Position numbers and translations under genes: made by a program. Of a stretch of 64,000 nucleotides of DNA, positions 1 through 64,000 are shown piece by piece. Source of the stretch: Bacteroides sp. (GTDB lineage Bacteria; Bacteroidota; Bacteroidia; Bacteroidales; Bacteroidaceae); contig JAJQAY010000042.1 of the NCBI GenBank assembly GCA_021203515.1, forward strand, positions 1 through 64,000, read 5' to 3'. Below the pieces are notes generated by a model. It ran no database searches and was not told where the DNA came from. It saw nothing but the letters and a program-made list of their open reading frames with translations. Each line of letters opens with the position of its first letter. Position 1 is the first letter of the stretch.

Positions 1-56
1 GAAGTATTAGGTATTAAGTATTAAATATAAATCATTAATATAAAATTCTATCTTAC

Positions 57-1190
57 ATGAGAACGAAGAACTATTTATGGGCGGTGCTTACGATGGCAAC
101 CCTTTCACTATCTGCATGCAGCAGTGATGAAAACGAAGAACCCAAACCGCAAGGACAGGCTAAACTGGAACTGACACTGAAAGGGACGGCCATGACAAGG
201 GCAACAGGAACATTGCCCACTACCAGCAATGAGGATAAAATCAACCGCATAACGGTAGCGATATTCAACGGTGATGCCGACAAGACGGTGAACGTGATAC
301 AGGAATTCGAGATTACCAATATCAATGATGCCGTAACTGTGAGCTGTACCCAAGGAACGGGATGCACCGGAGTTGTAGTGGCAAACGCTCCGGAAGGTCA
401 TTTTGCGGGCATAATGAAGAAAGACGATTTCGTGAAAAAGACAGTGCTTCTGTCTCAGACACAAGGCAACGTGACAGCAGACGTACAGGATGCGAATAAC
501 CTGCCCATGTCGGGGGATATTAAAGTAAGTACCCAAACCAGTTTCGATATAGGCTCCACTACAGTCACCGCTTCTGCGGAAGTGAGCCGCCTTGTGGCAA
601 GGGTAGCGATAACCAGTATCAAGACGGCGTTCGACCCTAACGGGCAGTATAAAGACGCCACTTTCAAGATAAAGAAGATTTTCCTGCACAATGCGACTTC
701 CACTTCTACGGTAGGGACAGAGGTTCCGACTACAGCCCTTCCCATTTCCGGAAAGGAAGATGCCAGTAACAAGTACTTGCAGCATACACTTTCGAATGTA
801 GCTGTCACAGGCTCGGCATATACTACTCCTTACTGGTTCTACACCTTTGCCACCGGAGCAAACAGTGCAAAGCCTACCAAACTTGTAATTTTCGGTTCAT
901 TCGATGCGGACGGTACAGGAACGGCAGCGACAGATGTATATTATCCCGTGGTAATAAACAAGCTACAGACAGGAACCATCATTAATGACGGAACGAACGA
1001 CGTCACTACCGCCGGAAGCGGCAAAGGCGATATGACTATAGCCCGAAATACGCGTTATAACATTACGGCGACTATCAAGGGCAAGGGCGTGGCCAATCCC
1101 GACAGCGACATCAACCATGCCATAATCAGCCTGAGCGTCACTGTAGCCGATTGGACATTGAATATCAGTCAGGACGTCACATTTAATTAA
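57..1190 (+). CDS. Mfa-like / fimbrillin family lipoprotein
   Basis: Intact 377 aa ORF with lipobox (LSACSSDE). Fimbrillin-like pattern: TRA after the N-terminus, 'VVVANAP', 'NLPMSG', C-terminal 'RNTRYNITATIKG...VTVADW'. Confidence 0.85.
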   Translation: MRTKNYLWAVLTMATLSLSACSSDENEEPKPQGQAKLELTLKGTAMTRATGTLPTTSNEDKINRITVAIFNGDADKTVNVIQEFEITNINDAVTVSCTQGTGCTGVVVANAPEGHFAGIMKKDDFVKKTVLLSQTQGNVTADVQDANNLPMSGDIKVSTQTSFDIGSTTVTASAEVSRLVARVAITSIKTAFDPNGQYKDATFKIKKIFLHNATSTSTVGTEVPTTALPISGKEDASNKYLQHTLSNVAVTGSAYTTPYWFYTFATGANSAKPTKLVIFGSFDADGTGTAATDVYYPVVINKLQTGTIINDGTNDVTTAGSGKGDMTIARNTRYNITATIKGKGVANPDSDINHAIISLSVTVADWTLNISQDVTFN

Positions 1191-1196
1191 GCGGGT

Positions 1197-2135
1197 ATGC
1201 TTCCTTTGATACTCACCGACACCCTCGTAGCAACTGCCCGAAAGGCAGTGTTCTGCACGCTTCTCTTCCTGCTGCCCGCCTCGTGCGTGCGGGAGGACGT
1301 GGACGGGTGTGTGTAGTATGCATTGGACGTGCGCGTGGTAGACAGCGAAGGCAACGACCTCACCGCAAGCGGCATATTGGAGAAGGCGGACGTGTACCTG
1401 TTCAACCCAAAAGGATTTGTACGCATGGTTCCCGCAGGTGCATCTTCCGCCTTCCTTTTCGGTGACGACAGGGACGAGAGGCTGACACTCGTGGCATGGG
1501 GCAACGTGAAGGAAGACACGCTCGTCACCACGGAGGTGGCGCCCGGCACTTCCCTTGAAGATGCCCGGCTGTTGCTGCGCCGTCATGCCGAAGGAACACA
1601 CATCCCGGTGACCGACCTGTTCTACTGCCGCAAGGAGTTGAACGGTGCGGATATGGAAGACACCGGAGATGCCCCGCAGACACGTGGCGGCATGAGGGAA
1701 GACGGGGTGACGCTGGTAATGGAACGGATGGCGGCGGGCGTGAGCGTGCATATGATAGGTTTTACCACAAAATATCCCGAAGGGGGAAGCGCCTGCCACC
1801 TCGTGGTACGCGGCGCGGGAACGGAAATGGACTTCACGGGCAAGGCCGTGGGAGACGAGGCGGGATACAGGCCAGTGTCCTATGCCGACGAGGCGGGAGA
1901 CATTCATACAGAACCTTTTCATGTGTTCCCCACCTGTGGGGAACAGCATATTGCGGTAGACATCTATCGTCGTGGGGAGAAACTGTGTACCGTTACTCAG
2001 AACAGCAAGTTCGAACCTATATGCACGCCTGCGGGCAAGTATACGGGTATTCTGCTGGATTTCAGACATACCACGTTGCGGGTGTCGGTGACGGTGCTGT
2101 CTTGGGGAGAAGTTTTACAGGATACGGAAATATAA
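1197..2135 (+). pseudogene. FimB/Mfa2 family fimbrial lipoprotein, interrupted by an in-frame TAG
   Basis: ATG at 1197 reads MLPLILTDTLVATARKAVFCTLLFLLPASCVREDVDGCV*YALDVRVVDSEGNDLT. The TAG at about 1314 is in frame with the 270 aa ORF that follows. Confidence 0.75.
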
Positions 2136-2155
2136 AGAATGGCAAGTGAAGTGAT

Positions 2156-4568
2156 ATGATAAAACTGTTTGAACATCCGGTGCACAGGGAGATAGATGAG
2201 CCTGTACCTTTCTGTTGGAAGGTACTCATTGCGGCTATAATGGCGTTTGCCTTGTTGGTGATGATAGGGGTATGCGTGTCCTGCCAAGAGGAAAGTGCGG
2301 GTAATGGAGAAGAAGGCGGGCAGCCTGCCACCATACAGCTACAGGTGAAGGGTGAGGAACAGGCGGACATGACCACGAGGGCAGTCAATGAAACGGTCAT
2401 CAATGACATGCATGTACTCATATATGACAGTTCCGGGGAACTTATCGGGCAAAAGTATCAAAGCGGCAATACTACCATAACGGTGGATACCCGGAGTGCT
2501 GCCAACTGCACCGTCTATGTCATAGCCAACACGGCGGATGCCGAGCTGTTCAAGGGCTACGACTATCACTCGGAGAGTGCATTGAAAGAAAAGGTGCGTA
2601 CCAACAAAGCCCTGATACTGAGCACTGCAAGCAACCTGCCCATGTCGGGAAGCAAGAAGAATGCCACAATCAGGGCGGGGCAAATTCATTGGGGACACTG
2701 CCGGTGGCACGCATGGCGGCAAAGCTGGTATTCAATATCGGCATAAAGGAAGGCAGCGGGATAATCATCGACAGGTATATCGTGTGCAATGTTCCGATGC
2801 GGACTTACTACATCGCCCGTCCGTTGAGTACGGAAGCGGAGCTCGTGGACAAGGAAACGGAAACCGCCGATAACGCGGCAGTTCCGGCTACAGCATCGCA
2901 CTGGGGAAACAGTGCCACCGTCAAACTTGATGCAGGCACGACCTCTGCCAGAAATATCATTTTCTACATGTACGAGAACAGGCGGGGAGTAAAGAATAGC
3001 ATCACCGAACAAAAGAATAAGAGCAGGACTGTTGCACCAACGCGTGCCACCTACTTGTATGTCGGCGGGACGGTGAACGGAGTAGAGGTAATATGGAGAA
3101 TATTTCTGGGAGCGAACAACACAAGCAATTTCAATATCAAGCGGAATTGTTCATATACATACAACATCACGCTGAACGATGCGGTGACAGCAGATACGAG
3201 AGTGGATATAGACTTTGCGAATACGATAAACCTGAACGAGGCGGGCACTGCCAACTGCTATCTTGCGTCGAAAACTTGTGCATGGCATAAATTTAAGGCG
3301 ACAGTGAGAGGAAACGGTACAAAAACTTTCGCTGAGATTTCTCCAACGGGAAGTGAACTGCCTGCCAATGCCGCTATATCGCCTGCCAGTGCGGAACTTG
3401 TCTGGGAAACCGGGAAGCACAACGGTATCATACAGCACGTATCACTTACAGATGACGGATATGTGCTTTTCAAGACAGGAGATATGGATGAAGGCAATGC
3501 CGTGATTGCGGTAAAAGATGGAAGTGGCAAGGTGCTGTGGAGTTGGCATATCTGGAAAACATCGTTTGATTTGGCAGGATTGAACGCCAATCATGTACAG
3601 ACCTATGTTACAAGGCCAAGAAATGTGGGTGAACACTATGTACCGACTGCACGTTCTTTAGCAATGATGGATCGAGATTTTGGTGCGGCGAGTAATGTGC
3701 CTTCTCAAGATGATAAAGTGGCGCAACTTATGGCCTATATTATCAATTTGGTCGTAAAGATCCGTTTCCTACTGCTAAAAGATGGGAATACATAGGAACC
3801 AGCGGTTCAGAAATAGAGGATGTCTTTTTGAAAGATAAAACAACACCGCTTACCACCCTACAATTACAATCTTCTCCATATCAAATAACAGCTTCCAATC
3901 AAAGTGTTGCTAAATGTATAACAACTGCTATTGAGAACCCATTGACATTTATACTTTGCAATAGTAGTGATGGTAGTTCAAATAATTGGATTTATGGAGC
4001 TGTGCCCCAATCCGCAGCTTGGAAAGCATCCAATAAACTATGGGGCAGTGACTTTAATAATACAGCGACAAGTCAAGCTTATGATGTTAAATTTATTGGG
4101 AAAACTATTTATGACCCTTGTCCGCATGGCTGGTGTGCTCCTCCTCATGATACATGGACAAACTTTGTACTTTTCTCCAGTGGGTATAATGTAGATGGTC
4201 GGTATCCTAGCGTAGGTGGAGTATATCAAAATACGTATGCAAAAGATTATTTTAATACTGTAGCGGAAGATAAATATGTGTATTCTTCAAACATGACAGA
4301 GGCTCCTATTTTTGGGCATCGTTTTTATATCAACGGCAGTTCGGGAACTACAGCTTTTTATCCGGTAAGCGGCTATAGGGATAATTTAACCGGAGTTATA
4401 TTTTATATTGCTAAAGCTTATTTGGGCTGGTCGTCTACTTCATACCTTCCTAATAGCGTGCGAAGTATTTATTTTGGATCCGGGGTATATTGGGTGTATG
4501 CGGAGGGAAATCACGGTCGTTCTGTCGGAATGTCTGTACGCTGTGTCAAAGAAGCATCTGTAAGGTAG
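2156..4568 (+). pseudogene. Large Mfa-like/DUF4906-type fimbrial protein with a C-terminal FISUMP-like domain, in three frames
   Basis: Fragments 2156-2746, 2689-3795 and 3828-4568 join via frameshifts near 2680 and 3730. Reading the alternate frame gives MDRDFGAA...GLYYQFGRKDPFPTAKRW, then DPCPHGWCAPP...YWVYAEGNHGRSVGMSVRCVKE. Confidence 0.7.
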
Positions 4569-4646
4569 CTCCTCTTGCATACTACAGGTTGTATAGTTTT
4601 ATATTGCTAATTGTATTACGAATTATATTTCTAAACATAAAGAAAT

Positions 4647-4694
4647 ACCGGTGGCAAGAGGATGCTTTCTTCTTCCTCTGGCACAGCCACCGGT
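4647..4694. repeat. Inverted repeat / hairpin downstream of fimbrial locus
   Basis: ACCGGTGGC (4647-4655) pairs with GCCACCGGT (4686-4694), with an inner AGAGGA/TCCTCT pairing. No T-tract follows. Confidence 0.6.
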
Positions 4695-4755
4695 TGACTG
4701 AGCATCGCGACGAGGATGTGACATCACTGTCCGATGCGTTTTTGTTTGTTTGCGA

Positions 4756-4789
4756 GCCTTTTATCCCAAGCGAGGGATAAGAGGCTCTC
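4756..4789. repeat. 14-bp stem hairpin, possible bidirectional terminator
   Basis: GAGCCTTTTATCCC / GGGATAAGAGGCTC with 6-nt loop; one G-T wobble. Confidence 0.65.
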
Positions 4790-4816
4790 TCGTTAAATAA
4801 AAAAGTCTGAGGAATA

Positions 4817-4847
4817 ATTGCCATTACAGCATAAATGGTTACTTTTG
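4817..4847 (+). promoter_or_regulatory. Candidate Bacteroides-type promoter for the KilA-N gene
   Basis: -7 TACTTTTG (TAnnTTTG consensus) at 4840-4847, with ATTG (near TTTG) 19 nt upstream. Confidence 0.4.
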
Positions 4848-4919
4848 TGTCATATAGAATAAAGGAGAAAGCCCAAGAATAGAAGCCTGTTAAGGATAAA
4901 AAGATAATAAAAAAATAAG

Positions 4920-5588
4920 ATGACAAAGATAAATGTACAGCAAACGAGTATTACCATATTGCAGGTAAATGAGAAAGATTACATTTCATTGACCGATATA
5001 GCCCGCCATAAGAGTGATGACCCCACCACTGTGATAGGAAATTGGATGAGAAACCGCAATACAATTGAGTATCTGGGCATTTGGGAAACCTTATACAATC
5101 CAGGATTTAAACCCCTCGAATTCGAGGGGTTTAGAAGGGAAGCCGGCTTGAACGCTTTTACTCTTTCTCCTCAAAAGTGGATAAACACTACCGATGCAAT
5201 AGGTATAGTATCCCGTTCGGGACGTTATGGCGGTACATTTGCCCACAAAGATATTGCATTCAAATTTGCCAGTTGGATATCTGTTGAATTTGAACTATAT
5301 CTTGTCAAGGAGTTCCAACGCCTCAAAGAACAGGAACAAGCGCAACTGGGTTGGAGCGCCAAGCGGGAATTGTCGAAGATAAACTATCGCATACACACCG
5401 ATGCTATAAAACAAAACCTTATTCCGGCGGAAGTTATCCCGCAACAGGCCTCACGCATCTATGCCAGCGAAGCCGATGTACTAAATGTGGCTATGTTCGG
5501 TGTCACCGCCCTCGAATGGCGCGATGCACACCCTGGCCTGAAAGGGAATGTGCGCGACTATGCGAGGGATAAGAGGCTCTCTTTGTAA
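4920..5588 (+). CDS. KilA-N domain protein, apparently 3'-truncated
   Basis: KilA-N motif (DYISLTDIARHKSDDPTTVIGNWMRNRNTIEYLGIWE...FAHKDIAFKFASWIS). The C-terminus ends DYARDKRLSL inside a repeated 21-nt sequence. Confidence 0.85.
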   Translation: MTKINVQQTSITILQVNEKDYISLTDIARHKSDDPTTVIGNWMRNRNTIEYLGIWETLYNPGFKPLEFEGFRREAGLNAFTLSPQKWINTTDAIGIVSRSGRYGGTFAHKDIAFKFASWISVEFELYLVKEFQRLKEQEQAQLGWSAKRELSKINYRIHTDAIKQNLIPAEVIPQQASRIYASEADVLNVAMFGVTALEWRDAHPGLKGNVRDYARDKRLSL

Positions 5589-5665
5589 TTTGATAACGCA
5601 TTTTTATCATCTTATCAGATGACAAATAAAAATAAAAGCTTATATTTACAGAAATATCGTGAGTA

Positions 5666-5812
5666 ATGAAAAAGTATACAAAAGAAGAAGCTATAAAAGC
5701 GGTAAAAAGAATGATTGCCGAAAAGAAAGAGGTCATCAGATGGATGAACTCTAATGAGTCGTATACTGATTTGAAAAACAAAGGTATCACTTTAGGAAAA
5801 ATAGGTGACTGA
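5666..5812 (+). CDS. Small 48 aa hypothetical protein
   Basis: MKKYTKEEAIKAVKRMIAEKKEVIRWMNSNESYTDLKNKGITLGKIGD*. Ends 2 nt before the next ATG, so probably co-transcribed. Below the ORF-track length cutoff. Confidence 0.5.
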   Translation: MKKYTKEEAIKAVKRMIAEKKEVIRWMNSNESYTDLKNKGITLGKIGD

Positions 5813-5814
5813 TA

Positions 5815-6326
5815 ATGGCAGAAGAACCGGATCGTGCGATAGTATCCTTGAATGCTATAAATCAGAAAGCTCCCTATCATGTTCTGTTTAAGGAAAGTCA
5901 GCCTAATGTACTGCAATTTATAACCGACAAGGGGTTAATTTACAATATAACTTTCGTCGTAGACCGGACGTTAGTATTATCCAATATTTTTCAGCTTGTC
6001 ATAGAAGAGGCGCTTCAAATGCATGCTTCCCATGATCCTAAAATAGAACAGACAATAATAGCCATAGTAGAAGATTTCTTTTCGGATAAAGAAAGAGTAC
6101 TTTCTTTTGTCTGTGATACTAAGGGAGCGCATGAAGTTGCTCGAAACTTATTGTTTCATAAGTGGTTCACTAAATATAATAAAAAAGAATTACTGAAAAA
6201 TAGATGGTGTCGTACATGCTGATGAAACAACTTTTTATTCCTCAATTATTTGTAGACAAAGAAATCCCAATCTTGAAATCATCAAGTCTACCTATATGGA
6301 CTTGATAGATGAGTTGCAGAAATAGG
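5815..6326 (+). pseudogene. DUF6169-like hypothetical protein, frameshifted at an A-run
   Basis: ORF 5815-6222. Shifting frame at the A-run near 6195 extends the protein as IDGVVHADETTFYSSIICRQRNPNLEIIKSTYMDLIDELQK*. Confidence 0.5.
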
Positions 6327-6360
6327 TAATTCTTAGCCTTACTTGTTGAAAGAAGGCAAT

Positions 6361-6675
6361 TCATAATACAATGCCTTCGTTTACTATATTTACATAAAAC
6401 GGTGTTTTGAACGGACGGTTTTCCCAAAGCTTTTTCAGCATGACAATCGGACTGATAGAAATGCCTGTCTTTAATTCTAATTCATAAAGAGGAAGAGTTA
6501 TAGCTTCTTCCTGTGTTAATGTCAATTTCTCGCCATCAACCAGAATTAGCAGGTCTATATCGCTGTCCGGACGAGCGTCTCCACGAGCTTCCGAACCAAA
6601 CAGAATGGTCTTTGCCGTAGGAGCTATATTCTGTATAGTCTTCCTGATTTGTTCAACAATCTCTATCCGTCTCAT
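6361..6675 (-). CDS. MNT-type nucleotidyltransferase domain protein
   Basis: MRRIEIVEQIRKTIQNIAPTAKTILFGSEARGDARPDSDIDLLILVD carries the GSxARGDxxxDSDIDL nucleotidyltransferase signature. Confidence 0.85.
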   Translation of the reverse strand: MRRIEIVEQIRKTIQNIAPTAKTILFGSEARGDARPDSDIDLLILVDGEKLTLTQEEAITLPLYELELKTGISISPIVMLKKLWENRPFKTPFYVNIVNEGIVL

Positions 6676-6756
6676 AGCTAAAAAAATGAGTATATAGAAC
6701 GAAGATACAACATTATCTCTAATAAGCAACATTCTCTGCTTTTCTTTCCGGGTTCA

Positions 6757-6939
6757 TCACTCTGCTTCTTCCTCTTTCCCGGCCTTCTTTCCTGTTTTCT
6801 TCCCTTTTCTTCTCTTAAATAGTGTTACTGAATACCTGATACCTTGTTGTAGTATGTTTTGGAAGGGATACTCAAGGTTTTCATCCCCTTTTGGAAATGT
6901 TCTTTTGGTTGCCGCCGAAGTTGCCGCATCTTTGCAGCG
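6757..6939 (-). pseudogene. Start-less open frame ending in a Lys-rich tail, possible gene remnant
   Basis: Reads ...TKRTFPKGDENLEYPFQNILQQGIRYSVTLFKRRKGKKTGKKAGKEEEAE* with no ATG. The plus strand here is strongly pyrimidine-biased. Confidence 0.3.
6904..6934 (+). promoter_or_regulatory. Candidate Bacteroides-type promoter for the HU-like gene
   Basis: TTTG (6904-6907), 19 nt, then CATCTTTG (6927-6934), close to the TTTG-N19-TAnnTTTG consensus. Confidence 0.45.
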
Positions 6940-6995
6940 TTAACGTTGACAAAGAGATTTAAAAACGAAAGTAGTAACTAAAAAACATTTGAATT

Positions 6996-7509
6996 ATGAC
7001 AATCTTGTTTAGAAAGTATCAACGCTTATCCAATCTGATGGATAAGAAATCTGCAAAGAAAGTTTATCCGGTTATCCTGTATGCGTATGGCAAAGGCTGC
7101 GACACTGACCGAAGTTGCCAAAACAATCAGTGAAAACTCCGGTGTGAGTGAGGGTGAGACGATAAGTGTCCTCAAAGACTACCGTACCTTATTGAAGAAA
7201 ATTCTGCTTTCGGGACGTGCCGTCAACGTGGACGGCTTGGGATACTTCTACCTCGCCGCCCAGAGCAAAGGCAGGGATAAAGCAGAGGAGTTTACCGCCA
7301 ATGACATTACGGGCTTGCGCATCTGCTTCCGTGCCAACAAGGATATATGCATTGTTGCCGCAGGCTCTACACGCTCCGATGGTCTGAACTTTAAGGATGT
7401 AGACCGCATAAAGGGCGGAGAATTTGCCGGAGAAGGCGGAGAGGACGGAAACGGTGGAAGCGGTGAAGGCGGCAAAGATGAAGACCAAGAGGAAAATCCG
7501 CTCGGATAA
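6996..7509 (+). pseudogene. HU-like DNA-binding protein with Gly-rich tail (HU-HIG type), one frameshift
   Basis: MTILFRKYQRLSNLMDKKSAKKVYPVILYAYGK continues in another frame as AATLTEVAKTISENSGVSEGETISVLKDYRTLLKKILLSGRAVNVDGLGYF. The C-terminus is GEGGEDGNGGSGEGG. Confidence 0.75.
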
Positions 7510-7566
7510 AGCACCCGGAACAGATGAACGGTAATCTTCTATACAAACCGAAGGGAGGTGTGAGAC

Positions 7567-7662
7567 ATGAAGAAAACAATCTGGACTAAAATCCTGAAAG
7601 TGCTGATAGCAGCAGCAACCGCCATAGTGGGCGTCTTGGGAGGCACGAATGTGCTGAAGTAA
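7567..7662 (+). CDS. 'smalltalk' family micro-protein
   Basis: 31 aa MKKTIWTKILKVLIAAATAIVGVLGGTNVLK*, directly downstream of the HU-like gene. Matches the recalled pattern of this Bacteroidales micro-protein family. Confidence 0.75.
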   Translation: MKKTIWTKILKVLIAAATAIVGVLGGTNVLK

Positions 7663-8068
7663 AGGGATTTAGTAGTATTTAAGGTATGCAAGCCTCTTTC
7701 CTTGTAATAAGGAAGGATGCTTCTTCTGTTCATGCAGAATTACCTTTTTCGTACATTTGAAAGTATGGTCTTGCGCAGCTACCGGCCTGCTTTGACAAAC
7801 GCTTTTATCCCGTCTTATTTTCCTATAACTATTGTAATATCGTACATAGAGGCATGGGTATTTTCTCGCCTGTATTATTAAATAATATTAAGAAAGTCCT
7901 CGCCTTATTATGTTTATTTTTTTCTTGCATCAATAAATGACTGTTTATTTGAAGTTTATTAGACTTTTTGCATAAAACTTTTGTCAGAAGTTTTGTTCTT
8001 AATGGCATGACACTTTCGGGCTATTAAAAATTTCATATATGGTTAACTTAAGATTGCATAATGTAAAG

Positions 8069-8632
8069 ATGAATAAAATCCATAGGCTTGTAGTGGCTCT
8101 GGCATGTGTTGCCGGAACCTGGAACGTGGGCCAGGCGCAAGAAGCAGGCATAAAGACCAACTTGCTTTATGATGCTACGACCACCTTAAATCTTGGAGTG
8201 GAAATTGGTATGGGGCGAAAGATGACGCTGGATATATCGGGTAACTACAATCCCTGGCGGTTTGGAGACTACCGACTAAAACATGGCCTGATACAACCGG
8301 AGCTACGCTACTGGACCTGTGAAAAATTCAACGGGCACTTTTTCGGGTTACACGGATTTTACGGAAGGTATAATGTGGGAGGACTGCCTTTCAACAGCAA
8401 TATGAGGCATAGCCGCTATCAAGGATACTTGTATGGTGGCGGTTTCTCCTACGGTTATCAATGGATATTGAGCGATCATTGGAATTTGGAAGCCACGCTG
8501 GGGCTGGGCTATGCCCATTTGCGAGACAAGAAATATCCTTGTGCAAACTGTGGAGAGGTTATCAAAAAATCTCATCACAACTATGTCGGTCCTACCAAAG
8601 CCGCTATCAGCATTATATATATCATTAAATAA
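8069..8632 (+). CDS. DUF3575 domain-containing protein
   Basis: AGIKTNLLYDATTTLNLGVEIGMGRKMTLDISGNYNPW...HPELRYW-type motif, followed by DUF3868-like gene as in Mfa operons. Confidence 0.85.
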   Translation: MNKIHRLVVALACVAGTWNVGQAQEAGIKTNLLYDATTTLNLGVEIGMGRKMTLDISGNYNPWRFGDYRLKHGLIQPELRYWTCEKFNGHFFGLHGFYGRYNVGGLPFNSNMRHSRYQGYLYGGGFSYGYQWILSDHWNLEATLGLGYAHLRDKKYPCANCGEVIKKSHHNYVGPTKAAISIIYIIK

Positions 8633-8638
8633 TTTCGT

Positions 8639-10065
8639 ATGGAAACTATGAAAACAATACTTTTGTATGTGTTTATTGCCTTGCTTCCCCTTTCGGCGAA
8701 GGTAACGGAAGTGTCGGGCATCAAAGTGACGGATTGCACCGCCCAGCGCAGAAGCGACCTGATAGACCTAAACTTCCTGCTTGATTGCACCGGCATAACC
8801 ATTTCTTCCAATGAACAACTGGAAGTGCAGCCCGCGCTTGTGGGAGAGAATGATACGCTCTGTTTACCCTCCCTGTTTTTCACAGGACATATCCGTGATA
8901 AAGTCAATCATCGGCGTGCACGCTTTTATGGAGAAGCGACCGTCGGTTATGCAAATTACAACATGGAGCAACTGGAAGACGCGCGGCATACTAAGATATC
9001 CTACTCCCGCCAGATACCTTTCAGCGACTGGATGTACGGCAGCCGGCTGGTATTGAAAAACAAAGTGACCGGATGTGCCGAATGTCAACGTGAATTGGCG
9101 GATGTACCGATGGCCTATATTCCTCATAAACTGGCGGTAAGCTATATCATTCCCCCAGCCGGAGCAGAAGACACGGCGCAAGAATGTTTCCCTCTACCTG
9201 AACTTTCAACAAGGTAAATCGGACATCCTGCCGGAATACATGGACAACCGGACGGAACTGGCTAAGGCAGACAGCCTGATAGCCGAACTGACAGGCGACT
9301 CTTATATTGTGGTAGACTCGATAAGGATTATCGGTTATGCTTCTCCCGAAGGGAAGTATGACTATAACACCCGACTTTCCGGGGAACGGGCCGAAGCTTT
9401 GAAAAGATATCTGGAAAGGGTATATACTCCGAAAGGGTACATCCTCACTACTTCTGCCGCTTCCGAAGACTGGGACGGACTCTATAAAGCGTCAGCAACG
9501 GTAGTTTGCCGTACCGTGCCCGAATATTATCCATTATAGACAGCATCTCCGAACCGGATGCCCGAGATAATTACGTCCGGCAACTTGACGGCGGCGTGAC
9601 GTATGCCAACATGGTGCAGAACCTTTATCCGCCTTTGAGGCGGGTGGTATGCGACGCATGTTATGTGGTAAAGCCATTTACGACGGCGCAGGCCAAACAA
9701 AGACTTGCCACTCATCCGGAACAGTTGAGCCTGAATGAAATGTATCTCATCGCCCGGAGCTATCCCGTAGGTTCTCCGGAGTTTAACTCTCTTTTCACCG
9801 AGATGCTGTTTTTATATCCCGATAACATGGTTGCAAAAAACAACCTTGCCGCCGTAGCGCTCGATGCCGGAAACATGGAACAGGCGGATAGATGTCTGGA
9901 AAGCGTCCGGCAACTGCCCGAAGTGCAAAACAATCTGGGTATTCTCCTCTACCGGCAAGGAAATGTGGACGAGGCTAACATTGCTTTGAAAAAGCTTGTG
10001 CCTACGGCTGCAAGGAGGCCGTCTATAATTTGCAGGAGATCAATTCTTGTGTGGCTATTCATTAG
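8639..10065 (+). pseudogene. DUF3868 domain protein with C-terminal repeat region, several frameshifts
   Basis: Fragments 8639-9217, 9240-9539 and 9506 onward. The alternate frame near 9990 gives FEKACAYGCKEAVYNLQEINSCVAIH*. Confidence 0.7.
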
Positions 10066-10105
10066 CACTAAATATATTTTATTAATTCCTAAACCTTACT
10101 TAACA

Positions 10106-11242
10106 ATGAAAATTAAAAGTTTTTATTTGCCGGCGGCCTTGCTGGTATGTCTGGCTTCCTGCTCGGAAGATGACACTGTAAACGGAAATGCCCTGTCGGG
10201 TGATCTGGAAACTGCGGTTGTCAAGTTTGAAATGAATGCGAAAACGGAAAATGTTTCTTCTCCGTTGTCGCGGGTAGTAACGTTGCCTGATCTTACAAAG
10301 GAAAATTTCCGGATTATGGCATTCAAGAAGTCGCTTGACAGCGACCAGTATCTTTATGCGCAGGATGTCCCTATGGACGGGATGACTTTTGGGGGTAATG
10401 CGTTGTCGGGTGCCGCCCGCCTGCCCATAGGCGAATACAAATTTGTTTCGACCTATGGGCTGGTTGCGGACGGCGGGTTTGCTCTCCCGACCTTTACTCC
10501 GAAAACTACAGTATTGTCCGATGACCTTAACATTACCCATGGATCGGTAGACGGCAAATCTGTATTCTTCCTCGAAGAAAGTCCACTTGAAAGCTTGCAT
10601 TCCTATGTTCTCGGTACTAACTCCACGGCCAACGAACCGGTCAAAGCATCGTTGCCCCGTGCCGTATCACGCGTAGACATCTTATTTATTCAAGCTAAAA
10701 AGATTGCCGACGGAGTTTATACGGAAGTATCCGATAGCGATGATGTTTTTGGAGTTTCTGAACTCGCCGACATCGAAATGCAGTTTGCCGGACTAAATAA
10801 AAATGTGAATTTAGTCGGCGATAAAATAACAACTGACGAGGATTCATTGTTTAGTGACGATTTTAAAGTGCGTGATTTGGAGAACACCGTTACCCGGGGA
10901 ACTTCCGATGATGATACTAAAGTAGGCACTACTGACTTCGTGAATTACGATGAAATTTCCGGCAACGATATAAAAATAGGCTCGGCACACGTTCACGGTA
11001 CTTATGTGCTTCCATTCGACGGCTCTGCCGCTACTACCACATTGACACTGTTGTTGACCAACAAACTGGGAGACAAACGTACTATTGCAGTTCCCGGCAA
11101 TCTGAAACTGGAACGCAACAAAGTGACTCTTGTTAAGATTTACGTTTTAAGCGGTACGGTATTCAACACCGACGTTCAATTCAACGTAGATATTAGCACC
11201 GCATGGTTGAACGCGAATACGGTAAGTGGTGAAATAAACTAA
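10106..11242 (+). CDS. Fimbrillin-like / Mfa-type lipoprotein
   Basis: MKIKSFYLPAALLVCLASCSEDD signal with lipobox. The ORF-track entry from 9506 merges this with the upstream gene. Confidence 0.7.
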   Translation: MKIKSFYLPAALLVCLASCSEDDTVNGNALSGDLETAVVKFEMNAKTENVSSPLSRVVTLPDLTKENFRIMAFKKSLDSDQYLYAQDVPMDGMTFGGNALSGAARLPIGEYKFVSTYGLVADGGFALPTFTPKTTVLSDDLNITHGSVDGKSVFFLEESPLESLHSYVLGTNSTANEPVKASLPRAVSRVDILFIQAKKIADGVYTEVSDSDDVFGVSELADIEMQFAGLNKNVNLVGDKITTDEDSLFSDDFKVRDLENTVTRGTSDDDTKVGTTDFVNYDEISGNDIKIGSAHVHGTYVLPFDGSAATTTLTLLLTNKLGDKRTIAVPGNLKLERNKVTLVKIYVLSGTVFNTDVQFNVDISTAWLNANTVSGEIN

Positions 11243-11251
11243 CCCTGTTTA

Positions 11252-12214
11252 ATGCGCGTGTGTATGCGGTCAGCTATATTAATTCTTTTATCCCTGCCGT
11301 TGTTATTCTCCTGTTCCGGACAGGAAGAACTGACTGTTGCTTCCGGCCAACCGGAGAATATCCCGGCAGGGATATCAAGGATCACTTTCAGAAGTGGTCC
11401 TATGCCAAAGTGTGTGTACGTCTTCCGCAAAGAGGGAAATGAGTTCCGGTACAATTCGACTCTCGACAGCGGATGGACCGATGAGGGAAAATTGACTACC
11501 CGGCTGCTGATAGGCGACTACAAGTTCTTGTGTACAGCTCCTTTGGAGGGGCAGGTCGATGTGTTGCCAACTCCATTGGATAAAACGGTCACTTTCGAGC
11601 AACTCCGTTTTGTATCCCAAGCTGATGCCGAACATCCGGGAAACATCTTGCCGGTGGAGGAACTTTTTCTTCCGGAGCCTGACGTAGCCGGTGCGGTATA
11701 TACCATTCGCGGTGGAGACGAGATAGAGTGGACGCTCAAAAGAGGGGTTTCCCAACTTGTGTTTGTTCTGAACCGAGGTTATAAGGAAGGAGACGAATAT
11801 GTGCCCCAACCTTATGCGGAAGGGCATAATATCTTTGAAACGATAGAAGAAATCCGTGTGGAGATTTCTGGCGTAGGCCGCGAATGCAATTACCTCGGCA
11901 CATCAGGCGAGGGGACTGTATCCTGCTCATATACGGCATCCGGAGCGGAAAGTATCAATTCGCATGGGTTCGCTACCATCTCCGGCCCGTTCGTCTTTCC
12001 TCCTGCCGATGACGGAGACGTTCATTTGGCCATTACACTCGTTCCGGTATCTGGAGAGGCATGCCCTGCTTTGCAATTAACGAGTAAGCTCGAAGCCAAC
12101 CGGAAACTTATGGTCAACCTGTGGTTCGGTTCTTCTTATTTCGATATTGGAGTAACTACCCGTAATCTTCCCATTTCCGACCGGACAGATGGCGACTTGG
12201 GAGGCTGGGAATAA
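11252..12214 (+). CDS. FimB/Mfa2-like lipoprotein
   Basis: Intact 320 aa ORF, lipobox LPLLFSCSGQ, in series with neighbouring fimbrial genes. Confidence 0.65.
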   Translation: MRVCMRSAILILLSLPLLFSCSGQEELTVASGQPENIPAGISRITFRSGPMPKCVYVFRKEGNEFRYNSTLDSGWTDEGKLTTRLLIGDYKFLCTAPLEGQVDVLPTPLDKTVTFEQLRFVSQADAEHPGNILPVEELFLPEPDVAGAVYTIRGGDEIEWTLKRGVSQLVFVLNRGYKEGDEYVPQPYAEGHNIFETIEEIRVEISGVGRECNYLGTSGEGTVSCSYTASGAESINSHGFATISGPFVFPPADDGDVHLAITLVPVSGEACPALQLTSKLEANRKLMVNLWFGSSYFDIGVTTRNLPISDRTDGDLGGWE

Positions 12215-12231
12215 TAAAAACGGATACACTT

Positions 12232-13294
12232 ATGATAAAGATACCAGTAAAATATGCAGGCTGGTTCGGCATGACTATTTTGTTTGCCGGACTGGTGTTC
12301 TCTTGTACGGAAAGAGAGGAGTCACCGGAGTGGGTGGATAATAAAGACGGAATAGTGTTTCGTACTGAACTTCGGGAAGAAATACCGACCAATGGTTTGA
12401 TAACCAGGCTATATGTGTTCAAATCCGCCGGAAATGACAGTTATCGCCTTTGCGACTCTTTGCCGGAAATAATCAGCGGCACTACCCGGCTTAAAATGAG
12501 CCTTGCTGATTTGAATAAGAACGATTATCGCTTTCTCTTCGTTGCTACGCCGCAGGCTGAACCGGAAATGCAGGTAGCACGTATGGACGGCGCTCCTTTT
12601 GCTTTCGGAACGGAGTGGGTAAAGGTGTCGGTTGCGGCGTTGGCAGACAATCTGTCGGTAGACAATTATTATGGAATTAAAGACCTTAAAGGCGCAGAAA
12701 TCCTGCAACTGGAAGCTATTGAAGGAGAACTGACGCGGTTGGTGGGACAAATGGTGTTCTGCTTTTATAAAGACGCCCCCGAAGGAGTCCAAAACCCGGA
12801 CGTAGCTTCCGTATTGGACAGGGTTTCTTCTATTGATATTGCTTATGAGAGTATGCCCCGGCAAATCACGTTTGATGTGGATGATCTTCCGGTTAGCATG
12901 GCGGGTTCGGAAGATGTCTTAAACCATACCGTTAATTTCTCCCTGAATGAAGACGGGCAAAAAGTGGTTCTTCCCCAGACGGGAGTTCCGGTCGAAGTAG
13001 CCGACTCTATCCCCAAAGGAGCTATCCTGAAAGGAGCTTGTCTGTTTCCTTGTCGGGAAAAAGTAAAAGTGTCGATGACATTCCACTATTATGATACGAC
13101 TCCGGTATGCGGGCATACGGAAAGTGAGCATCAGCATGTGGCGGAATGTTATACCCCCCCGGACATTGTCGCTCAGTTTACCGAAGAATGCGGGAATGGC
13201 AGGTCTGACTGTGTTGCCGGATCACTTTACAATCAATAACGCTACCCTCCCGTGCGACCGGGTGATTGACGTGCTGCATACGTCCGGCATCTAA
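12232..13294 (+). pseudogene. FimB/Mfa2-like lipoprotein with Cys/His-rich segment, frameshifted near the 3' end
   Basis: Lipobox LVFSCTERE; contains CGHTESEHQHVAEC. The last part continues in another frame as LTVLPDHFTINNATLPCDRVIDVLHTSGI*. Confidence 0.6.
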
Positions 13295-13324
13295 ATAAAT
13301 GCAGTGTGGAATTAGCTTAGAAAG

Positions 13325-14539
13325 ATGATGAAAAAGAATATATTCGGCATGTTGGCCGGCATCTGTATTTTGTTGCTGGCTTGTTCGGAACAGGAAGATA
13401 ATGACAGTCTGATTAACAACTCCCTTGAGGGCAGGGGGGGATAAGGTGACTGTAAACCTGAGTTTATCTGCCATACCGAAAATACATATTGACGATAATA
13501 CGGACTACTGTCCCATATCCAGCCGGGCGACAGAAAATGTGCGTTCTATCATAGCAAACAATTACAAGTGTTTGGTGATGAAAGAAATAGACACCAAGTG
13601 GTATGTAGACACACTGACTAACAGGAATTTGACGGACGCTTCCAAGTATTCGGAAGTGAAAGTGACGGATGAGACGAGATTTAATGACCTTCAACTTACG
13701 CTACGACCGGGGCATTACCGGGTGTTGGTAGTCTTGAACCCACTGTGCGGGAAATGGAATGCAGACCTGGTGCCGGGGCGATAGTGAAAGGTGAAGCAGA
13801 TACTGTGGCATACGCCTATACCTATAATTACCAGATGAATGCATCTTATGCCAACGTGGGAAAACGCTTTGTGCGTTATGAAATATTTGCAGGGACGGCA
13901 GAGTTTACGGTGGAGAAAACATCCGATCTGCATTCGAAACCGGTAAATGGGAATACCCATATTGCTTTCACCCGCAGAGTTGCGCAAATGCGCTTCCTAT
14001 TGAAAGATGAACCGTCGGAGAAAGAAAATTTTAACTTCGCCCCAACGCAGCATACCGTATATGCCACTTTGAAAGCGACTCAACCGGATATGCCTTTCTG
14101 TGACGGGTTGGACTGCTGGGGGGATGCTTACTATAACCATACAACCCCGACAAGAGAATTAGAAATGTGTACGAACCTCCATGCAAACTGGCATAAAGCC
14201 AAGACGGGGGATAATTATATGATAATCGATCCCAGCGTAACCATATATTCTCCTTTTGTCTTTGCGGACGAACTCAAAGATATTCCCTATGAGTTGGACG
14301 AGATTAAGGTGACAGGACAAGCGGGCTCGGGAGGATTTGTGTATGTTTATCCGCAACCTATCCCGCAACCGACATTAGAGTGCAACTCTATCCAGCCGGT
14401 CGCATTCCGCACTACGGACGATATAGTCTTAACCCCTTCTTCGCAAAAACAGGTGACATTGGAGTATCTGGAGGCGGAAAGTTCTAAAGAATTGCTGGAT
14501 ACTTATTTCGACGCTTACTATGAATGTAATATACACTAA
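13325..14539 (+). pseudogene. FimB/Mfa2-like lipoprotein, frameshifts at a G7 run and near 13770
   Basis: MMKKNIFGMLAGICILLLACSEQEDNDSLINNSLEGRG, then a shift at GGGGGGG (13434-13440) into DKVTVNLSLSAIPKIHI, then a second shift into ORF 13745-14539. Confidence 0.65.
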
Positions 14540-14550
14540 TTATTATCGCT

Positions 14551-15431
14551 ATGAATGCTAAACTATTGTTATTTCTATCCGTCATACTGTTTGCCGGTTG
14601 TATTCATGAAACACTGGAACCATGCCCCGTGGGGGATGTGAAAATTAATATCTATGTGGAAAAGTATCAGGCAGTGACTCACAATTTCAGTACGGATATG
14701 GAGGCTTCTTTTTTCACCCGTATCCGCGATGTTCATTATTTCCTGTTCAAGGACAAGGCTTTGATTGACGAAGGGCGTATCTCGGACTGTACCTTGTTCA
14801 CCACACCCCCTTATACTTTTCAGCGGGAAGGGCTTGAGTTCGGCGACTACTGTCTGGCGGTGGTGAGCAATTGTAGTGCCCTTGTGTGAGGAAAAGCTCC
14901 GTCCGAGCTCTTTTTCACCTATGCGGGCGTAGATAATAAAGAGGACTATTTTGCCGTTTGCCTTCCTTTTACGGTGGATTGCAATTGCGAGACCGAATAC
15001 AATGCTTATATGGAACGCGCTCACGGTGTGGTTCGCTACACTTTCAGCAATGTTCCCAAAGATATAAGCGAGATTGAAATGACCATGACCAACGTAGGGA
15101 ACAAAAAATGATTGAGGGAGACTATTCCGGGCAGATAGAAGTTACTAAACGTATTCCTGTGTCTGCCGTGACGCGTGCGGCAACTGAAAGCAAGGATATT
15201 ACCGTAACATTGGGCACATTCCCCACGACAAAGGGAATGCGCTCGGCTTACCGTTTAAGGCTATATAAAGAGGGAGGGGAAGAACCTTTGTACAATGGCA
15301 CTGTAATAGATACTTTGACTGTTCGCAGAAACCAGTTGCTGAATGTCGATACCCGTTTCAGGGAAGGCAGTTCTTCGTTTGAGGTAGTGGTAAATACTAC
15401 TTGGGACGGAAGTATTCCGGGGGGGTGCTGA
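14551..15431 (+). pseudogene. FimB/Mfa2 family fimbrial protein with in-frame TGA and a frameshift
   Basis: MNAKLLLFLSVILFAGCIHETLEPCPVGDVKINIYVEKYQ...NCSALV*GKAPSELFFTYAGVDNKEDYFAVCLPFTVDCNCETEYNAYMERAHGVVRYTF; frameshift at AAAAAA near 15105. Confidence 0.75.
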
Positions 15432-15493
15432 TATTGACTAATTGAATAGGGCAGGGGCGTCTGTGACAGATGTCCGATTGCTGATTATGGGGG

Positions 15494-16059
15494 TTATCGG
15501 AGAAGGGTTTCTTTCAGCCGTGCGAGTGCCTTTTGCAGTTGTGCATCCACCGTCTTCACGCTGATGCCCAGCTCTTCCGCCACTTGGGCATAGCTTTGTT
15601 TCTCTTCGCGGATGCGTATGAATACTTCGCGGCAGCGTTCGGGCAGGCGGTCGAGGGCTTTGACGTAGCGGGTGAAAAATTCCTCGCTGATGAGCATATC
15701 TTCGGGGGAGTCGGACAGGTCGGAGGCTTCGGATATCTGATCGGTATCGGCAGACTGGGCGGACAGGGCAGAGAGGGCGGAATGTCGCGCTTCCTTCTCC
15801 AGATAGTTGAGTGAGGCATTCTTGACGAGAATAAAGCAATAATCCTCAATGCTCTGCACTTCGGGCAGGCGGGCGCGCTGCTCCAAAGGCGCATGAAGAC
15901 ATCCAGCACAATCTCTTGTGCCCATTCTTCACGTTTCACGTAGTAGTAGGCAATGCGGAACAGGCGGTCGTAAGTGAGGTTATAGAATTCCCGAAAGGCA
16001 CGCTCCGAGTCTTCTTCTTTCATTTGCCGCAGGTATCGTCTGACTTCTTGTTCGGTCAT
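15494..16059 (-). pseudogene. ECF-type RNA polymerase sigma-70 factor, frameshifted
   Basis: N-terminal frame MTEQEVRRYLRQMKEEDSERAFREFYNLTYDRLFRIAYYYVKREEWAQEIVLDVFMRLW. C-terminal frame LPERCREVFIRIREEKQSYAQVAEELGISVKTVDAQLQKALARL. Confidence 0.85.
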
Positions 16060-16211
16060 GTCGCTTTTGTCTCAATTGCTGGCAAATGTAGGGCTTTTCG
16101 GTGAAATATCCTAACCCCCGGCTGATTTGAGAACGTCACGAGATTGCAGCAGGCTTGTAACACGGCTTGTATTCCTTTGCAACGCATAATTAAGTAAAAA
16201 ATGACACGAAA

Positions 16212-17648
16212 ATGAAAAGTAAACTATTATCAGTTTTGAGTGTGTTGTTGTGCGGTGCTTTTGTAGAGGTTGCTGCGCAAAACAGTGTTTTGAACTTTAC
16301 CGGAAAGGTGACGGACAAGTCGGGCAAGGGAATTTCCGGTGTAGTGGTAAATGACGGTGTGCGCTTCACGCAGACTGACGCGCAGGGAGTGTGGACGCTG
16401 ACGGCGGATGCGGTGGTGAGCAAGTTCGTCAGTATCTCTACGTCTGCCGCCTATCAGTTGCCACAACGGGAGGGGCTGGCAAGCGGATTTTATGTCTCTG
16501 TGGCCCGTCTGGCCGCAGACGGATGCAAGCATGACTTTGTGCTGGAGAAACGCAAGCAGCCGAAGGATGATTTCTACTTTATAGCCGTATCCGACCCTCA
16601 GGTGCGCAATGCACAGGAGATGAAACGCTGGCGGCAAGAGACTGTTCCCGACATCACGCAGACGGTGGACTTCCTGAAGCAGAGCCGTGAGGTGGTGGGC
16701 ACAACGCTAGGCGACCTCGTATTCGACAACATGTCGCTTTACGACGAGTATGAGGCTTCGCTGAAGAACACGGGTGCGACCTTCTTCCAGTGCATCGGCA
16801 ACCATGACCTCGATTTGCGCTACCAAGACCTCCATAATATGGCGGCGGGTACTCCGGTGTATGGCGAAATGGTTTATAACCGTTATTTTGGCCCTACGGA
16901 CTATTCCTATAATGTGGGCCGGGTGCACGTCGTCACGATGAAGGACTTGAACTATGTGGGCGGCAAGAGGTATCTTGAGAGTCTGACCGGTGCACAGATT
17001 GAATGGCTGAAGAAGGATTTGAGCTACGTACCCAAAGGTAGTCTGGTCTTCCTGAATATGCACGCTCCTGCCTGGAACCGCGTGTCGGGAAGCGGCAATG
17101 TGCGCAATGCCGCTGAACTGAAAGAGGCGTTGAGGGATTACAATGTACATGCCTTTACCGGTCATACCCACTACTTCCAGAACAATGAGGTGGCGGACAA
17201 TCTCTATGAACACAACATCGGTGCGGCTTGCGGCGCCTGGTGTGCAGGCTGGATAAACCAGTGCGGCGCTCCCAACGGCTATCTGGTGGTGGACGTGAAG
17301 GGCGACGACGTGAAGTGGCATTATAAGAGTACGCGTCGCGACTTCAGCCATCAGTTCCGCCTCTATGGCAGGGGACAGTTTCTTACGCAAAGCAGCTTTG
17401 TGGTTGCCAATATCTGGGACTGGGATAGCGCCTGCCATGCCGTGTGGTATCAGGACGGTAAGCCGATGGGCGATATGGAGCAGTTTGTCGATGCCGACGA
17501 AGAGGCCGCCGCCATGAAGAAAGACCGCTCTGCCGCAGTGAAGACGGGACATCTGTTTCGGGCCATGCCTGCCGACGGTGCCAAGGAAATCAAGGTGGAG
17601 TTTACCAATCGTTTCGGGGAGGTGTATACGCAGACGTTGAAGTTATAA
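16212..17648 (+). CDS. Calcineurin-like phosphoesterase with C-terminal domain
   Basis: Intact 478 aa: signal peptide, FTGKVTDKSGKGISGVVVNDG, metallophosphoesterase motifs (AVSDPQ, TLGDLVFD, IGNHDLD, GHTHYF). Confidence 0.9.
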   Translation: MKSKLLSVLSVLLCGAFVEVAAQNSVLNFTGKVTDKSGKGISGVVVNDGVRFTQTDAQGVWTLTADAVVSKFVSISTSAAYQLPQREGLASGFYVSVARLAADGCKHDFVLEKRKQPKDDFYFIAVSDPQVRNAQEMKRWRQETVPDITQTVDFLKQSREVVGTTLGDLVFDNMSLYDEYEASLKNTGATFFQCIGNHDLDLRYQDLHNMAAGTPVYGEMVYNRYFGPTDYSYNVGRVHVVTMKDLNYVGGKRYLESLTGAQIEWLKKDLSYVPKGSLVFLNMHAPAWNRVSGSGNVRNAAELKEALRDYNVHAFTGHTHYFQNNEVADNLYEHNIGAACGAWCAGWINQCGAPNGYLVVDVKGDDVKWHYKSTRRDFSHQFRLYGRGQFLTQSSFVVANIWDWDSACHAVWYQDGKPMGDMEQFVDADEEAAAMKKDRSAAVKTGHLFRAMPADGAKEIKVEFTNRFGEVYTQTLKL

Positions 17649-17669
17649 TAATAGGTATCAGTTAAAGAA

Positions 17670-17712
17670 AACCGGCTATCAGTCTGTTACAGATTGATAG
17701 CCGGTTTTTTAT
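17670..17712. terminator. Strong intrinsic terminator, likely bidirectional
   Basis: AACCGGCTATCA...TTGATAGCCGGTTTTTTA: perfect stem followed by a T-tract, between convergent genes. Confidence 0.85.
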
Positions 17713-17731
17713 TGGAAAGAACAAGCTTCCA

Positions 17732-18283
17732 TTACATCTTCACCAGCTTCACTTGCTCAAATAGCCTGACGGCTTCTTCGCCGTTCCTGGCTTTCTTGGC
17801 AGCTTCTTCAAAGCTCTTGCTGTCGTTCTCGAAACAGAGGACATTGGCGCAGTCCAGAATGTGTCCCATTAGGTCTATGGCCTTCGCATTGGTGAGCTGA
17901 CCTTTTTTCAAGGCTTTCTTTACATACTTGTTGGCATTCTCTACAGCGTTGTAGATGGCGGGCTTCACAATCTCCGTGCCGCTGCTCGACAGGCCAATCT
18001 CCACATTGTACTCGTGCGTGTAGTTGGCAAGGAACGTATTCCATTTGGCGGATATGGCCTTACCCAGGTAGTGCTCTTCCTCAAAGACAGGGTGTGTCTC
18101 GGGAATTTCACCGTAGACGGTGTACTCGTAGATGGCGGTTCGGGAGTCGTCTCCGTCATAAATGGCAGTTGCATTGCCGGTGGAGGCGGCGCGATTGCTG
18201 TTGGCCGCCAAAGCCAACTCCTGTGCATGGCCGGAAGCTATGCACAGGAGGGCTGAGAGAAGTAAAAGGTTTCTCAGTTTCAT
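17732..18283 (-). CDS. Secreted hypothetical protein
   Basis: 183 aa ORF with signal peptide MKLRNLLLLSALLCIASGHAQE; no family recognised. Confidence 0.65.
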   Translation of the reverse strand: MKLRNLLLLSALLCIASGHAQELALAANSNRAASTGNATAIYDGDDSRTAIYEYTVYGEIPETHPVFEEEHYLGKAISAKWNTFLANYTHEYNVEIGLSSSGTEIVKPAIYNAVENANKYVKKALKKGQLTNAKAIDLMGHILDCANVLCFENDSKSFEEAAKKARNGEEAVRLFEQVKLVKM

Positions 18284-18308
18284 AATTCTTGTTGTTTTAG
18301 TGTGACTA

Positions 18309-19770
18309 TTATCTCTTTTGCCAGATTAACCGCGTTTTGAATTCATCACTTCCCATCGACTTCAGAGCTTGCTCGTAGTTCGCGCGGTTCATGCGCTGCA
18401 CGATGGCAGGGTAGCGGAAGCGGAAAGGCATGGCGTCGCCCGTGGCTACTCCGGGGCCGGTGGCACATCGGGATAGCCGGTACGGTTGTACTCGAACCAT
18501 TGCTGATGGTCGACGAAGAAAAGGGCATAGAACTTCTGCTCGATGATGCGCTTCAGTGTTCCGTCGTAGGCGGCGGAGGGGTGTCGAAGTAGCCGGCCGG
18601 CAAGGTGGCTCCCCATTGGGTGACGGCGGCTTCTACTGCGGCTTCATACAGGGTGCGGGCATCGTCGCTGATGATGCCGCGCTGGGCGAGTTCGGCTTTG
18701 ATGAAGAGAACCTCGGCATAGGTCATGCACCATAAATCTTGCGGAGCAGTGGCAAGAGTGGCGGCATTGGGCGCGGAACCGGTGATGGTGGGCGTTGTGG
18801 AGTAGCCGCTAGGTAGGCCGAAGTAATCGCTCACATCCTTGCCCGTCTCGTCTTTATTGGTAGCCTTCCTTACAAATACAGGCAGGCGGGGGTCGTTCCA
18901 TTCCTTCAGCTTGTTGATGAAGAATTCGGACAGCGCTTTATAGGAAGAAAGGTCGGAGGGACGGGGCATCGGTGCCTCTTGGGGTGCTACACCGGATACG
19001 TGCACGCTGGCGGCATCTTCGTTCGACTCGAATACGGGATACTTCACCGGGTCGGCCAGCATCTGGCGCAGGGTTTCTGCGGCATTCAGTTCGGGCACGT
19101 CGATGACACGCAGCAGGGCACGCAGGCGGAGGGAGTTGGTAAACTTCTGCCACAGCTTGATGCCGTTGGCGTCGCTACCGCTGGTGCAGTACATCATGTC
19201 GCCGCTGTCGTTGTAGCGCAGTCCGTCGGCGGGCACATAGAGCTCGTTGGCATGTGCCAGCGAGTCTATGATGCCGCGATAGACTTCCAGTTATGTGTTG
19301 AACTTAGGGTAATAGATTTGTTGTTCTCCTTTGCAAGCCTCTGCCATGGGCACGTCGCCGAAGGCGTCCGTCAGTTGCTGGAACATCCAGCTTTGCAGGG
19401 TGAGGGCGATGGCTTGGTAGTTGCTTGATTGCGTCTCTACGGCATAGTCGTAGGTGGCTTGTGCGTTGCTGGCCCATTTGTAATAGGTGGCCCAGGCACC
19501 GTCTCCGGCAGTATCGCCGATGCGATACCAGCCCACACCGTTGCTGGTGTTGGTCGTCACGAGGCATTGCATCAGTTGGAACGTCCAACTGTTGTATCGT
19601 GTTCACGTGTAGATGCCCATGCCGTAGATGGTAGGGTTGAGGAAGCTGCCCGCATTGGCTTTGTCCATGCGGGTAGGGTCGGTATTGATTTCGTCCATAC
19701 TATCGCAGGCGGTGAGGATCACGGCCGGCAGAACGAGTATTGCCATGAGGCTTCTGAATATCTTTTTCAT
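18309..19770 (-). pseudogene. SusD/RagB-type outer-membrane lipoprotein, multiply disrupted
   Basis: Start MKKIFRSLMAILVLPAVILTACDSMDEINTDPTRMDKANAGSFLNPTIYGMGIY. Fragments 19291-19572, 18553-19236 and 18309-18500. In-frame TAA at FNT*LEVYRGIIDSLAHANELY. Confidence 0.75.
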
Positions 19771-19794
19771 TGTTCTGTTTCAATTATGGTTTTG

Positions 19795-22700
19795 TTAGAA
19801 TGATACCTTTAGATTGATGCCGTAAGACCGGGTGCTGGGGAGCGTACCGACTTCCACACCGCTTACCATGGCGCTACCGTCGAGCGATACGGTTTCGGGG
19901 TCGAACATCGGGTAGTCTGTGATGCAGAGCAGGTTGCGGCCGAATACGCCAATGCTGGCATTGTTCAGTTGCAGGGTGTTCAGCCGCTTCTTGGGGAAGT
20001 CGAAGTCAACTCTCAGTTCGCGCAACTTCAGGTAGGTGGACTTGAAAGAGTTGGTTTCTATGTTGGCAATGCGGTTGTATTCCTTGTAGTAGGCTTCCAG
20101 CGTCACTATTTTCTGGTTGGGGCTGTAAGTGCCGTCACCGTTGTCTACCACGCCCGGGGCGATGCAATAGACACCTTCTACCGGCGTGATATTCTGTGCG
20201 GCGAAGAGGGCGGCTATTTCAGGGTCTTTGATGTCCAGGTAGAGTGGTGTGTTGGGCAGACGTCCGTTCAGGGTTTCGGTGATGTGGCCTTGTTCGCACA
20301 TCTTGTGGTGAGACTGCGAGTAGATGAGTCCGCCCACTTGTCCGTCCCATTGCATGGAGAGGCGCCAGTTCTTGTAGCGCAGCGAGGTGTTGAAACCGCC
20401 TTTCCAGTCAGGCAAGGCACAGCCCACATATTCTATTTCCGACGGACGGTCGGGCATACCGGTGGAGCCGATGATGACTTCGCCTTTGTCGTTGCGTTTC
20501 AGCTTGTATCCCCAGATGTCACCGGTGGTTCCGCCTTGGGTACCGATGATATAGACGCTCCCGCTGACGTAGGAACCGATGACTTGACGCTCGTCGGCAA
20601 ACTCGGAGAGGGACTCTATCTTGTTTTTATTCTTTGACCAGGTGAAGGTGGTGTTCCATTCCCAGTCGCGCGTCTTGATGGGGTGGCGTTCAACACGATT
20701 TCCGCACCGCGATTGCTTACGCTACCGGAGTTGATGGTGCCTCTGGTGTAGCCCGTGGTGGGGTCGAAGGGCGCGTTCAGGATTTGGTTCTTGGTCTTGT
20801 TGTAATAATAAGTAAAGTCCAGTCCCAAGCGTCCGTTGAACATGCGGAAGTCAAGACCGCCTTCCCAGTTGGTGGAGATTTCGGGCTTGAAGTCAGCGTT
20901 GTAGAGGGTGCTTGCCTTTTCGAGCGAGCCGGCAAAGTCGCTGGTGGTGTAGTAAGGAGCCGTTTTGTAAGGGTCGGTGTCGTTACCCACTTGTGCCCAG
21001 GAAGCGCGTATCTTCAGCAGGCTGATGACTTCGGGCATTTTCACCAATTCGTTGACGATGCCGCTGAGGCTGACGGAGGGGTAGAAGAAAGAACGGTTCT
21101 TGCTGGGCAGCGTGGACGACCAGTCGTTGCGGCCCGTCACGTCTAGGAACAACTTGTCCAGATAGGCGAAGTTGGCGGTGAAGTAGAGGCTGTTCACCAT
21201 CTTCTTGCGGATGACGGTGTTGATTTGCGGGTTGGAGATACCGTTGGCGAGTTTATATACTCCCGGCGTGTTGAGGCCCACAACGGCTGCCGAGAGCAGG
21301 TCGTAGTAAGAGTACATCATGTTTCCTCCGGCGGCGGCGTTGATGCGCAGTCCGTTGCTGAAGCTGTCGTGGTAGGAGAGCAGTGCATCGCTGTTCACCT
21401 CGTAATCCATGATGTTCTGTTTCTTGAAGAAGCCGTCGGGATAGACCTTGTCGTCCCAGGGGCGATGTTGCTCATGCTGTTGGGCAGTGAGCTGGATGCC
21501 CGAGCGCACCATGAAGTCCAGTTTGCGGGTAATCTGCAAGGTGGCGGAACCGGTGCTCATCAGGCTATGCTTGGTGGCGGGGTTTTCTGCCTCATAGAGC
21601 AGCACGTAGAGGTTCGGCAGGTAACTGCTGAAGGGGCGTATCTGCTTGATGTTTTCCTGATCCTTGTTCCACATCAGCTTGAACCAGTTCAGGTCGAAGT
21701 TGGGGTTCATAAAGATGAGGAAGTAGGGGATGGAGTTGCTGTTGTAGGTCAGTGAGGGGGTATTCTCCACGTCGCGATAGGTATAAGTGGACTTGAAGTT
21801 CACCTTCAGCCGGCGCGATACTTGCTGGTTGGCCGATACGCTGGCGGTGATGCGCTCGTAACCGCTGTTGGGCAATATCCATTCGTTTTTGGCGTAGGTG
21901 ACGGAGGCACGCATGCTGCCACGGTCGGAGTTTCCGGTGATGGCAACCGAGTGGGTCATGGTGTGCCCTGTCTGGAACAGGTCGGAGTGATTGGTCTTAT
22001 AAGGTTGCCATAAAGTGGCTTGTGCTCCCCGTGCTTCCAGTTCGGGGTCGTACTGGTAGAACATCTGTCCGCGGAAAGGCGCACCGAAGGCGCTACTGGT
22101 GCCGCTGGTACTTGCCAGACCGTCGTCGCCCTTACCGTAAGAGTAGCATTGTTGCCCTTCCCAGGCAGAACCTGCCGTTCCGATGTTGCCCGCTACACCC
22201 TGACCGAATTCATATTGATAGTCGGGGAAGTGTGCGGCTTCTTCCCAGGTGTTGTTGAAGCTGTAGGAGATACCCAACCCTTTCTTGGCTTTCTGTCCCG
22301 ACTTGGTGGTCACCATTACCACACCGTTTGCAGCGCGTGAGCCGTAGAGTGCCGAAGCGGAAGCGCCTTTCAGCACTTGTATGCTTTCGATGTCGTCCGG
22401 ATTGAGATCGGAGAAACCGTTACCGTAATCGATGGAGCCGTCCGATGTGCCGCCTGCTCCGTAGGAGCCGCCGGGGTTGTTCATTGGACTGGAAAGGTGC
22501 ACACCGTCCACCACGATTAACGCACCGTTTCCGGTGGAGTTCAGTGATACGTCGCCACGCAGCGAAATCTGTGTGGAAGATAGCGGGCCGCCTGCCGAGA
22601 GCACGTTCAAGCCGGCAACTTCGCCTTGCAGGGCAAGCGACCAGTTGGCGGGCATACTGCCTGTGATATCATCGCCTCCCACGGTCTGTGTGGAGTAGCC

Positions 22701-23081
22701 CAGTCCTTTCTCTTCGCGCTTGATGCCGAGCGCTGTTACAACGACGTTACCCAGCATCACCGATTCATCTTCCAGAACGGCATTGATAACATTGTTGCCC
22801 TTGTAGGCAATGGCTTTTCGCTTGTAGCCCACATACTGGAAGATGATGGAGTCTTTCTTCGTCAGTGTGTTCTTTACTTTCAGTTGATAAGTGCCGTCCA
22901 CGGCGGCTGTGGTGCCCAGTTGCGGGGCGGAGTTAAGCAGGATAGTGGCACCGGCCATCGGTTCTCCCGATGCGTCGGTCACTTTTCAGCTGATGGTTGT
23001 TGTGCTTTGTGCATGTAGCATGGGTGTTGTGCCTGTGATGCATAGCAACATTAATATACCGAGACTTCTCTTTGCATTCAT
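19795..23081 (-). pseudogene. SusC/RagA TonB-linked outer-membrane protein, disrupted
   Basis: Start [50 protein letters not shown], then a plug domain ([27 protein letters not shown]). A frameshift between 20457 and 20640 leads into the C-terminal beta-barrel ORF. Confidence 0.9.
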
Positions 23082-23181
23082 AAAATTTGTTATCTTTGGT
23101 TTAAATTTTGCTGCAAAGAACGGGTCTGCGCATTACAGGGCTGCTACAGCCTGATAACAAATTTGATACAAATACGGTGTG

Positions 23182-24315
23182 CTATTCTTCGATAAACATC
23201 AGGTTGCTGATGATGCTGTCTGATATGAAAACGCCTTCTCGGGTGAGGCTGAGGTGGTTATCTTTCTTTTGCAGTAAACCGGCTTCCAGGTAGGGGGCGG
23301 ACATCTTTAAGCAGTATTGCTGCAAGTCTGTGCCGAACTTCTGTTTTAACTCTTCTATAGAAATGCCGCGTGCGGTACGTAGGGAGGTCATTACGTATTC
23401 ATTGTAACGGGTGGGGCTGTCCAGTTCTTCTCTTTCAACGGAGCAAACTCCGGTTTCGACGGAGCTTATGTATTTTTCCAACGACGAAATGTTCCATTCC
23501 CTCGTCTCGGTGTCGAACGAATGCGCCGAAGGACCGCAACCCAGGTAGGGGATACCTTTCCAATAGGATGTGTTGTGGCGGGAGTACATGCCCGGGCGGC
23601 AGAAGTTGGATATTTCGTAATGCTCGTATCCGGCGTTGCCGAGCGTGTCTATCAGGGTGGAGAAGAAGCGGACGCTGCTTTCTTCGTCCACCTCGCAGAT
23701 GCGGTGGGCTTGCAGCAGTTCGTAGATGCGTGTTCCCTCTTCGTAGGTCAGGTGGTAGGCGGAGATATGTTCCACGTTGAGGCTGACGGCTTGTTGCAGG
23801 TCGCGCTTCCAGCGCTTGTCCGTTTCGCCCGGCAGACCGTAGATGAGGTCGATGCTGATATTGTTGAAACCGGCACGGCGGCAGCGGTGTACGGCTTCAA
23901 TGGCTTGTGTGGCATTGTGGCGTCGGTTCAGTAGCTTCAAGGTGGCGTCGTCGAAGGTCTGTATCCCCATGCTGAGGCGGTTGAAGGGGAGGCGGCGGAG
24001 CATCGTGACGTATTCTTCTGTCAGGTCGTCGGGATTGGCTTCGAGGGTAATCTCCTTGCAATGTTCCATCCCGTAAACTTCCTGAATAGTCTCGAATATG
24101 GCTTTGAAATCTTCTTCCGCCAGTTGTGACGGCGTGCCGCCACCGAAGTAGACAGTTTCGACGGCTTCTCCACGCAGGTAGTCTCGGCGCATCCGTAGTT
24201 CTTTGCACAAGGCGCGGATATAGCACTCTTTCAGTTCGCTGCGGGTGGTGGAGTAGAAGTCGCAGTAGATGCAGCGCGTCCTGCAAAAGGGAATGTGGAT
24301 GTAGATACCTGCCAT
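23182..24315 (-). CDS. hemW: Radical SAM heme chaperone HemW
   Basis: MAGIYIHIPFCRTRCIYCDFYST, GGGTPS, EANPDDLTEEYV, NRLSMGIQTFDD, SIDLIYGLPGET. Confidence 0.95.
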   Translation of the reverse strand: MAGIYIHIPFCRTRCIYCDFYSTTRSELKECYIRALCKELRMRRDYLRGEAVETVYFGGGTPSQLAEEDFKAIFETIQEVYGMEHCKEITLEANPDDLTEEYVTMLRRLPFNRLSMGIQTFDDATLKLLNRRHNATQAIEAVHRCRRAGFNNISIDLIYGLPGETDKRWKRDLQQAVSLNVEHISAYHLTYEEGTRIYELLQAHRICEVDEESSVRFFSTLIDTLGNAGYEHYEISNFCRPGMYSRHNTSYWKGIPYLGCGPSAHSFDTETREWNISSLEKYISSVETGVCSVEREELDSPTRYNEYVMTSLRTARGISIEELKQKFGTDLQQYCLKMSAPYLEAGLLQKKDNHLSLTREGVFISDSIISNLMFIEE

Positions 24316-24339
24316 GATGTTCGGAATTGTTTCAGACGG

Positions 24340-24347
24340 CAAAGATA
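24340..24347 (-). promoter_or_regulatory. Candidate -7 element upstream of hemW
   Basis: Complement reads TATCTTTG, matching TAnnTTTG; no clear -33 element. Confidence 0.4.
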
Positions 24348-24517
24348 CGATTATTTTCTAATCTTAATAGGCAGCATGACTTTATTGAAAATTCAACAGA
24401 CCTTCCGAATGTACAGAAAAGTTTTAATTATACTTCAAACTTTCAGGGAAAAGAGCAAAAGTTTGAAGTATAAAACTGTGATTAAGGGCAAATGGGGTGA
24501 AGTATCGAAGAAAAAGG

Positions 24518-24525
24518 TATCTTTG
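24518..24525 (+). promoter_or_regulatory. Candidate -7 element upstream of DUF2264 gene 1
   Basis: TATCTTTG 33 nt upstream of ATG 24558; no clear -33 element. Confidence 0.4.
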
Positions 24526-24557
24526 CCGGCAGAAGAACACATTATAATATAGTAAAT

Positions 24558-25811
24558 ATGAAAACAAGACAGTATTTGTGGTTATTATTGGCAGTTGTAT
24601 TATTGCTGCCGGTTCAGGAAATCTCTGCTAAGGGAAAAAAGGAGAAAGAGTTGACGGATCGGGAACTTTGGTGCAGTGTCATGTATCAGATGGCTGCGCC
24701 GGTGCTCAGCAATATGAGTGAGGGGAAACTGAGGGAAAATATGATGTTGGAGTTGAGCCCCACTTGGGACGGACGCGACAAGCAGGTGGCATATATGGAA
24801 TACTTCGGGCGACTGATGGCGGGGCTGGCACCGTGGCTGTCGTTGCCGGACGATGATACGGCGGAAGGTGCGCAGCGCAAGCAACTTCGCGAGTGGGCGT
24901 TGAAGAGCTACGCGCAGGCTGTCGACCCCGAAAGTGAGGACTACTTGTTGTGGCGTAGCGAGACGCAAACGCTCGTGGATGCCGCTTTTCTTGCCGAGAG
25001 TTTCCTGCGCGGTTACGATGTGCTTTGGATGCCGCTGGACAGCCTGACCAAGCAGCGTTATATTGCAGAGTTCACCCAGATGCGCCGGATAGACCCGTAT
25101 TACAACAACTGGATGTTGTTTTCCTTGACCATAGAATGCTTCTTGCAGCGGGCAGGAGCCAAGAGTGATACGTACCGTATCTCTTCCACTCTCCGGCAGA
25201 TAGAAAAATGGTACGTGGGTGACGGTTGGTACTCGGACGGGCCGGACTATTCTTTCGACTATTACAATAGTTTCGTGATACAGCCCATGTATGTGGAATG
25301 CCTCGAAGTTGCCACCAATGGCGGAAAAAGGAGAGTCAGAACGGCTCCCGCCTGTAACTTTGAGCGTGCGCAGAAGCGCATGCAACGCTTCGGCGTGATA
25401 TTGGAACGCCTCATTTCTCCGGAAGGTACTTTCCCGGTATTCGGACGCTCGATAACCTATCGCACCGGTGCGCTCCAACCGCTGGCCCTGCTGGCATGGC
25501 GTGGCTGGCTGCCCGAAGAATTGCCGAACGGACAAGTGCGTGCAGCCATGACGGCCGTCATTAAACGCATGTTCGGCAAGCCGCGCAACTTCAATGAAAA
25601 GGGTTTTCTGGTGCTGGGCTTCAATGGTTCCCAACCCAAGATTTCCGATTACTATACCAATAACGGCAGCCTCTACCTTACCTCGCTCGGATTTCTTCCG
25701 TTGGGTCTGCCCGCCGACCATCCTTTCTGGACAGATGCCCCTCAGCCGTGGACGTCCAAGAAAGCATGGGAAGGGGAGGATTTCCCCAGGGGCCATGCGT
25801 ATCATGAATAG
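24558..25811 (+). CDS. DUF2264 domain-containing protein (copy 1)
   Basis: Intact 417 aa: WCSVMYQMAAPVLSNMSEGKL...WDGRDKQVAYMEYFGRLMAGLAPWLSL...YVGDGWYSDGPDYSFDYYNSFVIQPMYVECLEV. Confidence 0.85.
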   Translation: MKTRQYLWLLLAVVLLLPVQEISAKGKKEKELTDRELWCSVMYQMAAPVLSNMSEGKLRENMMLELSPTWDGRDKQVAYMEYFGRLMAGLAPWLSLPDDDTAEGAQRKQLREWALKSYAQAVDPESEDYLLWRSETQTLVDAAFLAESFLRGYDVLWMPLDSLTKQRYIAEFTQMRRIDPYYNNWMLFSLTIECFLQRAGAKSDTYRISSTLRQIEKWYVGDGWYSDGPDYSFDYYNSFVIQPMYVECLEVATNGGKRRVRTAPACNFERAQKRMQRFGVILERLISPEGTFPVFGRSITYRTGALQPLALLAWRGWLPEELPNGQVRAAMTAVIKRMFGKPRNFNEKGFLVLGFNGSQPKISDYYTNNGSLYLTSLGFLPLGLPADHPFWTDAPQPWTSKKAWEGEDFPRGHAYHE

Positions 25812-25905
25812 CGTTATTGCGGCAGAAAAAAGACAAGAGGGAAAGACTGTTGTCGGATAAATTCTTTATATTTGCCACGATTTTACACATCTTTCGTTGT
25901 AAACA

Positions 25906-28900
25906 ATGGTAACTATGAAAGCAAAACAGCAGATCCTTTCCCTTTGTTTCTGGATATTTTTCCTCTTTACATATCAGCAGGTTGCAGCAATATCGCAGCC
26001 TTTTTCCTTGTTGTTTAAAACCTCTCCGGTACTGAATGAATTGCCTAGTAAGGATGTACAGTCTGTTTATCAGGATAGGGACGGTTATATCTGGATTTCC
26101 ACCCGTAACGGGCTTTTTCAGTACGACGGTTACTCTCTCACCACTTATAAGTCCAATCTCTTTCATTCCGATTTGTTGAATAATAACAATATTATGTGTG
26201 TGGGTGAGGACGGCCATCATCGTTTGTGGATAGGTACTTACAGTGGATTGAATGTATTGGATAAGCGGGCGGGCAATAGAAAAAGTGGTAGCTCCCGGAT
26301 TGACGGGTAACGGTGTTGCCTGCATCCTGATTACTCGTGATGACCGCATCTGGTTTGAAGCAGATAATGGGTTGTACGAATACCGTGAAGGCGAACAAAA
26401 CCCTTATCTGCTTTATAGCGAGAAAAACACGGAAGGCACATTGCCTGTTGTATCTATCAAATCTCTGTTCGAAGACGATCGGGGGGATATTTGGATCGGA
26501 ACGTGGGAGCATGGTTTGTTCCGTTATGAGAGCACTTCCGGCAGATTTCTGAGATATCCGAAGATGAATGAGCTAAACTCGGCTCATGTCGTTTTTCAAG
26601 ACAGTCGCAAGAATATCTGGGTGGGGACATGGCGCGGCGGATTGACGCTGCTGAAAGATGCTTATCAACCGGAAAAAACTAGCTGGGTAACTTTTCGATA
26701 TGACGAGAAGAACCCTTATAGTGTTTCGGATGATATAATCTATGCGATTTCGGAAGACCCGAACACACACGCCTTGTGGGTGGGAACACGTAAAGGACTA
26801 AGTATACTCCCTCAAAGAGAAGAATATACACCTACGGTTTCTTTTGAAAATTATTATCCGGCCGATTCGGAACATTCTATATCCAGTGACGAAGTGGCTT
26901 CTTTGTTGTGCGACCGCCAAGGTTTGATGTGGCTTGGTATGATTGGCGGAGGAGTTAATATAGTCAATACGCATGTTCCAGATTTTGAGTGGGACCGCTT
27001 GCCTGAGGCTAAACGTTTGTTGAAAACCTCTTCTGTGCGTAGCCTTTTTGTTGGATGATGAAAATAAACTGTGGCTGGGAGTTGGCACTTACGGATTGGG
27101 GGTGAAAGACCGGAAAACCGGAAAATTTACTTTCTATACGCAAATGCCGGAATTTGCCGGTTATACCAAAATTCCTACGGTAATGTCCATTAAGCAGTAT
27201 TCGGTAAACGGACATATCTGGGTTGCGGCTTATAATGGCGGCATTTATGAGATAGACAAACATGTTCCGGTGGCTCAACGGGTGAAGAAATATACTTCTC
27301 ATGATGTGGAATGGTTGTCTTCGAACTATGTGTATAACATATTTGAAGATTTGAAACATAATCTCTGGTTTGTCACCCGGAATGGGGTTTCTATGCGTAA
27401 TGCGGATGGAAAAGCTGTGCGATTTGACTCCTTGCAGGTGGGTAACTCCTTGATGAAAACATTCTTGTCGTACAGGTTGTCGAAGGAACAGACGGAGAAA
27501 TATGGGGAGCTACCAATACGCATGGCGTGATACGGCTAAAGAAGCAGGGGGGCATTATACGGTTTCAGAATACTCTGCGGAAAATGGAAAATTGAATAGT
27601 GTTCATGCGGACTGCATTTATAAAGATGAGCGGGGCGCATTTGGACCGGAACGGGCGGAAGTGGTCTGAACCTCTATGAGGAGCATACAGACGCTTTTCT
27701 GCCTGTACATGCCCAGTGGAATTTGCCGGGCGATGCGGTTGTCAGCATTCAAGAGGACAAGAACGGCAATTTATGGTTAGGAACTAATGCCGGATTGGTA
27801 AAACTTTCGGTTGCCGGTGATTTGGAAAATATAACATTCCGCTTATATACTACAGTAAACGGTTTACAAGATAACTTGTTTAATCGTGCAGCCGTAACGG
27901 TGGCGCCTGACGGTGAAATATTCTTTGGGGCATCGCGGATACAATAGTTTCTATCCCGATAGGCAAAACGATCAGGCTTTCTTGTCTCCCGTTGTAGTGA
28001 CGGACATTAAGATTTTCAATCAATCCTGAAGTGTTATCTCGGATAAAGAACTGAGAGACATATCCGATTTGGCACCTGGTTTTGCACGCAAGATACAATT
28101 AGACTATCGACATAATAACTTTACTGTCGAGTTTTCGGCACTGGAGTATGCCAATCCGGATCGCAATCGGTATGCCTACAAACTAGATGGCTTCGACACC
28201 AATTGGCAGTACACCGATGCTTCCAAACATTTTGCCTACTACAACAATCTGAAGCCTGGTGATTATACCCTCTATTTAAGGTCATCCAACTCCAATGGCA
28301 TTTGGAACGACAATACACTTAAAATGCAAATCATTGTTCTGCCGCCGCCTTGGAAGACGTGGTGGGCCTATACTATATATATAGTATTAATTCTGGGTGC
28401 TGCTTATTATGCCTATTTGGTAGTGCGTAACCGCATCCGCCTGCGCAATGCCCTGCACCTGCGCGAAATGGAACAGGCGAAGTCGGAAGAAGTAAACCAT
28501 GCCAAACTGCAATTTTTCACTAACATCACACACGAGTTACTTACTCCGCTAACAATCCTTTCCGCTTCGGTAGACGAGTTAAAGCACGTTGCTCCCGCCC
28601 ATAAAGGGCAGTACTCCGTAATGACAAACAATATCAACCGCCTGATACGCTTGTTACAACAGACACTTGAGTTCCGCAAGGCGGAGACGGGCAACTTGAA
28701 GTTGCGTGTTTCGCAGGGAGACCTAGCATTGTTTGTACAGCGCAGCCTCGACAGTTTCCGCCCATTGATGAAGAAAAAGGATATGGAGTTCCGTCTTTAT
28801 TGCAACCCCAAACCGTTTGAAGCCTATTTCGACTCCGACAAACTGGATAAGATACTATATAATTTGCTTTCCAATGCTTCCAAGCATAATCGTCCGGGAG

Positions 28901-30084
28901 GAGTGGTGAGCGTTGAACTGACGGGCAATGAAGACGGTTTTGCAGGTTTAGTGGTAAAGGACAATGGCTCCGGCATCTCGAAGGAAGCCCAAAAGGAACT
29001 CTTCAAGTGTTTTTACGAAGGCGATTATCGGAAATTCAAAACAATCGGCACCGGCATCGGGCTGTCATTAGTGCGCGACCTTGTTGTCTTGCATCACGGC
29101 ACGATTACTGTAGAGAGCGAAGAGGGACACGGCACGGCATTCATTGTCGCCATTCCCGTATTGCACGATGCATATGCGGAAACAGAAATAGACGATGTGG
29201 ATGTACCCGATGTGCTCGAAGATGTTGTCGGAAAAGACGTTGACACAGATACTGACGTGATGGAAACAAGCAATGCTGAGGTCTCCGTCTCGAAGTCTGC
29301 CCTGCTTTTAGTGGAAGACAACGAAGACCTGTTGGCACTTATGGTGAAACTGCTTGGGCATGAATACTCTGTATATACTGCTACAAACGGTCAGAAAGCG
29401 CTCGACGTTGTGCAACGGGAAGACATCGACTTGATTGTTTCCGATGTCATGATGCCCGTCATGGATGGCTTTGAACTGTGCAAGACTATAAAGAACAATC
29501 TCGATACCAGCCATATTCCCCTTATCCTGCTCACTGCCAAGAAACTGGAGGAAGACCGTGTAGAAGCCTACGAATCGGGAGCTGACGCCTTTATTACCAA
29601 ACCCTTCAACCTGAGCGTTCTTCACGCCCGCATCGGCAACTTGCTGAAAGCGCGGCAACGTGTCATGAAAGACTTCAAGAAGCAACTTGTATTCGAAGCC
29701 AAAGAATTGGACTACACCAGCCTTGACGAAGATTTCCTGCAACGTGCCATCGAGTGCGTGAATCGTCATCTCAATGATCCGGAGTTCGACCAAACGCAGC
29801 TTCTTGAAGAAATGCACACTACTAAGTCCACTTTCTTCTGCAAACTGAAGTCACTCACTGGGCTTACCTATTCTTCTTTTATCCGCAACATCCGCATGAA
29901 GGCTGCTTGCCGCATTATGGAAGAGAAAAAGCGAGTGCGCGTTTCAGAATTGGCTTATGCTGTGGGCTATAACGACCCGCGCTACTTTAGCGCCTGCTTC
30001 AAGAAAGAACTCGGTATGCAACCTTCTGAATATATGGAGAAGTTTACGAGTGGTGGGGTAGTAGAAGACGATACGGTGAAGTAA
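25906..30084 (+). pseudogene. Hybrid two-component sensor/regulator (HTCS, AraC output), multiple frameshifts in the sensor half
   Basis: Two-component propeller repeats (GYIWISTRNGLFQYDGYSL; IWIGTWEHGLFRYES) in fragments 25906-27947. Then an intact 28069-30084 with Y_Y_Y, histidine kinase (HAKLQFFTNITHELLTPLT), receiver (DLIVSDVMMPVMDG) and AraC HTH. Confidence 0.9.
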
Positions 30085-30125
30085 AAATATCTTTTTCTCT
30101 TAGCTTCCTTCCTTCCCCCTCTTAT

Positions 30126-30204
30126 CTTCTATGCACAAGATGTCATCTTATGTATCACAAGATGGCATCTTATGTTGCTCAAGATGGCATCTTGTGCATA
30201 GAAG
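30126..30204. repeat. Nested palindrome array, three 19-bp dyads at exact 22-bp spacing
   Basis: cacaagatgtcatcttatg (30134), cacaagatggcatcttatg (30156), ctcaagatggcatcttgtg (30178). Outer arms CTTCTATGCACAAGATG are inverted at 30126 and 30204. Confidence 0.85.
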
Positions 30205-30488
30205 GTAGGCGAGGTTATGTTCTTAGGTTGTAGGGTAAAGTTGCGAAGGTATGGGGAGAGCATAGAAGGGAACTGCAGATTAGTAATGTATCATTTATGT
30301 GGAAGAATGGTACAACCTATGTAGACGATTGTTTCATGCACCATATTTCTACCTGTTTGAAACTTTACAAGCAGTGTCCTATTCTGAATTAGTTTACGTT
30401 TGCATTGCAGGACGGGAAGAAGCATGCACTTTTCTGTTTCTGCAATGAGAACTTTTAAACTAATTAATTACTATCTTAAATTTATACG

Positions 30489-33400
30489 ATGGAAAGACAG
30501 AAGATTTCTGCGAGGGTGGGGATAAGCCGGGTGCTTTTTACTTTGGCTATCTGCATGGCTCTTTTCTTGAATGTCCGATATGTGGGCGCTCAAAACCGAA
30601 CAATTAACGTGAAAGGCGTGGTAAACGATGCAATGGGACCCGTAATCGGTGCCAGCGTTGTGGAGAAAGAAAACACTTCTAATGGTACGATTACTGATAT
30701 AGACGGTAATTTCTCTCTGAAAGTATCTTCCAATGCTACTTTAGTTGTCAGTTTTATCGGCTACAAGACACAAGAAGTTCCCGTAAACGGAAAGACTTCT
30801 TTTACCATTAATCTGGCAGAGGATACAGAAATGTTGGATGAAGTGGTTGTAGTAGGTTATGGTACAATGCGTAAGAAAGACCTGACGGGTTCTGTTATTC
30901 AAATCCGCCCCGACAAACTGGCGAATGAAGCCCCTAAGACAGTACAGGATGTGTTGCGTGGTACGCCGGGCCTGAATGTCGGTATGGATGCATCTGCCAA
31001 AGGCGGCGGTTCGTTGCAAATTCGCGGACAGCGTTCGCTTTACACGGACGGTAATCACAATGATCCGCTCATTATTCTCGACGGTATGATGTTCTACGGT
31101 GAACTCTCCGAAATAAATCCCGACGATATCGGCCAGATTGATGTGTTGAAAGATGCTTCCTCGGCTGCTGTTTATGGTGCGAAAGCTGCGAATGGCGTCA
31201 TTATCATCAGTACCAAGAAAGGTTTGCAAGGCAAGCCGATTATCCGGTTCAATTCTAATATCGGCATTTCTACAATGGGTGCTAATCGCAAAGTTTACGA
31301 TGCGGAAGGTTATATGAAGTATCGTAGTGACTGGTACACGGCTACTACCTATGGTGTAAATCCCGAAACCGGAACTTACGAAGAATATCAGACTAATAAG
31401 GATAAGTATCCTGCCGGATATTATGCCGCACCTACTCAGGCAAATCTTGATAAATATGGTATTAGTCTTGATCAATGGAGGGCCTATACCGGTGAAGGCT
31501 CGGATATTTCGGATAATGAGATATGGGGGAACAGACTGCTTTTGGAAGGTACCAATTTACAGAACTATCTTGACGGAAGAACGTTTGACTGGTATGACCA
31601 GTCTTTCCGTACAGCTCTCAACCAAGATTATAATGTCAGTTTGTCAGGTGCCAGCAATTATGTGAATTATTACTTTTCATTGGGATATCTGGACAATGAA
31701 GGGGTGGTTGCGGGAGATGATTACCGTGCTTTCAGTTCTAATATGAAAGTAAATGCCAAGGTAACAAAATGGTTGAAAATAGGTGCCAACGTTAATTTCC
31801 AGGATCGTACGGACGGCAATCAGAAGGTGGATTGGGAAAAGCAGATCACAGTGAACAGTCCCTTTGCTTCCTACAAGAATGAAGACGGTGAACTGGAAAT
31901 ATATCCGATGGGTAATGTTTCGGGAAACAGGGGATACAATTATGATTTTGAGCAGCAATATAAAGAGTATGAGTCGGGCTATACGGTGCTCAATACTATC
32001 TTGAATGCTAAAGTAAATCTCCCGTTCAATATCTCCTATACATTTAATATTGCTCCGCGTTATCAGTGGTTCTATAAGCGCACTTTCGACTCATCCAAAC
32101 ACCCCGATCGCCTTAACGGTTCGGCTGCTCGCAACAATGGTAAGCGTTTTGACTGGGCTTTGAACAATACGCTTACCTGGGATCAGACATTTGCACAGAA
32201 ACATCATGTGGTGTTGACTTTGGTACAAGAAGCGGAAGAACGTCGTAAATGGTCGGATGATCTTTCTGCCAATAATCTTGCGCCGACCGACGCTTTGGGA
32301 TTTCACTATGTGAAGGCTGCCGACAAAACATCCAGTTCTTTTAGTTCGGATGATATGCACGAGACCGCTGACGGTATGCTGGCGCGGGTGTTCTATTCTT
32401 ACGACAATCGCTATATGTTTACCGGTTCTTTCCGTCGTGACGGCTATTCTGCTTTTGGCACTTCCAATCCGAGAGCCAACTTCTTCTCTGCCGCCGTTGC
32501 CTGGACGTTTACTAATGAAAAGTTTTTCAACTGGAAGCCGTTGAGCGCCGGTAAACTGAGATTTTCTTGGGGACAGAATGGTAACCGTTCGTTAAGTAAT
32601 CCCTATATTGCCCTTGCCAATTTGAGCGCAGGCATGGGAGCTACGCAAGGTTACATTGACGCGAGCGGCAATACGGTGGAATATCGTTATTATACCATGG
32701 ACCGTCTGGCAAATACTCACCTTGAATGGGAAAAGACAACGGCTTGGAACATTGGTTTGGATTTTGGTTTCCTGAACGACCGCATCACCGGTAGCATTGA
32801 TTACTATAATATGCCTACCACAGATATGATTATGAATCAGTCTCTACCCGGATTTTCGGGATTTGGTTCTATCACTTGTAACTTGGGTGAAGTGCAAAAT
32901 CGCGGTATTGAAATATCTTTGAGCACTACCAATATTCGGAACAAAATATTGGAGTGGAATACCACATTGGGTTTCTCTTATAATAAGAATAAAATCAAGC
33001 ATCTTTATTATGAATATGAAAATGTGCTTGATGCGCAAGGAAATGTCATAGGAACGAAAGAAAGAGATGATATTTCGAATAAGTGGTTCATAGGACGGCC
33101 TATCGGTGCTATTTGGGACTATAAAGTGACTGGTATCTGGCAGAAAGATGAAGTAGAAGAAGCAGCCAAGTACGGTCAGCGTCCGGGTGATCCCAAAGTA
33201 TGGAACAATCCCGATAATGACAAAATCAATGCAGACGGCACAACGACTATCGTGTATGATAACGATGACAAAGTGTTCCTGGGTCAGACAAGCGCATCCT
33301 ATAATTGGTCGATGCGAAATGAGTTCGTATTCTTCAAGAATCTGACTTTCTCTTTCAATATTTATTCCAAGATGGGGCAAAAGAGCCAAAGTGAGAACTA

Positions 33401-33755
33401 CTTGAATAAGGATAATGCTGGTTCAAAAGTGACGAATGGGCAGAATGTCTATAAAAAGGAATATTGGACAGTCGATAATCCGACTAATGAGTACGGTCGT
33501 TTGGATGCCCAAGGTCCTTCCGGACTTGCCTCTCCTAAGAAATTGTACAATCGTTCGTTTATTCGTCTTGAGAATATTGCACTTTCCTACACGTTGCCCA
33601 AAAAGTGGACTTCTAAGTGGAGCATTGAAAAAGTGAATGTCTCCGGAAGCATCAAGAATGTGGCTGTTTGGGCGAAAGATTGGAATTATTGGGATCCTGA
33701 AACAGGAGGCATAGCTCCGAGAGTTTTTAATATTGGATTGAATTTAACTTTTTAA
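30489..33755 (+). CDS. SusC/RagA TonB-linked outer-membrane protein
   Basis: Intact 1088 aa: NVKGVVNDAMGPVIGASVVEKENTSNGTITDIDGNFSL, EVVVVGYGTMRKKDLTGSV, VLKDASSAAVYGAKAANGVIIISTKKG. Confidence 0.95.
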   Translation: MERQKISARVGISRVLFTLAICMALFLNVRYVGAQNRTINVKGVVNDAMGPVIGASVVEKENTSNGTITDIDGNFSLKVSSNATLVVSFIGYKTQEVPVNGKTSFTINLAEDTEMLDEVVVVGYGTMRKKDLTGSVIQIRPDKLANEAPKTVQDVLRGTPGLNVGMDASAKGGGSLQIRGQRSLYTDGNHNDPLIILDGMMFYGELSEINPDDIGQIDVLKDASSAAVYGAKAANGVIIISTKKGLQGKPIIRFNSNIGISTMGANRKVYDAEGYMKYRSDWYTATTYGVNPETGTYEEYQTNKDKYPAGYYAAPTQANLDKYGISLDQWRAYTGEGSDISDNEIWGNRLLLEGTNLQNYLDGRTFDWYDQSFRTALNQDYNVSLSGASNYVNYYFSLGYLDNEGVVAGDDYRAFSSNMKVNAKVTKWLKIGANVNFQDRTDGNQKVDWEKQITVNSPFASYKNEDGELEIYPMGNVSGNRGYNYDFEQQYKEYESGYTVLNTILNAKVNLPFNISYTFNIAPRYQWFYKRTFDSSKHPDRLNGSAARNNGKRFDWALNNTLTWDQTFAQKHHVVLTLVQEAEERRKWSDDLSANNLAPTDALGFHYVKAADKTSSSFSSDDMHETADGMLARVFYSYDNRYMFTGSFRRDGYSAFGTSNPRANFFSAAVAWTFTNEKFFNWKPLSAGKLRFSWGQNGNRSLSNPYIALANLSAGMGATQGYIDASGNTVEYRYYTMDRLANTHLEWEKTTAWNIGLDFGFLNDRITGSIDYYNMPTTDMIMNQSLPGFSGFGSITCNLGEVQNRGIEISLSTTNIRNKILEWNTTLGFSYNKNKIKHLYYEYENVLDAQGNVIGTKERDDISNKWFIGRPIGAIWDYKVTGIWQKDEVEEAAKYGQRPGDPKVWNNPDNDKINADGTTTIVYDNDDKVFLGQTSASYNWSMRNEFVFFKNLTFSFNIYSKMGQKSQSENYLNKDNAGSKVTNGQNVYKKEYWTVDNPTNEYGRLDAQGPSGLASPKKLYNRSFIRLENIALSYTLPKKWTSKWSIEKVNVSGSIKNVAVWAKDWNYWDPETGGIAPRVFNIGLNLTF

Positions 33756-33767
33756 CTATAGAAAATC

Positions 33768-35734
33768 ATGAATAAGATAAATAAAATAATAGCTTGCCTG
33801 ACTATTGCGGGCTGTATGTGTTCTTCATGTTCGGAAGACTTCTTGAAGCCGGATCCTCTATCGTTCTACGAACCGGGAAAAACATTTACCACGGTAGAAG
33901 GCTTGGAATCTGTATTGGCAAATCTGGACCGTCATATACGTACTTACTGGACGAACTATCAGGGAAGGGATATTGCCGTTCCTATTTATTCGCAATACAT
34001 GTATTCTGATTTGAATGTGGCAGCTAAGACGGACCAAAGCACTATTTTTGCCGATATTGCTACCCGTCTGACCCCTACTGACGGTTTGGGAGGTGATGAC
34101 AGCGAAGTCAATCAGTTGGGTTATTTCTGGGGCAAACTTATACCGCTATAAAATCTGCCAATACGGTAATCAGCTATATAGATAAAGTAGAAGGATTGAA
34201 AGAGGATATAAAGAATGAATATTTGGGTAGGGCTTATTTCCATCGTGCATTCCGCTATCTGTCGTTGGTATTCATGTTCAATGATGTTCCTTATGTGTCA
34301 CGCATTGTCGACTCCCCGAAGTTTGACTATCGCAGCACTTCCCGTGAAGCCATCCTGAAGAAGATGACGTTGGATATGGAATTTGCTGTTCAATGGGTAC
34401 CCGACCAAAAGGATATGGCAATGATCGGTATGGTGAATAAAGGGGCTTGCTGTATGTTGTTGGCAAAACTTTATCTCTCTTTGGGACGCTGGGATGATGC
34501 AATAAAACAATGTGATGCTTTGATTGGCGATCCTAATTATGAACTGATGAAACAGAGCTTTGGTACTTTTGTCAAACCTTTCAATAACGAGGCATGGCCT
34601 GTGACACGCAATGTCATTTGGGACTTACATCGTCCGGAGAATAAGTTGATTGCAGTCAATAAAGAAGTTATATTCGGCATGCCTGATCGGGGTATAGGTT
34701 CAAGTAACTCTTTTATTTATTTCAATACAATGCGTTCTTTAGTTCCATTCTGGAACAGTGCAAATCTGAAAACTCCCGCTCCTGATGGAAAGAAGTTCAT
34801 AGAGGCCTATGCGCGTTCTGATTCAAAATATAGTGGAAAATATGATTATACTAGGTCATTGGGACGTGGCACGGGTTATATTCGTCCTACCTATTATGCC
34901 CAACATGGCATGTGGTGTGTGAATGGAGTGGATGACAAAGGGGACTTGCGCCATAATTCGACTGTCGGTAATTGGGCTGCGACTTCCATGATGAAAGTGA
35001 ACAGCAAGGATTCTAAATTCTTGGGAGAATATGTACAGCAAACTTGGACTACAGATACTATTCGTGAATGGTATGGCTGACCTCATTATAAAGTATATTT
35101 GTTAGACCAGAATGCAGAATCGAAACAAAGTTCTACCAACTGGAATGGAGCAAACGGCAGTTCGACTACTGCCGGTAATGCCGACTGGTACTGCTATAGA
35201 CTGGCTGAAACCTACTTGTTGCGCGTTGAAACTAAATTTTATAACGGTGACCCGGTTGGAGCTGCCGCCGACGTGAACGAAGTACGCAAAAGAGCCCAGT
35301 GCGAGCGGTTGTATAACACTGTGACTATTGGTGATATCGTTGACGAACGTGCACGCGAACTTTACATGGAAGAATGGCGGTATATGGAACTTAGCCGTAT
35401 TTCATATTGTCTGGCACTAAGCGGAAAATCGGATGAATTTGGTAATACATACAATCCCGAAACTTACGATAAGCAGGAAGGAACTGATGCAAACGGCGGA
35501 AGTTATTGGTATCAACGTATCGTTCACTATAACGACTTCTACAATAAAAATCCTAAACTATTGGTGAAGAATCGTGCTTATGCAATTGATAAGCATAATT
35601 TGTACTTGCCTATCCCGCAATCAGCTATTGATGCCAATCGTTTGGGTAAGTTACGTCAAAACTATGGATACAATGGCTATGACGAAACTATTCCGATGTG
35701 GGAAACTTGGGAAGAAGCCGAGGCTAATAACTAA
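33768..35734 (+). pseudogene. RagB/SusD nutrient-uptake lipoprotein, one frameshift and one in-frame TGA
   Basis: Lipobox CSSCSEDFL. Frameshift near 34145. REWYG*PHYKVYLLDQNAES reads through TGA in the same frame. C-terminal RPQSAIDANRLGKLRQN-type SusD end. Confidence 0.9.
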
Positions 35735-35747
35735 AAACGAATAAAAT

Positions 35748-36629
35748 ATGATACAAAAAGATAATTGTAGGATATGGATTATATTCACATTGTTGTTAGG
35801 CTGGGTATATCCTACTGTTTCTTTCGCCCAAGAGTGAAAACTGGTATGGAATGATGAGTTCAATCAGGCAGGACGCCTCGATACTGCCAGTTGGAATTAT
35901 GAGAACGGCTTTGCCCGCAATGAAGAGGCGCAATGGTATCAGGCTGACAATGCATATTGCAAAGACGGCAAACTGATTATTGAGGCGCGGAAAGAGAACG
36001 GACGAAAAAATCCGTTGTATGAAGCCGGTAGCGAGAACTGGCGTAAGAAGCGTGAATTTGTAGAATATACCTCTTCCTCCGTCACTACGGCGGGGAAGAG
36101 GGAGTTCCTTTACGGACGTTTCGAAGTGTGTGCCAAGATACCCGTAGGGGGGGTGGTGCCTGGCCGGCTATCTGGTTGCTGGGCCGTGGCATGGAATGGC
36201 CTTCGTGCGGGGAAATAGACGTAATGGAGTATTACCGCATCAACGGTGTTCCGCATATTCTTGCCAATGCCTGTTGGGGGGCATGATAAACCTTATGATG
36301 CCGTGTGGAACAGCAAGAAGATACATTTTACGCACTTCACGGACAAAGATCCGAAGTTGGCGGATAAGTTCCATGTCTGGCGCATGGATTGGGACGAAAC
36401 AAGCATCTGGATTTATCTGGATGATGAATTGCTGAACGAAATTCCTCTGAGCCAGACAGTGAACGGCAACATTGGGCAAGGCACCAATCTTTTCCGCAAG
36501 CCGCAATATCTCTTGCTAAATCTTGCTATTGGCGGCATTAACGGCGGTGAAATTGATGATGATGCCATTCCGATGAAGTACGAGATTGACTATGTGAGGG
36601 TTTACCAAAAATCTTCCAAGTCTGAATAA
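35748..36629 (+). pseudogene. GH16 family glycosyl hydrolase, TGA plus two G-run frameshifts
   Basis: VSFAQE*KLVWNDEFNQAGRLDTASWNYENG. Alternate frame WPAIWLLGRGMEWPSCGEIDVMEYYRINGVPHILANACWGG holds the GH16 ExDxxE motif. Confidence 0.9.
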
Positions 36630-36726
36630 ATGAATGATATCTCTCCCTTTTTGACAGAATAGTGGTGCTCAGGCAGGAAGAAAGGGAGTATTTTTGCAAC
36701 AATGAAAAACGAACGTAAACAATATC

Positions 36727-37979
36727 ATGAAAACAAGACAATATTGGTGGCTACTGCTGGCGGTTGTATTATTACTGCCCGTTCAGGAGGCCTTCGCTAA
36801 AAAGAAAAAAGAGAAAGAAATAACCGAACGCGAACTTTGGTGCAATATTTTATATCAGATGGCTGCTTCGGTACTCAGTAATATGAGTGAAGGGAAGTTG
36901 CAGGAAAATATGTTGGTAGAGCTAAGTCCTACCTGGGACGGACGCGACAAGCGGGTGACATATATGGAATGCTTCGGGCGACTGATGGCGGGACTGGCTC
37001 CGTGGTTGTCGTTGCCCGATGATGAGTCGGCGGAAGGCACGCAGCGCAAGCAACTCCGCGAGTGGGCATTGAAGAGTTATGCGCAAGCCGTAGACCCCGA
37101 AGCAAAGATTATTTGCTTTGGCGTAGAGAGGGACAGCCGTTGGTGGATGCGGCTTATGTTGCCGAAAGTTTCCTGCGTGGATACGATGCCCTTTGGGTTC
37201 CGCTAGATAGTTTGACGAAACAGCGCTATATAGAAGAGTTTACCCAGTTGCGCCGCGTAGACCCTCCCTACACGAACTGGCTGCTGTTCTCCTCTACCGT
37301 TGAATGTTTTCTGAAGAAAGCGGGCGCTAAGAGTGATACATACCGCATTGTTTCCGCTCTCAGGAAGGTGGAAGAATGGTATGTGGGCGACGGTTGGTAT
37401 TCGGACGGTCCGGGTTTTGCTTTTGATTATTACAATAGTTTCGTTCTGCATCCCATGTATGTGGAGTGTCTTGAGGTATTTACAAATGGTGGCAAGAATA
37501 GAGTTTGGAATGCTTCCAACTGCAATTTCCCGCGTGCACAGAAACGCATGCAACGTTTCGGCGTAATATTGGAGCGCTTCATCTCTCCGGAGGGCACGTT
37601 CCCGGTGTTCGGCCGTTCCATTCCCTATCGCACGGGTACACTTCAACCGCTCGCTTTGCTGGCGTGGCGTGGCTGGTTGCCCAAGGAACTCCCGAACGGA
37701 CAAGTGCGGGCTGCTATGACGGCCGTTATCAAACGGATGTTTGGTGACAATCGCAACTTCAATGAAAAGGGTTTTCTGACTTTGGGCTTTATTGGCTCGC
37801 AGCCCCATACGTCAAACAGATATACGAACAACGGTAGCCTTTATATGGCATCCCTGGCATTCCTGCCCTTGGGCTTGCCGGCAGACCATCCTTTCTGGAC
37901 GGATGCGCCTCAGGCGTAGACTTCCAAGAAAGCATGGGAAGGAGGGAATTTCCCGATGGACCATGCTTACTATGAATAG
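36727..37979 (+). pseudogene. DUF2264 domain-containing protein (copy 2), frameshift plus in-frame TAG
   Basis: Paralogue of 24558-25811. Frame change near 37105. TAG at 37917 where copy 1 has TGG (QPWTSKKAWEG versus QA*TSKKAWEG). Confidence 0.85.
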
Positions 37980-39302
37980 GATAAATAATATATGTGTAAA
38001 ACTTTCATTAATTGTGTTTAGTGTTGGTGGGTGTTTCGCAACACTTTGTGCTCAAAGTGTTGCGGACTCCCTTCACCTGAAGACTCATTTAGTGGAAGTT
38101 GGAAAAGGGTACAGCCGGAATTCCGTTAACACGACTGTGTTCCGCAACAACTCGTTGGTTACTCATGGAGACGACCAATACGTCAGTTATTATGATGCGG
38201 ACGGCTACCTTGTCTTAGGCAAACGTAAGTTGGGGACGGAACAATGGACGCTGCACCGCACGCAATATCAAGGGGATGTGAAGGATGCCCATCGAGTCAT
38301 CAGCATGATGCTTGATGGTGACGGCTATATCCATGTCTCTTTCGATCATCATGGAAATAAACTAAACTATTGCAGAAGTCTTGCTCCTTACTCTTTGGAG
38401 TTGGGCGAAAAAGAGCCGATGACGGATGTGGATGAGGGGAATGTGACTTACCCTGAATTCTACCCGTTGGCTGGGGGAGATTTGCTGTTCGCTTACCGTT
38501 CCGGTTCGTCCGGGCGGGGAAATCTGGTGATGAACCGCTACTCGGTAAAGGAGAAGAAGTGGCATCGGGTGCAGGATGTGCTGATAGACGGCGAGAATGA
38601 ACGGAATGCTTACTGGCAGTTGTATGTGGACGAGCGGGCATCATCCATCTGTCGTGGGTGTGGCGGGAAACGTGGCATGTGGAGACGAACCATGATTTGT
38701 GTTATGCCCGTTCCTTTGATGACGGGGTGACGTGGTATAAGGCGAATGGTAAGAAATATGAGTTGCCCATCCGCTATGGAAATGCCGAATATGCCTGTCG
38801 TATACCGCAAAACTCGGAACTGATAAATCAGACCGGAATGAGTGCCGATGCAGGAGGTAATCCGTACATCGCTACCTATTGGCGCAGCCCGGATAGCGAC
38901 GTTCCCCAATATCGCATCGTATGGCACGACGGACAGATATGGCATAACCGTCAGGTGTCCGAGCGCCATGCTCCTTTCTCACTGAAAGGCGGCGGCACGA
39001 AGATGATTCCCATTTCCCGTCCGCGCATAGTGGTAGATGGCGGTGAAATCTTTTATATCTTCCGGGATGAAGAGCGGGGAAGCCGGGTATCACTGGCCCA
39101 TGCCAATGATGTGGCCGTCAGTAAATGGCAATTCTGCGACCTGACGAATTTTCCGGTAGATGCGTGGGAGCCTTCGCACGACACGGAATTATGGAAACGC
39201 AAACGACAATTGCATCTTTTTGTACAGCATACCAAGCAGGGTGACGGTGAGCATACGGTGGAGTTTGAACCGCAACCGGTGTATGTGTTGGAAGTTGAAT
39301 GA
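37972..39302 (+). pseudogene. BNR-4 repeat-type beta-propeller secreted protein, one frameshift
   Basis: MNRINNICVKLSLIVFSVGGCFATLCAQS...DAHRVISMMLDGDGYIHVSFDHHGNKLNYCRS, continuing in ORF 38658-39302 (TWHVETNHDLCYARSFDDGVTWYKANGKKYELPI). Confidence 0.75.
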
Positions 39303-39319
39303 TAAAACATTTATATATT

Positions 39320-40437
39320 ATGAACTTAAAACTCTGTCTTTTAATTCTTAGCGTTGGCGTCACTTCATGTGCCGCCAAGCAGCCGAAAGCGGATGAAGTG
39401 ATTGGCATTATTAATAAGGTGAATAAGTATTGGCAGGAAACGCATCCTCAGCACGGGCGTTCCTTCTGGGATAACGCAGTCTATCACACCGGAAATATGG
39501 AGGTCTTTTTCCTGACCGGCAATTCGGATGATTATGCTTATTCCGAAGCTTGGGCGGAACATAATGAGTGAAAAGGTGCCAAGTCGGACAATAAGGCTGA
39601 CTGGAAATACGGTTATGGAGAAAGCGACGATTATGTTCTCTTCGGAGACTATCAGGCCTGCTTTCAGACCTATGCGGATTTATACACGGTGGAGCCCAAC
39701 TCAAACAAGATAGCCCGTGCGCGTGAGGTGATGGAGTATCAGATGAGTACGGATAGAAACGACTATTGGTGGTGGGCAGACGGGCTGTATATGGCGATGC
39801 CCGTCATGACGAAGCTGTATAAACTGACGAAAAATCCGTTGTATCTGGAGAAACTGCATGAGTATTAGATGTATGCCAATAGCATCATGTACGATGAAGA
39901 AGCCGGATTATATTATCGGGATGCCAAATACGTGTATCCCAAACATAAGAGCGTAAACGGGAAGAAGGACTTCTGGGCGCGTGGCGACGGTTGGGTCTTG
40001 GCTGCCTTGGCAAAGGTCTTGAAGGACTTGCCGGAAACGGGTACGTATCGTCAGGAATACATTGATCGTTTCCAGACAATGGCGGAGGCAATAGCCGCTT
40101 GTCAGCAATCCGAGGGATACTGGACTCGCAGTATGCTCGACCCCGAACATGCACCGGGACCGGAAACCAGTGGTACGGCTTTCTTCACCTATGGTCTGTT
40201 GTGGGGGATGAACAACGGCTTGCTGGATAAGCCACTTATCGACCGGTCGTAATGAAAGCGTGGCATTATCTGACGACCGTCGCCCTGCAACCCGACGGCC
40301 GGGTAGGCTACGTGCAACCTATCGGTGAGAAAGCAATTCCCGGTCAGGTGGTGGATGCCAACTCTACGGCAAACTTTGGCGTAGGGGCATTCTTGCTGGC
40401 ATCTTGTGAAATGGTACGTTTTATTAGTATGAAATAG
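39320..40437 (+). pseudogene. GH88/GH105 family unsaturated uronyl hydrolase, two in-frame stops and a frameshift
   Basis: GRSFWDNAVYHTGNMEVFFLTG, WWADGLYMAMPVM, DFWARGDGWVLAALAKVL, SGTAFFTYGLLWG; TGA at 39569 and TAG at about 39866. Confidence 0.85.
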
Positions 40438-40439
40438 TT

Positions 40440-42377
40440 ATGAAAGACATCCGCAGATCCTTTAGGGAGATACTGTGTATGGCAGTATTCTCACTGTTAT
40501 TTACCGCCTCCGCCTTTTCTGAGGAAAGGCCTCTCCCTGAAAAAGATTATGTGGCTTATCTGTTCGCTTATTTCACAGGGAACCATATTGATGATGAGGC
40601 CGTTTGCTATGCCGTCAGTATGGATGGCTATACCTATTGGGCGCTGAATAATGGCAAACCTGTGATTGACTCAAAAGTCATCAGTTCTACGGGTGGTGTA
40701 CGCGACCCTCACATTTTGCGTTGCGAGGATGGGAAGACTTTCTATCTGGTAGTGACGGATATGGTTTCTGCTAAAGGTTGGGACTCCAACCGGGCGATGG
40801 TTTTGTTGATGTCCACCGACTTGGTGAACTGGTCACATTCGGTCATCAACATGCAGGAACGCTATGAAGGTCAGGAAAATTTAAAACGGGTATGGGCTCC
40901 GCAGACGATTTATGATCCGGAAGTCGGGAAGTATCTGGTGTATTGGAGTATGAAGTACGGTGACGGTCCGGATGTAATCTATTATGCGTATGCGAATGAC
41001 GACTTTACCGATTTGGTCGGTGAACCGAAACCTCTCTTCTTGCCGAAAGCGGGAAAATCGTGCATTGACGGAGACATTATATATAAGGATGGAGTATTCC
41101 ACCTTTTCTATAAGACGGAAGGACACGGCAATGGCATCAAGGTAGCGACCACCCGTTCGCTTACTTCCGGCCACTGGAATGAAGAACCCGACTACAAGCA
41201 GCAGACAACGGATGCAGTGGAAGGTGCGGGCACTTTTAAACTGATAGGTTAGGACAAATATATACTGATGTATGACGTATATATGAAAGGTAAGCATCAG
41301 TTTACGGAGACTACCGACCTGAAGAATTTCAAGGTGATAGACAGTGAAGTAAAGATGAACTTCCATCCGCGTCATGGTACGATTATTCCTATCACCCGGG
41401 ATGAATTACTACGGATTATCGGCAAGTGGGGGAAGCCCTCGGAACTGAGCGAACCGCCCAATAATCCGGTGCTCCCGGGTTTCCATGCCGATCCAGAGGT
41501 GTTATATTCCAATCAGACGAAGAAGTATCATATTTATTCTACCACAGATGGACAACCGGGCTGGGCGGCTGGGATTTTTCCGTATTTTCATCTACGAATT
41601 TGAAACATGGCAAGATGAAGGTGTGATGTTGGATTTGAAGTCTGAGCAAGTTCCTTGGGCGAATGGGAATGCTTGGGCACCGTGCATTGAAGAAAAAATG
41701 ATGGATGGACAATACAAATACTTCTTTTATTATAGCGGAAACTCTAAAGAAGGAAAAGGGAAACAGATTGGAGTCGCTACAAGCTATTCTCCGACAGGAC
41801 CGTTTACCGACTTGGGGCATCCCATTATAACCGCATCTCCCGTGGAGAGAGGACAGCAAATTGATGTGGATGTCTTCACCGATCCTGTTTCGGACAAATC
41901 GTATCTGTACTGGGGTAATGGCTATATGGCAGGTGCCGAACTGAATAAAGATATGCTTTCCGTCAAGAAGAATACGATTACGGTAATGACACCCCAGGGG
42001 GCACTTTGCAGGATTATGCTTATCGGGAAGCACCTTATGTATTCTATCGTAAGGGGCTTTACTATTTTCTGTGGTCGGTAGATGATACCGGTTCGCCCAA
42101 CTATCATGTGGCTTGCGGTACTTCCAAATCACCGCTTGGCCCTATTGAGGTGGCAAAGAAACCGATAGTCTTAATTCAGAATTCGGAGAAAGAAATATAC
42201 GGCCCTGCTCATAACTCCATACTTCAGATTCCCGGTACGGATGAATGGTACATCGTCTACCACCGTATTAATAAGAACTATTTAAAACACGAGGCGGGCA
42301 CGCATCGCGAAGTGTGCATAGACCGGATGGAATTCAATCCGGACGGGACAATCAGACCGGTAGTACCTACCCGCTGA
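40440..42377 (+). pseudogene. Tandem GH43-GH43 glycoside hydrolase, TAG plus two frameshifts
   Basis: First module AYLFAYFTGNHIDDEAVCYAVSMDGYTYWALNNGKPV...GGVRDPHIL. Linker TAG (KLIG*DKYILMYD). Second module NPVLPGFHADPEVLYSNQTKKYHIYSTTDG...PIGAHNSI-type end. Confidence 0.8.
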
Positions 42378-42446
42378 TTATAGTGAAAACTCTAATATTT
42401 GAAATACATTATGAAGAACTGATATCTTAAACAATACCATATATCA

Positions 42447-44387
42447 ATGAAAACACTCACCACCTTTTTTGCTTTGCTTTTTGCATTGGGTGTGCAAGCG
42501 CAGCATGTAATGACCGTCGATGTATCCCATCCGGCGGCAAAGATAAACCCTGCCATGTATGGCATCTTCTTTGAAGACATCAACTTCGGTGCCGACGGCG
42601 GGCTATACGCCGAACTGGTAAAGAACCGTTCTTTTGACTTCCCGCAACCGTTTGTCGGCTGGATTCCTTTTGGCAACGTGACGATACAGAGCGACGGACC
42701 CTGTTTCGACCGTAACCCGCAGTATGTGCGCATCGTCAATGATGGCCGTCTTTTGCGCGCCGGCCTTGATAACGAGGGTTTCCGTGGCATCGGCCTGAAA
42801 GAAGGCAAAGAATATCGCTTCACCGCCTACGCCCGTACACCGGATGCGAAGCCGATGAAACTTTCTGTGGAACTGGTGAATGCCAATGGCGATAATCTCC
42901 TGAAGAAAGAGCTTGAAGTGAAAGGCAATGGATGGCAGAAACTGACCGCTGCTCTGAAAGCTCCTTTCACCGATGCCCACTCCCGCCTGCGTGTGGTGCT
43001 GGCAACGGAAGGTACGGTCGATATGGACCATATCTCCCTGCTCCCCGTCAATACATGGAAGAACCGTGAGAACGGCCTGCGTGCCGACCTCGCCCAAGCG
43101 CTCTACGACCTCAATCCGGGTGTATTCCGCTTTCCCGGCGGCTGCATCATCGAGGGCAATAACCTTGTCACCCGCTATCAGTGGAAGAGCTCCGTCGGCC
43201 CGGTAGAAAATCGTCCCCTGAACGAAAATCGTTGGAACTATACCTTTAAGCATAAGGCTTTCCCTGATTATTTCCAATCCCTCGGTCTGGGCTTCTACGA
43301 GTATTTCCTGTTGAGTGAGGACATTGGAGCCGAACCCCTTCCGGTGCTGAGTTGCGGTCTTTCCTGCCAGTATGAAAGCAATGAAATAGTATCGCTTGAC
43401 GAGCTATCCCCTTATGTGCAAGACGCACTGGATTTGATTGAGTTTGCCAATAGGCCTGTTACTTCCCAGTGGGGCGAAGTGCGTGCCGACATGGGACATC
43501 CCGCACCGTTCAACCTGAAAATGATTGCCATTGGCAACGAGCAATGGGGTAAGGTTTATCCCGAACGCCTCGAAGTCTTTACGAAGGCCATTCGTGCCCG
43601 CTATCCCGAAATCGAGATTGTAGGCTCTGCCGGCCCGAGCGCTTCCGGCGAGCAGTTTGACTACCTTTGGCCGGAAATGAAGCGCATCGGTGCAGACTTG
43701 GTAGACGAACATTACTATAGGGCTCCCGACTGGTTCTTTGCCAATGCCGCCCGCTATGATAACTACGACCGTAAAGGCCCGAAAGTCTTTGCCGGTGAAT
43801 ATGCCTCACACGACCATTCCACGGGAAAAGCCAACAATTTCCTCGCCGCCCTCTCCGAAGCCGCTTTCATGACGGGGCTGGAACGTAATGCCGATGTGGT
43901 GCGCCTGGCTACTTATGCTCCTCTGTTTACCCATGTCGATGCTTGGCAATGGAACCCCGACCTAATCTGGTTCGACAATCTTCGCATGATGCGCACTCCC
44001 AGCTATTACGTGCAGCAGATGTATGGCATGAATGCCGGTACGGATGTACTTCCTCTGCAAATGGGGGGCAAGCCGGTGACAGGACAAGATAGCCTTTATG
44101 CAACCGCCGCACTGGACAGTAATACCGGTGAAATTATCCTGAAAGTAGTCAATGCTGCCGATAAGCAGGCAGATGTACGGATTGATTTCAATGGTTTGAA
44201 GAAGAAGACGCTCGTCTCCGGTTCTTGTACCTATCTACAAAGTAATGACTTGAAAGCGAAGAATACATTGGAACAAGAGGCTTTAATCCCCCGTGTCCGT
44301 CCTGTACAGGTCAGCGGACGGTCTTTGAACTTGAAACCGGAACCCTATTCGTTTGGAGTCTATCGCTTACAAGTGAATGGAAAATGA
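42447..44387 (+). CDS. GH51 family alpha-L-arabinofuranosidase
   Basis: Intact 646 aa: MYGIFFEDINFGADGGLYAELVKNRSF, FRFPGGCIIEGN, AIGNEQWG, and C-terminal arabinofuranosidase domain. Confidence 0.93.
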   Translation: MKTLTTFFALLFALGVQAQHVMTVDVSHPAAKINPAMYGIFFEDINFGADGGLYAELVKNRSFDFPQPFVGWIPFGNVTIQSDGPCFDRNPQYVRIVNDGRLLRAGLDNEGFRGIGLKEGKEYRFTAYARTPDAKPMKLSVELVNANGDNLLKKELEVKGNGWQKLTAALKAPFTDAHSRLRVVLATEGTVDMDHISLLPVNTWKNRENGLRADLAQALYDLNPGVFRFPGGCIIEGNNLVTRYQWKSSVGPVENRPLNENRWNYTFKHKAFPDYFQSLGLGFYEYFLLSEDIGAEPLPVLSCGLSCQYESNEIVSLDELSPYVQDALDLIEFANRPVTSQWGEVRADMGHPAPFNLKMIAIGNEQWGKVYPERLEVFTKAIRARYPEIEIVGSAGPSASGEQFDYLWPEMKRIGADLVDEHYYRAPDWFFANAARYDNYDRKGPKVFAGEYASHDHSTGKANNFLAALSEAAFMTGLERNADVVRLATYAPLFTHVDAWQWNPDLIWFDNLRMMRTPSYYVQQMYGMNAGTDVLPLQMGGKPVTGQDSLYATAALDSNTGEIILKVVNAADKQADVRIDFNGLKKKTLVSGSCTYLQSNDLKAKNTLEQEALIPRVRPVQVSGRSLNLKPEPYSFGVYRLQVNGK

Positions 44388-44419
44388 AGGGCACTCATCT
44401 AAACTTAAATATTATTATT

Positions 44420-47514
<3,095 letters not shown>

Positions 47515-47521
47515 AGAAAAT

Positions 47522-47564
47522 TTTAGCGCAGTAAGGGCACATCATATACCCTTACTGCGCTAAA
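47522..47564. terminator. Bidirectional terminator-like perfect hairpin between convergent GH2 and VapE-like genes
   Basis: TTTAGCGCAGTAAGGG (47522-47537) and CCCTTACTGCGCTAAA (47549-47564): 16-bp perfect stem. Confidence 0.8.
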
Positions 47565-47568
47565 TAAA

Positions 47569-49662
47569 TCATCCCAATTTCTCCAAATGGTAAAGCGTTC
47601 CTTTATATGACTTCTTACAAGGGATATTCAGCTTTTGGAGTGCACGCCCGAACTGCCCTACCTTGTTGATAGCCAGCTTATCCTTCGTCTTTGTTTGCAG
47701 ATAATTCAATATCTGCATCGCCGTGAGCCATTCCCCTTCGCCTTCTACATCCGTTGAATGAAAATAACAATGGAAAAGCTGCTCCAACGGGCTTGCTTGT
47801 TCAAATTCGCGGTTGGCTTGCTTCAGGATAGCCTCGTCCTCATCATTCAGCCAGTAGCGTTCGCCTTTGTGCAGGGCATTCATCGCCTGTGCATAAAGCT
47901 GCTTGTAATTAATGGTTACATTCGTCTCAATGGGCGCTGTCACTTCGATGCAGATGAAACGGCGGCTGCCCGAAGGGTCGGTGAGCAAATCTTTCTGGTT
48001 GCTGGTGCCGATGAAAGAGGTATAACGGCGTATCTCCTGAATGCTGTTCCCATAAGGTTTCCGCAGATTGGCAACCGGCTTCTGCAACAGATGCTTCAGA
48101 AAGACTTGCTGATTGACGTTGATTTGGTCGAATTCGTCGATGTTTATCAGGAAGAAACGCCCTAAATAACGCTCTGCTTCCTGTTTGCTCTTGAAGTCGA
48201 TGCTGTCCGTGTAGCCGAAACGGAGTTCAGGCGGCAGCAGGATGCGGCAGAAAGTGGATTTACGGTATCCCTGTGCACTTACCAACAGGGGTGACGTGCT
48301 GTTTCCATGCTGTTTATCGCGTTGCATCCAGTTTGCCACCATACTGAGAAACCAACGATAGAACAACTCCCGCCAATGCGGGTTATTGCATGGAACAAGA
48401 TTTGCCAACGCACGGATGCGGTCTTTTCCGTCCCACTGGCCTACATCGTAAAGGTACTCTTCGACCGGATTATAAAACGGTACATAGTCCGACGTCAGAA
48501 AACGGTCTACGTCACGATCCCAGACACGGATACCCTCTCGCAGGGCGTTGATAGAGATACTGTTTCGCACGCGCTTGTCCACGGGCTTGAAGTAAAAGTG
48601 GATAGAGTCGCGCTGGCGGTGCTCCAAGTCGTCGAGCACGGCGTTGTAACGGAACTCGTAGCGGCGGCTCATAAATTCTTCCAGCAGAAAAGCCGTTTCC
48701 TGTTCTTTATTGAGACTGTTTTTCTTGCCGAAACCTTTACATTCCTGATAAAGATTGTGCAACGTCAGCCGTATCAACTGTTCGTCCGACTGGCGGTAAT
48801 AATGAATGAGTGTCTGCCGCACGGCTTCTTCTTCGGGGATGCCCGCCTTGTAGCAATGTTCGGCAAGGTGGACGAGCAAGGGTTGCAAGTCGTCGCCACG
48901 CTGCCAGTTCTCCAGTTCGTGAAGCGCGCGTCCCAAGGCGGCTTCATAAATCATCGTGAAGGTTTCCGCCGTTTCATAGCCCGGTTTCAGTCGGGACAAG
49001 GGGTTCTTTCCCTCCTGTTTCCGTTGCCGGAAAGTCTCTTCTCCCGGCATGGCGAAAGGCTGTTCCAGACAAAACGCCACGGCGTTGGGATTGTAATAGG
49101 GATGTTCGTCCAACGTCATACGGCAACTCTGCGTCAACGCAGGTTCTTTCAGTGCGATGTCGAACGGCAGTATCGGTTGGTAGCATTTCACCGCCAGCCG
49201 GTAGGCATGGGCATGGAATAGCGCCGCTTCCTTTTCTTTCACGGGCAGTTTGCCGTCATCGGGCAGGGAAAATCGCACCCATATCTTTGCGCTTCGTCCG
49301 CCGGAACCGCAAAATGCGGCAAATGTCTGTGGCAAAAGCGCCGCCTGCCGTTTCACGAACTCCACTTCGGACAGTCCGGCCAACTTATTTACTTCTATTT
49401 GCACCAATCCGTTATACCGCTTCATCCGCCGTTCGCCCTCTTTGGTACGGGTGTATTCCACCGCCGGATAGATGCGTGGCAACTTGTCGATGCGCCCGTA
49501 CCGGGCATTTGTCCCTTCCAGTGTCGGCAGAAACTCCCGCAGAGCCGTTATGTATCCCGATTTTGTTTCCGTTGTTATTTTTTCAAACAATGTGTCTGTG
49601 TCGCAAACACTGAGAGCTTCCTTTCCGCTCTCTCTGTCTTTTCTTATCAGAGTGATTTTCAT
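47569..49662 (-). CDS. VapE/VirE-type primase-helicase-like protein (BT4734 family N-terminus, DUF3874-like C-terminus)
   Basis: Intact 697 aa: YRKSTFCRILLPPELRFGYTDSIDFKSKQEAERYLGRFFLINIDEFDQINVNQQVFLKHLLQKP...SFIGTSNQKDLLTDPSGSRRFICIEV. Confidence 0.9.
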   Translation of the reverse strand: MKITLIRKDRESGKEALSVCDTDTLFEKITTETKSGYITALREFLPTLEGTNARYGRIDKLPRIYPAVEYTRTKEGERRMKRYNGLVQIEVNKLAGLSEVEFVKRQAALLPQTFAAFCGSGGRSAKIWVRFSLPDDGKLPVKEKEAALFHAHAYRLAVKCYQPILPFDIALKEPALTQSCRMTLDEHPYYNPNAVAFCLEQPFAMPGEETFRQRKQEGKNPLSRLKPGYETAETFTMIYEAALGRALHELENWQRGDDLQPLLVHLAEHCYKAGIPEEEAVRQTLIHYYRQSDEQLIRLTLHNLYQECKGFGKKNSLNKEQETAFLLEEFMSRRYEFRYNAVLDDLEHRQRDSIHFYFKPVDKRVRNSISINALREGIRVWDRDVDRFLTSDYVPFYNPVEEYLYDVGQWDGKDRIRALANLVPCNNPHWRELFYRWFLSMVANWMQRDKQHGNSTSPLLVSAQGYRKSTFCRILLPPELRFGYTDSIDFKSKQEAERYLGRFFLINIDEFDQINVNQQVFLKHLLQKPVANLRKPYGNSIQEIRRYTSFIGTSNQKDLLTDPSGSRRFICIEVTAPIETNVTINYKQLYAQAMNALHKGERYWLNDEDEAILKQANREFEQASPLEQLFHCYFHSTDVEGEGEWLTAMQILNYLQTKTKDKLAINKVGQFGRALQKLNIPCKKSYKGTLYHLEKLG

Positions 49663-49665
49663 TTT

Positions 49666-51132
49666 TTAGTCTTGTTCAGTAAGAATCCATTTACCATTAG
49701 CGCGTCCGCCGATTCTAACTAATATACCTGCATCCCTTAGTTCGTCAATGATTTTTCTTGTTTGTCGTTCACTGATATTAAGTTTGTTTGCTAAGTCCGC
49801 ACGTGATATTTCAGGATTCTCTTTAATCAAAGTTTTTAGTTGTAGAACTTCCTTTGGATCACTTTGGATCGCTTTTGGATCGCTTTTGGATCGCATTGGA
49901 TTGTCCGACTCGCTTATTTGTCTCCATATCACTACCCTAAAGTCCTCCTCCTGATAAAACTCCGGTGTCTTCAACCTATAATCCAGACATTTATTGATAA
50001 TATCTTCCGTACCTGTACCCACCTTTTCGATGTATCCGTTCCAATACATTGGATCAGCCAATAGCTGATTGGTCGGTAATGACTTATGAGGTCCTTGTAG
50101 TTTTAGTACAGTCAGACCATAGGGCAGTGTCCCCGGATTCCAAACTTCCAGCCGGTTACGAAACAACATTATCTGTACGCTGGCATTACTGGTGTAATCC
50201 CGGTGGCAAACAGCATTAACAATCGCTTCCTTAACAGCATCTATCGGCAGTTCCGGTCGGGTAGGTACATCGGCTTTATCTCCTTCCGAACGTGTCCCTA
50301 CCCAATTATCAATGCGGCTCATTACGAAACTGGTAGCTTGGTCTACCAATTCAAACACATCGCAGCGATAAATCTGATAAGACGGCATCGGCTTTTCCAC
50401 CACATTCCCATAAAACTGTACACATTTTACTTCGGAAGTGATGAAATGCTTTTGCGGTTTTTTGCCGAAAAGAAGAATGGCGGCGTTGGCCAGCCTCCCT
50501 TTATCGTCAATTAAATCCAAATGTTTGAGCAAAGTCTCGGGAAGCGTGTCCACCGGAAGTGGAAAATTGCGCTTGACACGAGCCATGTGGATAAAGTTAC
50601 GCATTTTATTTTCATCCAGTTCTTCAAGGGTTGCCCCTGTGTCATTGGAAGCATCGAAGGGATACCAGCGGATATACTCTTTCTCTTCAAGGTAACGAAT
50701 TAGTGAGGCATATACCGATGTCCTTAACCCGTCAATGTCTACAAAAGTTTTGCGTACAATGTCCTGTTCCACTTTTTTGATAAATGCGGTTTCCTTGGGT
50801 TGCCGTTTGTCTTCGTCTATGCTTTTGATATAGATAAGCCGGAACTTATGTAGTAAAGTCGCCAAATCATATTCCCGTTCAGTCGGTGAAATACCTTCCG
50901 CATCTTCGGAACCGTATTTGTTCCCAAATAGTCCCAAGTAGATGTCGCTCATTTCTACTTCCTTCAGATAAACTTGTTGCGGAGTATGTTCAATGGCGGG
51001 AACTTCTTCAAAAATGAAAGGCTCAAAGAATTTTCCTAATAATACATCCGTCCGGATGTATTAGCAAAGCATTTCCCGCTCTTTTGCAAATTCGTTTTGC
51101 ACACTACTTATGAAAATCCTGATTCGCTTCAT
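49666..51132 (-). pseudogene. DUF4062-type N-terminus plus AlbA/HATPase_c_4-type ATP-binding and wHTH protein, in-frame TAA near the 5' end
   Basis: Complement reads MKRIRIFISSVQNEFAKEREMLC*YIRTDVLLGKFFEPFIFEEVPAIEHTPQQVYLKEVEMSDIYLGLFGNKYG. Then AVKEAIVNAVCHRDYTSNASVQIMLFRNRLEVWNPG and C-terminal ISRADLANKLNISERQTRKIIDELRDAGILVRIGG. Confidence 0.8.
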
Positions 51133-51477
51133 TGATTTATTTTTTACCGTACAAAAGTAGAGAATTTATCTAAGATGAGGAAAGTAATGCCTGGGTTTCT
51201 TTTGATAAAAGCCTGTGCTTTGTTTGCTTTTCCCCTAAGGTTAATGTATCTTTGCCCCCATGTTAGTCAAGAGCCAACAATTGTGGATAGATAAGCTCTC
51301 AACTATAAACAAAATTGTTCATTATTGTAGACTTATATGTTCACAACTGTGAGCTGATGAATATGCTAAGGCTTTAATACAAAGAAGATACGGTGTTAGC
51401 ATAAGGAATACGAGGGACTAACTTATTAGAAACAAGGCGTCAGCCGAACTGAAACGCTTATTTAAAATCATAGAACA

Positions 51478-52097
51478 ATGGCAATATTATTTGATTGGTA
51501 TGAAGACCCGAAACCTACAAGTAAACAGGGAGAAGAGAAAACGTTGCATCCGCGCATCAAGTACAACGGTTCAAGAGGGACGGACGAGTTGCGCCGCCGC
51601 ATACAGGAATGGTGCTCACTGACGGAACCGATGTCACCGCTGTGCTTGATGCCCTTTCCCATATCATGGGACAGGAGTTGGCGGAGGGCAGGCAGGTTCA
51701 TCTCGACGGCATCGGCTATTTTCATCCCACGTTGACTTGTACGGAGCAGGTAACGGCTTCCACCAAACGGAAACTGACGAAAGTGAAGCTGAAAGGCATC
51801 AAGTTCCGTGCCGACCAAGCACTGAAGAATGAATTCGGCGCCCTTAAAGTGAAGTGCCTGAAAGGGGACCTGAACTTCAGACGGCTTACCAATGAAGAAA
51901 TAGACCAACGGTTGGAGAACTACTTCCGTACCCACCAATTTCTGCGGAGAACTGACTTCCAGGATGTATGCGGAATGGCGAGAACTACCGCAATGCGGCA
52001 CATCCGTCGCCTGCGCAGCGAAGGAAAGCTGAAAAACGTGGGTGGATTGATGCAACCGATTTATGTGCCGGGAGAAGGATATTACGGTGATAAATAG
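51478..52097 (+). pseudogene. HU-like DNA-binding protein fused to a winged-HTH-like region (HU-HIG type), one frameshift
   Basis: MAILFDWYEDPKPTSKQGEEKTLHPRIKYNGSRGTDELRRRIQEW continues in another frame as TDVTAVLDALSHIMGQELAEGRQVHLDGIGYF...FLRRTDFQDVCGMARTTAMRHIRRLRSEGKLKNVG. Confidence 0.75.
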
Positions 52098-52127
52098 GAG
52101 GTTAAGACGATAATCTTCAAAAAAAGG

Positions 52128-52232
52128 TATGAGGGTAAACGGTTACTCTCATGCTACCCTCATAGATGCTGCCATAGCTGTATGTCCGATGAATAAAAGG
52201 ATACAAACGATTTATGAGGATATGAGGGTAAA
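52128..52232. repeat. Cluster of TATGAGGGTA-like repeats in both orientations
   Basis: TATGAGGGTAA 52128, TTACTCTCAT 52143, TACCCTCATA 52155, TATGAGGA 52213, TATGAGGGTA 52221. Confidence 0.75.
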
Positions 52233-52380
52233 AGTCGATGAAAACTTTTTCCCATAACGTGAATTATCCAAGTCTTTATAGTACTTCTTTGAACTATAAT
52301 TCGCCCTAACATTTACCGATTTGCCTTATTTTTGCATCGGCATACACCCTGTGTGCCCAATAACTTAAATGCTATTATTA

Positions 52381-54719
52381 TGAAAAAAAGGAATCGCGAG
52401 TTTATTATTTTGTCTTCTTGTTTCACAGGTATTGTGGGCACAGTTCAAGTTGACCTCGGGAAGAACTGTTACGGTGGCTTTCGACCCATCGGAAGAGATG
52501 ATTGTGCATACGGCTTTGGAGTTGTTCTCACGAGATTTTCAAGCGGTCTTCTCTGCTGCTGTCGGGCGGGATGCCCGGCAAGGGAATATTATAATAGGTA
52601 CTGTTGGTAAAAGTCCGTTGGTGGCGGAAGCCGGAGCGAATGTTTCTGCCTTGGAAGATAAGAAGCAAGCCTTTCGGATAGCGGTCTTACCGAATGGAAA
52701 GTTGTTGGTTGCGGGCAGCGACCAGTACGGAACGGCTTACGGCATCATGGAACTTTCACGCCTGATAGGGGTATCTCCGTGGAAATGGTGGGCGGACGTG
52801 ACTCCGGAAAAGAAGGAAACGTTTGAATTGCCGGCAGGATATGAGACGCTTCAATCGCCGTCCGTGGAATATCGTGGCATCTTTATTAATGACGAGGACT
52901 GGGGATTGATGCCGTGGAGCTGCCAGATGTATGAGCCTTCGGACGAAAGAGGGCATATCGGCCCTGCAACCCATGCCCGTATTTTCGAGTTGTTGCTTCG
53001 CCTGCGTGCCAATACCTATTGGCCCGCCATGCACGAATGTTCGCTTCCGTTCTTCCTGACAGAAGGAAACCGGGAAGTGGCCAAGAAGTTCGGCATCTAT
53101 ATCGGTTCGTCCCATTGCGAACCGATGGCGTGCAATGCTGCCGGCGAGTGGAGCAGGCGGGGAGAGGGAGAGTATGATTATGTGAATAACAGCAGTGCCG
53201 TATATCGTTTTTGGGAAGACCGGGTGAAAGAGGTTGCCTGACAGGAAATCTTATACATGCTTGGTATGCGTGGCGTGCACGATGAGCAGATGCAGGGAAC
53301 TAAACGACGGAAGAACAGAAGGCTGTTCTGGAGCGTGTACTGGAAGACCAACGGGGATTATTGCAGAAGTATGTGAACGAGGATATTAAATCTGTTCCGC
53401 AAGTCTTTATTCCTTATAAAGAGGTTTTGTCCGTTTACCGTGCGGGACTGGAGGTGCCGGACGATGTGACGCTGATGTGGTGTGACGATAACTACGGATA
53501 TATCCGCCATTTTCCGGATGAGGAAGAACGTGAGCGTAAGGGGGGAAGCGGCATTTATTATCATGTCTCGTACTGGGGCGTCCACATGATTATCTGTGGT
53601 TGGGTACGTTTAGCCCGGCTTTGCTCTATCAACAGATGAAGCAGGCTTATGAATATGGCATACGGAAAATCTGGGTGCTGAATGTAGGGGATATCAAACC
53701 TGCCGAGTATCAGATAGAGCTTTTTATGGATATGGCATGGAATATGGACAAAGTTGGAAAAGAGGGAGTCACCCGACATTTGGCAGGCTTCCTGAAACGT
53801 GAATTTGGGGAGACTGTTGGAAACAGATTGCTCCCGGTCATGCAGGAGCATTATCGGTTGGCTTATATCCGTAAACCGGAATTTATGAGGAATACACGCG
53901 TTGAGGAGAACTTGTCTATATATAATGTAGTAAAAGATTTACCTTGGAGCGAACAGGAAATAAACAAGCGTCTCACCGCTTACGGGCATTTGTCGGAACG
54001 GGCGGAAGAGTTTGGAAACGAAAATTGCTCCTGACAGGCGAAGCGCTTACTTTGAATTAGTCAAATATCCGGTGCAGGCTGCGGCGCAGATGAACAGGAA
54101 GCTGTTGTCGGCACAGTTGGCACGCCACGGCAAGGCCGATTGGGCTCAAAGCGATGCCGCCTTTGACAGTATTGCAAGTCTTACGCGGCAATACAATACT
54201 TTGGAGAACGGTAAATGGAACCGCATCATGGACTCCCAGCCCCGTAAACTTTCTGTCTTTAATCGTGTGGAGCGAAGGCTTCCCATTGACTCGATTCCGG
54301 CGGAGCGTCCGGCGGCCTATGTATGGAACGGCACGGAATGTACATCGGGAAATCCTCTAGCCTGCGAGGGCTTGGGATATGAAGGGAAGGCTGCCGGAAT
54401 AGAAAAAGGAGAAGCTCTGACTTTCGAGTTTGATAATTGGGAGACTGATACGATAGAGATTGAAATCGGTTTGCTGCCCAATCATCCGGTGGAGGGTGGG
54501 CATTTGCGTTTCTCCGTATCCGTAGACGAAGCGGACAAAGTAATATCTTATGCCACTGAAGGATGAAGCGAAGAATGGAAGGAGAATGTTTTGCGTAATC
54601 AGGCTGTCAGAAGAGTTGCGTTCCCGATACAGAAAGAAGAGAAGCACCGCCTGGTAGTTAAAGCTCTTGATGAAGGAGTAGTGCTGGATCAAATAAAATT
54701 ATATGATTTGAAGAACTGA
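52381..54719 (+). pseudogene. GH115 family alpha-glucuronidase-like protein, poly-A frameshift, two TGA and further frameshifts
   Basis: Corrected frame MKKGIASLLFCLLVSQVLWAQFKLTSGRTVTVAF; SPSVEYRGIFINDEDWGLMPWSCQMYEP...LLRLRANTYWPAMHECSLPFF...IGSSHCEPMACNAAGEW; end VVLDQIKLYDLKN*. Confidence 0.9.
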
Positions 54720-54830
54720 CAGGAGTTGATGGAGATATATAGATTTTGTACTATTAAAAGTTACTATAATTTATCCCTGCATAAACAGAAACTTGCTATA
54801 TTTTGCCATTGTTCTTAATACTCTAATGTT

Positions 54831-57800
54831 ATGAAAAATATAGTGAGTTTCTGTCCTGTTTACAGGTGTTTTGTTTTATCTATTTGTCTGCTATTGCTTT
54901 CATCCCTGCTTAGGGCCAGTGATGCGCGGGGAGATATAGGATTGAAATTCAAACAGATATCTACATTCAATGGATTGCCAACCGATGAAGTCCAAAAAAT
55001 CTATCAGGATAAAGAAGGGTTTATATGGTTTGCCACCCGATATGGGCTTTGCAAATATGACGGTTATCAGGCTACGGTCTATAAATCAAATTTGTATGTT
55101 CCGGGAATGCTTACCAATAATAATATTTATTGTCTTGCAGATGATTATGACGATAATCTTTGGATTGGTACGCAAGGGGGATTGAATGTGCCTAATAAAA
55201 GGACAGGAGAGATACGTCAATATAGAACTCCGTCCATCCCCGACAATTTAGTCTCTTGCTTGTTGGTTACTAAAGATAATACGGTGTGGGTGGGTACGGA
55301 CGGTGGTTTGTGCCGGTATATGGCAGATAAGGACTCTCTTCTTGTATATGATGACCGTATAAGTGAGGGTGTATTCAAGAAAACGGTGGCGAAGTCTTTG
55401 TTTGAAGACTCGGATGGGGATGTATGGATTGGTACTTGGTCTGATGGGCTTTATCGTTACTCTCCGAAGCCCGGAAAGTTTTTTGAATATCCCCCCCCAT
55501 CAATGAGCGTAACTCTGCGCACGTTATTTATTAGGATATCGATAAGCGAATTTGGGTAGGGGGATGGGATTGTGGATTATCTCTACTGAATGATCCCAAA
55601 GATATGGAAAAGGTGTCTTATACCCGGTATGTGCATAAGACGGGAGATGATACGACTCTTTCGGATAATATTGTTTATGATATTGTAGAAGACTTGCATA
55701 CGCGGACTTTGTGGATTGGTATACGTGCCGGCTTGAGTATTATGGAGCATGATAGACCGGGACATTTCATTAATTATAAGTCGAGACACGCTTCGCATTA
55801 TATTCCCTGCGATGAAATAAATTCGTTGTTGCGAGACAATGCCAATCATATTTGGTTAGGTTCCATCGGAGGCGGTGTATTGATGGTGGACACCCAATTG
55901 CCGTTATTTACTTCCCACTCTTTGAATTTGGTGGAAGATGATGTACCTACCACTGCGGCCCGTGCCATTTTTGCCGACGATGAAAAGAACCTTTGGCTGG
56001 GAATTGGCAGTTATGGGTTGGCCCGTAAGGATTATAAAACCGGCAAGTTGACCTTTTTCTCTCATATCCCTGAGTTCTCGGGTATATCCAGTGTTCCCAC
56101 TATCAATACGATTGTCCAGCGTAAGAATGGAGAAATCTGGTTCGGAACTTATGATGGCGGAATTTTGGTGTACAAAAAAGGAGAAAAGGTGAAAGTGCTG
56201 CGAACTGAAAATGCGCCTTATCTCTATTCTTATTGTGTCTTGGCGTTGTATGAGGATAGTCGGGGGAATTGTTGGGCAGGCTGTCGGGGCGGAATGGGCG
56301 TAAGTTTGGCAGATGGCGGGTTTTATAAATTCGGAGTGCTTCCTTTTGAAAATGGCGGTTTGGCGGATTGGTATCATGTAAGAGATATCGTGGAAGATAC
56401 GGATGGCAGTATTTTGGTGGCTACGGGTAATTGTGGTATTATACATATCACTGGCAACGTACAACATCCGGAAACATTGAAGTATCAGAGTTATAATTTT
56501 GAGAACGGACAACTGGCTGTCAATACGGTGCTGTGCCTGCATGTGGATGAAGCGGGCAGGCTGTGGGCAGGTACCGAAGGGGGGCGGTTTGTATTTGTAT
56601 GACCGTAAGAAACTGTCGTTTACTGAAAAGAACCGGGAGTACAATATTCCCGGTGATATGGTTGGCTCCATAGAGGAAGACGATCAAGGTGCGTTGTGGA
56701 TAGGTACAAATAGAGGACTGGTACGGTTGATTGCTTCTGCGGATGGAACTTTATTTTCCACTCGTGTTTATACGATAGCAGACGGGTTGCAGGATAATTC
56801 CTTTATCGCACATTCTTCTTGCAGCCGGGGAGGTGAATTGTTTTTTGGAGATAACAAAGGGTATAATAGCTTTTCCCCGGCGATGCTAAAAGAGGGTAAT
56901 GCAAACGTTCCTTATTTAATTACGGATATTAAGATATTCAACCGTTCGCTCGCTTCTTTGGAACCGGAAGTTCGCGAGCGAATATCTCCCGTGATGCCTT
57001 CATTTGTACGGAAAATAGAATTGCCTCACGACTATAATAATTTCAGCGTTGAGTTCGCTTCGCTTACTTATAAAAATCCGGAGTTGAACCGTTATGCCTA
57101 TCAACTTGTGGGTTTTGATAATAAATGGCAATATACGGATGCCAGCCGTAGGTTCGCCTATTACAATAATCTGGAAAGCGGCACCTATAAATTCCGTTTG
57201 AAAGCTACCAATGAAAACGGAATTTGGAGTGGGGAAGTCCGTGAACTGACGGTGGTCGTGTTACCGCCATTTTGGGCTACCTGGTGGGCGTATGTCATAT
57301 ATGTACTGATAATAGCAGCAGTGATTTATTGGATATTCCGCACAGCCCGTAACCGCATGATGCTACGTAATGAGTTGCGCTTGCGTGAATTGGAAAAATC
57401 GAAGGCTGAAGAACTAAACCATGCGAAACTCCAGTTCTTCACAAATATTACTCATGAGTTGCTTACTCCGCTTACTATTATCTCTGCCGCAGTAGATGAA
57501 CTGAAAATGCAGGCACCGGGATATGATGAACTTTATGCGATGATGTCCGGTAATGTCCGTCGCCTTATCCGTTTGCTGCAACAGATATTGGAATTCCGTA
57601 AAGTTGAAACGGGTAATCTGAAATTGCGCGTATCACCAGGTGATATTGCCGCCTTTGTGAAGAATGAGGCGGAAGCATTTCAACCCTTGATAAAGAAACG
57701 CAAAATGCACTTCTCCGTACTTTGCAATCCGGAGTCGATTATCGGTTGCTTTGATACGGACAAGCTGGACAAGATATTGTATAACCTCCTTTCCAACGCT

Positions 57801-58976
57801 GCCAAATATAATAAGGAAGGAGGCTATATACAAGTAACTTTGTCGTATGCCGAGGATAATAAAGATTTTGTCCAATTACGCGTCAGGGATAACGGTTGCG
57901 GCATTTCCAAAGAGAAGCAAAAAGAATTGTTCAAGCGTTTTTATGAAGGGGATTATCGCAAGTTCAATACGATAGGAACGGGTATCGGGCTGTCTCTGAC
58001 GAAAGATTTAGTCGAATTGCATGGCGGAACTATCCATGTGGAAAGTGATGAAGATAAAGGTACGGAGTTTATAGTGACTCTGCCCGTGGATCGCTCTTAT
58101 TTTAAGGAAGAGCAGATTGATGAGAAGGCGGTGCTGCCGGTGCAGAACATGATTACTTATGAGGATGACAGTTCGGAGGATACTGCCGATCTGATTTCTT
58201 CCGGAAATGAAAAACTGCATAACCTGCTTGTTGTTGAAGATAATGAGGAATTGCTCCAACTGATGATGCGTCTGCTTCATCGCGATTACAATGTGTTTAC
58301 TGCCGAAAACGGCAGAGAGGCGATTACTATTGTAGAGAATGAAGATATAGATTTGATTGTTACCGATATAATGATACCCGTAATGGACGGCATTGAACTT
58401 TGCAAATATGTGAAAAGTAAAATAGAAATCAGTCATATCCCTGTCATTTTGCTTACTGCTAAAAATAAAGAAGAAGACCGGGCAGAAGCGTATGAGATAG
58501 GTGCGGATGCATTTATCAGTAAACCTTTCAATCTTGCAGTGTTACATGCTCGTATTCGTAACTTGTTGAAATACAAAGAACGTATGGCAAAGGATTTCAA
58601 AAACCAATTGGTGTTTGAAGTGAAAGACCTGAACTATACCAGCATCGACGAGGAGTTCATGCAGCGTGCCATTGATTGTGTGAACCGACATTTGGAAGAT
58701 TGCGAGTTTGACCAGACGCAGTTTGTAGATGAGATGGGGACCAGTAAATCCACTCTTTACAAGAAACTCAAATCGCTTACCGGGCTGAACACTTCCGCCT
58801 TTATCCGTAATATCCGTTTGAAGGCGGCTTGCCGCATCATGGAGGAGAAAGGAAATGCCGTTCGTGTCTCCGAACTGGCTTATGCGGTAGGCTTCAATGA
58901 TCCGAAGCATTTCAGTTCCTGCTTCAAGAAAGAATTCGGGATGCTGCCAACGGAATATTTGGAACGGTTTGTGTAA
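54831..58976 (+). pseudogene. Second hybrid two-component sensor/regulator (HTCS), frameshifts and an in-frame TAG in the sensor half
   Basis: GLPTDEVQKIYQDKEGFIWFATRYGLCKYDGYQATVYKSN; frameshift at C8 run near 55490; alternate frame INERNSAHVIY*DIDKRIWVGGWDCGLSLL; kinase, receiver and AraC domains 56499-58976. Confidence 0.9.
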
Positions 58977-59163
58977 TAATCGGATAACCTTCTCCCTTAC
59001 TTGTGTAAGGGAGAATTATGGTTTAAATAGGTCGAAAAACTAAAATTCTACTTTACGGAACTATTTTTGGAGCCTTTCTGAACTGCTTGTTTTTACATTT
59101 GCCCCTGTCTTCGTAGCTGGAGTATGGAGACGGTGATTAATGTTTAATCTTAAAGTTTATACA

Positions 59164-62100
59164 ATGAAAAGACAAAAATTCCTTGAAGGACCTGGACTGA
59201 AGGCGTGCTTCGCTTTGGCAGTTTATATGGTTCTTTTGTTGAATGTTCAGTTCTTGAACGCACAGAGTTCAACAATCAATGTAAAAGGTGTGATGAATGA
59301 TGCAATGGGGCCGATTATCGGTGCCAGTGTCGTGGAAAAGGGAAATACGGCTAATGGTACGATTACCGATATGGATGGTAATTTTTCTCTTTCAACAAGG
59401 CCGGATGCAACACTTACAGTCTCTTATATAGGATATAAGACGCAGGAAGTGCGGGTAGTAGACGGAAAGGCAATCAATGTTACATTGAAGGAGGACACTG
59501 AGGTGCTGGATGAAGTCGTGGTCGTGGGTTTCGGTACACAAAAGAAAGTAAACTTGACGGGGACTGTCGATGTAATCGACAACAAGCAGTTACAGGAACG
59601 CCCGGTAGCAAATGCGGTACAAGCATTGCAGGGTGTAGTGCCCGGTTTGCAGATTACACAAGGCAGCGGTAGTTTGGAGTCACGTCCCAGTATCAATGTT
59701 CGTGGTACGGCTACTATCGGTGAGGGCTCTTCGGGTAGTCCGTTGGTATTGATTGATGGTATGGAGGCTGATTTGAACTCTATTAATCTGCAGGATATTG
59801 CCAGTATTTCTGTATTGAAGGATGCGGCAGCTTCATCTATTTATGGTTCTCGTGCACCGTTCGGTGTTATTTTGGTAACTACGAAAGCCGGTGGAAGCGA
59901 GGGGAAGGTGTGTATTAATTATAATAATAACTTCCGATTCAGTACACCTGTGCACATGAACAACATGATGAACTCATTAGATTTTGTTACATGGGTAAAC
60001 GATACGCATATCAATAAAGGAGATAATGCCTATTTTGAAGGTACACGTTTTGACCGGCTTGTGGAGTATTTTTATGCCAAGCCTTATAGCCAGGGTGTGA
60101 GGATGACTGATAGCGGTGAACTTGTATATGCTTTGCCGGAATATAATGACAACGGACAGTGGAAAGGAGGTTTCTCTACCGGTGTGGATGATGTGGACTG
60201 GTATGATATGCTTTATAAAGACTGGACTTTTCTCAAGAACACAATTTTAGCGCAAACGGCGGCAGTAAGAAATTCAATTACTACGCATCCGGGAGTTACT
60301 TCGGTCAGGGTGGCTTTTTAAATCTCGGTGATGAGGATTTGAAACGTTATACGGCAACGGTGAAGATTAACTCTGAATTGACGGACTGGTTGAAGTTTCA
60401 CTACAGCATGCGTTTCACGCGCGAAGATTATAAACGTCCGGCAGCATCGACAGATTATTTATATGAAAGTTTGGCATTGAAGGCTTGGCCGGTAATCCCT
60501 GCTTATGATCGTAATGGATACCATTTCTTTAGTGATGATACATCGGTATGGGGATTGGAATCCGGTGGCACGGACAAGACACAGACTGACAATACTTACC
60601 ATCAACTGGGCTTCACGATAGAACCGGTGAAGAACTGGATAACCAGCGTCGATTTTAATTATCGCATCAAGTCGGCAAACCGTTATTGGGATAGTCAGGC
60701 TATTGTCAACCATGATTTGAATGGAATCCCTATGTGTGCAAGTCTGCAACGAATGTGCACGAGGATTATCTGAAGAATAATTACTATAATTTCAATGTGC
60801 GTTCGGAATACTCTCACACATTTGCCGAAAAGCACAACTTCCATATTCTTGCCGGTATGCAGATTGAAGACCTGAAAGAAGCCAAATTCGGACTACAACG
60901 TAATGGCATTATGATTGCCAGCAAACCGGAAATTAATATGACTACGGGACTGGAAAACGGTACGGCTGTTACTCCCAGCCTCAATGGAGAACGCAATGAA
61001 TGGGCAACGGTAGGTGTTTTCGGGCGTCTGAACTATGACTATAAAGGTAAATATTTGTTGGAAGCCAATGTTCGTGGCGATGGTTCTTCACGTTTCCGTA
61101 AAGGAAATCAGTGGAAGGTTTTCCCTTCTGTTTCTTTAGGTTGGAATGTTGCTGAAGAAAGTTTCTTTGAAGGTGCACGGGGTTTTATGGATATGTTTAA
61201 GTTGCGTTTCTCTTACGGTTCGCTAGGTAATCAGAATACAGACAATTGGTATTATACGTTCCAGACACCTTCCGCATCACCTTCGGGCGGTGGTTGGTTA
61301 CAGAATGGTGTGAAGCCGAATGTGGCGAGTGCGCCGGGATTGGTTTCCGAAACGTTGACTTGGGAAACTATTGAAACCTATAACGTCGGTGTTGACTGGG
61401 GTTTCCTGAATAATCGTTTGACCGGTTCTTTTAACTGGTACATCCGTAATACGAAGGATATGGTAGGTAAGCGCCCGCGTTGCCTGACATCTTAGGAACG
61501 AATGTTCCTAATATCAATAATACCGACTTACGTACACAAGGTTGGGAATTTAGTATCGGCTGGAAAGACCGCCTGAAGAACGGATTATCTTATGGCGCAA
61601 GATTTATGCTTTATGACTCTCGTACCAAGATTACGCGCTATCCTAATAATCCGACTCATTCTATAGATACTTATGTAGAAGGAAGGTATATCAATGAAAT
61701 CTGGGGATATGAAACAATCGGTATCGCTAAATCGGATGATGAAATGAGTGCTCATCTGGCAACATTGGATAAAGGTGGGCAGAATGCCTTGGGCTCTGAT
61801 TGGAAGGCCGGAGACATCATGTATAGAGACCTGAATGGCGATGGTAAAATCTCCGGAGGAGCCGGAACGGTGGAAGACCCGGGTGACAGAAAGGTTATCG
61901 GTAACAGCACGCCTCGTTTCCAATTCGGTTTGGATTTGAATGCCGCATGGAAAGGATTTGATTTACGTGTCTTCTTCCAGGGAGTGATGAAACGTGATTA
62001 TTGGCAGGGTAGTGATTACCTGTTCGGAGCGACCGGTAGTGGACTTTGGGGAGCTTGTGGTCTTGATGCTGTAGGTGATTATTATCGTGATGAAAATACC

Positions 62101-62430
62101 TGGTCGGTTCAGGAAGGATATCGTGATGTCAATCAGAATGCCTACTTACCACGACCATTGTACAGTAATAAGAACTTCCAGACGCAGACACGTTATCTGC
62201 AAAATGCGGCTTATATCCGTTTGAAGAATCTATCTGTAGGCTATACTTTACCGGATAATCTGACTTCGAAATGGGGCATTCAGAAGATACGTGTCTATTT
62301 CTCAGGTGAAAACCTATGGACGGGAACCGGTCTGGCAGAACAGTTTGACCCGGAAACAATCGGAACGAATAAGGGTAATGCTTATCCTTTGTCCAAAACA
62401 TTATCTTGTGGTTTAAGTCTAACTTTCTAA
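59164..62430 (+). pseudogene. SusC/RagA TonB-linked outer-membrane protein, at least three frameshifts
   Basis: STINVKGVMNDAMGPIIGASVVEKGNTANGTITDMDGNFSL; DEVVVVGFGTQKKVNLTGTV; VLKDAAASSIYGSRAPFGVILVTTKAG; fragments 59140-60321, 60339-60773, 60734-61495, 61480-62430. Confidence 0.93.
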
Positions 62431-62443
62431 AAACTTTGAAGCA

Positions 62444-64000
62444 ATGAAACTAAATATAAAGAATATACTGTCGCTGATGCTTATAAGTGGCGCATTGGCA
62501 TCGTGTGAGGACCTTTTGGATCAACAACCTCCTTCATATATCGTGCCGGAAGATTATTATAAACAGAAGATCAGGTAGAAGTTTGTGCCAACCAGTTTTA
62601 TACGGATGTACTCCCTTCTCATGGCGGCCAATATGGTTTGTATGCGAGTGATAATAATACGGATAATCAAGCCGGAAGAAGTGCGGATGGTAAATACGCC
62701 GTTGGCGAGTGGAAGGTCGGCATGACGAATGGCGAGTGGTCATGGGGGACTATCCGGAACATTAATTATCAGTTGAACACTATTTTGGGCTTGTATGAAC
62801 AGAAGCAGATAACGGGTACGGACAAGAACATTCGCCAATATATCGGTGAAATGTATTTCCTCCGGGCATATAAGTATTTCAGCTTATTGCAGAAGTGGGG
62901 TGATTTGCCTATTTTGACGCAGGCTTTCCCTGACAATGAGGCTGTTCTGGTAGCGGCAAGCAAACGCAGTCCGCGCAATGAGGTGGCACGTTTCATTATC
63001 AACAATTTGGATACAGCGCTGACTTACATGAGTCCGAATTTTGAAAAACGTCGTACCCGCATATCACAGGATGTTGCCGTATTGGTGAAGTCTCGCGTTG
63101 CTCTGTTCGAGGCTTCCTGGCTGAAAAACTTCAAGGGTACTCCATTCGTGCCGAATGGTGAAAGTTGGCCCGGTAAGGCTAAAGATTATAATGCGGGGTA
63201 TCAATATCCGTCGGGTGATATTGATGCTGAAATTAAATATTTCTTGGAAATAGCAGTAGAGGCTGCTGAAACAATAGCTGAGAAGTATAAGGGGCAGTTA
63301 GTGCAGAATACCGGTACGGTACCGCAGTCGGAAGCAGATCCGGAAAATCCTTACTTCAGCCTGTTCGGAACGATAGATATGTCTAAAACACCTGAAATAC
63401 TCTTGTGGCGTGAATATAGTGATGCTTTGTCTGTCAGAAACGAAGTAGAAGTTGCAGTGCAGCGTGGAAATTATGGGGTTGGCGTAACCCGTAGCTTGGT
63501 GGAGAGTTTTCTGATGGCTGATGGTAAGCCTATCTATGCAGGCCATATTGGTTATACTTATAATGATATGTCGATTGCCGGTGTGCGCAAAAATCGTGAT
63601 CCGCGTCTGACTGTTTTTCTGAAAGTACCTGACCAGATTAACACGTTTAAGAATATGGATAATCCTGCAACCATGTATATACCGGTAGAGCCTAAACCGG
63701 ACATCACAACAGGAGCAGATGACCGTGCTTACACCACCGGATATACTCTTCGTAAAGGAGGTACTTTCGACCGGGCTTTGTGTGAGAATGGAAGAAGTTA
63801 TAATGCTGCTTGCTGTTTCAGGGCAACAGAAGCATTGCTGAACTATATGGAAGCGCAGTATTTACTGTCGGGAAGTATCAATTCCGGAAAGATTCTTGAA
63901 TATTGGAAATTAATTCGTGAGAGGGCCGGCTTTACCGGTGAGGCTATCGATCCGAATACTACGATTGATGCTACAGTGATGGCTAACGAGAAGCTGGATT
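62444..64000 (+). pseudogene. RagB/SusD nutrient-uptake lipoprotein, frameshifted near 62570 and cut by the window end
   Basis: MKLNIKNILSLMLISGALASCEDLLDQQPPSYIVPEDYY, then shift to EDQVEVCANQFYTDVLPSHGGQYGLYASDNNTDNQAG...YIGEMYFLRAYKYFSLLQKWGDLPIL...; the long plus frame is absent from the ORF track. Confidence 0.9.

Follow-up and report, generated by a model that had tools for sequence, protein, structure and literature searches.

The window analysed here is a 64,000-nucleotide stretch of the genome of a Bacteroides sp. (contig JAJQAY010000042.1). It contains a junction at which the C-terminal part of an HTCS gene ends at 30084 and a gene for a SusC-type TonB receptor begins at 30489, both as initially annotated. 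Between the two genes lies an array of three dyad units flanked by complementary arms (Table 1). The HTCS (propeller pieces plus the kinase/AraC part, 26252-30084) is broken into several frames, as are a SusD-like gene (33768-35734) and a DUF2264 gene (36727-37919); either the locus is decaying or the assembly contains frameshift errors. The window also contains a short tandem repeat of ~11 bp (CTTTGGATC) at 49852-49901.

Table 1. Features of the HTCS-SusC junction (window coordinates).
Feature	Position	Strand	Basis
22-bp unit 1 (CACAAGATGTCATCTTATGTAT)	30134..30155	+	sequence, repeat finder, direct count
22-bp unit 2 (CACAAGATGGCATCTTATGTTG), symmetry centre 30165	30156..30177	+	sequence, repeat finder, direct count
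22-bp unit 3 (CTCAAGATGGCATCTTGTGCAT)	30178..30199	+	sequence, repeat finder, direct count
Left arm CTTCTATG, complementary form shared with right arm	30126..30133	.	
Right arm CATAGAAG; looser purine-rich continuation to about 30214	30197..30204	.	
Stretch present here and largely missing in homologous HTCS-SusC junctions; approximate, ends not sharp	30085..30295	.	
Block conserved among HTCS-SusC junctions, outside the array	30296..30367	+	
TACGTTTG, fits the -7 box consensus of Bacteroides, TAnnTTTG	30395..30402	+	

We confirmed from the sequence, a repeat finder, TRF and a direct count that the three dyads start at a spacing of exactly 22 bp. They had been described as identical palindromic 19-mers. 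They are odd dyads but are imperfect, with eight of nine pairs matching in each (odd centre not counted). The core AAGATGNCATCTT is exact in all three (at 30137, 30159 and 30181), but the third copy starts with CTCAAG and not CACAAG. The symmetry claimed for the whole 79 bp about 30165 was borne out as a near-palindrome, in which 33 of 39 pairs match over 30126-30204. The arms, for which the consensus in outward reading is GTGCATCGAAGGTAG, run on imperfectly to 30116-30214 and are 80% complementary over 49 bp. RNA folding of the array gave -55.3 kcal/mol (z = -9.9), and the hairpin is very stable on both strands. The exact core occurs 36 times in this 4.3-Mb genome, compared to 0 times for a reversed control pattern. 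By both measures, core counts and folding z score, the array is far beyond chance. A search of Rfam with the array gave only sub-threshold look-alikes of miRNA hairpins, and a plasmid or phage origin of the array was considered and had no match.

The array is not particular to this junction. Relatives of the 79-mer are found in at least 16 places on 12 contigs of the same genome, and all 16 are outside called genes, that is, intergenic; this copy number is low relative to that of classical REPs. The initial annotation had proposed a role specific to this locus, in which the array would serve as an operator for the HTCS, or for another local regulator of SusC. The location between the two genes and the same-face spacing of the dyads are what such an operator would have, but the array is scattered over 16 unrelated intergenic places, that is, 15 others at unrelated genes. 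It is also missing from the homologous HTCS-SusC junctions of other Bacteroides and from a paralogous junction in the window itself (58223-59567). The part of the junction that is conserved starts at ~30296, downstream of the array, with a dyad-rich block to 30367 that is likely the real HTCS-responsive region. The conserved promoter-proximal block as a whole spans 30296-30402, and TACGTTTG at its end, which fits the consensus TAnnTTTG of the Bacteroides -7 box, is likely the SusC promoter. We consider an operator role for the array very improbable. One homologous junction, in genome G145 (L131:897-982), bears a different, independent 22-bp array (TTTGCCATTTATCTTAAGATGT x 3.9) in a comparable position.

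Comparisons of junctions and of more closely related loci revealed neither a clean empty site nor a clear target-site duplication. No target duplication was recognised around 30085-30295. The junction homologues lack ~190-210 bp, although they are diverged, and one closer comparison showed a replacement.

Placement of the arrays relative to genes is biased. Between genes in the same direction, they lie nearer the 3' end of the upstream gene in 5 of 6 cases in this genome and in 11 of 12 in RGIG8771 (G025, a MAG from water deer), 16 of 18 in total. Some copies sit between divergent genes. The arms, read inward, are 35% C and 13% G. It is conceivable that the array functions at the RNA level as a 3' end element, with the hairpin as a block to exonucleases and with release by Rho aided by a lead-in that is rich in C and poor in G on both strands, to produce bidirectional 3' ends. 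The 3' bias, the arm composition and the stability of the hairpin on both strands are consistent with this. We nonetheless think it improbable: there is no U tract, the copies next to HU-HIG genes (below) are in 5' regions, copies between divergent genes do not fit, and the 22-bp phasing and the matching of subfamilies to proteins are left unexplained. An RNA 3' end role can coexist with protein binding. A terminator role was also suggested initially. One of the intrinsic type is unlikely because, of the 32 arms examined in this genome, none was followed by a T run (at least four T within 45 nt after the hairpin).

About 20 nt of arm sequence is shared among the copies in this genome, indicative of common terminal inverted repeats. 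Compensatory evolution of the arms was supported only at arm positions 6-12 in this genome (p = 0.0002). For the whole arms it was rejected; the trend was reversed in RGIG8771, in which the two ends differ in type.

The family has a patchy distribution among relatives. Exact tandem pairs were found in this genome, RGIG8771, B. timonensis, B. cellulosilyticus, B. stercorirosoris and B. merdavium, and a shorter core pattern in 11 of 160 Bacteroides genomes. The number of units ranges from 1 to 5, with three in 49 of the 68 copies examined. One locus with matching flanks (L058, L062) differs in unit number, which is three in B. timonensis but four in B. cellulosilyticus. The 33 arrays of RGIG8771 have the same three-unit layout; in almost all of them the middle unit is perfect and one of the two terminal units deviates. 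Units at the same position in different loci of that genome are more alike (0.89) than are neighbours within a locus (0.84), which argues for spread of the complete three-unit element. A surrounding element of ~240 bp is common to 15 copies from the B. cellulosilyticus group. The flanks beyond the dyads in RGIG8771 (L053-L100) keep a degenerate 22-bp periodicity with a purine-rich unit; autocorrelation there is 0.321 at lag 22 and 0.300 at lag 44, compared to about 0.26 elsewhere, and flanks in the genome studied here have much less of this periodicity. In Bacteroidales Md513_bin13 (L070, 5254-5416) an AAGATG-type array lies within complementary arms of ~40 bp and unrelated sequence.

We found that arrays of this family adjoin a particular kind of gene. 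In genomes of the B. cellulosilyticus type, an HU-like gene adjoins one copy and truncated remnants of the HU-like gene adjoin others. The neighbour belongs to the HU-HIG family (PF18291, TIGR01201); the protein encoded next to the array in the genome studied here matches PF18291 with 61.5 bits (cut-off 26.2). An AlphaFold2 model of that protein has an HU-like core (pLDDT 83) and an N-terminal beta hairpin. The PDB structures that match it best are of HU/IHF proteins, among them that of a Bacteroides vulgatus member (4fmr).

We searched for the HU-HIG family in three genomes, which yielded 24, 34 and 11 matches. An AAGATG array is directly upstream of one HU-HIG gene in this genome (C3:45058-45438), of one in RGIG8771 and of two paralogs in G084. 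The same arrangement occurs in G064, G136, G177 and G088, which makes seven Bacteroides genomes in total and no fewer than seven species, and the last AAGATG unit ends 59-128 bp before the HU-HIG start codon. The four array-linked proteins of the first three genomes form one clade among 57 paralogs (support 100/93), and none of 500 shuffles was equally clustered. They are 62-83% identical to each other, in contrast to 38-46% identity to the next paralogs. The adjacency in related species may have been inherited once and not repeatedly maintained.

Arrays and proteins have diverged together. In G084, of the B. cellulosilyticus group, the home array of one paralog (L334) has the form AAAGATG..CATCTTT, which is that of dispersed set A (A in 23 of 25 and T in 24 of 25). 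The home array of the other (L336) has the form CAAGATG..CATCTTG, which is that of dispersed set B (C in 24 of 25 and G in 22 of 25). Two further HU-HIG genes of the genome studied here have arrays with dispersed relatives. Upstream of the one at C125 is an array with the unit TCAAAACATCCGGGTGTTTTGA, for which the rest of the genome has about a dozen relatives. Downstream of the other, at C33, is the array TAAAAGCCTTTTA, whose relatives are at C30, C111, C17, C135 and C148.

For this genome and G084 together, a 22-bp array was upstream of 16 of 57 HU-HIG genes compared to 10 of 246 control genes (Fisher p = 4e-7); for this genome alone, p = 0.003. Control genes for RGIG8771 and G084 were few or array-biased. 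With both flanks counted, this genome was the only one with a clear excess of arrays near HU-HIG genes (0.47 vs 0.21 per kb in controls). The densities were 0.62 vs 0.55 in G084 and 1.01 vs 0.93 in RGIG8771, where controls were array-biased or small. Flank similarity among sister HU loci was uninformative because some pairs are simply syntenic. At the threshold used, 41 of 68 HU-HIG loci had no detectable array. Two HU-HIG matches lie in the window itself (7093-7350 and 51478-51848), and a lag-22 array was not detected in the flanks of either.

Arrays with this period are common in Bacteroides. In 20 random 20-kb pieces from 20 Bacteroides species, the commonest period found by TRF was 22, with units that differ by species. 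A lag scan of noncoding DNA found 12 lag-22 arrays in the sample from this genome and 22 in that from other Bacteroides species, compared to a mean of ~0.6 for other lags; lag 44 was raised too. Outside Bacteroides there was one lag-22 array in each of two samples from other families and none in 400 kb of E. coli. Lags 14, 21, 28 and 35 in some genomes resemble 7-mer repeats and were left out of the 22-bp class. Many of the 22-bp units have visible dyads, and only 10 of 48 arrays passed a shuffle test on the single unit. A second abundant 22-bp family in this genome, GTTCCCCGGTGGGGAAC, is present at L177, L181, L183, L186 and ~30 places. None of the ~30 places of this GTTCCCC family, which was chosen blind to HU genes, adjoins a listed HU-HIG gene. 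A pairing of every 22-bp array with an HU-HIG gene is therefore not supported, and the pairing is not universal from the other side either, since most HU-HIG loci have no detectable array.

Based on the dispersal of the array, its adjacency to HU-HIG genes and the co-divergence of the two, we favour, with reasonable though limited confidence, the notion that this is a dispersed, REP-like array with a dedicated HU-HIG protein as the candidate binder. That is, the repeat is probably the putative binding array of that protein and not a switch for the adjacent sugar-uptake genes. HU and IHF are DNA-bending dimers. Most likely, an HU/IHF-type protein would bind the dyads as dimers that sit two helical turns apart, along a single face of the DNA. 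Dimers on dyads 22 bp apart would point in almost the same direction and could form a co-operative array. The initial proposal that a dimeric regulator binds co-operatively on one face would survive in general form, with an HU-HIG protein and not the HTCS as the candidate. The bound protein could bend or bridge DNA. The location of the home array upstream of the HU-HIG gene suggests autoregulation, in which the protein would repress or tune its own gene. The dispersed copies, mostly just downstream of genes, might then be nucleoprotein nodes, or simply selfish copies, and the family would spread by copying of the whole three-unit element in the fashion of REPs or MITEs. HU/IHF proteins are usually only weakly sequence-specific, and this counts against a dedicated array.

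It is also possible that the array is a plain REP- or MITE-like selfish repeat, mobilized by some transposase. The HU-HIG gene would then be a passenger, or the repeat would have landed beside it by chance and been inherited there by relatives. The repeat is dispersed, intergenic and hairpin-forming, has a variable number of units and is patchy among genomes, and the remnants of HU genes beside several copies look like the product of copying and truncation of a larger unit. Several findings argue against this. Proteins adjacent to AAGATG arrays are from one clade, two paralogs match two dispersed subfamilies, and two more HU-HIG paralogs have dispersed families of their own. In addition, the REP-type transposase is missing: there were 0 matches to the Y1 RAYT transposase profile PF01797 in this genome at E <= 0.001, and control genomes were positive. 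We consider a purely selfish repeat unlikely, but a good deal less so than the RNA-level and operator roles.

The closest described repeat is BrickBuilt of Porphyromonas gingivalis, a MITE/minisatellite of 23-nt tandem repeats with about 19 intergenic elements (PMC4596501). BrickBuilt comes from a bacterium of the same order and likewise has a variable number of units, long stem-loops and no internal cognate transposase, but its elements have IS5-like terminal repeats with a leader and a tail, and contain as many as ~23 units. The family described here has a period of 22 and not 23, neither its units nor its arms match the published terminal inverted repeats in sequence, and a pairing with an HU-HIG gene is unreported in the parts of the BrickBuilt account considered here (PMC4596501). 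The resemblance to MITEs is in the terminal inverted repeats shared across copies (arms of ~20 nt in this genome, the ~240-bp element in the B. cellulosilyticus group). Among the loci inspected, none showed an autonomous parent transposon.

In its logic, the system nearest to this one is REP/RAYT. REPs, BIMEs and REPINs with their RAYT (TnpA-REP) are likewise dispersed intergenic palindromes, often at the 3' ends of genes, with a home copy by the cognate gene. The partner here is of the HU/IHF type and not a Y1 transposase, the odd dyads are in a fixed 22-bp tandem, and RAYT-REP was rejected for lack of PF01797 in this genome. The matS sites of MatP and parS sites of ParB are short, palindromic chromosome-organising sites, scattered and bound by a dedicated protein. 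The arrays resemble them in being scattered short palindromes with a (putative) dedicated protein. They differ in having several paralogous protein/site pairs per genome, a 22-bp tandem arrangement, a patchy species range and another protein family.

The partner gene belongs by profile and predicted fold to the HU-HIG branch of the HU/IHF superfamily (PF18291, TIGR01201). The open-access literature searched yielded neither dispersed array families dedicated to this branch nor any account of Bacteroides 22-bp arrays or HU-HIG cognate repeats, which is weak evidence for novelty. More broadly, and tentatively, a good share of the many paralogous HU-HIG proteins might each recognise a private, dispersed family of dyad arrays with 22-bp phasing. 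These would be parallel nucleoid-organising or selfish systems on a single chromosome, in which array and protein co-diverge; we give this a little less than an even chance.

The known dispersed palindromes with a cognate protein are mainly REP/RAYT. If pairing with an HU/IHF-type protein holds across several paralogs, it would provide a function for an HU-like family that is large in a dominant gut genus (11-34 members per genome in the three searched), and would account for the 22-bp periodicity that is prominent in Bacteroides intergenic DNA. The HU-HIG/array pairs would also be ready sets of proteins and sites for tests of sequence-specific binding by HU-type proteins.
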